A DNA stretch of 33,325 nucleotides. It comes from a virus. Every line of letters begins with the position of its first letter. The stretch's first letter is position 1. Of the stretch, positions 1 to 33,325 are shown piece by piece. The position numbers and the translations under genes were made by a program. The stretch lies in the IMG/VR virus record IMGVR_UViG_3300031673_000282, positions 1-33,325 of that record; one strand, 5' to 3'. A model generated the notes under the pieces. That model was not told where the DNA came from and made no database searches. It saw only the letters and a list, made by a program, of their open reading frames with translations.

Positions 1-1
1 A

Positions 2-1303
2 CAAGGATTTACTGCAGCTCTTGACTTTATTAAGAATCTTATCTCTAAAGTTTGGAACAGCATCAAAAACACCACTAGTGATATTTGGAACGGCATCAAG
101 CAGTTCTTTGACAACTGGTGGAATACGGAGAAGAATATATTTAACACTGCTCTCGATTTTGTAAAAAATATTATCTCTACGGTATGGGAAGGGATTAAAA
201 CCACAACTAGCACAGTCTGGAACAGTATTAAAGAATTTATATCCACCACTTGGGACAACATCAAAACCGCAGTAGCAACTAAGGCTGCAGAACTAAAAAC
301 CAACACAATAAACAAGCTCGAAGAAATCTGGGAGTATATTAAAGCTGTTCCTGCCAAAGCGTTGCAGTGGGGTAAAGATATCATAAATGGTCTCTGGAAT
401 GGCATTAAGGACATGGGCGCTACTTTTGCCTCTAACCTTAAAACTTGGATCGAGGATCACATTCCTGGTGTATTTAAGGATTTACTAGTTATGCACTCGC
501 CATCCCAGTTAATGGCAACACTTGGCGTAAATACTATACTTGGTTATCTCAAAGGTATTGTCTCTAAGGGTCCAGACGTAGACCAGACAATGGCTGATAT
601 GGTGGAAAAAGTTAAAACTGGTATTAACCCTATTATAGATAGCATGAAAACTATTGGCGAGGAAGCCGCTAACGGTTTTGTGAACGCTATTTCTGCGGCA
701 ACACAGAGGGCTGATGAGATCATGTCTAGTTGGCATGAACAAATTCAAAGAAAAATAAGAAACGGTGACTATGGAGTGACATTGGATGATTGGGAAGAAA
801 GTGGTGGTAGTGGTGGCGGTGGTGGTAGTTCCGGAGGCGACATCGTTGGCGGCATTATAGGTGGCGGTATAGGTTCAGTAATCGGAGGTGCTATTGGTGG
901 TCCCGTTGGAGGTGCCATTGGTGCCATTGGCGGCATTATTGGCGGCATGTTTGCTGATGGTGGCGTTGTAGACCGCCCAACACTGGCCCTGATCGGAGAG
1001 GACCCCAGAACTGCGCCGGAGATTGTTGCACCACAGCAGATGCTGTTTGATACTGTTAAAAGCGCCATACAAAGTGCCGGTGGTGGTATTGCACCTCCAC
1101 AACTATTCCCAACGACGACAAACGCGCTATTAGGGGCAATTAATACTATATCAGGGAATAATAGCAGCACCCTTGCGCCGAGTATATCCGTTTTGGTTAC
1201 CGGTAACAATATCCAAAGTCCGGCCGACGAAAACCGCCTGGCGGACAAGGTAAGTCAACGCATAGCGCGTCAATTCGGGCTGGCGACAGGTGGTGCCTGG
1301 TAA
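2..1303 (+). CDS. Phage tail tape-measure protein, C-terminal part (5' end outside window)
   Basis: The reading frame is open from base 2, so the gene enters from the left and its start is not visible. The visible N-terminal part has short tryptophan-bearing repeats of the type VWNSIK / IWNGIK / VWEGIK, which are typical of tape-measure proteins that set tail length and help DNA cross the membrane. A glycine-rich stretch follows (near bases 800-960, GGSGGGGG then alternating GG-I/V-GG), resembling a glycine-zipper membrane segment, then a soluble C-terminus. It overlaps the next tail gene by one base, as expected in a tail operon. A TTG at 362 is only an internal codon. Confidence 0.9.
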   Translation, partial: QGFTAALDFIKNLISKVWNSIKNTTSDIWNGIKQFFDNWWNTEKNIFNTALDFVKNIISTVWEGIKTTTSTVWNSIKEFISTTWDNIKTAVATKAAELKTNTINKLEEIWEYIKAVPAKALQWGKDIINGLWNGIKDMGATFASNLKTWIEDHIPGVFKDLLVMHSPSQLMATLGVNTILGYLKGIVSKGPDVDQTMADMVEKVKTGINPIIDSMKTIGEEAANGFVNAISAATQRADEIMSSWHEQIQRKIRNGDYGVTLDDWEESGGSGGGGGSSGGDIVGGIIGGGIGSVIGGAIGGPVGGAIGAIGGIIGGMFADGGVVDRPTLALIGEDPRTAPEIVAPQQMLFDTVKSAIQSAGGGIAPPQLFPTTTNALLGAINTISGNNSSTLAPSISVLVTGNNIQSPADENRLADKVSQRIARQFGLATGGAW

Positions 1304-1974
1304 TGGGTACAAAAATATACATCACTCCACCAGGCGGGGCTCAGGAGGAAATAAAAGTATACAGCAAGTGTAGTGTGACCCTATCGGGCACCAGTCGGGC
1401 AGGGTCCTTTTCGTTGGAGTTACCGGATAGCACCGGGTTACTGGTTGACGCATTCCCGGTGGGGTCGGACGTGCTTATTTTGCAGGATGATAATGTGTTC
1501 AGGGGTTGGATCTTAAATTCGCCCAAAAAAATAGATGGAAGAATAAGATATATCAGCATCGATGGCATGGACTATACCGCGCGGACGCAGAAAATACTTG
1601 TCACCGAGAGCTATGTGGATACCTCTATTTATGACATCGTAATAGATCTATTTGCGAAATACGCGCCATGGGCGGATACATCAGACGTGACTACCTGCGA
1701 CAAGGTTATCACCATCAAGTTTAACGACATTTTCTTATTTGATGCCATCGAAAAACTGGCTAGTATTGCCGGTTACGAATGGCACATCAACGCCAAGCTC
1801 CCGGAAGAAATACCGGAAGGGGAACCTGCTGGCTGGTCCGAACTGGTTGAACTTGTAGCTCCGGCGCAATGGATGGAAGGATCAGGGTGGGCGGAAGAAG
1901 TTACGCATAAATTTACAACTTGCTCAGTGCCATCGGAAACACTTTACCCCTCAGAAACGTTGTACCCATGTTAG
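1303..1974 (+). CDS. Baseplate hub / tail protein, N-terminal half of a split gene
   Basis: 223 residues; the ATG overlaps the tape-measure stop. The first ~160 residues look like the N-terminal part of XkdQ/gp44-type baseplate hub proteins, covering the beta-rich domain and the segment ending in AGYEWHIN. In that family the chain normally continues into a strand leading to an NRxxVRGG motif. Here it instead runs into a different tail with repeated W-x-E units (GWSE, QWME, GWAE) and stops after SETLYPSETLYPC. The continuation of the hub is found at the start of the next gene, so this looks like one ancestral gene interrupted by a short cassette. The hub call is by recognition; the split is inferred. 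Confidence 0.7.
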   Translation: MGTKIYITPPGGAQEEIKVYSKCSVTLSGTSRAGSFSLELPDSTGLLVDAFPVGSDVLILQDDNVFRGWILNSPKKIDGRIRYISIDGMDYTARTQKILVTESYVDTSIYDIVIDLFAKYAPWADTSDVTTCDKVITIKFNDIFLFDAIEKLASIAGYEWHINAKLPEEIPEGEPAGWSELVELVAPAQWMEGSGWAEEVTHKFTTCSVPSETLYPSETLYPC

Positions 1975-1987
1975 GCGGTGGTAAACA

Positions 1988-3064
1988 ATGATTATGCTCA
2001 CAGCAAACTTTTTCAAGCCAGAGGACCGGATAAGTAAATACCCGATAACCGAGTCACCTGCTAATTACAAGCGCGGTACGGCTAACTTTACACCTGACAG
2101 TAGCAAGCTGGTCAACCGGCTAATTGTTCGCGGCGGTAAAGCCCTATCAGACCCTTATGACCAGGCTATCACAGTCGGCACCGACCCGATACCGCTAAAC
2201 TACACACCAAGGGCGCCTGATGGGGAAAGCGTGGTTGTGGTTATCGGAGGAGCAGCCAAAACGATAGGCATCCAAAACATAGCAGAATCAGGGGTTTATG
2301 ATTTCTTGTTGAATGCCAATGAAAAACTTTTGGTTCCTGACCTTTGCACTAGCGGCACCGGGACAATCACCTACAGGTATGAGTACCCCATTAAGATAGT
2401 TCTGGAAGACGCTGAATCGCAAACTGATTATGGATTTTTTGACGACATCCTAACCGTCGATACCGACGACCAAGCCACGGCACTGGACATGGGCCTGCGT
2501 CACTTAGCCAAGTACAGCAGACCGGTTACGCGCGGGACTATAGAGCCGTTTTCTGGCTCATACCGGCCCGGGCAACTGGTGCTGGTAGATATACCGAGCC
2601 TAAATATCAGCGAGTATTTACAGGTATCTGAAGCGACATACGACAGCATCCCGGGGCAGTCTCGGGTGGATATAAAGCTAACCTTGGAATCACCGGCGCG
2701 TGATCTTCCAAGCGTGCTAAAAGACCTAAATGCTAGGCTTGCCAAGCTCGAAAAATCGGTCTATCAAGACGACGAAGGGCCAGTGCTTAAATACATTGCC
2801 CCGTCCGAAGGCTGGGGTTGGTCAGAGGTTGCCGAACTGCCACCTCCGGTTGCAGTGACGGAGCAGGTGAACTGGTCGGAGGCATCACAGAGAGTGTCGG
2901 CGGTATCAGTGTCTGAACAAGCTAACTGGACTGAAAGCACGGAAGCAGTAGCACCGATACCACTAGAAGAGCAGGCATTATGGACAGAGGATATGGATGT
3001 AACACAATATAGTTTAGTCCCGGCGGATGATCTCTATCCTGCTGACGGACTGTATCCAATGTAG
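1988..3064 (+). CDS. Baseplate hub / tail protein, C-terminal half of a split gene
   Basis: 358 residues starting ATG ATT ATG; the second ATG at 1994 is an alternative start. Residues near 40-50 carry LVNRLIVRGG, the motif that follows the YEW segment in hub proteins of the XkdQ/gp44 type. The middle (GTIEPFSGSYRPGQLV) is also typical of the distal hub domain. The last ~80 residues hold four W-x-E units (GWSE, NWSE, NWTE, LWTE) at ~22-residue spacing and end in DDLYPADGLYPM, like the tail of the preceding gene. A stop codon in this frame at 1982-1984 rules out simple read-through from the upstream gene in this frame. Confidence 0.7.
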   Translation: MIMLTANFFKPEDRISKYPITESPANYKRGTANFTPDSSKLVNRLIVRGGKALSDPYDQAITVGTDPIPLNYTPRAPDGESVVVVIGGAAKTIGIQNIAESGVYDFLLNANEKLLVPDLCTSGTGTITYRYEYPIKIVLEDAESQTDYGFFDDILTVDTDDQATALDMGLRHLAKYSRPVTRGTIEPFSGSYRPGQLVLVDIPSLNISEYLQVSEATYDSIPGQSRVDIKLTLESPARDLPSVLKDLNARLAKLEKSVYQDDEGPVLKYIAPSEGWGWSEVAELPPPVAVTEQVNWSEASQRVSAVSVSEQANWTESTEAVAPIPLEEQALWTEDMDVTQYSLVPADDLYPADGLYPM

Positions 3065-3076
3065 GGAGGGATAACC

Positions 3077-3556
3077 TTGGAAAAAGCATTAATTGGTTGG
3101 ATTGGCAAGTGGGAAGTAATCGCCCAAGATCAAGTCGGAAACGAGCTCTGGAAAGAAGAAATCAAGCCTAATCTGATAACAGATGCGGGCTTGAATATGT
3201 TTCGTGACCTTTTAAGCGGCGCAATTACCGACGGTGAAATTAAATACGTTAGCCTTGGCAACGACAGCACGGCCCCGGCGAACGATCAAGAGCAGTTGGT
3301 GGCAGAACAGTTCCGTAAGATAGTCACGAACCAAAACAACGACCCGACAACGGCGGGTAAGCTGTACACTGAGCTTTATGTGGCCGACACTGAGGCAAAC
3401 GACTTTAAGTGCGAGGAAATCGGCTGGTTCGCGGGGGCTGAGGCTGCGATTACTGCCAACAGTGGCATTATGATTGCCCGGGTGCTGTATAGCAGGCAGA
3501 AGTCAAATACCGAAAGTTGGACAATCAGAAGACAGGATCAAATTAGTAGGGGGTAG
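3077..3556 (+). CDS. Putative tail fibre-associated protein
   Basis: 159 residues from a TTG start preceded by GGGAGGG. It carries PNLITDAGLNMFRDLL in the N-terminal third and ends ESWTIRRQDQISRG. This combination is seen in small phage tail/fibre proteins of Firmicutes, where the first motif lies near the N-terminus and the last strand near the C-terminus. There are no membrane segments or catalytic motifs. It lies between the hub gene and the fibre-like gene in the tail operon, which supports a structural role. The exact function is not recognisable. Confidence 0.6.
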   Translation: MEKALIGWIGKWEVIAQDQVGNELWKEEIKPNLITDAGLNMFRDLLSGAITDGEIKYVSLGNDSTAPANDQEQLVAEQFRKIVTNQNNDPTTAGKLYTELYVADTEANDFKCEEIGWFAGAEAAITANSGIMIARVLYSRQKSNTESWTIRRQDQISRG

Positions 3557-3562
3557 AAAATT

Positions 3563-4063
3563 TTGGCTGTAGGAGATTATGACAAGACCACATTTGTTGA
3601 CGGCGGACCCCCCGGAATTAGCGCGGATCGACTCAACAACAACGAGAACAAAACCAATGAACTGGACAAAACGGTAGAGTCGCATCTTAGCGATTATGCG
3701 ACGTTTAAAACCGAAGTTGGTTCAAACGTAAAGATATTGGAGTTAGATTTTTTAGACCTACTCATAGCCCGTGACTTGGAAAGTCTGTCCACAGACATGG
3801 ATGCCGGTTACTGGTGGGACACTCTTGCCGATGCTACCAAAATACAAAGTATAACTGGCGCATCTGTAAGTGGAGGAAAAATAATTACAACGGCAGATAC
3901 CAGCGAAGTAACCTGGAAAGGGCATGATGTAGGGTTTTTAACAAATAAAGTTACTTTCTATCAAAAACGCACCAAAACAAGTGATATTGCACCGGTTGAT
4001 GCTAGTGCAACTGCCGGAGATAGTTTGCTAAGCGTAAAAGCAGCAACTATTACAATATCTTAA
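3563..4063 (+). CDS. Hypothetical tail fibre-like protein
   Basis: 166 residues from TTG at 3563, with a Shine-Dalgarno site (TAGGGGG) just upstream. The N-terminus has FVDGGPPGISADRLNNNENKTNELD, the kind of segment that starts many phage tail-fibre or neck-appendage proteins (residues given here as a description, not a database match). The C-terminus is beta-rich. It ends ten bases before the avd remnant. It is short for a fibre, so it may be truncated, possibly by the rearrangement that damaged the neighbouring DGR genes. Confidence 0.5.
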   Translation: MAVGDYDKTTFVDGGPPGISADRLNNNENKTNELDKTVESHLSDYATFKTEVGSNVKILELDFLDLLIARDLESLSTDMDAGYWWDTLADATKIQSITGASVSGGKIITTADTSEVTWKGHDVGFLTNKVTFYQKRTKTSDIAPVDASATAGDSLLSVKAATITIS

Positions 4064-4072
4064 AGGTGCTAT

Positions 4073-4390
4073 ATGTCACGACAATATAATCAGGGTAAAG
4101 AAAACGAATTAACCGTACTTATAAAAGCAAAAGACCTAATAAGGTATACTTTTAATATCACTGACAGTAAAAAGTTTCCTAAGAAAGCACGATTTACTTT
4201 TGTTAATCGACTGCAAGATAAAACATTAACGGTTTACGAAAACTTATTAGAAGCAAATGAAATATTCCCTGCAAATTATACTGAAAAAGAAGAACGAAGA
4301 AAGTTACAAGCTAGGGCTTTGTCTATAATAAAACACACATTTTCCCTTTGCGTAACGGTGTTGATTTTCTTGGTTTTCATACCTACTTAA
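4073..4390 (+). pseudogene. avd: Truncated avd (DGR accessory four-helix-bundle protein), joined to RT remnant
   Basis: The first ~83 codons match the Avd / four-helix-bundle accessory protein of diversity-generating retroelements: VLIKAKDLIRYTF, then KKFPKKARFTFVNRLQD, then VYENLLEANEIF and EERRKLQARALS. Avd normally has ~120-130 residues and binds the DGR reverse transcriptase. After about base 4320 the homology stops and the frame runs into DNA that encodes the end of a reverse transcriptase in another frame, giving a nonsense tail (FSLCVTVLIFLVFIPT). An upstream AAAGGTG can act as ribosome site. It is almost certainly non-functional because the last helix is missing. Confidence 0.85.
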
Positions 4391-4641
4391 CTGAAACTGG
4401 CAAGGTAATAAGAAAACTAAGGCAAAATAGTAAGAACCGTATGAGAAGGAAAATAAAGAAGTTTAAGGGGTTGCACGATACGGGCAAAATTACTCTGGAA
4501 GCTATTGACCACAGCTTCCAGAGTTGGTTGGGCCATGCTAGTCATGGCAATTGTTACCGTCTTATTAAAAAGATGAATGGATATTATCAAAGTGTCTTTA
4601 AGGAGGACGGTTTAAATGGCAAAGGCAATAACAAGCCTTAA
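4324..4641 (+). pseudogene. C-terminal fragment of DGR reverse transcriptase
   Basis: This frame encodes NKTHIFPLRNGVDFLGFHTY, then an arginine/lysine-rich helix (RKLRQNSKNRMRRKIKKF) and SFQSWLGHASHGNCYRL. These belong to the thumb and C-terminal region of DGR group reverse transcriptases. The palm domain with the catalytic YxDD motif is absent, so only the last ~100 of the usual ~350 residues remain. The fragment starts directly where the avd homology ends (~4320-4330). One deletion therefore removed the end of avd, most of the RT and whatever lay between them, which in the common DGR order includes the template repeat. The first possible start is TTG at 4348; the end overlaps the next gene. 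Confidence 0.85.
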
Positions 4642-6109
4642 TGTTGGGGCTAAAATAAAGCTAGGCACTTATAAAGTTGAGAACAGCACTGTATTACCGA
4701 TTATTTGGCGCATTATAGACAAAAATCACAACGGTTATCCTACTAATTCGGTTTCCCTGCTGACTGATAAAATTATTGATTTACGCGGTTTTGATGCAAA
4801 GGAACCAAGTAATGCTGATTCTAACCGTCAAAGTTATGGCAATAACCGTTACCGCACATCAAACCTGCGGCAATGGTTAAATAGCGGTGGGGCGGCGAGT
4901 ACCTGGTGGGCAGCACAAAACATTGCTGACGGTACAACGAATACTAATAACCACGATGCTACACCTGCTGATGCGGGCATGTCACAACCGACCGGGTATA
5001 ATGATATAGCAGGTTTCTTAAATAATTTTACCGCTGATGAATTGAGTAAAATCTTAGATACTACACTAACTGTAGCAAAAAACACGATCACTGATGGTGG
5101 TGGTAGTGAAAGTGTCACAGATAAGGTTTTCCTGCTATCAAATACTGAGGTGGGTCTTACTAATGAAAATAGTATCGCCGAAGGCACCCTGTTCGCGGCA
5201 TTTAGTAGTGATGCAAACAGGATAAGCTATGCTACGGCACAAGCTATCGCAAATACGCTTAGTAGCAGTAAACCGGCAAATGATACTACTGGTTGGTATT
5301 GGTGGTTAAGGACTCCGGACGCTGGCTACTCGCACTACGCCCGTCACGTCAACTCCGATGGCGCGTTGAACTACAACGACGCGTACTACGGTAACCTCGG
5401 CGTTCGTCCCGCTTTGAATCTGGAATCTGACATCTTGGTATCTGATACGGTAGATGCAGACGGGGCGTACACAATCGAATGGAATCAGCAGCCAACCATC
5501 GCACTAGTGGATGCAACATATCCTAACGTAAGGTTTACGGTATCTGATGCTGATGGTACAGTTGACCATGTTGATGTGTACGTAAACGGAATTCTGAAGC
5601 AAACATTCAATTCCGGTTTAGATGCTGAAATAGTCTATACAATTGATTATGCTGATTTAAACGAGGGTAACAATACGCTTGAAATAGTTGCTACCGATAA
5701 TTTAGGCGGCGAAGGAGCAATAACACTAACAATTAATAAGGCAGGCATAACTGTGCCTGCGGTCGGTACTAAAATAGTTGTACATGGTAAACAATACGAG
5801 ATTACAGGCATCGTGAACAATGGGGTTACGCTTGAACTAACACTGGATAGACCGCTAGAAGAAAGTGTGCTGGTTAATGAGTCAGTTGAAGTGCTGAATA
5901 GTTATGTAACTCCGGGTGCTGATTTAGGTAGCGGATTTACGGAATTAGATCATGTTAAGACTGTCTACAGCGGTGATCAAGTAGAAGAAAAATATGAACT
6001 TGCAGCAGAAGGTAGAACCGTTTCCTTTAAAGTAAATTCGAGTAAGGAGACCGGTAGCACGATGGAAATTAGCGAGCCGAAAGCAATATTCCAGTACAAG
6101 GAGGACTAA
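4616..6109 (+). CDS. DUF6273 / C-type-lectin-like receptor-binding protein, probable DGR target
   Basis: 497 residues, starting at ATG 4616 nine bases after AAGGAGG. Residues 1-270 match the DUF6273 pattern: GxxRYRTSNLRQWLNSGGAASTWW near 77-97, then GFLNNFTADEL, DKVFLLS, and GWYWWLRTPDAGY followed by a variable stretch ending GVRPALNL (~225-269). This fold is used as the diversified ligand-binding domain of DGR target proteins. The region after ~290 looks like an Ig-like beta-sandwich (VRFTVSDADGTVDHVDVYVNG) and further beta-rich domains. It probably sits at the tail tip and binds host surface structures. Unlike many DGR targets, the variable part is in the middle of the chain. Confidence 0.75.
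   Translation: MAKAITSLNVGAKIKLGTYKVENSTVLPIIWRIIDKNHNGYPTNSVSLLTDKIIDLRGFDAKEPSNADSNRQSYGNNRYRTSNLRQWLNSGGAASTWWAAQNIADGTTNTNNHDATPADAGMSQPTGYNDIAGFLNNFTADELSKILDTTLTVAKNTITDGGGSESVTDKVFLLSNTEVGLTNENSIAEGTLFAAFSSDANRISYATAQAIANTLSSSKPANDTTGWYWWLRTPDAGYSHYARHVNSDGALNYNDAYYGNLGVRPALNLESDILVSDTVDADGAYTIEWNQQPTIALVDATYPNVRFTVSDADGTVDHVDVYVNGILKQTFNSGLDAEIVYTIDYADLNEGNNTLEIVATDNLGGEGAITLTINKAGITVPAVGTKIVVHGKQYEITGIVNNGVTLELTLDRPLEESVLVNESVEVLNSYVTPGADLGSGFTELDHVKTVYSGDQVEEKYELAAEGRTVSFKVNSSKETGSTMEISEPKAIFQYKED
5312..5422 (+). other. DGR variable region (VR) within the target gene
   Basis: From ACT CCG GAC to CGT CCC GCT TTG AAT CTG. Between 5318 and 5401 most codons end in C and many are NNC (GGC, TAC, CAC, TAC, GCC, CAC, GTC, AAC, TCC, GGC, AAC, TAC, AAC, GAC, TAC, TAC, AAC), as expected when AAC codons of a template repeat are mutated at adenines. 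Flanking codons of the same gene mostly end in A or T. The 3' end (GGCGTTCGTCCCGC) is GC-rich like the initiation-of-mutagenic-homing segment of DGRs. No template repeat was seen in the window. That it is a VR is inference from codon pattern and neighbours. Confidence 0.65.
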
Positions 6110-6112
6110 ATT

Positions 6113-6286
6113 TTGGTTAATAAAGACAAAATCCAGCGGATTAAATCAGATAAGGATAAAGAACTGCGCACAGCCGACCTGGAGCTAGCGTTAGCTGACG
6201 AGATGGCTAAAAACGCAGAATTAGAGCAGCGTCAACAGGATACTGAACTGGCGCTCGCTGATATTTTAGCAGGGGGTGTTGTATAA
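6113..6286 (+). CDS. Small hypothetical protein, charged and helical
   Basis: 57 residues from TTG 6113, with AAGGAGG at 6099-6105 inside the end of the previous gene. The chain is rich in E, D, K and A, with heptad-like spacing and a repeated ELALAD (residues ~24-29 and ~45-50). It is probably a short coiled coil. The next gene follows at once after the stop. It occupies the position where tail operons often end in small proteins of unknown role. No family recognised. Confidence 0.6.
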   Translation: MVNKDKIQRIKSDKDKELRTADLELALADEMAKNAELEQRQQDTELALADILAGGVV

Positions 6287-6463
6287 ATGGCATATCCAGC
6301 GTACACAATCAGGGTATTGGCCAGGGCAATTATTACGAAGGTCGATATGGGCGATGAGACGGCAGAACAATTGGTATTGGTTTATCCGGTAGAAAACCAG
6401 CAGTTGATACTTAACCAGATTTATATTTATAGACCTGATTTGAAGCCTGCTGAAACTACCTAA
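6287..6463 (+). CDS. Small hypothetical protein
   Basis: 58 residues from ATG 6287, directly abutting the previous stop and preceded by AGGGGG. Sequence features are an N-terminal beta-like stretch (AYTIRVLARAIITKVD) and IYIYRPDL near the C-terminus. It is the last gene before the non-coding leader of the lysis module. Function unknown. Confidence 0.6.
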   Translation: MAYPAYTIRVLARAIITKVDMGDETAEQLVLVYPVENQQLILNQIYIYRPDLKPAETT

Positions 6464-6695
6464 TGTCGTCTCCGAGATTAAATGACGAAACAACCATAAT
6501 ATAGCAATAAAAGGATAAGAGCCCCTTGAAGGCGTTATTTTTACGCCCCAAACTAAAAGCGCAGGCGTGACCGCCCAGGGGATCGGTCCCGGGATGGTAC
6601 CCCGGTTGCCTGCACGAATATTGTATACCGGTTTAGCGGGAGGCGTCTATGGCAGGCGCTTCCTTTTTGCTACATATTACCAGGGGGTGGTGTGT
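6464..6695 (+). promoter_or_regulatory. Structured untranslated leader of the lysis operon
   Basis: About 230 bases without a convincing gene. It holds a hairpin GGCGT(6531)...ACGCC(6547), then a GC-rich stem GCAGGC (6561-6566) pairing with GCCTGC (6608-6613) around further paired bases, then a terminator-like hairpin (6639-6663). GCCTGC can instead pair with GCAGGC at 6652-6657 in the terminator loop. This gives two alternative folds, as in riboswitch or attenuator leaders. No known riboswitch class is recognised. A long frame that crosses this region (from GTG 6567) is judged not to be the real start of the next gene. Confidence 0.45.
6639..6668 (+). terminator. Terminator-like hairpin inside lysis leader
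   Basis: GGAGGCG (6639-6645) pairs with CGCTTCC (6657-6663, one G-T pair) around an 11-base loop, followed by TTTTT (6664-6668). It lies before the XhlA-like gene and so could attenuate lysis transcription. Confidence 0.5.
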
Positions 6696-6989
6696 TTGGG
6701 TGGACCTGATATTCAGCGGCTGGAGGGTAAGATAGACACCGTGATGGATGCTATCGCGGATTTGCGTGTGCTGGTGGCCGGAAACTATGTCACCAAGACT
6801 GATTTATTAGAGTATCAAAAAATCGAAGAGGCCAGAATTGTGGCCCTGCATAAAAAAATCGACGACAATAAGACCGAAGAAAAAGCTGATCGTTGGAAAA
6901 TGGCTGCACTTGTAGCAACGATAGTGGGTATCATTGTGGCCGCGGGGCAATGGATTACTGAAATGCTAAGGGGGAGTGGTGCTAGTTGA
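6696..6989 (+). CDS. XhlA-like lysis-associated membrane protein
   Basis: Start chosen at TTG 6696 because AGGGGGTGG lies 6-14 bases upstream; longer versions would translate a structured leader. About 97 residues: an N-terminal coiled-coil-prone segment (IQRLEGKIDTVMDAIADLRVLV), a charged linker, and one membrane segment near the C-terminus (MAALVATIVGIIVAAGQWI). This layout matches XhlA/BhlA-type proteins, which join holins in permeabilising the membrane. Its stop overlaps the next start (TTGA). The family call rests on layout and position. Confidence 0.65.
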   Translation: MGGPDIQRLEGKIDTVMDAIADLRVLVAGNYVTKTDLLEYQKIEEARIVALHKKIDDNKTEEKADRWKMAALVATIVGIIVAAGQWITEMLRGSGAS

Positions 6990-7306
6990 GGGGTTTTTGG
7001 AATGACCCGGACGGCCTAACTATTGACGAATTTGCGGCCCTGGCGGTATTGCCACTCTTTCTTTTTGTTGGCGTCAAAATGGCTATTGCAAAGGACATTT
7101 CATCAACGCAGGTTGATTTTTTCACTGTGCTCACATACCCCATCCTGGCAGTAGTAGCAAGGAAAGCGATTGAGAGGTTTGGGTTTCCGTCCAAACAGGG
7201 CCAACTACAGATGGTGCAGCAGCCTTATGTGTATCAGCAGCCGTATAGCCCATATCAGCAGCCGACAACAACTACAGTACCTCCGGACATAGCACCGGAG
7301 CCATAA
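6986..7306 (+). CDS. Small membrane protein of the lysis module
   Basis: 106 residues from TTG 6986, overlapping the XhlA-like stop. It has one or two membrane segments (FAALAVLPLFLFVGVKMAI and FFTVLTYPILAVVARKAI) and a proline/glutamine/tyrosine-rich C-terminal tail (YQQPYSPYQQPTTTTVPP). It lies between an XhlA-like protein and the amidase, so a holin-like or lysis-accessory role is likely, but no exact family is recognised. The Q/P/Y tail probably stays outside the membrane. Confidence 0.65.
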   Translation: MRGFWNDPDGLTIDEFAALAVLPLFLFVGVKMAIAKDISSTQVDFFTVLTYPILAVVARKAIERFGFPSKQGQLQMVQQPYVYQQPYSPYQQPTTTTVPPDIAPEP

Positions 7307-7323
7307 ATAGAAAGGAGAAGACT

Positions 7324-8061
7324 ATGAAAAAGATTATGATCGACCCTGGCCATGGCGGCCGGGACCCTGGAGCAGTGGGACCGAGCGGAGTGCAGGAAAA
7401 GGTTATTACCTTGGCCGTAGTAAAACAGGTGGCCAGTATTTTAGCGCCGGTGGCCGAGGTCAAGCTTACTAGGGATGGAGACATTGCCCTGGGCGCAAAT
7501 TTAAGTGCTGATCTAACCGCTAGGACAAACGCGGCTAACAACTGGGGCGCCGATTGCTTTGTGAGTATCCACTGCAACAGCGCCGCTGATCATAGCGCCC
7601 ACGGCACGGAAACATATCATTATCCCGGCAGCACCCTGGGTGCTGCATTAGCCCAGGCGATCCACAGCAAGCTAATTCCCGCCCTTGGGCTGACGGATAG
7701 GGGCGTAAAAGAGGCTAATTTTGCTGTGCTCCGTCAAAGCAAATGCCCGGCGGCGCTGGTTGAACTAGCTTTTATCTCCAATGTGGCAGAGGAAAAGCTG
7801 TTAAACACTCCGGCATTCCAAGCCAAAGCAGCGCGGGCCGTTGCTGAGGGTATAGCTCAGTTTTTGGGATTGCGATTGCCGGCGGGGGCACTGGCACCGC
7901 CGGCGCTAAATCACGATACTGTGAAAATCCGTATTGGCAACCTTGTGCTGGATGGATTTATCAAGGACGGTAGCACCTATGCTCCAGTCCGGGGCGTTGC
8001 TGAGGCATTGGGACACAAGATTGCCTGGGACGAAAAAAATAAAATGGTGGTGATTGTTTAA
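7324..8061 (+). CDS. N-acetylmuramoyl-L-alanine amidase (endolysin)
   Basis: 245 residues, ATG preceded by AAAGGAG. The Amidase_3 fold is clear. MIDPGHGGRDPGAVG gives the first zinc histidine (H10), EKVITL the glutamate ligand (E25), SIHCNSA the second histidine (H83), and VELAFISN the catalytic glutamate (E147). It cleaves the amide between MurNAc and L-alanine in peptidoglycan to release progeny. The last ~50 residues (TVKIRIGNLVLDGFIKDGS through YAPVRGVAEALG) are a copper-amine-oxidase-like N-terminal domain repeat, which is common on wall enzymes of Peptococcaceae. The holin gene follows without a gap. Confidence 0.93.
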   Translation: MKKIMIDPGHGGRDPGAVGPSGVQEKVITLAVVKQVASILAPVAEVKLTRDGDIALGANLSADLTARTNAANNWGADCFVSIHCNSAADHSAHGTETYHYPGSTLGAALAQAIHSKLIPALGLTDRGVKEANFAVLRQSKCPAALVELAFISNVAEEKLLNTPAFQAKAARAVAEGIAQFLGLRLPAGALAPPALNHDTVKIRIGNLVLDGFIKDGSTYAPVRGVAEALGHKIAWDEKNKMVVIV

Positions 8062-8511
8062 ATGCTTACAATGAGCTTTTTCACAAATCTCTTAGGACAA
8101 GTTATCGCTCCGAAGGTTCTGGCTGCCTTGGGTGGCGCCCTGGCGCTTATCCTGGCGGACTTTGTATTGGGCGTACTAATTGCTATGAAACGAGGCGAAC
8201 TTGACGCCCGTAAACTACCTCAATTTTTGCAGACCAGTGTGCTGCCCTATATGGGATCTCTGGTGTTGCTGGCTTTGTTTGTTGGGGTATCACCGGTGCT
8301 TGAAACGATTTTCTTTACAGTAACTGCAGCCGTGGGGTTAAAATATTTAGCCGATATTAAAGATAAACTGGCTGGGATATTTACCGGACTTGTGCTGCAG
8401 AATCCTGTGGCAGTAAAAACGGCACCGGTACCAGCACAGGACCTATTAGCTAAACCCCAGGTACAGATTAACGATGCGCAGCCGCGTGCTCCGGATGCGT
8501 CAGCTCAATAA
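8062..8511 (+). CDS. Phage holin
   Basis: 149 residues from ATG 8062, directly after the amidase stop; ATG 8071 is an alternative start. Three hydrophobic segments are visible (AALGGALALILADFVLGVLI, PYMGSLVLLALFVGV, TIFFTVTAAVGLKYLADI) with a charged loop KRGELDARKLPQFLQT between the first two. This is the layout of the phage holin family often annotated next to Firmicutes amidases. It forms membrane lesions that let the endolysin reach the wall. The C-terminal ~40 residues are a hydrophilic P/A/Q-rich tail. A strong terminator follows. Confidence 0.85.
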   Translation: MLTMSFFTNLLGQVIAPKVLAALGGALALILADFVLGVLIAMKRGELDARKLPQFLQTSVLPYMGSLVLLALFVGVSPVLETIFFTVTAAVGLKYLADIKDKLAGIFTGLVLQNPVAVKTAPVPAQDLLAKPQVQINDAQPRAPDASAQ

Positions 8512-8530
8512 TTTAACGATGTAAACGACA

Positions 8531-8559
8531 AGCCCCGGCCTAGTGCTGGGGCTTTTTTT
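8531..8559 (+). terminator. Rho-independent terminator after the lysis operon
   Basis: AGCCCC (8531-8536) pairs with GGGGCT (8548-8553) and is followed by a run of T. It ends the late (tail-lysis) transcript and separates it from the accessory block. Confidence 0.9.
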
Positions 8560-8578
8560 ATTTTGTGGCAATACATAA

Positions 8579-8608
8579 TTGCAATTGTTTATATTTGTGT
8601 ATATACTT
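8579..8608 (+). promoter_or_regulatory. Promoter with operator-like TTGTGTATATAC
   Basis: TTGCAA (8579-8584), 18 bases, TATACT (8603-8608). The 12-mer TTGTGTATATAC (8595-8606) overlaps the -10 element and recurs, in the opposite orientation, at 8860 and 15433. It is likely a shared regulator binding site. Confidence 0.55.
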
Positions 8609-8626
8609 ATGTGAGAGGTGATTTTT

Positions 8627-8809
8627 ATGGAGAACAAACAGCAAACCGAAACCAAGGCAAGTGCAGGGCGTCCGGCCCCACCAGGCGGCAGGCGTAAAGG
8701 ACGCTGCATTAAGGCTAATGATATGGAGTGGGAGCTAATCAAAAAGAAGGCCGAAGAGGCAGGCATGAACGCCAGTGATTATATCAGAAAAAAAGTTTTA
8801 GATAGTTAA
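8627..8809 (+). CDS. Small ribbon-helix-helix-like protein (possible regulator)
   Basis: 60 residues; ATG 8627 fits GAGAGGTGA just upstream better than the GTG at 8618. A basic, proline/glycine-rich N-terminal arm (GRPAPPGGRRKGR) is followed by a core NDMEWELIKKKAEEAGMNASDYIRKKVLDS. That core resembles the Arc/CopG/MobC ribbon-helix-helix pattern (strand, helix, turn GMNASDYIR, helix). Such proteins act as repressors or relaxase accessory factors. No relaxase is nearby, and the gene sits behind an operator-like promoter that recurs at two neighbouring operons, so an autoregulated repressor is the best guess. Confidence 0.6.
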   Translation: MENKQQTETKASAGRPAPPGGRRKGRCIKANDMEWELIKKKAEEAGMNASDYIRKKVLDS

Positions 8810-8821
8810 ATATTCCTCCAT

Positions 8822-8871
8822 TTGTGTATTGACACAATTATATGTTAGCACTATAATAGGTATATACACAA
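8822..8871 (+). promoter_or_regulatory. Strong promoter with palindromic operator
   Basis: TTGACA (8829-8834), 17 bases, TATAAT (8852-8857). The -35 is embedded in TTGTGTATTGACACAA (8822-8837), whose arms TTGTGT/ACACAA are inverted. GTATATACACAA (8860-8871) lies just downstream of the -10. The same arrangement recurs at 15394-15444. It drives the accessory operon starting at 8894. Confidence 0.8.
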
Positions 8872-8893
8872 TTACAGAGAGGGGGCGGTAATA

Positions 8894-9160
8894 ATGGCTA
8901 AAGTAACAAAGAGCGTTATCCGTGAGGAAGTAAAAAACAGGATTATGGAAAGAGGATTTAAAGTTATCGTAAAATCTACCAAAAAGTTTTGGGCCGTTAA
9001 AAATATTACCAAAAAGGAAATCAAATCCCTGCTAGAGGAAATCACTGCACTACTTAAAGTTATTGGGCTAGATGGCGGATCAACCAAACCTATCACTTTT
9101 TCCTACGCTCTTTTGAATGAAACCAAGTCCGGCGCTGCCGGTATCAGTATCGAAATATAA
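8894..9160 (+). CDS. Hypothetical protein, first gene of the accessory operon
   Basis: 88 residues from ATG 8894 behind GAGAGGGGGCGG. A lysine-rich, mostly helical N-terminal two-thirds (SVIREEVKNRIMERGFKVIVK, ITKKEIKSLLEEITALLKVIG) is followed by a beta-like end (PITFSYALLNETKSGAAGISIEI). No known family is recognised. As the promoter-proximal gene of the operon leading to the SNF2 helicase it may be functionally linked, but its small size and lack of motifs prevent a call. Confidence 0.65.
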   Translation: MAKVTKSVIREEVKNRIMERGFKVIVKSTKKFWAVKNITKKEIKSLLEEITALLKVIGLDGGSTKPITFSYALLNETKSGAAGISIEI

Positions 9161-9184
9161 ATATAGAAGGGAGGTTTATTTAAA

Positions 9185-9397
9185 GTGAAAAATTACCAGG
9201 AAACTTCTGTTGAAGAATTAGTTGCAATCGGCAAGGAAAGTCGGGAAAGGTTACTCCAATTCATGATTAATGCTCAATCCGCTGCCGGCAAAGATAACGA
9301 ACTCCACCCTGATTTTATGGATACCTTATTTGATGCACTGGAAGAGCTTGGCTGGGATCAGAATACTTTTGTAAAGGAGTGGACTGACCGTGGCTAA
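9185..9397 (+). CDS. Small hypothetical protein
   Basis: 70 residues from GTG 9185, with GGGAGG upstream (9170-9175). It is acidic and helical (SVEELVAIGKESRERLLQFMIN; MDTLFDALEELGWDQNTFVKEW). Its end overlaps the next gene by eight bases, so the two are probably translationally coupled. No family recognised. Confidence 0.65.
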   Translation: MKNYQETSVEELVAIGKESRERLLQFMINAQSAAGKDNELHPDFMDTLFDALEELGWDQNTFVKEWTDRG

Positions 9398-10547
9398 ATA
9401 TACGGTTACCCGCTCCTGCGGGCATGAAGAGGTCGTTGCCCTATTTGGACCCAACAGGGACCGGGAATGGCGTTTAGAAAATGTCGAACCCAACAAGCTT
9501 TGTTACGAGTGCTACCAAATAGCACTGGTCGAACAACGCGAAAAAGCCAACCGCGAAGCTGCCGAGGCGGCCAAGGAAATGGCGCTACCGGCACTGACTG
9601 GATCTGAAAAGCAGATTGCCTGGGCCGAAACTATCAGGCAAAAACTTATGACCGATTTGGATGAATTTATATTTAGGAGCATCAAGAAGGAACGCCGTAA
9701 CGACCCTCAAATATTGGCTGCGTTAGACCAAATTAAACGCAAAACTGAAGCTCGCTGGTGGATTGATCATCGTAATGTTGATGTGTCCTATGAATTTAGG
9801 AACCTACTAGAAGAAGCGGCAAAAGAAGTAAAAAATGAACAAATGAAACCAGCACCTGAAGTTATAGCCGAAGCTAAAACCGAAGCCACCGTCAGACCTG
9901 AGAATTCCGTTACTGAAACGGTTGCTGAAATCAGGGCGCTGGAAAACAGCATTGAAATTGTTTTCCCGGAAAAACGCGACGACTTCAGGGGGTTAGTTAA
10001 GCAGGATTTGAAAATGAAGTGGGACGGCAAGTGGGTCCGCAAGCTGAGCGGCTTAAATGGATCTCCCATAAACAGGGCAGCAGAAGCAGGGCACAGACTG
10101 TTGACAGCCGGGTTCATAATTAGGATTTTCGACGAAAATATCAGGCAGAAAGCAATTTCCGGTGACTACAAACCGGAATGCACCCGATGGATACTTGTTA
10201 TTGCTGAAGGTAGCAAACACGCTGGCTGGTTCGCTATTAAGTGGAATAGGGAAAAGGATGACTTTTATAAAGCATCAAGAGCGCTGAAGAGTAGCAGGTG
10301 GAGCAATCCGTATACGGTAGTACCGCCTGAGCAATTCGAAGAAGTTTTAGATTTCGCTGATATGTACGGTTTTAAGTTAGATAAAAATGCTAGGAAAGTT
10401 GCCGATGCTGCAAGGCAAGCCAAAGATAATGCGCTAATTGCCAGGGTTGAAGCACCCAAGGAACAGGAATCCATTGTAACCAGAGGGAAACCACCGGTGC
10501 TAGATGTACCCACAGGAGTTGGTGTAGCCGATGAATTTAAAGACTGA
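9390..10547 (+). CDS. Zinc-finger-containing protein linked to SNF2 helicase
   Basis: 385 residues from GTG 9390, overlapping the previous stop. The N-terminus (C10-G-H...C36-x-x-C39) is a zinc-ribbon-like motif. It is followed by an Ala/Glu-rich helix and ALTGSEKQIAWAETIRQKL, a motif seen in several mobile-element proteins of Firmicutes. The middle (~130-180) is low-complexity E/A/K. The C-terminal domain (WDGKWVRKLSGLNGSPINRAAE through WSNPYTVVPPEQFEEVLDFADMYGFKL) is folded and aromatic. It overlaps the helicase start by 17 bases, suggesting the two products act together, for instance as a DNA- or substrate-recognition partner. Function unknown. Confidence 0.65.
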   Translation: MAKYTVTRSCGHEEVVALFGPNRDREWRLENVEPNKLCYECYQIALVEQREKANREAAEAAKEMALPALTGSEKQIAWAETIRQKLMTDLDEFIFRSIKKERRNDPQILAALDQIKRKTEARWWIDHRNVDVSYEFRNLLEEAAKEVKNEQMKPAPEVIAEAKTEATVRPENSVTETVAEIRALENSIEIVFPEKRDDFRGLVKQDLKMKWDGKWVRKLSGLNGSPINRAAEAGHRLLTAGFIIRIFDENIRQKAISGDYKPECTRWILVIAEGSKHAGWFAIKWNREKDDFYKASRALKSSRWSNPYTVVPPEQFEEVLDFADMYGFKLDKNARKVADAARQAKDNALIARVEAPKEQESIVTRGKPPVLDVPTGVGVADEFKD

Positions 10548-11943
10548 GTTAATGCCGCACCAGGTAGCCGCGGTGAACAAGGTCCTGCCATCTAGGATCG
10601 GGGCCTTGTTTATGGAAATGGGCACGGGCAAAAGTCGCACAGCTATTGAGCTTGTAAATAACAGATTTGAGCGCATCGACAAGGCGATATGGTTCTGCCC
10701 GGTAAGCCTAAAGGAAACTGTTCGGCAGGAAATACTGAAACATACTGATTGTACCAGCGCTGACATCCACGTATTTAACGACCGCACGACGGAGCGCAAT
10801 TTGCCACGGGTTTTCTGGTATGTGGTAGGCATAGAGTCCATGAGCGCAAGTATGCGGGTGGTGCTGGCTGCAGATAAACTTATCACCACCAGAACATTTG
10901 TAATACTGGATGAAAGTAGTTACATAAAGGGCCACAACGCAAAACGTACCCTGCGCCTTACCAAGTTGGCAGAAAAAGCCCGGTATAGGTTGATATTAAC
11001 CGGGACGCCGCTATCTCAGGGAGTGGTTGATCTGTTTGCTCAGATGCGCTTCCTGAGTCCAAAGATACTAGGTTATAACTCCTTTTACAGTTTTGCTGCA
11101 AACCATCTGGAGTATTCAGATCGCTTTCATGGCATGATCGTCCGAGCACACAACACAAAGTATCTGGCCGCAAAAATAGCGCCATACACGTACCAGGTTA
11201 CAAAGGACGAGTGCCTGGATCTGCCTGACAAACTTTACGCTACACGGTATTTTTATATGTCAGAAGAACAACGGCTATATTATGAAATGGCCAAGGATGA
11301 GATATTGTCAATGATCGACGACAATACCGACAGCATTGATATATTCAGACTGTTTGGCGTGCTGCAGCAGATTGTTTGTGGTTTCTGGAACCGGAGAATT
11401 AAGCGCGGCAAGTTTAAGTTTTTAGAGTTTGAGCACGATCGCATTGAAATGCTCATGAGTATTGTTTATAGCATACCACGTACCGAGAAAGTTATAATCT
11501 GGTGCAAGTACCGGTATGACATAGAGTGTGTATCTGCTGCGTTAAAAAGCACTTTTGACCAGGATGCAGTTGCCTTGTACTACGGTGATTTAAACGAGAA
11601 GTGGAGGAACATCGAGGAAGGACGTTTCCATGCTGATGCCAGGTTCTTCGTTGGCACCCAGCAATGTGGTGGACATGGACTGACGCTCAACGAGGCCCAC
11701 CACGTTATATTTTACAACAACGCATTTAAGTATTCGGAGCGACTGCAGGCTGAGGATCGCTGCCACCGGATCGGCCAGGAACACAAGGTTACATATATAG
11801 ATATCCACTGTTGCAACAGCATAGATGACAGGATAGAAACAGCTCTGGCCAATAAGGGAAGCGCCGTAAATGAGTTTAGGTCTGAGGTTGAAAAAGTAAA
11901 GGATAAAAAAGGCGCACTGAAGGAGTTGATTAAGTCACTATGA
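10531..11943 (+). CDS. SNF2-family (superfamily 2) helicase/ATPase
   Basis: 470 residues. Motif I is MGTGKSRT (residues 30-37), motif II is ILDES (125-129; DESS rather than DEAH), motif III-like is LTGTP (156-160), and motif VI is EDRCHRIGQ (408-416), the RxGQ form typical of SNF2/RAD54-like translocases. It couples ATP hydrolysis to movement along double-stranded DNA. It is compact, without long insertions, as in phage SNF2 proteins. The stop overlaps the next start (ATGA). The neighbours (a PAPS reductase, ParB and methyltransferase set) suggest the helicase serves DNA modification or discrimination rather than replication. Confidence 0.9.
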   Translation: MNLKTELMPHQVAAVNKVLPSRIGALFMEMGTGKSRTAIELVNNRFERIDKAIWFCPVSLKETVRQEILKHTDCTSADIHVFNDRTTERNLPRVFWYVVGIESMSASMRVVLAADKLITTRTFVILDESSYIKGHNAKRTLRLTKLAEKARYRLILTGTPLSQGVVDLFAQMRFLSPKILGYNSFYSFAANHLEYSDRFHGMIVRAHNTKYLAAKIAPYTYQVTKDECLDLPDKLYATRYFYMSEEQRLYYEMAKDEILSMIDDNTDSIDIFRLFGVLQQIVCGFWNRRIKRGKFKFLEFEHDRIEMLMSIVYSIPRTEKVIIWCKYRYDIECVSAALKSTFDQDAVALYYGDLNEKWRNIEEGRFHADARFFVGTQQCGGHGLTLNEAHHVIFYNNAFKYSERLQAEDRCHRIGQEHKVTYIDIHCCNSIDDRIETALANKGSAVNEFRSEVEKVKDKKGALKELIKSL

Positions 11944-12815
11944 TACGAATAGGTCTAGGTCCACGGGAGAAGCAAAAGGTGGTTGACAAGTATCTGGGGG
12001 ACCATGAAATTAAAAAGATATACTGCTTTTATTTTAAAAAGTTTCCGAGCAAGTTTAAAGTGGACTGCGAGATTGAGTATATCGAGTATGCAGATATCGA
12101 AATGTATAAGTTTTTCTACCGGCTACTGGAGGAGGTAGACGAGAAAAGCCTGATCATCATGGATGGCTGCCTGCGGACGCAAAAACGGAGCGAACTAATT
12201 TATAACTGTGCCCACCATTATTTAAACCAAACACCGCACCGGATTGTCTTTGAGTTTTTCCCGATTATCGAATCTAAACAGGATTTTATGATTCTGCTCG
12301 ATTTTGAGAACAAAGGTAAATACAAGGGTAAATCTTTTGACTACGTTTATCTGCAGAACGAGGATATAAAAATCAAGCCTTTTAGGATCAAGCTGGACAC
12401 TATCAATGTGGAGATAACGGATAAGGATCGGGAGCGGTACGAAAAGAAAAAGGAACAGCTTTTTGATAACCTGGGCGAGAAGGACCCGGACACGGTACCA
12501 CGCACCCTGCAGCTCCTGGTCGGAGACATGAAACGGAAGGCGATTAAACCAGACAAGATGTATGTTGCGCGAAATAAGCGGTTTAAGTTGGGCAATGTGA
12601 AAACTTACGATGAAATAACCAAGCAGGGTGACTATATTGTCATTGATACTCATTACCGCCGGCTTAATTTTAATGACTTCTTAAAAACCACAAAGATAAA
12701 CAGGGTTAAATACCTCAGCACTATTTTACCAATTGATAATGTTATTATTACCGAGTTTTCAAAGTGGAAAGCGAGGCTTGATTCCATCTATGCTCAGGCA
12801 AACTTATATAAATAA
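11940..12815 (+). CDS. Unknown protein encoded between SNF2 helicase and PAPS reductase
   Basis: 291 residues, ATG overlapping the helicase TGA. The first ~120 residues look like an alpha/beta core (KIYCFYFKKFPSKF, KSLIIMDGCLRTQKRSELIYNCAHHYL, PHRIVFEFFPII). The C-terminal part is charged (DKDRERYEKKKEQLFDNLGEKDP). It is not recognised as any known family. The MDGCLR and CAHH segments could hold metal or nucleotide ligands, but this is speculation. Overlaps at both ends (four bases with the helicase, about 26 bases with the next gene) show tight coupling in the operon, so it probably belongs to the same complex. Confidence 0.75.
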   Translation: MIRIGLGPREKQKVVDKYLGDHEIKKIYCFYFKKFPSKFKVDCEIEYIEYADIEMYKFFYRLLEEVDEKSLIIMDGCLRTQKRSELIYNCAHHYLNQTPHRIVFEFFPIIESKQDFMILLDFENKGKYKGKSFDYVYLQNEDIKIKPFRIKLDTINVEITDKDRERYEKKKEQLFDNLGEKDPDTVPRTLQLLVGDMKRKAIKPDKMYVARNKRFKLGNVKTYDEITKQGDYIVIDTHYRRLNFNDFLKTTKINRVKYLSTILPIDNVIITEFSKWKARLDSIYAQANLYK

Positions 12816-13908
12816 GACCGTTTTAGATGCGGCCAGGGAGCGTATAGCCTATATATTCGACGAGTTTGAGAACATCATAGTATCTATCAGTGGTGGCAAA
12901 GATAGCACCGTTCTGGCCCACCTGGCTCTTCTGGAGGCCAACCGGCGCGGGCGTAAGGTTGGTATCTTTTTTCTGGACGAGGAAGTTGTTTATGACAGCA
13001 CAATCAAGCAGATTGAGTATGTGATGTCTATGTACCCGGAGAACGCAACCAAGTTGTGGCTGCAGGTTGAGTTTTACCTGACTAACGCGGCCAGCTTGAC
13101 CGAAAGCCAGTTGAAATGCTGGGAGCACGGTAAAAGCCATTTGTGGTTACGCAAAAAGAATCCGCAGGCCATTTGGCATAAACCGTGGGATCAGGCAAAG
13201 GAAACGGTTCGCGATAAAAACAAAGGTTTTGGATTTTACGATGCGCTGGAAAACTTCCAGAACTCCCGGGAGAATACCGCTTTCCTTGTTGGATTACGAG
13301 CCACCGAAAGCCCGAACCGGTGGAGGGCGGTGTCTAAAAATCCAGGTTACAAAGATGTCTTTTGGTGTACAAAAATGAAACACGGAAACGTGTCAATGTA
13401 CCCACTCTATGACTGGAACTTCCACGATGTCTGGAAGTACATTTATGATACCGGGCTGAAGTACTCCAAAATTTACGATTACATGCACAAGAAGGGTATG
13501 GGCATACAGGAGATCCGGGTTTCCAGCCTGATCCACGAGAAATCATTTAAGGCGCTAGTGGAGCTGCCGGAGTTTGAACCAAAAACCTATAATAGATTAC
13601 TGAAGCGGGTTAAGGGCATTAGCATCGGTAATCTGTACGGCAAAGACAGTAAGATGCTGAAGGTCCAAAAGCTGCCCAAAAACTTCAAGACGTGGCTGGA
13701 ATACCGTGACTTTTTACTGCAAACTTACCCGGACCAGGAGAAGAAACCAATATTTGAAAAGCGGTTTAAAAAGCACTTAGAGAATCGCTATGTGGCCCGT
13801 CAGCAATGCCGGCAACTGGTGCTAAATGATTACGAGAATAATCTACCGATTGATAATAAACCGGATCCCCGGGAAGCGACTATAAAGAAATGGAGGGAAT
13901 TGCTTTGA
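12790..13908 (+). CDS. PAPS-reductase-family ATP pyrophosphatase, IbrA-like (DUF3440)
   Basis: Start set at ATG 12790 (upstream codons overlap the previous gene without a better ribosome site). 372 residues. The PP-loop SISGGKDST (33-41) binds ATP, followed by LAHLALLEANRRGRKVGIFFLDEE. A conserved C-terminal half includes YPLYDWNFHDVWKYIYDTGLKYSKIYD and MGIQEIRVSSLIHEKSFKAL, as in IbrA/DUF3440 proteins. The wider family adenylates substrates for sulfur transfer (CysH, DndC). The adjacent ParB gene makes an IbrA-IbrB type pair. Substrate unknown; a DNA sulfur or base modification is inferred from context only. Confidence 0.82.
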   Translation: MLRQTYINKTVLDAARERIAYIFDEFENIIVSISGGKDSTVLAHLALLEANRRGRKVGIFFLDEEVVYDSTIKQIEYVMSMYPENATKLWLQVEFYLTNAASLTESQLKCWEHGKSHLWLRKKNPQAIWHKPWDQAKETVRDKNKGFGFYDALENFQNSRENTAFLVGLRATESPNRWRAVSKNPGYKDVFWCTKMKHGNVSMYPLYDWNFHDVWKYIYDTGLKYSKIYDYMHKKGMGIQEIRVSSLIHEKSFKALVELPEFEPKTYNRLLKRVKGISIGNLYGKDSKMLKVQKLPKNFKTWLEYRDFLLQTYPDQEKKPIFEKRFKKHLENRYVARQQCRQLVLNDYENNLPIDNKPDPREATIKKWRELL

Positions 13909-14441
13909 TTATTAAAAGCAAAAAGGGACCGATTAAGCTGCCGTGTTTGAAGGTGCAAGTTGTGGATATAGATATGGTCCACGCCAATAACTATAACCCC
14001 AACGAGGTAGCCGATAATAACATGGCGCTGCTGGAAGAATCCATCATGGCAAACGGTTTTTGTTTCCCCGTGGTTACGGTTTGGGACCCTGACTTGGAAA
14101 AATACATCATCGTGGACGGATTCCACCGTTATCTTATATTCCGTGATCATTTAGGAGCAAAGCAACTGCCCATAATTGTGCTGGATCACGACATAAGCCA
14201 GCGCATGGCGGCCACGGTCCAGTTTAATCGGGCCAGGGGCGTCCATCAGGTGGAACTTATGGGCGACCTTGTGCAGGCACTGGTGCAGCAGGGCGTTGAT
14301 GACGCCGACATAGCGCAGCGCCTGGGCATGGAAGAGGAAGAAGTTTACCGCCTGAAGCAGATCACCGGCATTGCGGAGCTGTTTAAAAACCAAATATACT
14401 CAAAAGCATGGGAAATGGTCGAGGTGGATGAAAGTGCCTAA
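13905..14441 (+). CDS. ParB/IbrB-like nuclease-fold protein
   Basis: TTG 13905 is chosen because GGAGGG lies 8-13 bases upstream; it overlaps the PAPS-reductase stop. 178 residues. The ParB N-terminal domain is clear: a segment with NNYNPNEVADNNMALLEESIMANGF (residues ~28-52, described) and the phosphate-binding DGFHRYL (71-77). A helix-turn-helix-like part follows (DADIAQRLGMEEEEVYRLKQITGI). ParB domains are now known as nucleotide (CTP/ATP)-using switches. The closest arrangement is IbrB next to IbrA. It is much shorter than chromosomal ParB and lacks a ParA partner, so plasmid partition is unlikely. Confidence 0.82.
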   Translation: MIIKSKKGPIKLPCLKVQVVDIDMVHANNYNPNEVADNNMALLEESIMANGFCFPVVTVWDPDLEKYIIVDGFHRYLIFRDHLGAKQLPIIVLDHDISQRMAATVQFNRARGVHQVELMGDLVQALVQQGVDDADIAQRLGMEEEEVYRLKQITGIAELFKNQIYSKAWEMVEVDESA

Positions 14442-15078
14442 GTGGAATTATGGGGATGCCTATTTACGGCATCCTATCGGTGAGAATCAAATAGCAGTAT
14501 TCGAGGACGGCAGCGCGGTTAAAGTACATAACATCTTTGATCCGCTGCCTGACTTTATGCGGCATGCCGACTTGATTTTTGTTGACCCTCCGTGGAACCT
14601 AGGGAACCTGAATACGTTTTATACTAAGGCCGGCCGGGAGGACAAACAGGACAGCTTTAAAAACTTCTACCGCTGCCTTTTTTATCACATCAATAGTATA
14701 TCGCCCAAAACCTGTTACGTGGAAGTTGGAAAGCAATATCTGGCCGAATTTATCATGGAGATGAGCGGTATTTTTAAATATGTCACTTTTTATAATAGCT
14801 CATACTATCACAGCAAAGATAAAATTTGTTATGTTGTCCGGGGCAGCAATAAAGCAAAGAAGCCAGCCCTGGATTATATGGACGAGGAAGATATAATCTC
14901 CTGGGTGTGCGAGCATGAAGCATATGATTGCATTGGTGATCTTTGTATGGGTCGGGGCCTAGTTGGGTTACACGCTCACAAAAACGGCAGGAAGTTTGTT
15001 GGCACCGAACTAAATCATAAGCGACTATCGGTACTACTGGAAAAGATAGAAAGTAACTACATATTAAAGGAGTGTTGA
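14428..15078 (+). CDS. DNA methyltransferase (N6-adenine / N4-cytosine type, permuted motifs)
   Basis: 216 residues from ATG 14428; GTG 14434, six bases after GAGGTGG, is an equally good start. DPPWNL (53-58) is catalytic motif IV, and DLCMGRGLVGLHAHKNGRKFVG (from residue 171) resembles the SAM-binding motif I region followed by an acidic TELN. Motif IV before motif I is the beta-class order. It transfers a methyl group from SAM to adenine N6 or cytosine N4. It overlaps the ParB gene. No restriction endonuclease is adjacent, so it would be an orphan or part of the helicase-PAPS-ParB set. Target recognition domain is not obvious. Confidence 0.8.
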   Translation: MKVPKWNYGDAYLRHPIGENQIAVFEDGSAVKVHNIFDPLPDFMRHADLIFVDPPWNLGNLNTFYTKAGREDKQDSFKNFYRCLFYHINSISPKTCYVEVGKQYLAEFIMEMSGIFKYVTFYNSSYYHSKDKICYVVRGSNKAKKPALDYMDEEDIISWVCEHEAYDCIGDLCMGRGLVGLHAHKNGRKFVGTELNHKRLSVLLEKIESNYILKEC

Positions 15079-15080
15079 TT

Positions 15081-15380
15081 TTGAGAAAGAGTCTAAGCGA
15101 CATAGAGCATATGGTACGGAAATGCCCGTATCCCGGCCAGATGCCGGATGAGTTGCAGCCATACCATTATTACATACTAGACTCTGGCCATGCCATTATG
15201 TGCGTCCTACAGGTGCATTTGAAGGAAGCAACCGGTAATATGGATGACTACGAGGTACCGGTGCCGGTCAAGTACGTACTGGAAAAGGGGTACCGGTTTG
15301 TGGATGGCTATGTAGTAGTTGATGCTGATTACAGCATGGAAATTGGCCTGATAGTAGATGATAAATACACAGAATTTTAG
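15081..15380 (+). CDS. Hypothetical protein, last gene of the modification-like operon
   Basis: 99 residues from TTG 15081, eight bases after AAAGGAG; it follows the methyltransferase stop by two bases. The chain is beta-rich after residue 25 (HYYILDSGHAIMCVLQVHLKEA; VPVPVKYVLEKGYRFVDGYVVVDADYS). No motif is recognised. Its position suggests it belongs to the operon. Confidence 0.6.
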   Translation: MRKSLSDIEHMVRKCPYPGQMPDELQPYHYYILDSGHAIMCVLQVHLKEATGNMDDYEVPVPVKYVLEKGYRFVDGYVVVDADYSMEIGLIVDDKYTEF

Positions 15381-15393
15381 TAAAATATCTTAA

Positions 15394-15444
15394 TTGTGTA
15401 TTGACACAATTACCAAGCCCGTGATATATTATGTATATACACAA
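15394..15444 (+). promoter_or_regulatory. Second copy of the palindromic promoter/operator
   Basis: TTGACA (15401-15406), 18 bases, TATATT (15425-15430). TTGTGTATTGACACAATTA (15394-15412) is identical to the copy at 8822, and GTATATACACAA (15433-15444) is identical to 8860-8871. The same regulator probably controls both operons. Confidence 0.75.
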
Positions 15445-15465
15445 TATAGGAAGGGGTTTTGGATA

Positions 15466-15729
15466 ATGAGCAAAGATAATCATGATTATCTTTTTCCAGA
15501 GGTTGATGATACTAAAGAAATAACCAGAAAGCATACTCTCGAAGGCATCACAAACGAACTAGAAGATATAGTCGACGAGCAAGTAGCAGAAATCAAGCAG
15601 GCCCTCTTAAAAGGGATACCAGCAGGCAAAGACGTTTCCGAAGATGACATTAACCTAGATGCCCGTAGTATTTATTTAAAATGGACCACAGTAGATAGTG
15701 TGCTAAAAATGTACACAGAAACACGTTAA
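15466..15729 (+). CDS. Small hypothetical protein under the repeated operator
   Basis: 87 residues; ATG 15466 follows AGGAAGGGG and lies 36 bases after the -10. Acidic and helical (EVDDTKEITRKHTLEGITNELEDIVDEQVAEIKQALL) with a C-terminal DARSIYLKWTTVDSVLKMYTETR. No family recognised. Because it shares promoter and operator with the modification-like operon, it may be co-induced with it. Confidence 0.65.
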   Translation: MSKDNHDYLFPEVDDTKEITRKHTLEGITNELEDIVDEQVAEIKQALLKGIPAGKDVSEDDINLDARSIYLKWTTVDSVLKMYTETR

Positions 15730-15751
15730 CCACAGCCTTAATAACTAAAAA

Positions 15752-15786
15752 CAGGAAGGCCCCGCCGCCAAGCAAGATCCTTCCTG
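15752..15786. other. Inverted repeat in intergenic region
   Basis: CAGGAAGG (15752-15759) pairs with CCTTCCTG (15779-15786). No T run follows, so it is not a typical terminator; it may be an mRNA-stability or processing hairpin. The rest of the 135-base gap shows nothing else. Confidence 0.45.
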
Positions 15787-15863
15787 CAATCCACAACCCC
15801 AAGGGGGAAGTTGCTTTATTGTATCATTTCCCCCGGGAGATTAAAACCGGGAGGTTAACTGTA

Positions 15864-16082
15864 ATGAAAAGTATTAGTTTCGAGGATATCTATAAAACCC
15901 TTACGGAAGAAGCCAGCGCAGAATATAAATTTGCTGTGAATTGTTCAGCCGGCAGCTCCCCCAAAAGCGAGGCAATAGCAACTGGAATCCTGTACTCACT
16001 CCATGCTGTATCCATTAATTGCGAAGCTGGTCCAGAAATAATTAGTGAGATAAGGTCTATGCTAGATCATGGCCCCATTTAG
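15864..16082 (+). CDS. Small hypothetical protein
   Basis: 72 residues; ATG 15864 is chosen because GGGAGG lies nine bases upstream, rather than a TTG at 15819. The sequence begins MKSISFEDIYKTLTEEAS and ends RSMLDHGPI, with a Cys/Ser-rich middle (NCSAGSSPKSEAIATGILYSLHA). Its last codons are part of the terminator hairpin. No family recognised. Confidence 0.55.
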   Translation: MKSISFEDIYKTLTEEASAEYKFAVNCSAGSSPKSEAIATGILYSLHAVSINCEAGPEIISEIRSMLDHGPI

Positions 16083-16092
16083 GGGCTTTTTT
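16072..16092 (+). terminator. Rho-independent terminator
   Basis: GCCCC (16072-16076) and GGGGC (16082-16086) with a 5-base loop, followed by TTTTTT. It overlaps the end of the upstream gene and closes the accessory block. Confidence 0.85.
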
Positions 16093-16173
16093 ATTTGTAA
16101 CCTTTTGTCGAAAAGCAGGAAAAAGTAACCAAGAAGTTAATTAATAAATAAAAACCATCAAGGAGGAATGAAT

Positions 16174-16815
16174 ATGTCAGAAAACGAAAAGACGGTTGAG
16201 AAAAAGCCACGGTCAAAAGCTATGGGCTGCTTGTCGCTGATCGTAATAGTTGTCGCTGTAATTGTGGTTGTATCGGCGCTCAGCGGCGGGGGCGACAAGG
16301 AAGCAGGTAAGGCATTGGAAACATGGGCATCAGCTACCGACATTAGCCAGGAAGCAATTGCAACGGCTCTAGGAACAAAGCCACCAGCAGAGCCTGTTGC
16401 TGATGATTACAAGTTTCCGAAAAGTATTAGTAAGATTGAGGTTAGCGATAATGCTGGTGGCGGTAAAAAGGTTAATGTTGTCTTTACTTCTGCTGACGTT
16501 TTGGATGAGACGGATTTTGTTAAGCGTGCCGGTGGAACAGCCATAGAAATTGGCAGCATATTATTTCAAAATCCAGAGATAAGTATGGTAATTATTGTTG
16601 ATCAGATCGAAATGACTGACAAATATGGCAAAAAGAAACTGGAAGATGGGGCTAAACTAATCCTGGATAAGGCTACAGCAGATAAGGTTGATTGGAAGGG
16701 ATTGGCTGATAATCATACTATGGACCCTGGTAATATTTATCGACTAACTAATACTTATGAAATCAATCCTGGGATATTGAAAAATGTTAAACTGGATGAA
16801 GTGAAACTGAATTAA
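16174..16815 (+). CDS. Membrane-anchored protein of unknown function
   Basis: Start at ATG 16174, seven bases after AAGGAGG (an ATG at 16168 is too close). 213 residues: a short basic cytoplasmic N-terminus (KKPRSKAMG), one membrane segment (CLSLIVIVVAVIVVVSAL, residues ~19-36), then an extracellular domain of ~170 residues with a GGGDKEAGKA linker. This layout is seen in surface-exposed lysogenic-conversion proteins and DUF4352-like lipoprotein relatives, but no motif fixes the function. It stands alone between two terminators, as do many 'moron' genes expressed from a prophage. Confidence 0.65.
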   Translation: MSENEKTVEKKPRSKAMGCLSLIVIVVAVIVVVSALSGGGDKEAGKALETWASATDISQEAIATALGTKPPAEPVADDYKFPKSISKIEVSDNAGGGKKVNVVFTSADVLDETDFVKRAGGTAIEIGSILFQNPEISMVIIVDQIEMTDKYGKKKLEDGAKLILDKATADKVDWKGLADNHTMDPGNIYRLTNTYEINPGILKNVKLDEVKLN

Positions 16816-16913
16816 ATAATTTACCCCTTAAAAATATTATGAATCTGCGTATCTATTTTAAAGGCGGTAGTTAACCCGTCATCATGATTTGACATAAACA
16901 ATAACAAAGAAAG

Positions 16914-16937
16914 AGCTCTGCCTTTGGCGGGGCTTTT
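16914..16937 (+). terminator. Rho-independent terminator between convergent genes
   Basis: AGCTCTGCC (16914-16922) pairs with GGCGGGGCT (16926-16934, two G-T pairs), loop TTT, then TTTT. It ends the membrane-protein transcript before the oppositely oriented regulator. Confidence 0.75.
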
Positions 16938-16940
16938 GTG

Positions 16941-17126
16941 TTAATCCGGCCATAAATAATCCACAGACTTACCCAGGGCCCGGGCTATCTTTTTTGCCGT
17001 AGTCAGGTGGATGGCCTTTCTATCATTAATGATTTTACTAATTTCGCTTTGCTTTATCCCTGTCATCTCATATAAGTCTTTTTGCGTTATTCTTTTTAAC
17101 TTCATAACTTCCTGTAGTCTGTTCAT
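16941..17126 (-). CDS. Small HTH (Cro/C1-type) regulator
   Basis: 61 residues on the minus strand. Almost the whole chain is an HTH_XRE domain: LQEVMKLKRITQKDLYEMTGIKQSEISKIIN, then KAIHLTTAKKIARALGKSVDYLW. It lacks a C-terminal dimerisation or cleavage domain, so it would not respond to DNA damage by RecA cleavage. It is divergent from another HTH gene at 17298, with inverted repeats between them. It may form a small switch of its own, or be an antitoxin-like regulator. Confidence 0.8.
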   Translation of the reverse strand: MNRLQEVMKLKRITQKDLYEMTGIKQSEISKIINDRKAIHLTTAKKIARALGKSVDYLWPD

Positions 17127-17297
17127 GCCTATTTGTTCGCTGAAATAATTATATTTCCTATGGAATTAGGTAAAAATACGTAAAATATAGGCGAACGCCT
17201 AATTATTGTCGGGAAATGTCGCGAAAAAGGTAGCATTTTGGGGGTTTATTGCGACACATTTCGACATATAGACAGGTATAGACTAGGGGTAGATAAG
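17127..17297. promoter_or_regulatory. Divergent regulatory region with inverted repeats
   Basis: Between two divergent HTH genes. It contains the palindrome TAGGCGAACGCCTA (about 17187-17200; GGCGAA also occurs near the minus-strand start as TTCGC) and an imperfect inverted pair GGGAAATGTCGCG / TGCGACACATTTCG (17211-17265). These are likely operators for the flanking regulators; exact promoters were not assigned. Confidence 0.5.
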
Positions 17298-17504
17298 TTG
17301 TCAGTTGGGAGAAAAATTGCATGTCTGCGCAGACAAAAGAGATGGTCACAATTAAAGTTAGCTAAAGAGACTGGTTTAAGTCGAAGCTATATTGCGGCGA
17401 TTGAGGAAGGCAAGGGGCACCCAAGTTTAAAGGCACTTGTTGTTATCGCAGAAAAGTTAGACGTGGGGTTAAAAGAGCTATATAAAAGGAAGAAAAAAAA
17501 TTAA
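17298..17504 (+). CDS. Small HTH (Cro/C1-type) regulator
   Basis: TTG 17298 chosen with AGGGG eight bases upstream; longer frames would translate the operator region. 68 residues, HTH_XRE over nearly all of it: VGRKIACLRRQKRWSQLKLAKETGLSRSYIAAIEEGKGHPSLKALVVIAEKLDV. A lysine-rich end (YKRKKKN) follows. It is divergent from the HTH gene at 16941-17126. A second phage-type switch, or a regulator for the accessory block, are both possible. Confidence 0.75.
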   Translation: MSVGRKIACLRRQKRWSQLKLAKETGLSRSYIAAIEEGKGHPSLKALVVIAEKLDVGLKELYKRKKKN

Positions 17505-17537
17505 AAACACAGTATCTTGCGCTGACAGTTCCCGGAA

Positions 17538-17572
17538 AACCGTCTACCGTTAGCAAAACACGGTCGACGGTT
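17538..17572. other. Long hairpin in intergenic region
   Basis: AACCGTC (17538-17544) / GACGGTT (17566-17572) with an inner ACCGT (17546-17550) / ACGGT (17560-17564), one mismatch and a 9-base loop. No T run follows on the + strand. Either a regulatory RNA structure or a protein-binding dyad. The rest of 17505-17671 is AT-rich with no gene seen. Confidence 0.45.
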
Positions 17573-17671
17573 AAAAGGTAAATTATTTACAATAATTCAT
17601 AATAATTTTTATAATTATGAGGTGAAGGAGGTAAGAGAATTTAATTAAAAGAAGGAGGGCCAGAAAAGATA

Positions 17672-17902
17672 ATGGCAAAAATTATTAGCAAAAAACTTAA
17701 AGGATTAATGGCCGAACATGAAATTACTGTTCGCGAATTATCTAATATAATTAACGTATCAGAAAGATCCCTGTCATTAAAGATCAATGGCCGGCGGGAT
17801 TGGTATTATAGGGAATTAATATTCATAACAAAACAGCTTGGTTTCTCAGAAATCAAAGATGTTTTTCCCGAACTATATGATTATATCTTAAAGGCTGGTT
17901 AA
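17672..17902 (+). CDS. Cro-like HTH protein (paralogue of the one at 19815)
   Basis: 76 residues from ATG 17672. KLKGLMAEHEITVRELSNIINVSERSLSLKINGRRDWYYREL is a small phage Cro/DUF739-type helix-turn-helix, and DVFPELYDYIL ends it. It aligns along its length with the protein at 19815-20051 (shared KLKGLMAE, ITVR, KINGxRDW, KDVFPE). It is the last gene before the left attachment arm, while its paralogue lies behind the CI promoter. No matching CI gene stands next to it. Confidence 0.8.
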   Translation: MAKIISKKLKGLMAEHEITVRELSNIINVSERSLSLKINGRRDWYYRELIFITKQLGFSEIKDVFPELYDYILKAG

Positions 17903-17920
17903 ATATTCCAGGCATGAAAA

Positions 17921-17941
17921 GCCGTCAAAATAGCCGTCAAT
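17921..17941 (+). other. Putative integrase arm-type sites, left arm
   Basis: Two copies of GCCGTCAA twelve bases apart (17921-17928 and 17933-17940). An almost identical doublet lies on the other side of the core at 18207-18227 in the same orientation. Binding by the integrase N-terminal domain is inferred. Confidence 0.55.
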
Positions 17942-17960
17942 TTAAAATTTAGCATTTAAA

Positions 17961-17988
17961 AAGGGACTGAGCAATTACTCAGTCCCTT
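17961..17988 (-). terminator. Terminator following the tRNA-Leu 3' fragment (minus strand)
   Basis: AAGGGACTGAG (17961-17971) pairs perfectly with CTCAGTCCCTT (17978-17988), 6-base loop. The T run lies on the minus strand (AAAAA at 17957-17961 on +). It would terminate transcription of the restored tRNA gene. Confidence 0.8.
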
Positions 17989-17998
17989 GTCGTTGCTG

Positions 17999-18060
17999 TG
18001 GTGCGGGCGAGAGGATTTGAACCTCCACGGGTATTCCCCACTGGATCCTAAGTCCAGCGC
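17999..18060 (-). other. attP core: 3' part of tRNA-Leu(TAG) with CCA
   Basis: Read on the minus strand, this gives an anticodon arm CTGGA-CTTAGGA-TCCAG (anticodon TAG, Leu), a variable arm GTGGGGAATACCCG, a T arm GAGG-TTCAAAT-CCTC, an acceptor end and an encoded CCA. The D-arm and 5' acceptor are missing: beyond 18060 the sequence is unrelated. It is therefore not a working tRNA but the crossover core with which a tRNA-integrating phage restores its target gene. The integrase starts ~190 bases away and arm repeats flank the core. Confidence 0.85.
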
Positions 18061-18206
18061 ACTTAAAATTTGTTGACGCTAGGAAATACGCATAAAATAA
18101 GGATTTCTCTAATGACGATAACATAAGACTTTATGCTATGCTATACAATAAGCAATACTGCAAATTATTTACGATAGTAAACAATTTATATTAAAAAGCC
18201 AGTTAA

Positions 18207-18227
18207 GCCGTCAAAATCGCCGTCAAA
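18207..18227 (+). other. Putative integrase arm-type sites, right arm
   Basis: GCCGTCAAAATCGCCGTCAAA: the doublet again, twelve bases apart. A further inverted GCCGTCA...TGACGGC follows at 18243-18259, at the end of the integrase gene. Confidence 0.55.
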
Positions 18228-18246
18228 TAAGGCAAAATTCAAGCCG

Positions 18247-19326
18247 TCACTTTGACGGCTGAGCTAAAACCTTGTTCAGTTTTTCCGCACTTTCTTTGTC
18301 CATGACTTCCAGTACGTGCTGGTACTTTTTTGTCATTAGTAGGTCGCTGTGGCCCAACCTGGATGATGCTTCCCTGTCCGTAACCCCATATCGCAGCATC
18401 ATAGTGCCATTAAAATGTCTCAGGTCATGCAGTCGGATATGGGGTAGTTTATTGTCCTCTAAAAATTCGGCAAACCTCTTACTTACGCTGCCGGGGTTAT
18501 AGTCTTTACCATCCAGCCTTGCAAACACCTTTCCTATCTGCCTTAACCTTTTCAGGTCCGGAATAATAGCGCTTGGTATTGCGATGTCGCGGGTACTCGT
18601 TTTGCTTTTAGGGTTCTTTGTAATGGGTCCCTTAGATGTAGCTACTAGGTTTTCCTTTACGTGTATTATTCCTTTATTGAAATCTATATCCTCCCACTTT
18701 AACCCCAGCAATTCGCCGCGCCGCAATCCGCACATACCGGCCAGCAACACTATAGCTTCCATGCGATGCCCTTTTAATTTACCCATGAGTGCTGAAAATT
18801 GTTCCTCTGTATAAATAGTTGGTTCATAGCCCTCGGGACTGGGGGAGTCCACCCCATCACAAGGGTTCCTGGCTAAGAGCCCATCAGTAACGGCTTTCTT
18901 AAATGCCCGGTGTAGAATATGGTGCTCCTGCAGGATTGTTTTTTCTTTATACTTTTTTTCGCGCTCAGAGTTGTAAAATTGCTGAATATGCAATGGCTTC
19001 AAGGCGCCCAATTTAAGATTTCCGATTGCCGGGATTATGTGTTTATCAATATAAGTTTTATACCCATCCAAAGTGGTTTGGGCCTTGTTCGCGCAGTAAA
19101 CCTCCAGGTATTTTTTAAGCCATCCCTCAACAGTAACCTTCTTAACGTCCGAGTAGTCACCGGCCTCTAACTTTTCTATGAAGGCGTTTAATTTTCTTTT
19201 AGACTCATGCCCGCGGCTACTTCTACAGTAAAAGCTCTTTTTTTCATTTTCTCCGGTGTCAGGGTCTGTATAGATAACGTATCCTTCCCACCTACCGTCA
19301 CTTCTTTTATAGTGCCCAGTTCTCAT
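18247..19326 (-). CDS. int: Tyrosine-family site-specific integrase
   Basis: 359 residues. An N-terminal arm-binding domain (GHYKRSDGRWEGYVIYTDPDTGE) is followed by a SAM-like core-binding domain (~66-150) and the catalytic domain. Catalytic residues visible are R202/R203 in CGLRRGELLGLKW, H300-x-x-R303 in HDLRH, H326 in LGHSD, and the nucleophile Y335. It recombines attP with attB in the host tRNA-Leu(TAG). It is encoded next to the core and overlaps the repressor gene by four bases, so both are transcribed leftward. A host tRNA target is typical for this family. Confidence 0.95.
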   Translation of the reverse strand: MRTGHYKRSDGRWEGYVIYTDPDTGENEKKSFYCRSSRGHESKRKLNAFIEKLEAGDYSDVKKVTVEGWLKKYLEVYCANKAQTTLDGYKTYIDKHIIPAIGNLKLGALKPLHIQQFYNSEREKKYKEKTILQEHHILHRAFKKAVTDGLLARNPCDGVDSPSPEGYEPTIYTEEQFSALMGKLKGHRMEAIVLLAGMCGLRRGELLGLKWEDIDFNKGIIHVKENLVATSKGPITKNPKSKTSTRDIAIPSAIIPDLKRLRQIGKVFARLDGKDYNPGSVSKRFAEFLEDNKLPHIRLHDLRHFNGTMMLRYGVTDREASSRLGHSDLLMTKKYQHVLEVMDKESAEKLNKVLAQPSK

Positions 19327-19655
19327 TTCTCAACCTCCCTCGATTCCTTTTGTAATAGATAAGAGGCGAAATCATAAACTTCTTTCTTTCCAAGAGTGGA
19401 CAATTTTTCGTATAGGTCGGCTATGGAAGGTTCGTAAAACGGTTTCCTTTCGTCAATAGCACCATAAAGCCATTCTGATGTAACATTAAAATATTTTGCT
19501 ATTTTCAAAACGTATGGCCCACTAGGTTGCTTTTTTTCGTCGGAAAGGTACTTAGATATTGCCGATGTGCTGATTTTTGTCGCCCTTGATATGTCAGCGG
19601 CCTTAACACCCGCTTCATCCATTATTTGTCGCAATCTATCGCAAAAATTAGCCAT
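19323..19655 (-). CDS. CI-type phage repressor (HTH_XRE)
   Basis: 110 residues. An N-terminal HTH (FCDRLRQIMDEAGVKAADISRATKISTSAISKYLSDEKKQPSGPYVLKIAKYFNVTSEWLYG) is followed by a ~40-residue acidic tail with LYEKLSTLGKKEVYDFASYLL. It has no S24-type autocleavage domain, so lysogeny must be lifted otherwise (for example by an antirepressor). It is divergent from the Cro-like gene at 19815 and shares an operon with int, whose start overlaps its stop. Confidence 0.85.
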   Translation of the reverse strand: MANFCDRLRQIMDEAGVKAADISRATKISTSAISKYLSDEKKQPSGPYVLKIAKYFNVTSEWLYGAIDERKPFYEPSIADLYEKLSTLGKKEVYDFASYLLQKESREVEK

Positions 19656-19814
19656 TCCTTCAACTCCTTAATGAATCTTTAACTATTTTATTATTACTGT
19701 TTACAAAAGTCAAAATATTATTAACGACAATAAATTTTATTATTATCATATATTGACGAACGTAAATGGATTATGTATAATTGTTTACGTAAGGAAACAA
19801 AAGGAGGTGGCAAT
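19656..19814. promoter_or_regulatory. Early/lysogeny switch region
   Basis: Rightward promoter: TTGACG (19753-19758), 17 bases, TATAAT (19776-19781). The half-site TTTACGTAA (19784-19792) lies beside it and its inverse AACGTAAA (19759-19766) between the -35 and -10, with TGTTTACA near 19698-19705, suggesting CI/Cro operators. The leftward repressor promoter lies in the AT-rich part and was not assigned. Confidence 0.7.
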
Positions 19815-20051
19815 ATGGCGAAAAAACCTATTGTTTGTAGGAAACTTAAAGGGTTAATGGCCGAAAACGACATTACCGTTCGTAAACTTTCCCAAAAAAT
19901 GGGGATCTCCGAAAATTCTTTAACCTTGAAAATCAATGGACATCGTGACTGGTGGTATTGGGAAATGGTGTCGGTTATGAAAAATTTCGGCTTTACAGAA
20001 GTTAAAGATGTTTTCCCAGAAATATACAACCATGTCCTTGAAGCTTGCTAA
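19815..20051 (+). CDS. Cro-like HTH protein
   Basis: 78 residues; ATG 19815 follows AAGGAGGTGG. It contains KLKGLMAENDITVRKLSQKMGISENSLTLKINGHRDWWYWEM, a small phage Cro/DUF739-type helix-turn-helix, and ends KDVFPEIYNHVLEAC. First gene of the rightward early operon, opposite the CI-type repressor, which is the classical cro position. Its paralogue lies at 17672. Confidence 0.85.
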   Translation: MAKKPIVCRKLKGLMAENDITVRKLSQKMGISENSLTLKINGHRDWWYWEMVSVMKNFGFTEVKDVFPEIYNHVLEAC

Positions 20052-20074
20052 TCAATTACCAAAGGAGGAGTCGG

Positions 20075-20731
20075 ATGAGTAAACTCATCCTTAATCCCGA
20101 GCACAACCTTTATGAGCGCAATGGACAAGCTTTCTGTAGTAGTCGTCAGGTAGCGTTTGAATTTGGAAAACAACATGACAATGTGCTTAGAGATATTCGT
20201 AATCTTGATTGCAGCACAGAATTTAACGCCCTCAATTTTGAGGAGGTTAAATACAAAGATGCTAAAGGCGAAAAGCGACCGGAATACCTAATGACTAAAG
20301 ATGGCTTTGTTTTCCTAGTCATGGGTTATCGGGGCAAAAAGGCTGCTAGGTTCAAAGAAGCCTACATCAAACGTTTCAACGACATGGAAGCCTTTATTAA
20401 ATCGTTACTGGCAACCAAAATAGAATTTCCGGCTTTTACCGATGCAATTATGGACGCCAATGAGGAGCCAAAGCATTACCACTTCAGTAATGAGATTAAC
20501 ATGATCTACCGCATCGTGCTTGGCATGGACGCCAAGAAATTCAGGGAAGCCAACGGCATAGAAAAGGGTGCAGTAATTAAGCCTTATTTAAGCCTAGGCC
20601 AGATCAAAGCCATTGAAGCGATTCAGCGAGTTGATATTGGACTTATAATAGCTATTCCTGATTTCCAAGAAAGAAAAAACGCGTTATCACAATATTACTC
20701 AAAGCTTATCAACAGAAAACAGATTGCATAA
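20075..20731 (+). CDS. rha: Rha-family phage regulatory protein / antirepressor
   Basis: ATG 20075, seven bases after AAAGGAGG; 218 residues. The Rha domain is clear in the first 110 residues: SSRQVAFEFGKQHDNVLRDIRNL, then YLMTKDGFVFLVMGYRGKKAARFKEAYIKRFNDME. The C-terminal ~100 residues are a separate domain ending NALSQYYSKLINRKQ. Rha proteins interfere with lysogenic control in lambdoid and Gram-positive phages. Because the CI-type repressor lacks an autocleavage domain, an antirepressor-like role is attractive but not shown. Confidence 0.85.
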   Translation: MSKLILNPEHNLYERNGQAFCSSRQVAFEFGKQHDNVLRDIRNLDCSTEFNALNFEEVKYKDAKGEKRPEYLMTKDGFVFLVMGYRGKKAARFKEAYIKRFNDMEAFIKSLLATKIEFPAFTDAIMDANEEPKHYHFSNEINMIYRIVLGMDAKKFREANGIEKGAVIKPYLSLGQIKAIEAIQRVDIGLIIAIPDFQERKNALSQYYSKLINRKQIA

Positions 20732-20771
20732 AAGGTTTTGGATGGCGTTGGTTAGTTAGTTAAGGAGGGAG

Positions 20772-20861
20772 GTGAGAAGGCAAAAAAATAAGGCCCCAAA
20801 AGGCCGAAAGTTAAAATCTCAATTTCATTATAACAGAGAAAGGATAAAAAATGGAAGCTAA
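20772..20861 (+). CDS. Possible 29-residue basic micropeptide
   Basis: GTG 20772 after AGGAGGG encodes a 29-residue lysine/arginine-rich peptide (MRRQKNKAPKGRKLKSQF...) and overlaps the next start by 11 bases. It could be a leader for translational coupling. The ribosome site is good, the gene itself doubtful. Confidence 0.3.
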   Translation: MRRQKNKAPKGRKLKSQFHYNRERIKNGS

Positions 20862-21318
20862 AAACAGTATGTATTTTGGCGGTATCCCTACTGCGGCAGA
20901 CGTAAACCTTCTGATGGAATCAATCCAGGTACAAAAAATGAAACCAGGCGACCTAATACCTTATGCGGATATAACAGGCATTATCAAGCAGGATAAAAAG
21001 TCGCACCGCTGGGTATCTGTTACAAACGCTTGGCGTAAAAAAATCGAGAAAGATTACAACATTATCCTTGAATGTGATCCCATTGAGTGGGCCTTTCGCA
21101 TATTGCCTGAAGGTGGCAAGGTTCAGTTAAGCAGGAAGAAACTTCGTGCCGCTGTATCGGCATCCCGAAGATCTTACGTTATATCGGGGCTTATTGATAT
21201 AAAACAATTAACTGAGGATGAAAGACGGGATCACGATTTTAACATGATAAAATCAGGAAATATTTTGGCTGTGACACAATTACGCAGAAATAAAAACAAC
21301 TTACCCGAGATGGGATAA
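20851..21318 (+). CDS. Hypothetical phage early protein
   Basis: 155 residues, ATG preceded by AGAAAGGATAAAAA. It begins KNSMYFGGIPTAADVNLLMESIQV and has KPGDLIPYADITGIIKQDKKSHRWVSVTNAWRKKIEKDYNIILE, which looks like a compact alpha/beta DNA-binding domain. It is an early-region protein conserved in spirit with Firmicutes phage proteins but not identified. An NNGGC array starts about 23 bases after its stop. Confidence 0.65.
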   Translation: MEAKNSMYFGGIPTAADVNLLMESIQVQKMKPGDLIPYADITGIIKQDKKSHRWVSVTNAWRKKIEKDYNIILECDPIEWAFRILPEGGKVQLSRKKLRAAVSASRRSYVISGLIDIKQLTEDERRDHDFNMIKSGNILAVTQLRRNKNNLPEMG

Positions 21319-21341
21319 AGGCAAAAGACTGGGCGAGGAAC

Positions 21342-21447
21342 AAGGCGCGGCGGGGCCAGGCATGGCGCGGCGAGGCAAGGCATGGCGAGGCGGGGCAGGG
21401 CAAGGAACAGGGCTTGGCGGGGCATGGCACGGCGAGGCGAGGCGTGG
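21342..21447 (+). repeat. NNGGC pentamer array 1
   Basis: About 20 consecutive five-base units with invariant GGC and variable first two bases: AAGGC, GCGGC, GGGGC, CAGGC, ATGGC, GCGGC, GAGGC and so on, with a few interruptions. The five-base period shifts the reading frame at each unit, so it is not coding. It lies between two early genes, and two shorter arrays occur at 22147 and 22244. Confidence 0.85.
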
Positions 21448-21470
21448 TAATAAAAAAAGGAGATGTAAAA

Positions 21471-22136
21471 ATGGAACAATATGCAGTTACTTTAACCGGA
21501 TTAACTCCGCTTCTGATGCACAATGACAATCTAATGTTTAGTGAAAAAATAAAAGCATGGCAAAAAGATCCTGAGAATAAGGCACTCAGCGTAGCCGGTG
21601 ACGACCGTAGCCCGGCTTGGACTTGGATTGGATACCTTTACCATGACAATAAGGTTTTGGGTGTTTCCAGTGACAATATTATGACCATGCTCCGCGAAGG
21701 TGGGGCTAAGGTTATTGCCAAGGGCAAGGAAACTTATAAAAAGCAGACACAATCTGGCATCATGCTCGACCAGCAACAATTTAACTTGGTGGTAAACGGG
21801 GAGCTTATCTCGGTAGACAACATTAAACCGCTTATAGGTAATACCGACTTTAACAAGCATATTGAAACCGTGGAAGACCTTAATTTTGAGCTGCTGGTTA
21901 AGCGGGCCAAAATTGGACAGGCCAAACACATCAGGGTACGACCTATGTTCAGAACATGGACACTTACTGGCTCGTTAACTGTGCTGGATTCCGAATTAAC
22001 AGGACTTAATGAGGAAACATTGAGGCTGATACTTAATCAGGCAGGGGCGTTGTGTGGTTTGTGTGATTGGCGACCATCATGTAAAAGCTCAGGAACATTC
22101 GGCAAGTTTAGCCCCGAGATAAAAAGAATTGGATAA
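21471..22136 (+). CDS. Conserved phage early protein, possible RAMP/Cas7-like fold
   Basis: ATG 21471 follows AAAGGAG and the pentamer array. 221 residues. It starts YAVTLTGLTPLLMHNDN, has AWTWIGYLYHD and GVSSDNIMTMLREGG, and ends in a CGLCDWRPSCKSSGTFGKFSPE motif. The overall pattern is found in early-region proteins of many Gram-positive phages. The opening TPLLMHN resembles the start of RAMP (Cas7-like) RNA/ssDNA-binding proteins; this is only a resemblance. It lies near recombination genes and is flanked by NNGGC arrays on both sides. Confidence 0.7.
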   Translation: MEQYAVTLTGLTPLLMHNDNLMFSEKIKAWQKDPENKALSVAGDDRSPAWTWIGYLYHDNKVLGVSSDNIMTMLREGGAKVIAKGKETYKKQTQSGIMLDQQQFNLVVNGELISVDNIKPLIGNTDFNKHIETVEDLNFELLVKRAKIGQAKHIRVRPMFRTWTLTGSLTVLDSELTGLNEETLRLILNQAGALCGLCDWRPSCKSSGTFGKFSPEIKRIG

Positions 22137-22146
22137 GTAACGAGGA

Positions 22147-22205
22147 ACGCGGCAAGGCATGGCGAGGCGTGGCGGGGTCGGGCAAGTCCAGGCAAGGCAA
22201 GGGCA
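22147..22205 (+). repeat. NNGGC pentamer array 2
   Basis: GCGGC, AAGGC, ATGGC, GAGGC, GTGGC, GGGGT, CGGGC, AAGTC, CAGGC, AAGGC, AAGGG. It shows the same five-base period as array 1, decaying at its end. Confidence 0.75.
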
Positions 22206-22207
22206 GT

Positions 22208-22236
22208 TTGGCTGGTTCTGCTCAAAAATCAGCCAC
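22208..22236. other. Hairpin between pentamer arrays
   Basis: TTGGCTG / CAGCCA: TGGCTG (22209-22214) pairs with CAGCCA (22230-22235). It separates arrays 2 and 3; no T run. Confidence 0.4.
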
Positions 22237-22243
22237 CAGTAAC

Positions 22244-22307
22244 CATGGCCAGGCATGTCTTTGCACGGCGAGGCGATGTCAGGCATGGTAAGGAATGGCA
22301 TGGCGAA
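22244..22307 (+). repeat. NNGGC pentamer array 3
   Basis: ATGGC, CAGGC, ATGTC, (TTTGC), ACGGC, GAGGC, (GATGTC), AGGC, ATGGT, AAGGA, ATGGC, ATGGC. More degenerate than array 1. Confidence 0.65.
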
Positions 22308-22336
22308 GTAAATAAATACAGGGGAGGTGAAAACCA

Positions 22337-22456
22337 TTGAAAAAGCAACGCAAGTGCCGTATCTGCGGTCAGCCGTCAGGCAAGCGGCAAATGTGTCCAA
22401 GCTGCGAAACCAAAGTCAACGAGCAGCTGGCGGTAGAGTTAAGGAGGGTGGTTTGA
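22337..22456 (+). CDS. Small zinc-ribbon protein
   Basis: 39 residues from TTG 22337 after GGGGAGGTGA. Two CxxC pairs (C7-R-I-C10 and C20-P-S-C23) form a zinc ribbon with basic residues around it (MKKQRKCRIC). It is probably a nucleic-acid- or protein-binding adaptor. The stop overlaps the ATG/GTG of the next small gene. Too short to assign. Confidence 0.55.
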   Translation: MKKQRKCRICGQPSGKRQMCPSCETKVNEQLAVELRRVV

Positions 22457-22457
22457 T

Positions 22458-22640
22458 GTGGCTACGGCTAATACTCCGGTTAGCACACCGGAGAGGTACC
22501 GCAGAAAAGCTCCTGCTGGCCGGCGGGTGTATACGATAGCTGGTCGACGGTGGCGGTGGAACTATCACAACTGCAAGCCGATAGCGGCAGCGGGGTTGGC
22601 GTTTTGGGCTTGGGTATGGTTTATGGTTGGGTGTGGGTAG
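22458..22640 (+). CDS. Small membrane protein
   Basis: 60 residues from GTG 22458, nine bases after AAGGAGGG. Basic N-terminal half (ERYRRKAPAGRRVYTIAGRRWRW) and one hydrophobic segment at the end (IAAAGLAFWAWVWFMVG). It could be an inner-membrane early protein. Position between two other small early genes; function unknown. Confidence 0.5.
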   Translation: MATANTPVSTPERYRRKAPAGRRVYTIAGRRWRWNYHNCKPIAAAGLAFWAWVWFMVGCG

Positions 22641-22645
22641 GGGAG

Positions 22646-22969
22646 GTGATTAAAACGGACAAAAAACTATTCCGTCTTAATGGGGATGGGGTTGCAGAAT
22701 GGATTGTGGCCACAGACAAAAGAAAGGCACTTGAATTTGCAGCTGGCGTATGGGGTATTGATACGGTTTTAGATCATTTTCGGGAACATTTAAAGCATAA
22801 CCAAGACAGCAATCCGGGAGAATTTATTGATTATTTTGTTAAAGAAGAACCTGCAGATAAAGCTTTTACGCTACACCGAGAGCACAATGGTCCCATAACT
22901 AAGACCACTAAAGAGCACCTGGACGGCATAAGCGAGGTGCCAAGCTATTTTGCCTGTGAAAATTGGTAA
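22646..22969 (+). CDS. Hypothetical early protein
   Basis: 107 residues; GTG 22646 is proposed with AGGGG just upstream, but the start is uncertain. Opens IKTDKKLFRLNGDGVAEWIVATDKRKALEFAAGVWGID, a KALEFA pattern common in small phage proteins related to dGTPase-inhibitor/Gp1.2-like or DUF-type families (not assigned). It ends before a small hairpin. Confidence 0.55.
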   Translation: MIKTDKKLFRLNGDGVAEWIVATDKRKALEFAAGVWGIDTVLDHFREHLKHNQDSNPGEFIDYFVKEEPADKAFTLHREHNGPITKTTKEHLDGISEVPSYFACENW

Positions 22970-22975
22970 AAAAAT

Positions 22976-22993
22976 AACGCCCTAAGGCGTTTT
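22976..22993 (+). terminator. Short terminator-like hairpin
   Basis: AACGCC (22976-22981), loop CTAA, GGCGTT (22986-22991), then TT. Short T run, so probably a weak terminator or stability hairpin. Confidence 0.55.
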
Positions 22994-23050
22994 ACAAAAT
23001 CTCAAACTAATTTTATCACGCCGGCTGACGGTCGGCAACAGAGGTCAATA

Positions 23051-23236
23051 ATGTACTTTTATCCGAAAGTCATGGACGAACTTAAAATAGGCGACATAGT
23101 GGAGCACCGTGATCTCCCCGGCATCGCTCTTGCGATTGTTGAAGGCCCGCTGGAAGGCATCAGGGGGGCGCGGTGGATAGTCCAGACGCCGGAAGGTAAG
23201 CGGGAAACGGCGCTGGAGGAAAATTTGATTCGATAA
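23051..23236 (+). CDS. Small SH3/KOW-like hypothetical protein
   Basis: 61 residues from ATG 23051 with a GAGG ribosome site. KIGDIVEHRDLPGIALAIVEGPLEGIRGARWIVQTPEG looks like a beta-barrel (KOW/SH3-type) small domain. Function unknown; the tRNA-like element follows within ten bases. Confidence 0.6.
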   Translation: MYFYPKVMDELKIGDIVEHRDLPGIALAIVEGPLEGIRGARWIVQTPEGKRETALEENLIR

Positions 23237-23242
23237 TATTTG

Positions 23243-23351
23243 GGGCGGTGGCGGAATAGGTAGACGCAATCCTGGACGGGCGGTGGACGGCGATAAAAGA
23301 AGCCGGTACGAAAGGATGCCAAACTGCATGGTGCAAATCCATGCCCGCCCA
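23243..23351 (+). tRNA. tRNA-like element 1 (non-canonical)
   Basis: The 5' part GGGCGGTGGCGGAATAGG and TAGACGC are a tRNA-Leu-type acceptor/D-arm. The 3' part has a T-arm CATGG-TGCAAAT-CCATG (23327-23343) and an acceptor strand CCCGCCC (23344-23350) pairing with 23243-23249 except at the last pair. The central arm ATCCT (23269-23273) / AGGAT (23313-23317) encloses a 39-base loop with its own CGGC/GCCG stem, so no standard anticodon loop exists. It is 109 bases long with no encoded CCA. The sequence and 3' flank resemble element 2 at 32447. Probably a degenerate or repurposed tRNA. Confidence 0.45.
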
Positions 23352-23380
23352 ATAAATTTTATATTTGGAGGTTATAATAA

Positions 23381-23551
23381 ATGCCTTTACCGATTGAAGC
23401 AGTTAAAACTTTTCCGCGCATATCAAAGCGCAGAATCTGGCTAGGTTGGTGGAAACATCAGCGGGACAAAATTCCCGGGGCAACAAGGGCGGAGAAACGC
23501 CAAAACTGGCGCGCCATATGGGGTAAGCTGGCAACACCTAACAAGGCTTAA
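23381..23551 (+). CDS. Small basic hypothetical protein
   Basis: 56 residues, ATG 23381 behind TGGAGG. Rich in R, K and W (FPRISKRRIWLGWWKHQRDK; QNWRAIWGKL), so probably nucleic-acid-binding. Nothing recognised. It directly follows the tRNA-like element. Confidence 0.5.
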   Translation: MPLPIEAVKTFPRISKRRIWLGWWKHQRDKIPGATRAEKRQNWRAIWGKLATPNKA

Positions 23552-23675
23552 ATAGTGCAGAGGCGGCGCGGGATGACTGGTTAATTTAGCCCGTGACGAA
23601 CGGGAGATGCCGAGACTGGCTGACGAACTGTAGGCGGTTCCCCAACCCTGCAACAAATTTATAGGAGGTACACCA
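23552..23675. other. Non-coding spacer with hairpin
   Basis: No gene seen. It contains CCCGT (23599-23603) / ACGGG (23609-23613) and further GC-rich segments. A small structured RNA is possible but unsupported. Confidence 0.35.
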
Positions 23676-24011
23676 ATGAAAGAAAAAGTGGCAAAGGCCA
23701 TCAAGGATAGGGCCAAGGCTAAGGTTAACGATGCCGCAAATGAGATGAGAAAAGCTGTAAATAGATTCCATGAGCAGTTTGGTATCCACCACAGTCAAAC
23801 GCTAGAAAACAGAGAAACAGTCGTCGCAAACCTGCGGTCATTGGCTGACTCTATAGAGGGCAAAGGGGCATGGATTATCCCCAAGAGTGTTTGGAAAAAC
23901 GCAGAAATTAAAGCATACGACGAATTTATGAACCAGTTTGATGCTCTGACGCGGTTTGTTAATCAGAACATATCCTGCCCTGACGGTGACTGCATCAGAC
24001 CAGAGGAATAG
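23676..24011 (+). CDS. Hypothetical protein, helical
   Basis: 111 residues, ATG after AGGAGGTACACC. N-terminal basic helix (KEKVAKAIKDRAKAKVNDAANEMRKAVNRF), then acidic/aromatic part, ending ISCPDGDCIRPEE. Its C-terminal C-x4-C may bind metal. It is in the operon before the SbcC-like ATPase. No family recognised. Confidence 0.55.
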   Translation: MKEKVAKAIKDRAKAKVNDAANEMRKAVNRFHEQFGIHHSQTLENRETVVANLRSLADSIEGKGAWIIPKSVWKNAEIKAYDEFMNQFDALTRFVNQNISCPDGDCIRPEE

Positions 24012-24019
24012 GAGGTACC

Positions 24020-24160
24020 ATGCGATACATCGTTTTGCGATGCGACCTATGCGGACGCGAAATCTATACCGGTGAGTTTTACCGGTTCTACAATGGCAAA
24101 AACTACTGCGGCGACAGGTGCGTCTGTGAAAGCATCGGCGCCGAGGAAAGGAAGGCTTAA
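24020..24160 (+). CDS. Small zinc-ribbon protein
   Basis: 46 residues, ATG 24020 after AGGAGGTACC. C8-x-x-C11 (RCDLCG) and C30-x3-C34 with C36 form a zinc-ribbon-like motif. The stop abuts the ATG of the ATPase gene. Possible adaptor of the recombination complex. Confidence 0.6.
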   Translation: MRYIVLRCDLCGREIYTGEFYRFYNGKNYCGDRCVCESIGAEERKA

Positions 24161-25798
24161 ATGCACATTAAAAAGATAGAGGTCAAAAACTGGATCGGGC
24201 TAACGGAGCTCGCCATTGACCCGGGTAAGATAAATTTTATCACCGGCAGGAAGGGTTCAGGCAAAACCAGCCTTATTGAATCCCTGGACAAAGCGTTCAC
24301 CAACAAGAACCGTCGGGCCGAAGTTGTCCGCCATGGCGAGGAAGAAGCCACGATTTTCATTCAAACTGATACCGGTCTGGAAGTTGAGCGCAGGGTCAGG
24401 GACAACGAAAAAAGCAACTATCTTAAAATCCGCAAACCTGGTGAATCCGTCCCTCAGACCGAAGCGTTCCTTCGCCGGTTAATCAACGGAGAAATATTCC
24501 GCCCGCTGGAGTTCATTAAGAAAAAGCCGGAAGATCAAGCGAAAATCATTTTAAACATGCTGGAGATCCCCTGGACAATGGAAAATATTCGCGATTGGTT
24601 CGGGGAGATTCCAGGAGTCAATTTTGAAGCGCACATCCTGCAGGTCCTGAAGCAAATTGAGCAGCTTTATTACACCCAGCGCGAGGTCATCAACCGGGAG
24701 GTTAACGTCCTAAAGGCTCAGGTCAAAGGCATTAGAGACGAACTGCCGCCCAACTACGACGGCGATCACTGGCGGGAACAAAAGGTGGCCGAGTATTACG
24801 GCAAGGTGGCCGAGGCTGAGGAAGTCAATAAAAAGATCGCTGTAGCCCAAAACCTGATTGAAAATTTAGAAAGTATAATCTCCGCAATCAAATATAACGC
24901 TGAATCGGACAAGCAGAGCAAGAAAAACCACTTCGAGCGGCAGCGGGCCGACATCAGGGAGTTTAAGCAGTTCCTGGCCCATAAGATCGAAGCCAACCAG
25001 GATAAAGTCAAGCAGGTTGACGACCACATCAGGCAGGCGGATGAAACCATTGACTTGGAGTTGAAGCAAAAAATACAGGCACTTAGAGAAGAATACTCGC
25101 TGAAAAAAGAGCAGTCCAAGCGCAACATTCAAACCGAGGCGGACGCCTTGATCCTTCAAAATTCAGAGTATCAAAATTCCATCGCTGCCAAAGAGCAGGA
25201 ACTGGTTAATATTGACCAGCTGGAAGAACAGTCACTTGTCTCCATCGACGAAAAGGTATTGGAAAAGATCGAAACAGAGAACGCCCGGGTCGGCAATGCC
25301 AAAACCATTCTGGAGCAGCACAAGGAGATCGACGTGGAGCCCCTGCGCAAGGAGGCCAACGAGGTTGCCGACATGCAGAGCTACCTCAGAGACTACGACC
25401 GCATGAGTTACATTATCAACACCAAGATAGCACCCAAAGAGGAACAGAGCAAGGTACTGACGGCCAGGATCAACAAGGCCCGTGAACTTCCAATGGAACT
25501 ACTTAAAATCGCGGCTGTGCCCATCCCTGGGATTACCGTTGACGGTGACGGCATGATCCGTATAGGTCAGACGCTGCTTAGTGGGTTGTCTGAAGGCGAA
25601 CAGTTGGAACTTGCTTTTAGGGTGGCAAAGGCACAGGCTGGAGAGCTAAAAGTTATTTGCATTGACGGTATAAATAAGATCAACGAGGCTGATCGCAAGT
25701 GGCTGGAACAGGAAATGGAAACCGATGATTTGCAATATTTCTGCCTGAATACCTGCGATGGAGACCTAAACATTGAGATCAAGGAGGAAACAGCGTGA
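24161..25798 (+). CDS. SbcC/RecF-like AAA ATPase
   Basis: 545 residues. N-terminal half of a split ATPase: MHIKKIEVKNWIGLTELAI and Walker A GRKGSGKTS (29-37). A long coiled coil (~190-430) is interrupted near its middle. Signature motif SEGEQLELAFRVAKA and a Walker-B-like region LKVICIDGINKI complete the head. This is the SbcC/Gp46 layout (SMC-like), but no nuclease (SbcD/Gp47) gene is adjacent; a RecT and an exonuclease follow instead. The start overlaps the previous stop. It probably acts at DNA ends in recombination-dependent replication. Confidence 0.88.
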   Translation: MHIKKIEVKNWIGLTELAIDPGKINFITGRKGSGKTSLIESLDKAFTNKNRRAEVVRHGEEEATIFIQTDTGLEVERRVRDNEKSNYLKIRKPGESVPQTEAFLRRLINGEIFRPLEFIKKKPEDQAKIILNMLEIPWTMENIRDWFGEIPGVNFEAHILQVLKQIEQLYYTQREVINREVNVLKAQVKGIRDELPPNYDGDHWREQKVAEYYGKVAEAEEVNKKIAVAQNLIENLESIISAIKYNAESDKQSKKNHFERQRADIREFKQFLAHKIEANQDKVKQVDDHIRQADETIDLELKQKIQALREEYSLKKEQSKRNIQTEADALILQNSEYQNSIAAKEQELVNIDQLEEQSLVSIDEKVLEKIETENARVGNAKTILEQHKEIDVEPLRKEANEVADMQSYLRDYDRMSYIINTKIAPKEEQSKVLTARINKARELPMELLKIAAVPIPGITVDGDGMIRIGQTLLSGLSEGEQLELAFRVAKAQAGELKVICIDGINKINEADRKWLEQEMETDDLQYFCLNTCDGDLNIEIKEETA

Positions 25799-26667
25799 GC
25801 ACAGATTTAGCACCGAGCGGACAATTTAAAACCGTTGCCCATTTTCTCAACTCTGATAGTACCAAGAAGTACCTTGAAAGCATGCTCAAAGAGCGCACCG
25901 GGCAGTTTGTAACCAGTCTGGTATCTCTGTCAAATATAACCCCGGGGCTGGCCAAGTGTGACCCCAAAACACTGCTGTATTGTGGACTAAAGGCTGCCAG
26001 CATGAACCTGCCGCTGGATAATAATTTAGGTTTTGCCTATGCCATACCATATAAAAGAAAGGTTATGGTTGACGGAAAACCGGTGGAGATTATCGAAGCA
26101 CAATTCCAGGCTGGGTACAGGGCATTTATTCAGTTGGCCCAGAGGACCAGTCAGTATAAGCGAATTAACGTAATTGACATTCGTGCCGGGGAACTGGTTA
26201 ATTGGGACCCCTTCACCGAGGAACTGGAGCTTTGTTTAATTGAGGACATCGAAAAGCGGGACAAGCAAGCTATTATCGGTTACGCCGGCATGTTCGAGCT
26301 TTTAAACGGATACCGGAAAGTATCGTATTGGACCAGGGAAAAAGTTTTAAAACATGCCAAGCGGTTTTCCAAAACATTCGGCAAGGGTCCTTGGCAGACA
26401 GATTTTGACGCTATGGCCAAAAAGACTGTCATTAAGGATTTACTTAGTAAATGGGGTCCGCTGTCAACGGAAATGCAGGAAGCTGTGAAATTTGATCAAT
26501 CAGTTATTAAGAAAGATGATGAGAGCGGCGAGGAAATACCGGAATACATCGACGCCCAGTATGAAGCAGCGGAGGGCGAAAGCGATGCGGACGATAAGCT
26601 GCAGGACGAATTTAAGCAGTACCAAGACCAAAAGGTCGGCCAGGAGGACAAAGATGCAGCTAAATAA
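25795..26667 (+). CDS. recT: RecT-type single-strand annealing protein
   Basis: 290 residues from GTG 25795, with AAGGAGG upstream and overlapping the ATPase stop. RecT family motifs: LAKCDPKTLLYCGLKAASMNLPLDNNLGFAYAIPY (an expanded version of the conserved N-terminal block), then EAQFQAGYRAFIQLAQRTSQYKRI and DFDAMAKKTVIKDLL. It anneals complementary single strands made by the exonuclease. The C-terminal tail is very acidic (EGESDADDKLQDEFKQYQDQK), as in RecT relatives. The overlapping exonuclease gene completes a RecE/RecT-like pair. Confidence 0.92.
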   Translation: MSTDLAPSGQFKTVAHFLNSDSTKKYLESMLKERTGQFVTSLVSLSNITPGLAKCDPKTLLYCGLKAASMNLPLDNNLGFAYAIPYKRKVMVDGKPVEIIEAQFQAGYRAFIQLAQRTSQYKRINVIDIRAGELVNWDPFTEELELCLIEDIEKRDKQAIIGYAGMFELLNGYRKVSYWTREKVLKHAKRFSKTFGKGPWQTDFDAMAKKTVIKDLLSKWGPLSTEMQEAVKFDQSVIKKDDESGEEIPEYIDAQYEAAEGESDADDKLQDEFKQYQDQKVGQEDKDAAK

Positions 26668-27448
26668 AGCAACTTATCACTCTCTTGCTGCAAACCGTTC
26701 CTATATGAGTCGGTCCCAATACCAAAATTTCCTTTCCTGTGAAGCTGCAGCAATGGCGAAACTATCAGGCGCGTGGGTGGAAGAACCATCCACCGCCCTG
26801 CTGGTCGGGAGTTACGTCCACAGCTGGAACGACCAAAGTAGGCGCGAGTTTATTGCTGAGCACCCGGAAATGTTTACAAAGAAAGGTGAGCTAAAAGCTG
26901 ACTTTAAGTTGGCTGATCAAATGATTGCCACCTTAGAGAAAGACCCATTCGCAATGTTCATGCTCTCAGGTCAAAAAGAGGTCGTATTTACGGCTGAATT
27001 CGCCGGGGCCTTATGGAGAGTTATGGCTGACGTTTATAACCCAGAGCGCGGCCGCATGGTTGACCTAAAGACCACCAAAAGCATCAGGGAGTTGCATTGG
27101 AGCGACGAGCACCGGGCCAAGGTGAGTTTCATCGAGCAGTATGGATACATGACCCAAGCCGCGCTTTACTCCGAGATTGAGCGAATAGCCAACGGTAGAC
27201 CGGAAGGTGATTGGCTGGACTTCTACGCGGTGGCGGTGAGCAAGGAGAGCGTTCCGGACAAGGAAGTTATCTATATGGGCGATCCAGAGCGATTCCAGCA
27301 GGAACTTGAAAGCATTAAACTGCACATGCCAAGGATTATTATGGTCAAGGAAGGTAAAGTAGAGCCCATCAGGTGTGAAAGGTGCGATTTTTGTAAGTCC
27401 ACTAAGCAACTTACGGGGGCAATCCATTATAGCTCATTAAGTGCATAA
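26654..27448 (+). CDS. RecE/Cas4-like exonuclease (PD-(D/E)XK)
   Basis: ATG 26654 fits CAGGAGG six bases upstream, overlapping recT. 264 residues. Motifs: VGSYVHSW (H56), ADVYN (D126), MVDLKTT (D137, K139) and EQYGYMTQ are the PD-(D/E)XK exonuclease core of the phage-type DUF3799/PDDEXK family. A C-terminal RCERCDFCK (C241, C244, C247) could hold an iron-sulfur cluster with another cysteine. It resects double-strand ends to feed RecT. Confidence 0.88.
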   Translation: MQLNKATYHSLAANRSYMSRSQYQNFLSCEAAAMAKLSGAWVEEPSTALLVGSYVHSWNDQSRREFIAEHPEMFTKKGELKADFKLADQMIATLEKDPFAMFMLSGQKEVVFTAEFAGALWRVMADVYNPERGRMVDLKTTKSIRELHWSDEHRAKVSFIEQYGYMTQAALYSEIERIANGRPEGDWLDFYAVAVSKESVPDKEVIYMGDPERFQQELESIKLHMPRIIMVKEGKVEPIRCERCDFCKSTKQLTGAIHYSSLSA

Positions 27449-27476
27449 TCTGAATAAATATACAGGAGGTACCACA

Positions 27477-27719
27477 ATGATTCAACTTGGTCAAAAGGCA
27501 CGCGACAAGGTTACCGGTTTTGAGGGGATTCTTGTCGGCAGGGTACAATATTTATTTGGCTGCAACCAATACAGCATATCTCCTCCGGCTAAAGACGGTA
27601 AGGTTAACGATTCACAGTGGTTCGACGAGGGACGTGTTGAGGTTATTGGACCAGGCATTGCACCGGAAGCGGTCCAGGTTGAAAAGCCAGGCGGACCAAA
27701 CAGGGACTGCCCTAAGTAA
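27477..27719 (+). CDS. Conserved small phage protein (LG.K.KDKVTGF type)
   Basis: 80 residues, ATG 27477 after GGAGGTACC. LGQKARDKVTGFEGILVGRVQYLFGCNQYSISPPAKDGK and DSQWFDEGRVEVI match a small beta-rich protein frequently found in Firmicutes phage early regions; function unknown. The C-terminal ~20 residues are proline/glycine-rich. A terminator-like hairpin follows. Confidence 0.75.
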   Translation: MIQLGQKARDKVTGFEGILVGRVQYLFGCNQYSISPPAKDGKVNDSQWFDEGRVEVIGPGIAPEAVQVEKPGGPNRDCPK

Positions 27720-27741
27720 ATATCTACACAACCACTAGCCC

Positions 27742-27778
27742 GGCTGGCGCCTAACCAGCCACGGTTATTTTTTTAATC
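27742..27778 (+). terminator. Terminator-like hairpin
   Basis: GGCTGG (27742-27747) / CCAGCC (27755-27760), flanked by CCG/CGG, then ACGGTTATTTTTTTAA. It could terminate the recombination transcript, but many genes continue downstream. Confidence 0.65.
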
Positions 27779-27830
27779 CAAAATGGTGGAAAGTATCCCC
27801 AATTATGAGTATGTTGGGAGGTTTGATGAT

Positions 27831-28187
27831 ATGCCAAGAGATTTAAAGCGGGACTTAGAGATGTGCAAAGCGGTAACACCTGGCCCTTTTGAGGCTGTTT
27901 ACAATGACTCCGCATCTTTTGCGGTAGTGAGTAGTGAAAGTGGCGGCATTGCTTTATGCACCGGATCTAACAGGGCAGTTAACGCCAATTTTGTATCCGA
28001 AGCCCGCACAGGTTGGCCCGAAGCGATACAACGGGCAATGGCGGCAGAGGCAGAAGTGGAGAAGTTGCGGGCGGAAATGCACAAGATGCGGGAAACTGAG
28101 GATATTAGAATGCGCTGTTTATTGGCGCTATATTGCGGCAACTGCGAAACCGTAAAAGGGATACTTGGTAGCGGTGAAACACCATGA
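27831..28187 (+). CDS. Ead/Ea22-like hypothetical protein
   Basis: ATG 27831 is supported by GGGAGG nine bases upstream; ATG 27783 lacks one. 118 residues. VTPGPFEAVYN and NANFVSEARTGWPEAIQRAM form the Ead/Ea22-type pattern (beta stretch, then ARTGWP helix), followed by a coiled coil (AAEAEVEKLRAEMHKMRE). The last residues contain CGNCETVKG. Function unknown in the family; early lambdoid and Gram-positive phages carry similar genes. Confidence 0.65.
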   Translation: MPRDLKRDLEMCKAVTPGPFEAVYNDSASFAVVSSESGGIALCTGSNRAVNANFVSEARTGWPEAIQRAMAAEAEVEKLRAEMHKMRETEDIRMRCLLALYCGNCETVKGILGSGETP

Positions 28188-28336
28188 CCTGCACCCGCTG
28201 CGGGAAATACTGCCCGCTAACTGTTTTCGATAAAAACGGCGAGTGCTGTAAGTGTGTTGGTACAGCATGGTATTGCCCAAACTGCGCCAAGCGGAAGCAG
28301 TGCAAGTGTGGGTACGAGGTGCCTAAAGATGAATGA
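28184..28336 (+). CDS. Cysteine-rich zinc-binding micro-protein
   Basis: 50 residues with ten cysteines in pairs (C3/C6, C10, C21/C22/C24, C31/C34, C40/C42). ATGA overlap with the previous stop. A double zinc-knuckle or FYVE/RING-like fold is possible (CGKYCPLTVFDKNGECCKC; WYCPNCAKRKQCKCG). Probably binds nucleic acid or protein partners. Confidence 0.65.
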   Translation: MTCTRCGKYCPLTVFDKNGECCKCVGTAWYCPNCAKRKQCKCGYEVPKDE

Positions 28337-28460
28337 GGGATACTGGGCGCTACTGCTCTGCATCCTGACTGAACTTAGGGCGGAGCAGGCGATTTTGTAT
28401 ATGGAAACCGGGAAAATGCTTAAAAAGCGGGGGAGAAAATACGAGGGGGCGGGAGCGTGA
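28329..28460 (+). CDS. Very small hypothetical protein
   Basis: 43 residues, ATG overlapping the previous end by eight bases and ending at the next GTG. Short helix YWALLLCILTELRAEQAILYME with a basic tail KKRGRKYEG. Operon position supports translation; function unknown. Confidence 0.5.
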   Translation: MNEGYWALLLCILTELRAEQAILYMETGKMLKKRGRKYEGAGA

Positions 28461-29107
28461 AAACCTCGGAGAAACCAATACTTTTTTCGACCGAAATGGT
28501 TCGTGCAATTTTGGAAGATAGAAAGACAAAAACAAGAAGAGTGGTTAAGCCACAACCTGATCATAGACACCGTGAGATAGAATTTGAAAATGGCATATTA
28601 AAAGAGTATTCGCGCATTAGTGGTTGTTGGAATGTTGCTAGGGAAACTAAGTGCCCATACGGTGAACCAGGGACGATTCTTTGGGTGAGGGAAACGTGGG
28701 CAGACCTCAGAGGCATGGGGTTTGGAAATAATCCTGAAACTGACAAGCCATGGAACTTCGCATTTAAAGCAGATATTAAACCTGGGAGTGATAGCGATAG
28801 GGCGCGGATTGACTACGGCGTTAAATGGCGACCCTCAATCCATATGCCCCGCGTTGCGGCAAGGCTGTTTTTAAAGGTGAAAAGCGTCAGGGTGGAACGG
28901 TTGCAGGATTTAAGCGAGGCTGATGCACTGGCAGAAGGGGTTAAGGCATATGGTCCAAACAATTGTAGTGGAACTTCGGCACGAATAGCCTTCGCGGAAT
29001 TATGGGACAGCCTAAATGAAAAGCGCGGCTTTGGATGGGAAGTTAACTATTGGGTTTGGATTGTGGAATTTGAAAGATTAGCTGATTACGAGGGGGCGGT
29101 ATCGTGA
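28457..29107 (+). CDS. ASCH/PUA-like phage protein
   Basis: 216 residues from GTG 28457. KPILFSTEMVRAILEDRKTKTRRVVKPQP at the start and MPRVAARLFLKVKSVRVERLQDLSEADALAEGV in the middle are the pattern of phage ASCH/PUA-like proteins, whose domain usually binds RNA. WVRETWADL and YGVKWRPSIHMP are typical family signatures (PYG...WVRETW). It may modulate host translation; no experiment is known to me. Overlaps neighbours at both ends. Confidence 0.75.
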   Translation: MKTSEKPILFSTEMVRAILEDRKTKTRRVVKPQPDHRHREIEFENGILKEYSRISGCWNVARETKCPYGEPGTILWVRETWADLRGMGFGNNPETDKPWNFAFKADIKPGSDSDRARIDYGVKWRPSIHMPRVAARLFLKVKSVRVERLQDLSEADALAEGVKAYGPNNCSGTSARIAFAELWDSLNEKRGFGWEVNYWVWIVEFERLADYEGAVS

Positions 29108-29268
29108 GAGGTAAACGACTCCAAAAGTGGATGAAAGAGCTGCTGGAAGCAAAGAAACTTAATCCTGAAAACTGGCTCTATATCCGCAATCTGCCCGGGG
29201 AACTGCATCTGCAGCATCGGTTGAGCGGAAAGCAGCGAGTATTGCGGTATGGGGGGAGGGTTGGTTAA
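29104..29268 (+). CDS. DUF6906-like small protein
   Basis: 54 residues from GTG 29104. KRLQKWMKELLEAKKLNPENWLYIRNLPGELHLQHRLSGKQRVL is the DUF6906 pattern (a helix, then the LNPENWL segment and a beta hairpin). The start overlaps the previous gene and the stop overlaps the next ATG. Function unknown. Confidence 0.65.
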   Translation: MRGKRLQKWMKELLEAKKLNPENWLYIRNLPGELHLQHRLSGKQRVLRYGGRVG

Positions 29269-30251
29269 TGGGTAAATCAAAAATCGAGTGGACTGACAGG
29301 GTATGGAACCCGATTACCGGATGTACCAAGGTTAGCCCGGGCTGCCAGAACTGTTATGCAGAGCGCATGAGCAAACGCCTGGCTGGACGGTGTGGGTATC
29401 CGAAGGACGAACCTTTTAAGGTGACGATGCACGAAGATAGATTGCAGGAGCCATTGCGGTGGACTAAGCCTTCCCGCGTGTTTGTGTGCAGTATGAGCGA
29501 CCTATTCCATCAGGATGTGCCAGATAGTTTTATCGAAGAAATTTTTGCAATCATGTCAGTGGCTCAACAACATACTTTTTTAGTCCTTACCAAGCGTCCA
29601 GAAAGAATGAAGAAATGGTTTTCGGATAATCGTTCAATATTTGTCGCCGGAGCAGCTCAACAACTTGGACATAAATGTCTTTTACCTGATATTACAATGA
29701 GTGAATGGTGGCCATTAAAGAACGTCTGGCTTGGTGTAACCGCAGAAAACCAGGAACAGGCCGACAGGCGAATACCGATTCTCCTGCAGATACCGGCGGC
29801 GGTTAGGTTTGTGAGTGTGGAGCCCATGTTAGGGCCGGTTAGTTTGGCTGGTTTCGATGGGAAAACATATCGACCATGGCTTGATAGTATCGCTTGGAAA
29901 GTAGGCATTGATTGGGTTATCTGTGGCGGCGAATCTGGCCCGGGTGCAAGGCCAATGCATCCTAATTGGGCGCGTAACCTTCGTGATCAGTGCCAGGCGG
30001 CAGGGGTACCATATTTTTTTAAACAACATGGGGAATGGATTCAGGTCGGAGAGTGTATGAATGAATCCGATGATAACAAATTTTACAATCTAACATCACA
30101 TAATTACCCAAGTTTTAGGCGAGTTAATCACGCAGGCGGTTTTGGTTATCATGGAGCTGGGTCAATTTATATGCAAAAGGTCGGAAAAAAGAAAGCTGGC
30201 CGGCTGCTGGACGGGGTCGAGTATAACGAAATGCCGGGGTTAGGCCAATGA
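29268..30251 (+). CDS. DUF5131 family protein (phage Gp37/Gp68-like)
   Basis: 327 residues. SKIEWTDRVWNPITGCTKVSPGCQNCYAERMSKRL gives a C-x-x-C arrangement with an early cysteine, as in DUF5131 proteins. VFVCSMSDLFHQDVPDSFIEEIFAIM, FLVLTKRPERM, VWLGVTAENQEQADRRIP and WVICGGESGPGARPMHPNWAR are family motifs. The family is widespread in phages; the cysteines suggest a radical-SAM or iron-sulfur related fold, but its reaction is not established to my knowledge. Overlaps neighbours by one to four bases. Confidence 0.9.
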   Translation: MGKSKIEWTDRVWNPITGCTKVSPGCQNCYAERMSKRLAGRCGYPKDEPFKVTMHEDRLQEPLRWTKPSRVFVCSMSDLFHQDVPDSFIEEIFAIMSVAQQHTFLVLTKRPERMKKWFSDNRSIFVAGAAQQLGHKCLLPDITMSEWWPLKNVWLGVTAENQEQADRRIPILLQIPAAVRFVSVEPMLGPVSLAGFDGKTYRPWLDSIAWKVGIDWVICGGESGPGARPMHPNWARNLRDQCQAAGVPYFFKQHGEWIQVGECMNESDDNKFYNLTSHNYPSFRRVNHAGGFGYHGAGSIYMQKVGKKKAGRLLDGVEYNEMPGLGQ

Positions 30252-30589
30252 ACACTGCAAATTGCCACATGCGCGAAGCCCTAACGCCGGAGCAGGTCCC
30301 TAAAATGTTGGAGTTTTTGACCTCCCTGAGCGAGCTAAGTAAGTTTGCGCCTGAGCCTGATGTCGGGGCTTTCGTCAACAAGTACCGGGAGATCAAAACC
30401 GGCTACACTTACAATTTGGGCAACAAGCACAAGCGGGGCAAAAAACCAAAAGTGATTATGATGTGCCTCTGCTGCGGCGCCAAGTTTAAACGGGATAATA
30501 AAAACCCACTAAAGATATATTGCAACTATAGTTGCTCAACGAAGCACAGAAACGCTGTATATGGGGCGGAAAGGCAGGGGGTAAAGTGA
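30248..30589 (+). CDS. Zinc-finger hypothetical protein
   Basis: 113 residues, ATG overlapping the DUF5131 stop. Helical N-terminus (LTPEQVPKMLEFLTSLSELSKF) and a C-terminal treble-clef-like zinc finger: CLCCGAKFKRDN...YCNYSCSTKHRN (C73, C75/C76, C91, C95). Its stop overlaps the next GTG. Function unknown; probably acts with the downstream enzyme. Confidence 0.6.
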   Translation: MNTANCHMREALTPEQVPKMLEFLTSLSELSKFAPEPDVGAFVNKYREIKTGYTYNLGNKHKRGKKPKVIMMCLCCGAKFKRDNKNPLKIYCNYSCSTKHRNAVYGAERQGVK

Positions 30590-31623
30590 CACCAGAACAA
30601 GAATTCAGGCTCAAACAACAATGGCCTTACGAGGACAAGGTAGCACTTGCTATTGATTTGGCGCGTGATTTTTACAAAAGGGTAAATGGTAATGTATTTT
30701 GCTCGGTTGGCGGGTTAGATAGCCTGACGTTAATAAAATTTTTACGAAAGTATGTCAGCAAGGATATTCCCGGGGTATCCGTATCAAACTTGGAGGATTT
30801 AAGTATCCAAAGAATACATCGTCTATTAGATAACATGGTAATCCTAAAACCTTACAAAACCAAAGTGCAGGTCATTAAAGATTATGGATACCCGGTTATA
30901 AGCAAGGATAAAGCCGGTAAAATACAGCTACTACAAAATCCTACTGAGAAAAATAAAACTGTACGCCATGCAATTATGACAGGTGAAACAGGTAAACAGG
31001 GTGGTTATCGTAAAGGCACACGGATGCAGTTACCGAAGAAATGGCTAGAATTGTTTGGGGGACCAGAAAACGAAAAGTACGGCACTAATTACAAAACTGC
31101 GCCGTTTAAGGTATCGCCAAATTGTTGCTATTACATGAAAGAAAAGCCCGCTGACGATTGGGCCAAGAAAAATAAATTAAATCCATATATGGGACTCATG
31201 GCCAGCGAAGGCGGACAGAGACAAAAGGCCCTAATGAAACACGGATGCAATTATTACGGAAAAACAGTAACCAGAAGTTGTCCTTTTGCAACATTTAAAC
31301 GTAACGATATTTTACAACTAGCTATCGACCTAGAAATTCCTGTGCCTGAAATCTATGGAGAAATAGCCATGCAACCTGACGGAACGCTAGAAACTACCAG
31401 GGCTAAGAGGACAGGATGTAGTATGTGTGGGTTTGGCATCCACATCGAAAAGCGGCCGCACAGGTTTGATCGACTCAGAGAGGATAACCCAAAGGAGTGG
31501 GTGTTCTGGATGTATAAAATGGGTTGGGGTAAGGTTTTGGATTACATCGGGGTGGCATGGGAAGATGAGTACCAGGAAGAACGTCAGTTGACGCTGGACT
31601 TCACGCCGGGGGTGACACTGTGA
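30586..31623 (+). CDS. PAPS-reductase-family protein (second copy type)
   Basis: GTG 30586 with AGGCAGGGGG upstream; 345 residues. The PP-loop region FCSVGGLDSLTLIKFL (38-53) shows S-x-G-x-D-S with leucine in place of the usual lysine. NCCYYMKEKPADDW and SCPFATFKRNDILQLAIDLEIP are PAPS-reductase-like blocks of phage enzymes, and TGCSMCGFGIHIEKRPHRF gives a CxxC. These occur in many phage genomes with unknown substrate. It is distinct from the IbrA-like protein at 12790. Overlaps the next gene by four bases. Confidence 0.82.
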   Translation: MTPEQEFRLKQQWPYEDKVALAIDLARDFYKRVNGNVFCSVGGLDSLTLIKFLRKYVSKDIPGVSVSNLEDLSIQRIHRLLDNMVILKPYKTKVQVIKDYGYPVISKDKAGKIQLLQNPTEKNKTVRHAIMTGETGKQGGYRKGTRMQLPKKWLELFGGPENEKYGTNYKTAPFKVSPNCCYYMKEKPADDWAKKNKLNPYMGLMASEGGQRQKALMKHGCNYYGKTVTRSCPFATFKRNDILQLAIDLEIPVPEIYGEIAMQPDGTLETTRAKRTGCSMCGFGIHIEKRPHRFDRLREDNPKEWVFWMYKMGWGKVLDYIGVAWEDEYQEERQLTLDFTPGVTL

Positions 31624-31781
31624 CAGCACAACAAATTTACACCAAACTCCGCCTGGAGCAGCGCAAGCTCAACCAGATGCCGCTGAGATCCTCGGAAACG
31701 CTGAAGCAAAGCAGGCTGGTTGATCAGTTGGTGGCCAAGTATTACCGGGCGCTGGGTGGTGGTAAACGTGCGGTGGGATGA
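31620..31781 (+). CDS. Spo0E-like sporulation regulatory phosphatase
   Basis: 53 residues from GTG 31620. IYTKLRLEQRKLNQM, a loop with SSETLKQSRLVDQLVAKYYRAL, matches the Spo0E/YisI/YnzD pattern of two antiparallel helices with an S-(Q/R)-x-L/V-D motif and a terminal YY/YQ. Spo0E proteins dephosphorylate Spo0A~P and block sporulation. A phage-borne copy could keep the host vegetative. Short families give false matches, so moderate confidence. Overlaps the previous stop. Confidence 0.6.
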   Translation: MTAQQIYTKLRLEQRKLNQMPLRSSETLKQSRLVDQLVAKYYRALGGGKRAVG

Positions 31782-31878
31782 TGGCGACGTGCCGGAGGAG
31801 GACGGACTGTGGACGGTGTTTGTGATGATTATGCTCGTGGGGATCGTGGTCGTTGGGATACTTTGGATGGTGGGGTGA
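31768..31878 (+). CDS. 36-residue single-pass membrane peptide
   Basis: GTG 31768 overlaps the previous gene. Acidic N-terminus (RWDDGDVPEEDGLW) and one membrane segment (TVFVMIMLVGIVVVGILWMV). Too short to classify; the frame is supported by tight packing between two genes. Confidence 0.45.
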   Translation: MRWDDGDVPEEDGLWTVFVMIMLVGIVVVGILWMVG

Positions 31879-31882
31879 AAAC

Positions 31883-32116
31883 GTGGATTACAGCGTGATC
31901 GGTAAAAACTTACTGAAATATCGAAAAGACGAGGGGTTGAGCCAGGCTAAGCTTGCAAAAGAATCTGGCATATCGACAACGGCATACCGAGCCATTGAAA
32001 CCGGAAAGGCAATGCCAAGGGTTAATACCTTACTTGCTATTTGCAATGTATTAGGGGTTAAAATTCAGGATGTTTGCTCTCCGGTACGCAAACTGGAAAA
32101 TGTGAAGTGGAATTAA
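31883..32116 (+). CDS. HTH (XRE) regulator
   Basis: GTG 31883 chosen with GGTGGGG upstream; 77 residues. HTH_XRE domain YSVIGKNLLKYRKDEGLSQAKLAKESGISTTAYRAIETGKAMPRVNTLLAICNVLGV covers most of the chain. Last + strand gene before the bidirectional terminator; may be the regulator of late early-region genes. Confidence 0.78.
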   Translation: MDYSVIGKNLLKYRKDEGLSQAKLAKESGISTTAYRAIETGKAMPRVNTLLAICNVLGVKIQDVCSPVRKLENVKWN

Positions 32117-32130
32117 TCGGCGGATAAAAA

Positions 32131-32149
32131 AACCGGCACTTGGCCGGTT
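32131..32149. terminator. Bidirectional terminator hairpin between convergent genes
   Basis: AACCGGC (32131-32137) / GCCGGTT (32143-32149), 5-base loop. The preceding AAAAAAA (32126-32132) gives a T run on the minus strand, so it serves the minus-strand gene best. Confidence 0.75.
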
Positions 32150-32324
32150 ACTTCTCAGGCGGGGGATTGTAGCCCTTGGCGCGGAGGCCGGCACGGATAA
32201 GCTCTCTAATCGCTTCCGCTTCAGAGTCAAGTTTTTCATTATGCCAGAATAAATTAACTAACTCTCGCTGCTGCTTATCTATCATCATATTAATTCGTAT
32301 CATATCTCTTTTTGGACGCGGCAT
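32148..32324 (-). CDS. Ribbon-helix-helix (CopG-like) regulator
   Basis: Minus strand; ATG at 32324 chosen with GAGGTG upstream on that strand. 58 residues: PRPKRDMIRINMMIDKQQRELVNLFWHNEKLDSEAEAIRELIRAGL. Strand-helix-helix with EAEAIRELIRAGL as the conserved second helix of CopG/Arc-type repressors. It is the only minus-strand gene in the right half and has its own promoter flanked by a repeated sequence, so autoregulation is likely. Confidence 0.75.
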   Translation of the reverse strand: MPRPKRDMIRINMMIDKQQRELVNLFWHNEKLDSEAEAIRELIRAGLRAKGYNPPPEK

Positions 32325-32350
32325 AATAAACACCTCAAACTTAAAAATAT

Positions 32351-32435
32351 TAGTAAGTTACGTCGATTATACCAAGATTTTGTTGATTAATCAAACGGAA
32401 AATGGTAAAATATTCTTAGATTATGTAAGTTACAT
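32351..32435 (-). promoter_or_regulatory. Promoter of the CopG-like gene with two operator copies
   Basis: Minus strand: TTGATT (32389-32394), 17 bases, TATAAT (32366-32371). The palindrome ATGTAAGTTACAT (32423-32435) lies upstream of the -35, and a diverged copy TAGTAAGTTACGTCG (32351-32365) just downstream of the -10. Confidence 0.7.
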
Positions 32436-32446
32436 CAGTTAATATT

Positions 32447-32531
32447 TGGGTGGTGGCGGAATTGGTATACACTACCGGCGGTACCTAATCCGCAATATAG
32501 GCCATTGCAGGTTCGAATCCTGCCCGCCCAA
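32447..32531 (+). tRNA. tRNA-like element 2 (non-canonical)
   Basis: 85 bases. Acceptor TGGGTGG (32447-32453) pairs fully with CCGCCCA (32524-32530). T-arm GCAGG-TTCGAAT-CCTGC (32507-32523) is perfect, and the D-loop GAATTGGTATA is normal for a Leu-type tRNA. The anticodon arm is abnormal: GCGG (32478-32481) / CCGC (32490-32493) with an eight-base loop that lacks the usual U33. No encoded CCA. Shares its 5' and 3' parts and the downstream AAT(A/C)AATTTTATA with element 1. Degenerate tRNA or a tRNA mimic. Confidence 0.5.
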
Positions 32532-32557
32532 TCAATTTTATAAGGGGGGAATAAACC

Positions 32558-32863
32558 TTGCCTGAGTCTACAAAAGGACCATGGAGCGCAATAAGGTTAA
32601 GAAGGGCGCAACAAGGTAGACCTGCGATACGTGGTAACGACTTAATTTTGGTAACCCACACATTTGACGGTAAAGAAGCTGAGGCAAATATTAACCTTAT
32701 GGCAGCAGCCCCTGATATGTACGATGCACTTATTAGCGCACGCGGAGCACTGAGGCTTGACGCTATGGTAAAAGAAGATGGTGAGCATTTTGGGACAACA
32801 AAGGTTGCTCTTGAATTAATAGATATGGCGCTACAAAAAGCAGAAGGAATAAAGGGGGAATAA
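32558..32863 (+). CDS. Hypothetical early protein (APDMYDAL type)
   Basis: 101 residues from TTG 32558 after AAGGGGGG. N-terminal KGPWSAIRLRRA, then AEANINLMAAAPDMYDALISARGALRL, a pattern (phage NANLMAAAPDLYEAL proteins) common in early regions of phages, function unknown. It directly follows the tRNA-like element. Confidence 0.7.
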   Translation: MPESTKGPWSAIRLRRAQQGRPAIRGNDLILVTHTFDGKEAEANINLMAAAPDMYDALISARGALRLDAMVKEDGEHFGTTKVALELIDMALQKAEGIKGE

Positions 32864-32865
32864 AC

Positions 32866-32934
32866 TTGCATCGCCGTAAGCCTGTTTTTAGTAAGCGGCG
32901 GCCAAAACCGAATACCAAGGGCAGTGATAATTAG
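32866..32934 (+). CDS. Possible 22-residue basic peptide
   Basis: TTG 32866 after AGGGGG, encoding an Arg/Lys/Pro-rich peptide MHRRKPVFSKRRPKPNTKGS. Good ribosome site but too short to be sure. Confidence 0.35.
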   Translation: MHRRKPVFSKRRPKPNTKGSDN

Positions 32935-32975
32935 TTTATTCGTTGCAGGCTGCGTATCCAGTGAACCGGAGAGTA

Positions 32976-33018
32976 GGTCACGTTCCAGTTATTTAGCTGG
33001 GATGTGGCCTTTTGTTTT
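32976..33018 (+). terminator. Rho-independent terminator (13-bp stem)
   Basis: GGTCACGTTCCAG (32976-32988) pairs with CTGGGATGTGGCC (32997-33009), several G-T pairs, followed by TTTTGTTTT. Probably ends the early transcript, or is an antiterminable pause site before the replication gene. Confidence 0.8.
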
Positions 33019-33054
33019 GGCCGAGAAAAGCGTCAAGGTGGTGACTATACTTGG

Positions 33055-33325
33055 ATGTCTGAGCAAGTGGAAGAAAGAACCGGGAGTGGTTATGTGATAT
33101 TAGCCCGCGACACATATAAGCGATCAAAGACATGGCAAGCACTTAACCCAATTCAAAAAGTTGTGATGTTAACCCTGATTATGATGGCAAACCATAAAGA
33201 CGGTCAGTGGTGGGATAACGTAAAAAAGGAATGGATACAGGTAAAACGTGGTCAAGTTATAACTTCACTGGATCGCTTAAAGAAGTCCTGCGGCAAAGGA
33301 ATTAGCATTCAAAATATACGCACAT
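33055..33325 (+). CDS. DnaD-like replication initiation protein, N-terminal part (runs off window)
   Basis: ATG 33055 (AAGGTGG upstream, rather far) or GTG 33094 (GGGAG seven bases upstream) are both possible. The visible part has GYVILARDTYKRSKTWQALNPIQKVVMLTLIMMANHKD, then IQVKRGQVITSLDRLKKSCGKGISIQNIRT. This is the winged-helix N-terminus of phage replisome-organiser/DnaD-type initiators. The C-terminal DnaD domain would lie beyond the window. It sits after the recombination genes, as expected. Confidence 0.8.
   Translation, partial: MSEQVEERTGSGYVILARDTYKRSKTWQALNPIQKVVMLTLIMMANHKDGQWWDNVKKEWIQVKRGQVITSLDRLKKSCGKGISIQNIRT

Follow-up and report, generated by a model that had tools for sequence, protein, structure and literature searches.

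What became of the diversification system that once stood beside a putative receptor-binding gene in a 33,325-base virus contig (the window), and was it lost at one stroke? The DGR of Bordetella phage BPP-1 acts on a C-lectin receptor-binding protein, as the phage DGR of the window would have done, but it is active and has the order target-avd-TR-RT, unlike the locus studied here. In the window, pieces of a DGR cassette lie in cassette order and on the cassette strand beside a VR-bearing target gene, and an integrase gene is present. Considering the evidence below, we propose, with a probability of roughly 0.88, that this is the DGR of a temperate phage and that a single deletion of about 1.15-1.36 kb inactivated it in cis.

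Remnants of the cassette and the target gene

The ORF at positions 4073-4390 is recognised as a DGR Avd by phrog_3206 (E = 3.1e-11) and by NCBIfam NF033474 (E = 8.5e-6), the latter match falling below the cut-off. The avd remnant within it (4073-4333, plus strand) comprises the start codon and the first 87 codons. Alignment with Avd proteins (24 relatives) placed the homology at residues 1-87, ending at K87 (codon 4331-4333), after which the ORF extends in the wrong frame to 4390. The full Avd is absent, as that of relatives is about 45 residues longer. The preliminary description had identified the Avd-like coding correctly, and the alignment corrected its extent from about 83 codons, ending near 4320, to 87 codons ending at 4333. 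The cassette is preceded by a tail-fibre-like gene (3563-4063, plus strand), so named from weak matches to tail fibre families of PHROG (phrog_10153, E = 1.6e-7); intact relatives, too, have tail genes immediately before avd.

The DGR RT remnant (4327-4641, plus strand) holds the last 104 codons of the C-terminal part and the stop codon. In the family search this frame matches phage DGR RTs at their C-terminus (phrog_1423, positions 355-444, E = 7.5e-26). In the protein alignment its identity with intact RTs reaches 65%, and the homology with relatives begins at a conserved N-K-T motif at 4327. The phrog_1423 match and the alignment agree with the earlier reading of RT C-terminal coding in a frame other than that of Avd, and comparison of the 4073-4641 frames with complete DGR loci confirmed their homology to Avd and to DGR RT. 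The loss of the RT palm domain (YxDD) was borne out as well, with no RVT_1 match anywhere in the 33,325-base contig. A search of both strands of the window for a TR compatible with the target VR was negative. The frames do not match, so the stumps do not yield a protein that combines both parts, and a functional Avd-RT fusion was ruled out. The RT tail also holds a TTG-started 97-aa ORF.

The target gene (4616-6109, plus strand) starts inside the RT end, consistent with the earlier statement that it adjoins the remnant. Its ribosome-binding site is retained within the RT tail as an AAGGAGG Shine-Dalgarno-like site (4600-4606, plus strand), a layout shared with intact relatives. The gene encodes an N-terminal DUF6273 (C-type lectin-like) domain (PF19789, E = 6.7e-41) and an Ig-like domain (Big_7, E = 3.7e-5, above its cut-off), which is the architecture of tentaclins (PMC10743442). 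The product is thus a putative tentaclin-type receptor-binding protein, and its reading frame is open and apparently intact. In the AlphaFold model, pLDDT is mostly 85-98 over residues 1-290, with 69-84 at about 101-130; the strands of the VR region (229-270) lie in the confident part, those of the Ig-like domain span 285-379, and no reliable prediction extends beyond residue 380. The best match among solved structures was the IgA peptidase 9qa6 (E = 2.6e-14), which is similar in sequence too. A search of solved structures for a C-lectin fold match did not independently confirm the fold, and the probable lectin assignment follows Pfam and the tentaclin study (PMC10743442).

The former VR (5311-5414, plus strand, approximate boundaries) was located by alignment to 12 TR/VR pairs and comparison with 33 distinct TRs. 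It keeps the expected pattern, and its 3' end is well conserved. Against a consensus of foreign TRs, its own TR being gone, it differed in 8 of 24 TR-adenine columns and in 5 of 41 columns elsewhere (P = 0.056), so that the A-bias is only suggestive. The window fragment showed no second VR.

Elsewhere in the window, purine-rich degenerate repeats (GGCAAGGCATGGCGAGGC-like) occupy the gaps on either side of a gene ending at 22136 (21344-21447 and about 22140-22310), two PAPS-reductase-like genes (12733-13908 and 30532-31623) occur in the one phage, and a tRNA-Gly gene (anticodon ACC, 32446-32533) lies near the right end.

Native gene order, junction and age of the loss

Phages nd12 and nd4, IMG/VR contigs and Bacillota genomes all yielded relatives of the locus. 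Nearly all close relatives carry a tail gene, avd, TR, RT and a DUF6273 target in that order, which contradicts the order target, avd, TR, RT assumed in the preliminary description; in some more distant RT loci (L024 and L027-L030, for example) the VR lies upstream of the TR. The target start of intact loci overlaps the RT end or closely follows it, with the Shine-Dalgarno site in the RT tail. TR/VR pairs measured about 80-131 bases, with mismatches almost only at template adenines. This held for the majority of loci both in the first set and among the 79 surveyed. These 79 came from an alignment query of IMG/VR, a target-only scan having given none. Scans with Avd and with the baseplate gene, a megablast search of phages with 20 kb of the window as query and a search for the exact RT-tail DNA in IMG/VR gave no match, and near-identical records may be absent from the collections searched. 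In the Geobacillus proteiniphilus locus L017, a TR-like stretch (7985-8135) adjoins an intact RT; its matches in that genome were itself and a 16-base hit, the adjacent DUF6273 target was unmatched, and the accessory protein is unlike the usual Avd.

The deletion junction lies at 4327-4333 (plus strand), where AATAAAA is common to the avd-side and the RT-side homologies. The two homologies had been described as a few bases apart; they are indeed this close, but they overlap by 7 bases and no gap separates them. In relatives' loci with both genes, 1,148-1,356 bases lie between the equivalent fusion points. A single deletion would be a sufficient and the simplest account of the locus, and the 7-base overlap fits microhomology joining. 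The earlier claim of a single deletion reaching from avd into the RT is supported: the missing span has the expected size, and the stumps show no sign of decay. Compared with intact relatives, the window lacks the last third of avd, the whole TR and about the first 70% of the RT, and its stumps are joined out of frame over 7 shared bases. The deletion probably arose at a short direct repeat, either by illegitimate recombination or by slippage during replication. With RT and TR lost in cis, mutagenic retrohoming would stop and the VR would be frozen at its last state, and the target protein could still be produced. Part of the RT tail may have been kept because the ribosome-binding site of the target sits in it.

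The junction had also been considered precise enough to reconstruct. In the window its position can be narrowed to about 7 bases and no further, since protein identity with the nearest relatives is about 50% for Avd and 65% for the RT tail. The searches gave no intact sibling above this level of about 50-65%, which leaves the ancestral sequence and the point of joining approximate. For direct repeats at the junction, the relatives of the window are likewise too distant, and no repeated word of at least 10 bases was present around the junction in the window.

Both stumps look undecayed. There were 0 stop codons in their 87 (avd) and 104 (RT) codons, and, counting substitutions only, the probability of no stop reaches 0.05 at 10% divergence. 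The stumps broke 0 of 9 (avd) and 0 of 14 (RT) columns with at least 90% conservation, and homologues break 0.41 and 1.04 such columns on average, respectively. This is consistent with a recent loss, though only as a bound, as the conserved columns are few. The suggestion that the system was caught just after its loss therefore agrees with these data, within the limit that stop-free stumps imply less than about 10% neutral divergence (P = 0.05).

Recurrent losses in the target family

In a target tree of 76 dereplicated loci, 61 were intact by an automatic rule (RT span above 850 bases), 10 had a target without a trace of avd or RT, 4 were scars and 1 (L053) was unclassified. The scars (the window, L051, L035 and L097) occupy four separate places in the tree. 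DGR loss is thus recurrent in the DUF6273 target family, with at least three further separate deletions besides that of the window. Scar L051, next to the Geobacillus locus L017, has 41 codons of Avd fused to the last 16 codons of RT; the nd4-like scar L097 has lost avd and TR and retains the RT tail; and scar L035 keeps avd and TR and has lost 834 bases (278 codons) of RT in frame. The kept RT tail ranges from about 8 to 104 codons, and in all four scars it includes the RT 3' end and, within it, the target's ribosome-binding site. The nearest row to the window in the tree is L031, which has no DGR. Targets without avd, RT or an upstream TR were seen in L031, L037, L042, L045, L054, L085, L093, L105, L107 and L108; these ten DGR-free loci may represent either loss or ancestral absence. 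Label counts on the tree showed no clear difference from shuffled labels.

The deletion mechanism is readable base by base in L035, as judged from its alignment with the intact locus L033, to which it is 99.6% identical over 5,148 bases. Relative to L033, the 834-bp RT gap of L035 is flanked by 12-bp direct repeats, two copies of AAATATAAAGAA, and here an event of the same kind can be reconstructed exactly. The VR of L035 differs from its own TR at 20 positions, all of them adenine in the TR (20/20), and 18 of the 23 differences between L035 and L033 on the right-hand side fall in the VR. Across L035 5551-6799, the VRs are strongly different from those of L033 and the remainder is almost identical. 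Downstream of its target, L035 lacks a further stretch of about 1.66 kb that L033 has, so that an amplification or assembly fault there keeps a small probability.

Rival readings and relation to known systems

Another DGR, sited in the host or in the part of the phage that the record lacks, might go on diversifying the target in trans, but we consider this unlikely. Degenerate loci diversified in trans have been reported in Thiohalocapsa (PMC10907252), and a distal VR occurs near a mutated RT in Pseudogulbenkiania (PMC3521204). The conserved 3' end of the window VR also counts for such action, and the record is a 33-kb fragment that lacks head genes, so that RT and TR may sit elsewhere in phage or host. 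However, searches for a TR that would fit the window VR were negative in the window and, using an exact compatible pattern, also in IMG/VR contigs, and the closest TRs compared would need at least 11 non-A changes.

An origin of the join in assembly or amplification, with an intact DGR in the phage population, we regard as very improbable. The record is a single virus contig, which counts for an artefact, but the stumps stand in correct order and orientation, the 7 shared bases are far below usual assembler word lengths, the lack of a repeated word of at least 10 bases near the junction speaks against it, and three comparable scars occur in other assemblies. An older loss, with the RT tail conserved for a role of its own (the translation signals of the target or the peptide of the 97-aa ORF), is quite unlikely. 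It would agree with the open, conserved tail and with the retention of the RT 3' end and ribosome-binding site in 4/4 scars; the avd stump, however, has no apparent role of this kind and is equally undecayed (0/9 violations), and since the length of the tail differs so much among the scars (about 8-104 codons), most of it is not needed. One deletion in cis remains our preferred reading.

The closest known system is the tentaclin DGR of phages nd4 and nd12 (PMC10743442), which shares with the window Avd, RT, a DUF6273/C-lectin target, Ig-like domains and gene order. The proteins of the two are homologous, and the VR lies towards the target 5' end in both. The nd4/nd12 system is intact, with TR and RT and a reported second target (PMC10743442), whereas the TR and most of the RT of the window are deleted. 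DGRs inactivated by nonsense mutation, frameshift or insertion were described in 2012 in the DiGReF survey (PMC3521204); as in the window, the RT was recently inactivated and the target remains. Those cases keep their VR/TR repeats, whereas the deletion in the window removes the TR, the RT core and the avd end together. Degenerate DGR loci, some served in trans, were described in 2024 (PMC10907252). Thiohalocapsa PB-PSB1 has target loci without key machinery, as the window does, but it is bacterial, with several loci, some of which are best explained by a DGR acting in trans (PMC10907252); no helper DGR of this kind was found for the window, by TR patterns in the window and IMG/VR. The window is therefore a well-resolved new case of an already published phenomenon, since inactivated and trans-acting DGRs are known (PMC3521204; PMC10907252). 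It is set apart by a single deletion that takes the TR, the RT core and part of avd, and by its place in a recurrent series. A limited literature search found no paper on such deletions in the DUF6273 target family.

How, and how often, phages abandon targeted hypermutation is poorly documented. The window and the three further scars form a small natural series of DGR losses within a single target family, and the pair L033 (intact) and L035 (RT deleted) offers a ready comparison of a diversifying with a frozen binding protein. A tentative and rather doubtful idea is that DGR loss through deletion between short direct repeats serves tentaclin phages as a lock-in step that recurs and is selected. 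If this were true, a lineage would diversify its binding protein and find a good receptor match, after which deletion of the mutator would be favoured, in a form that keeps the translation start of the target.
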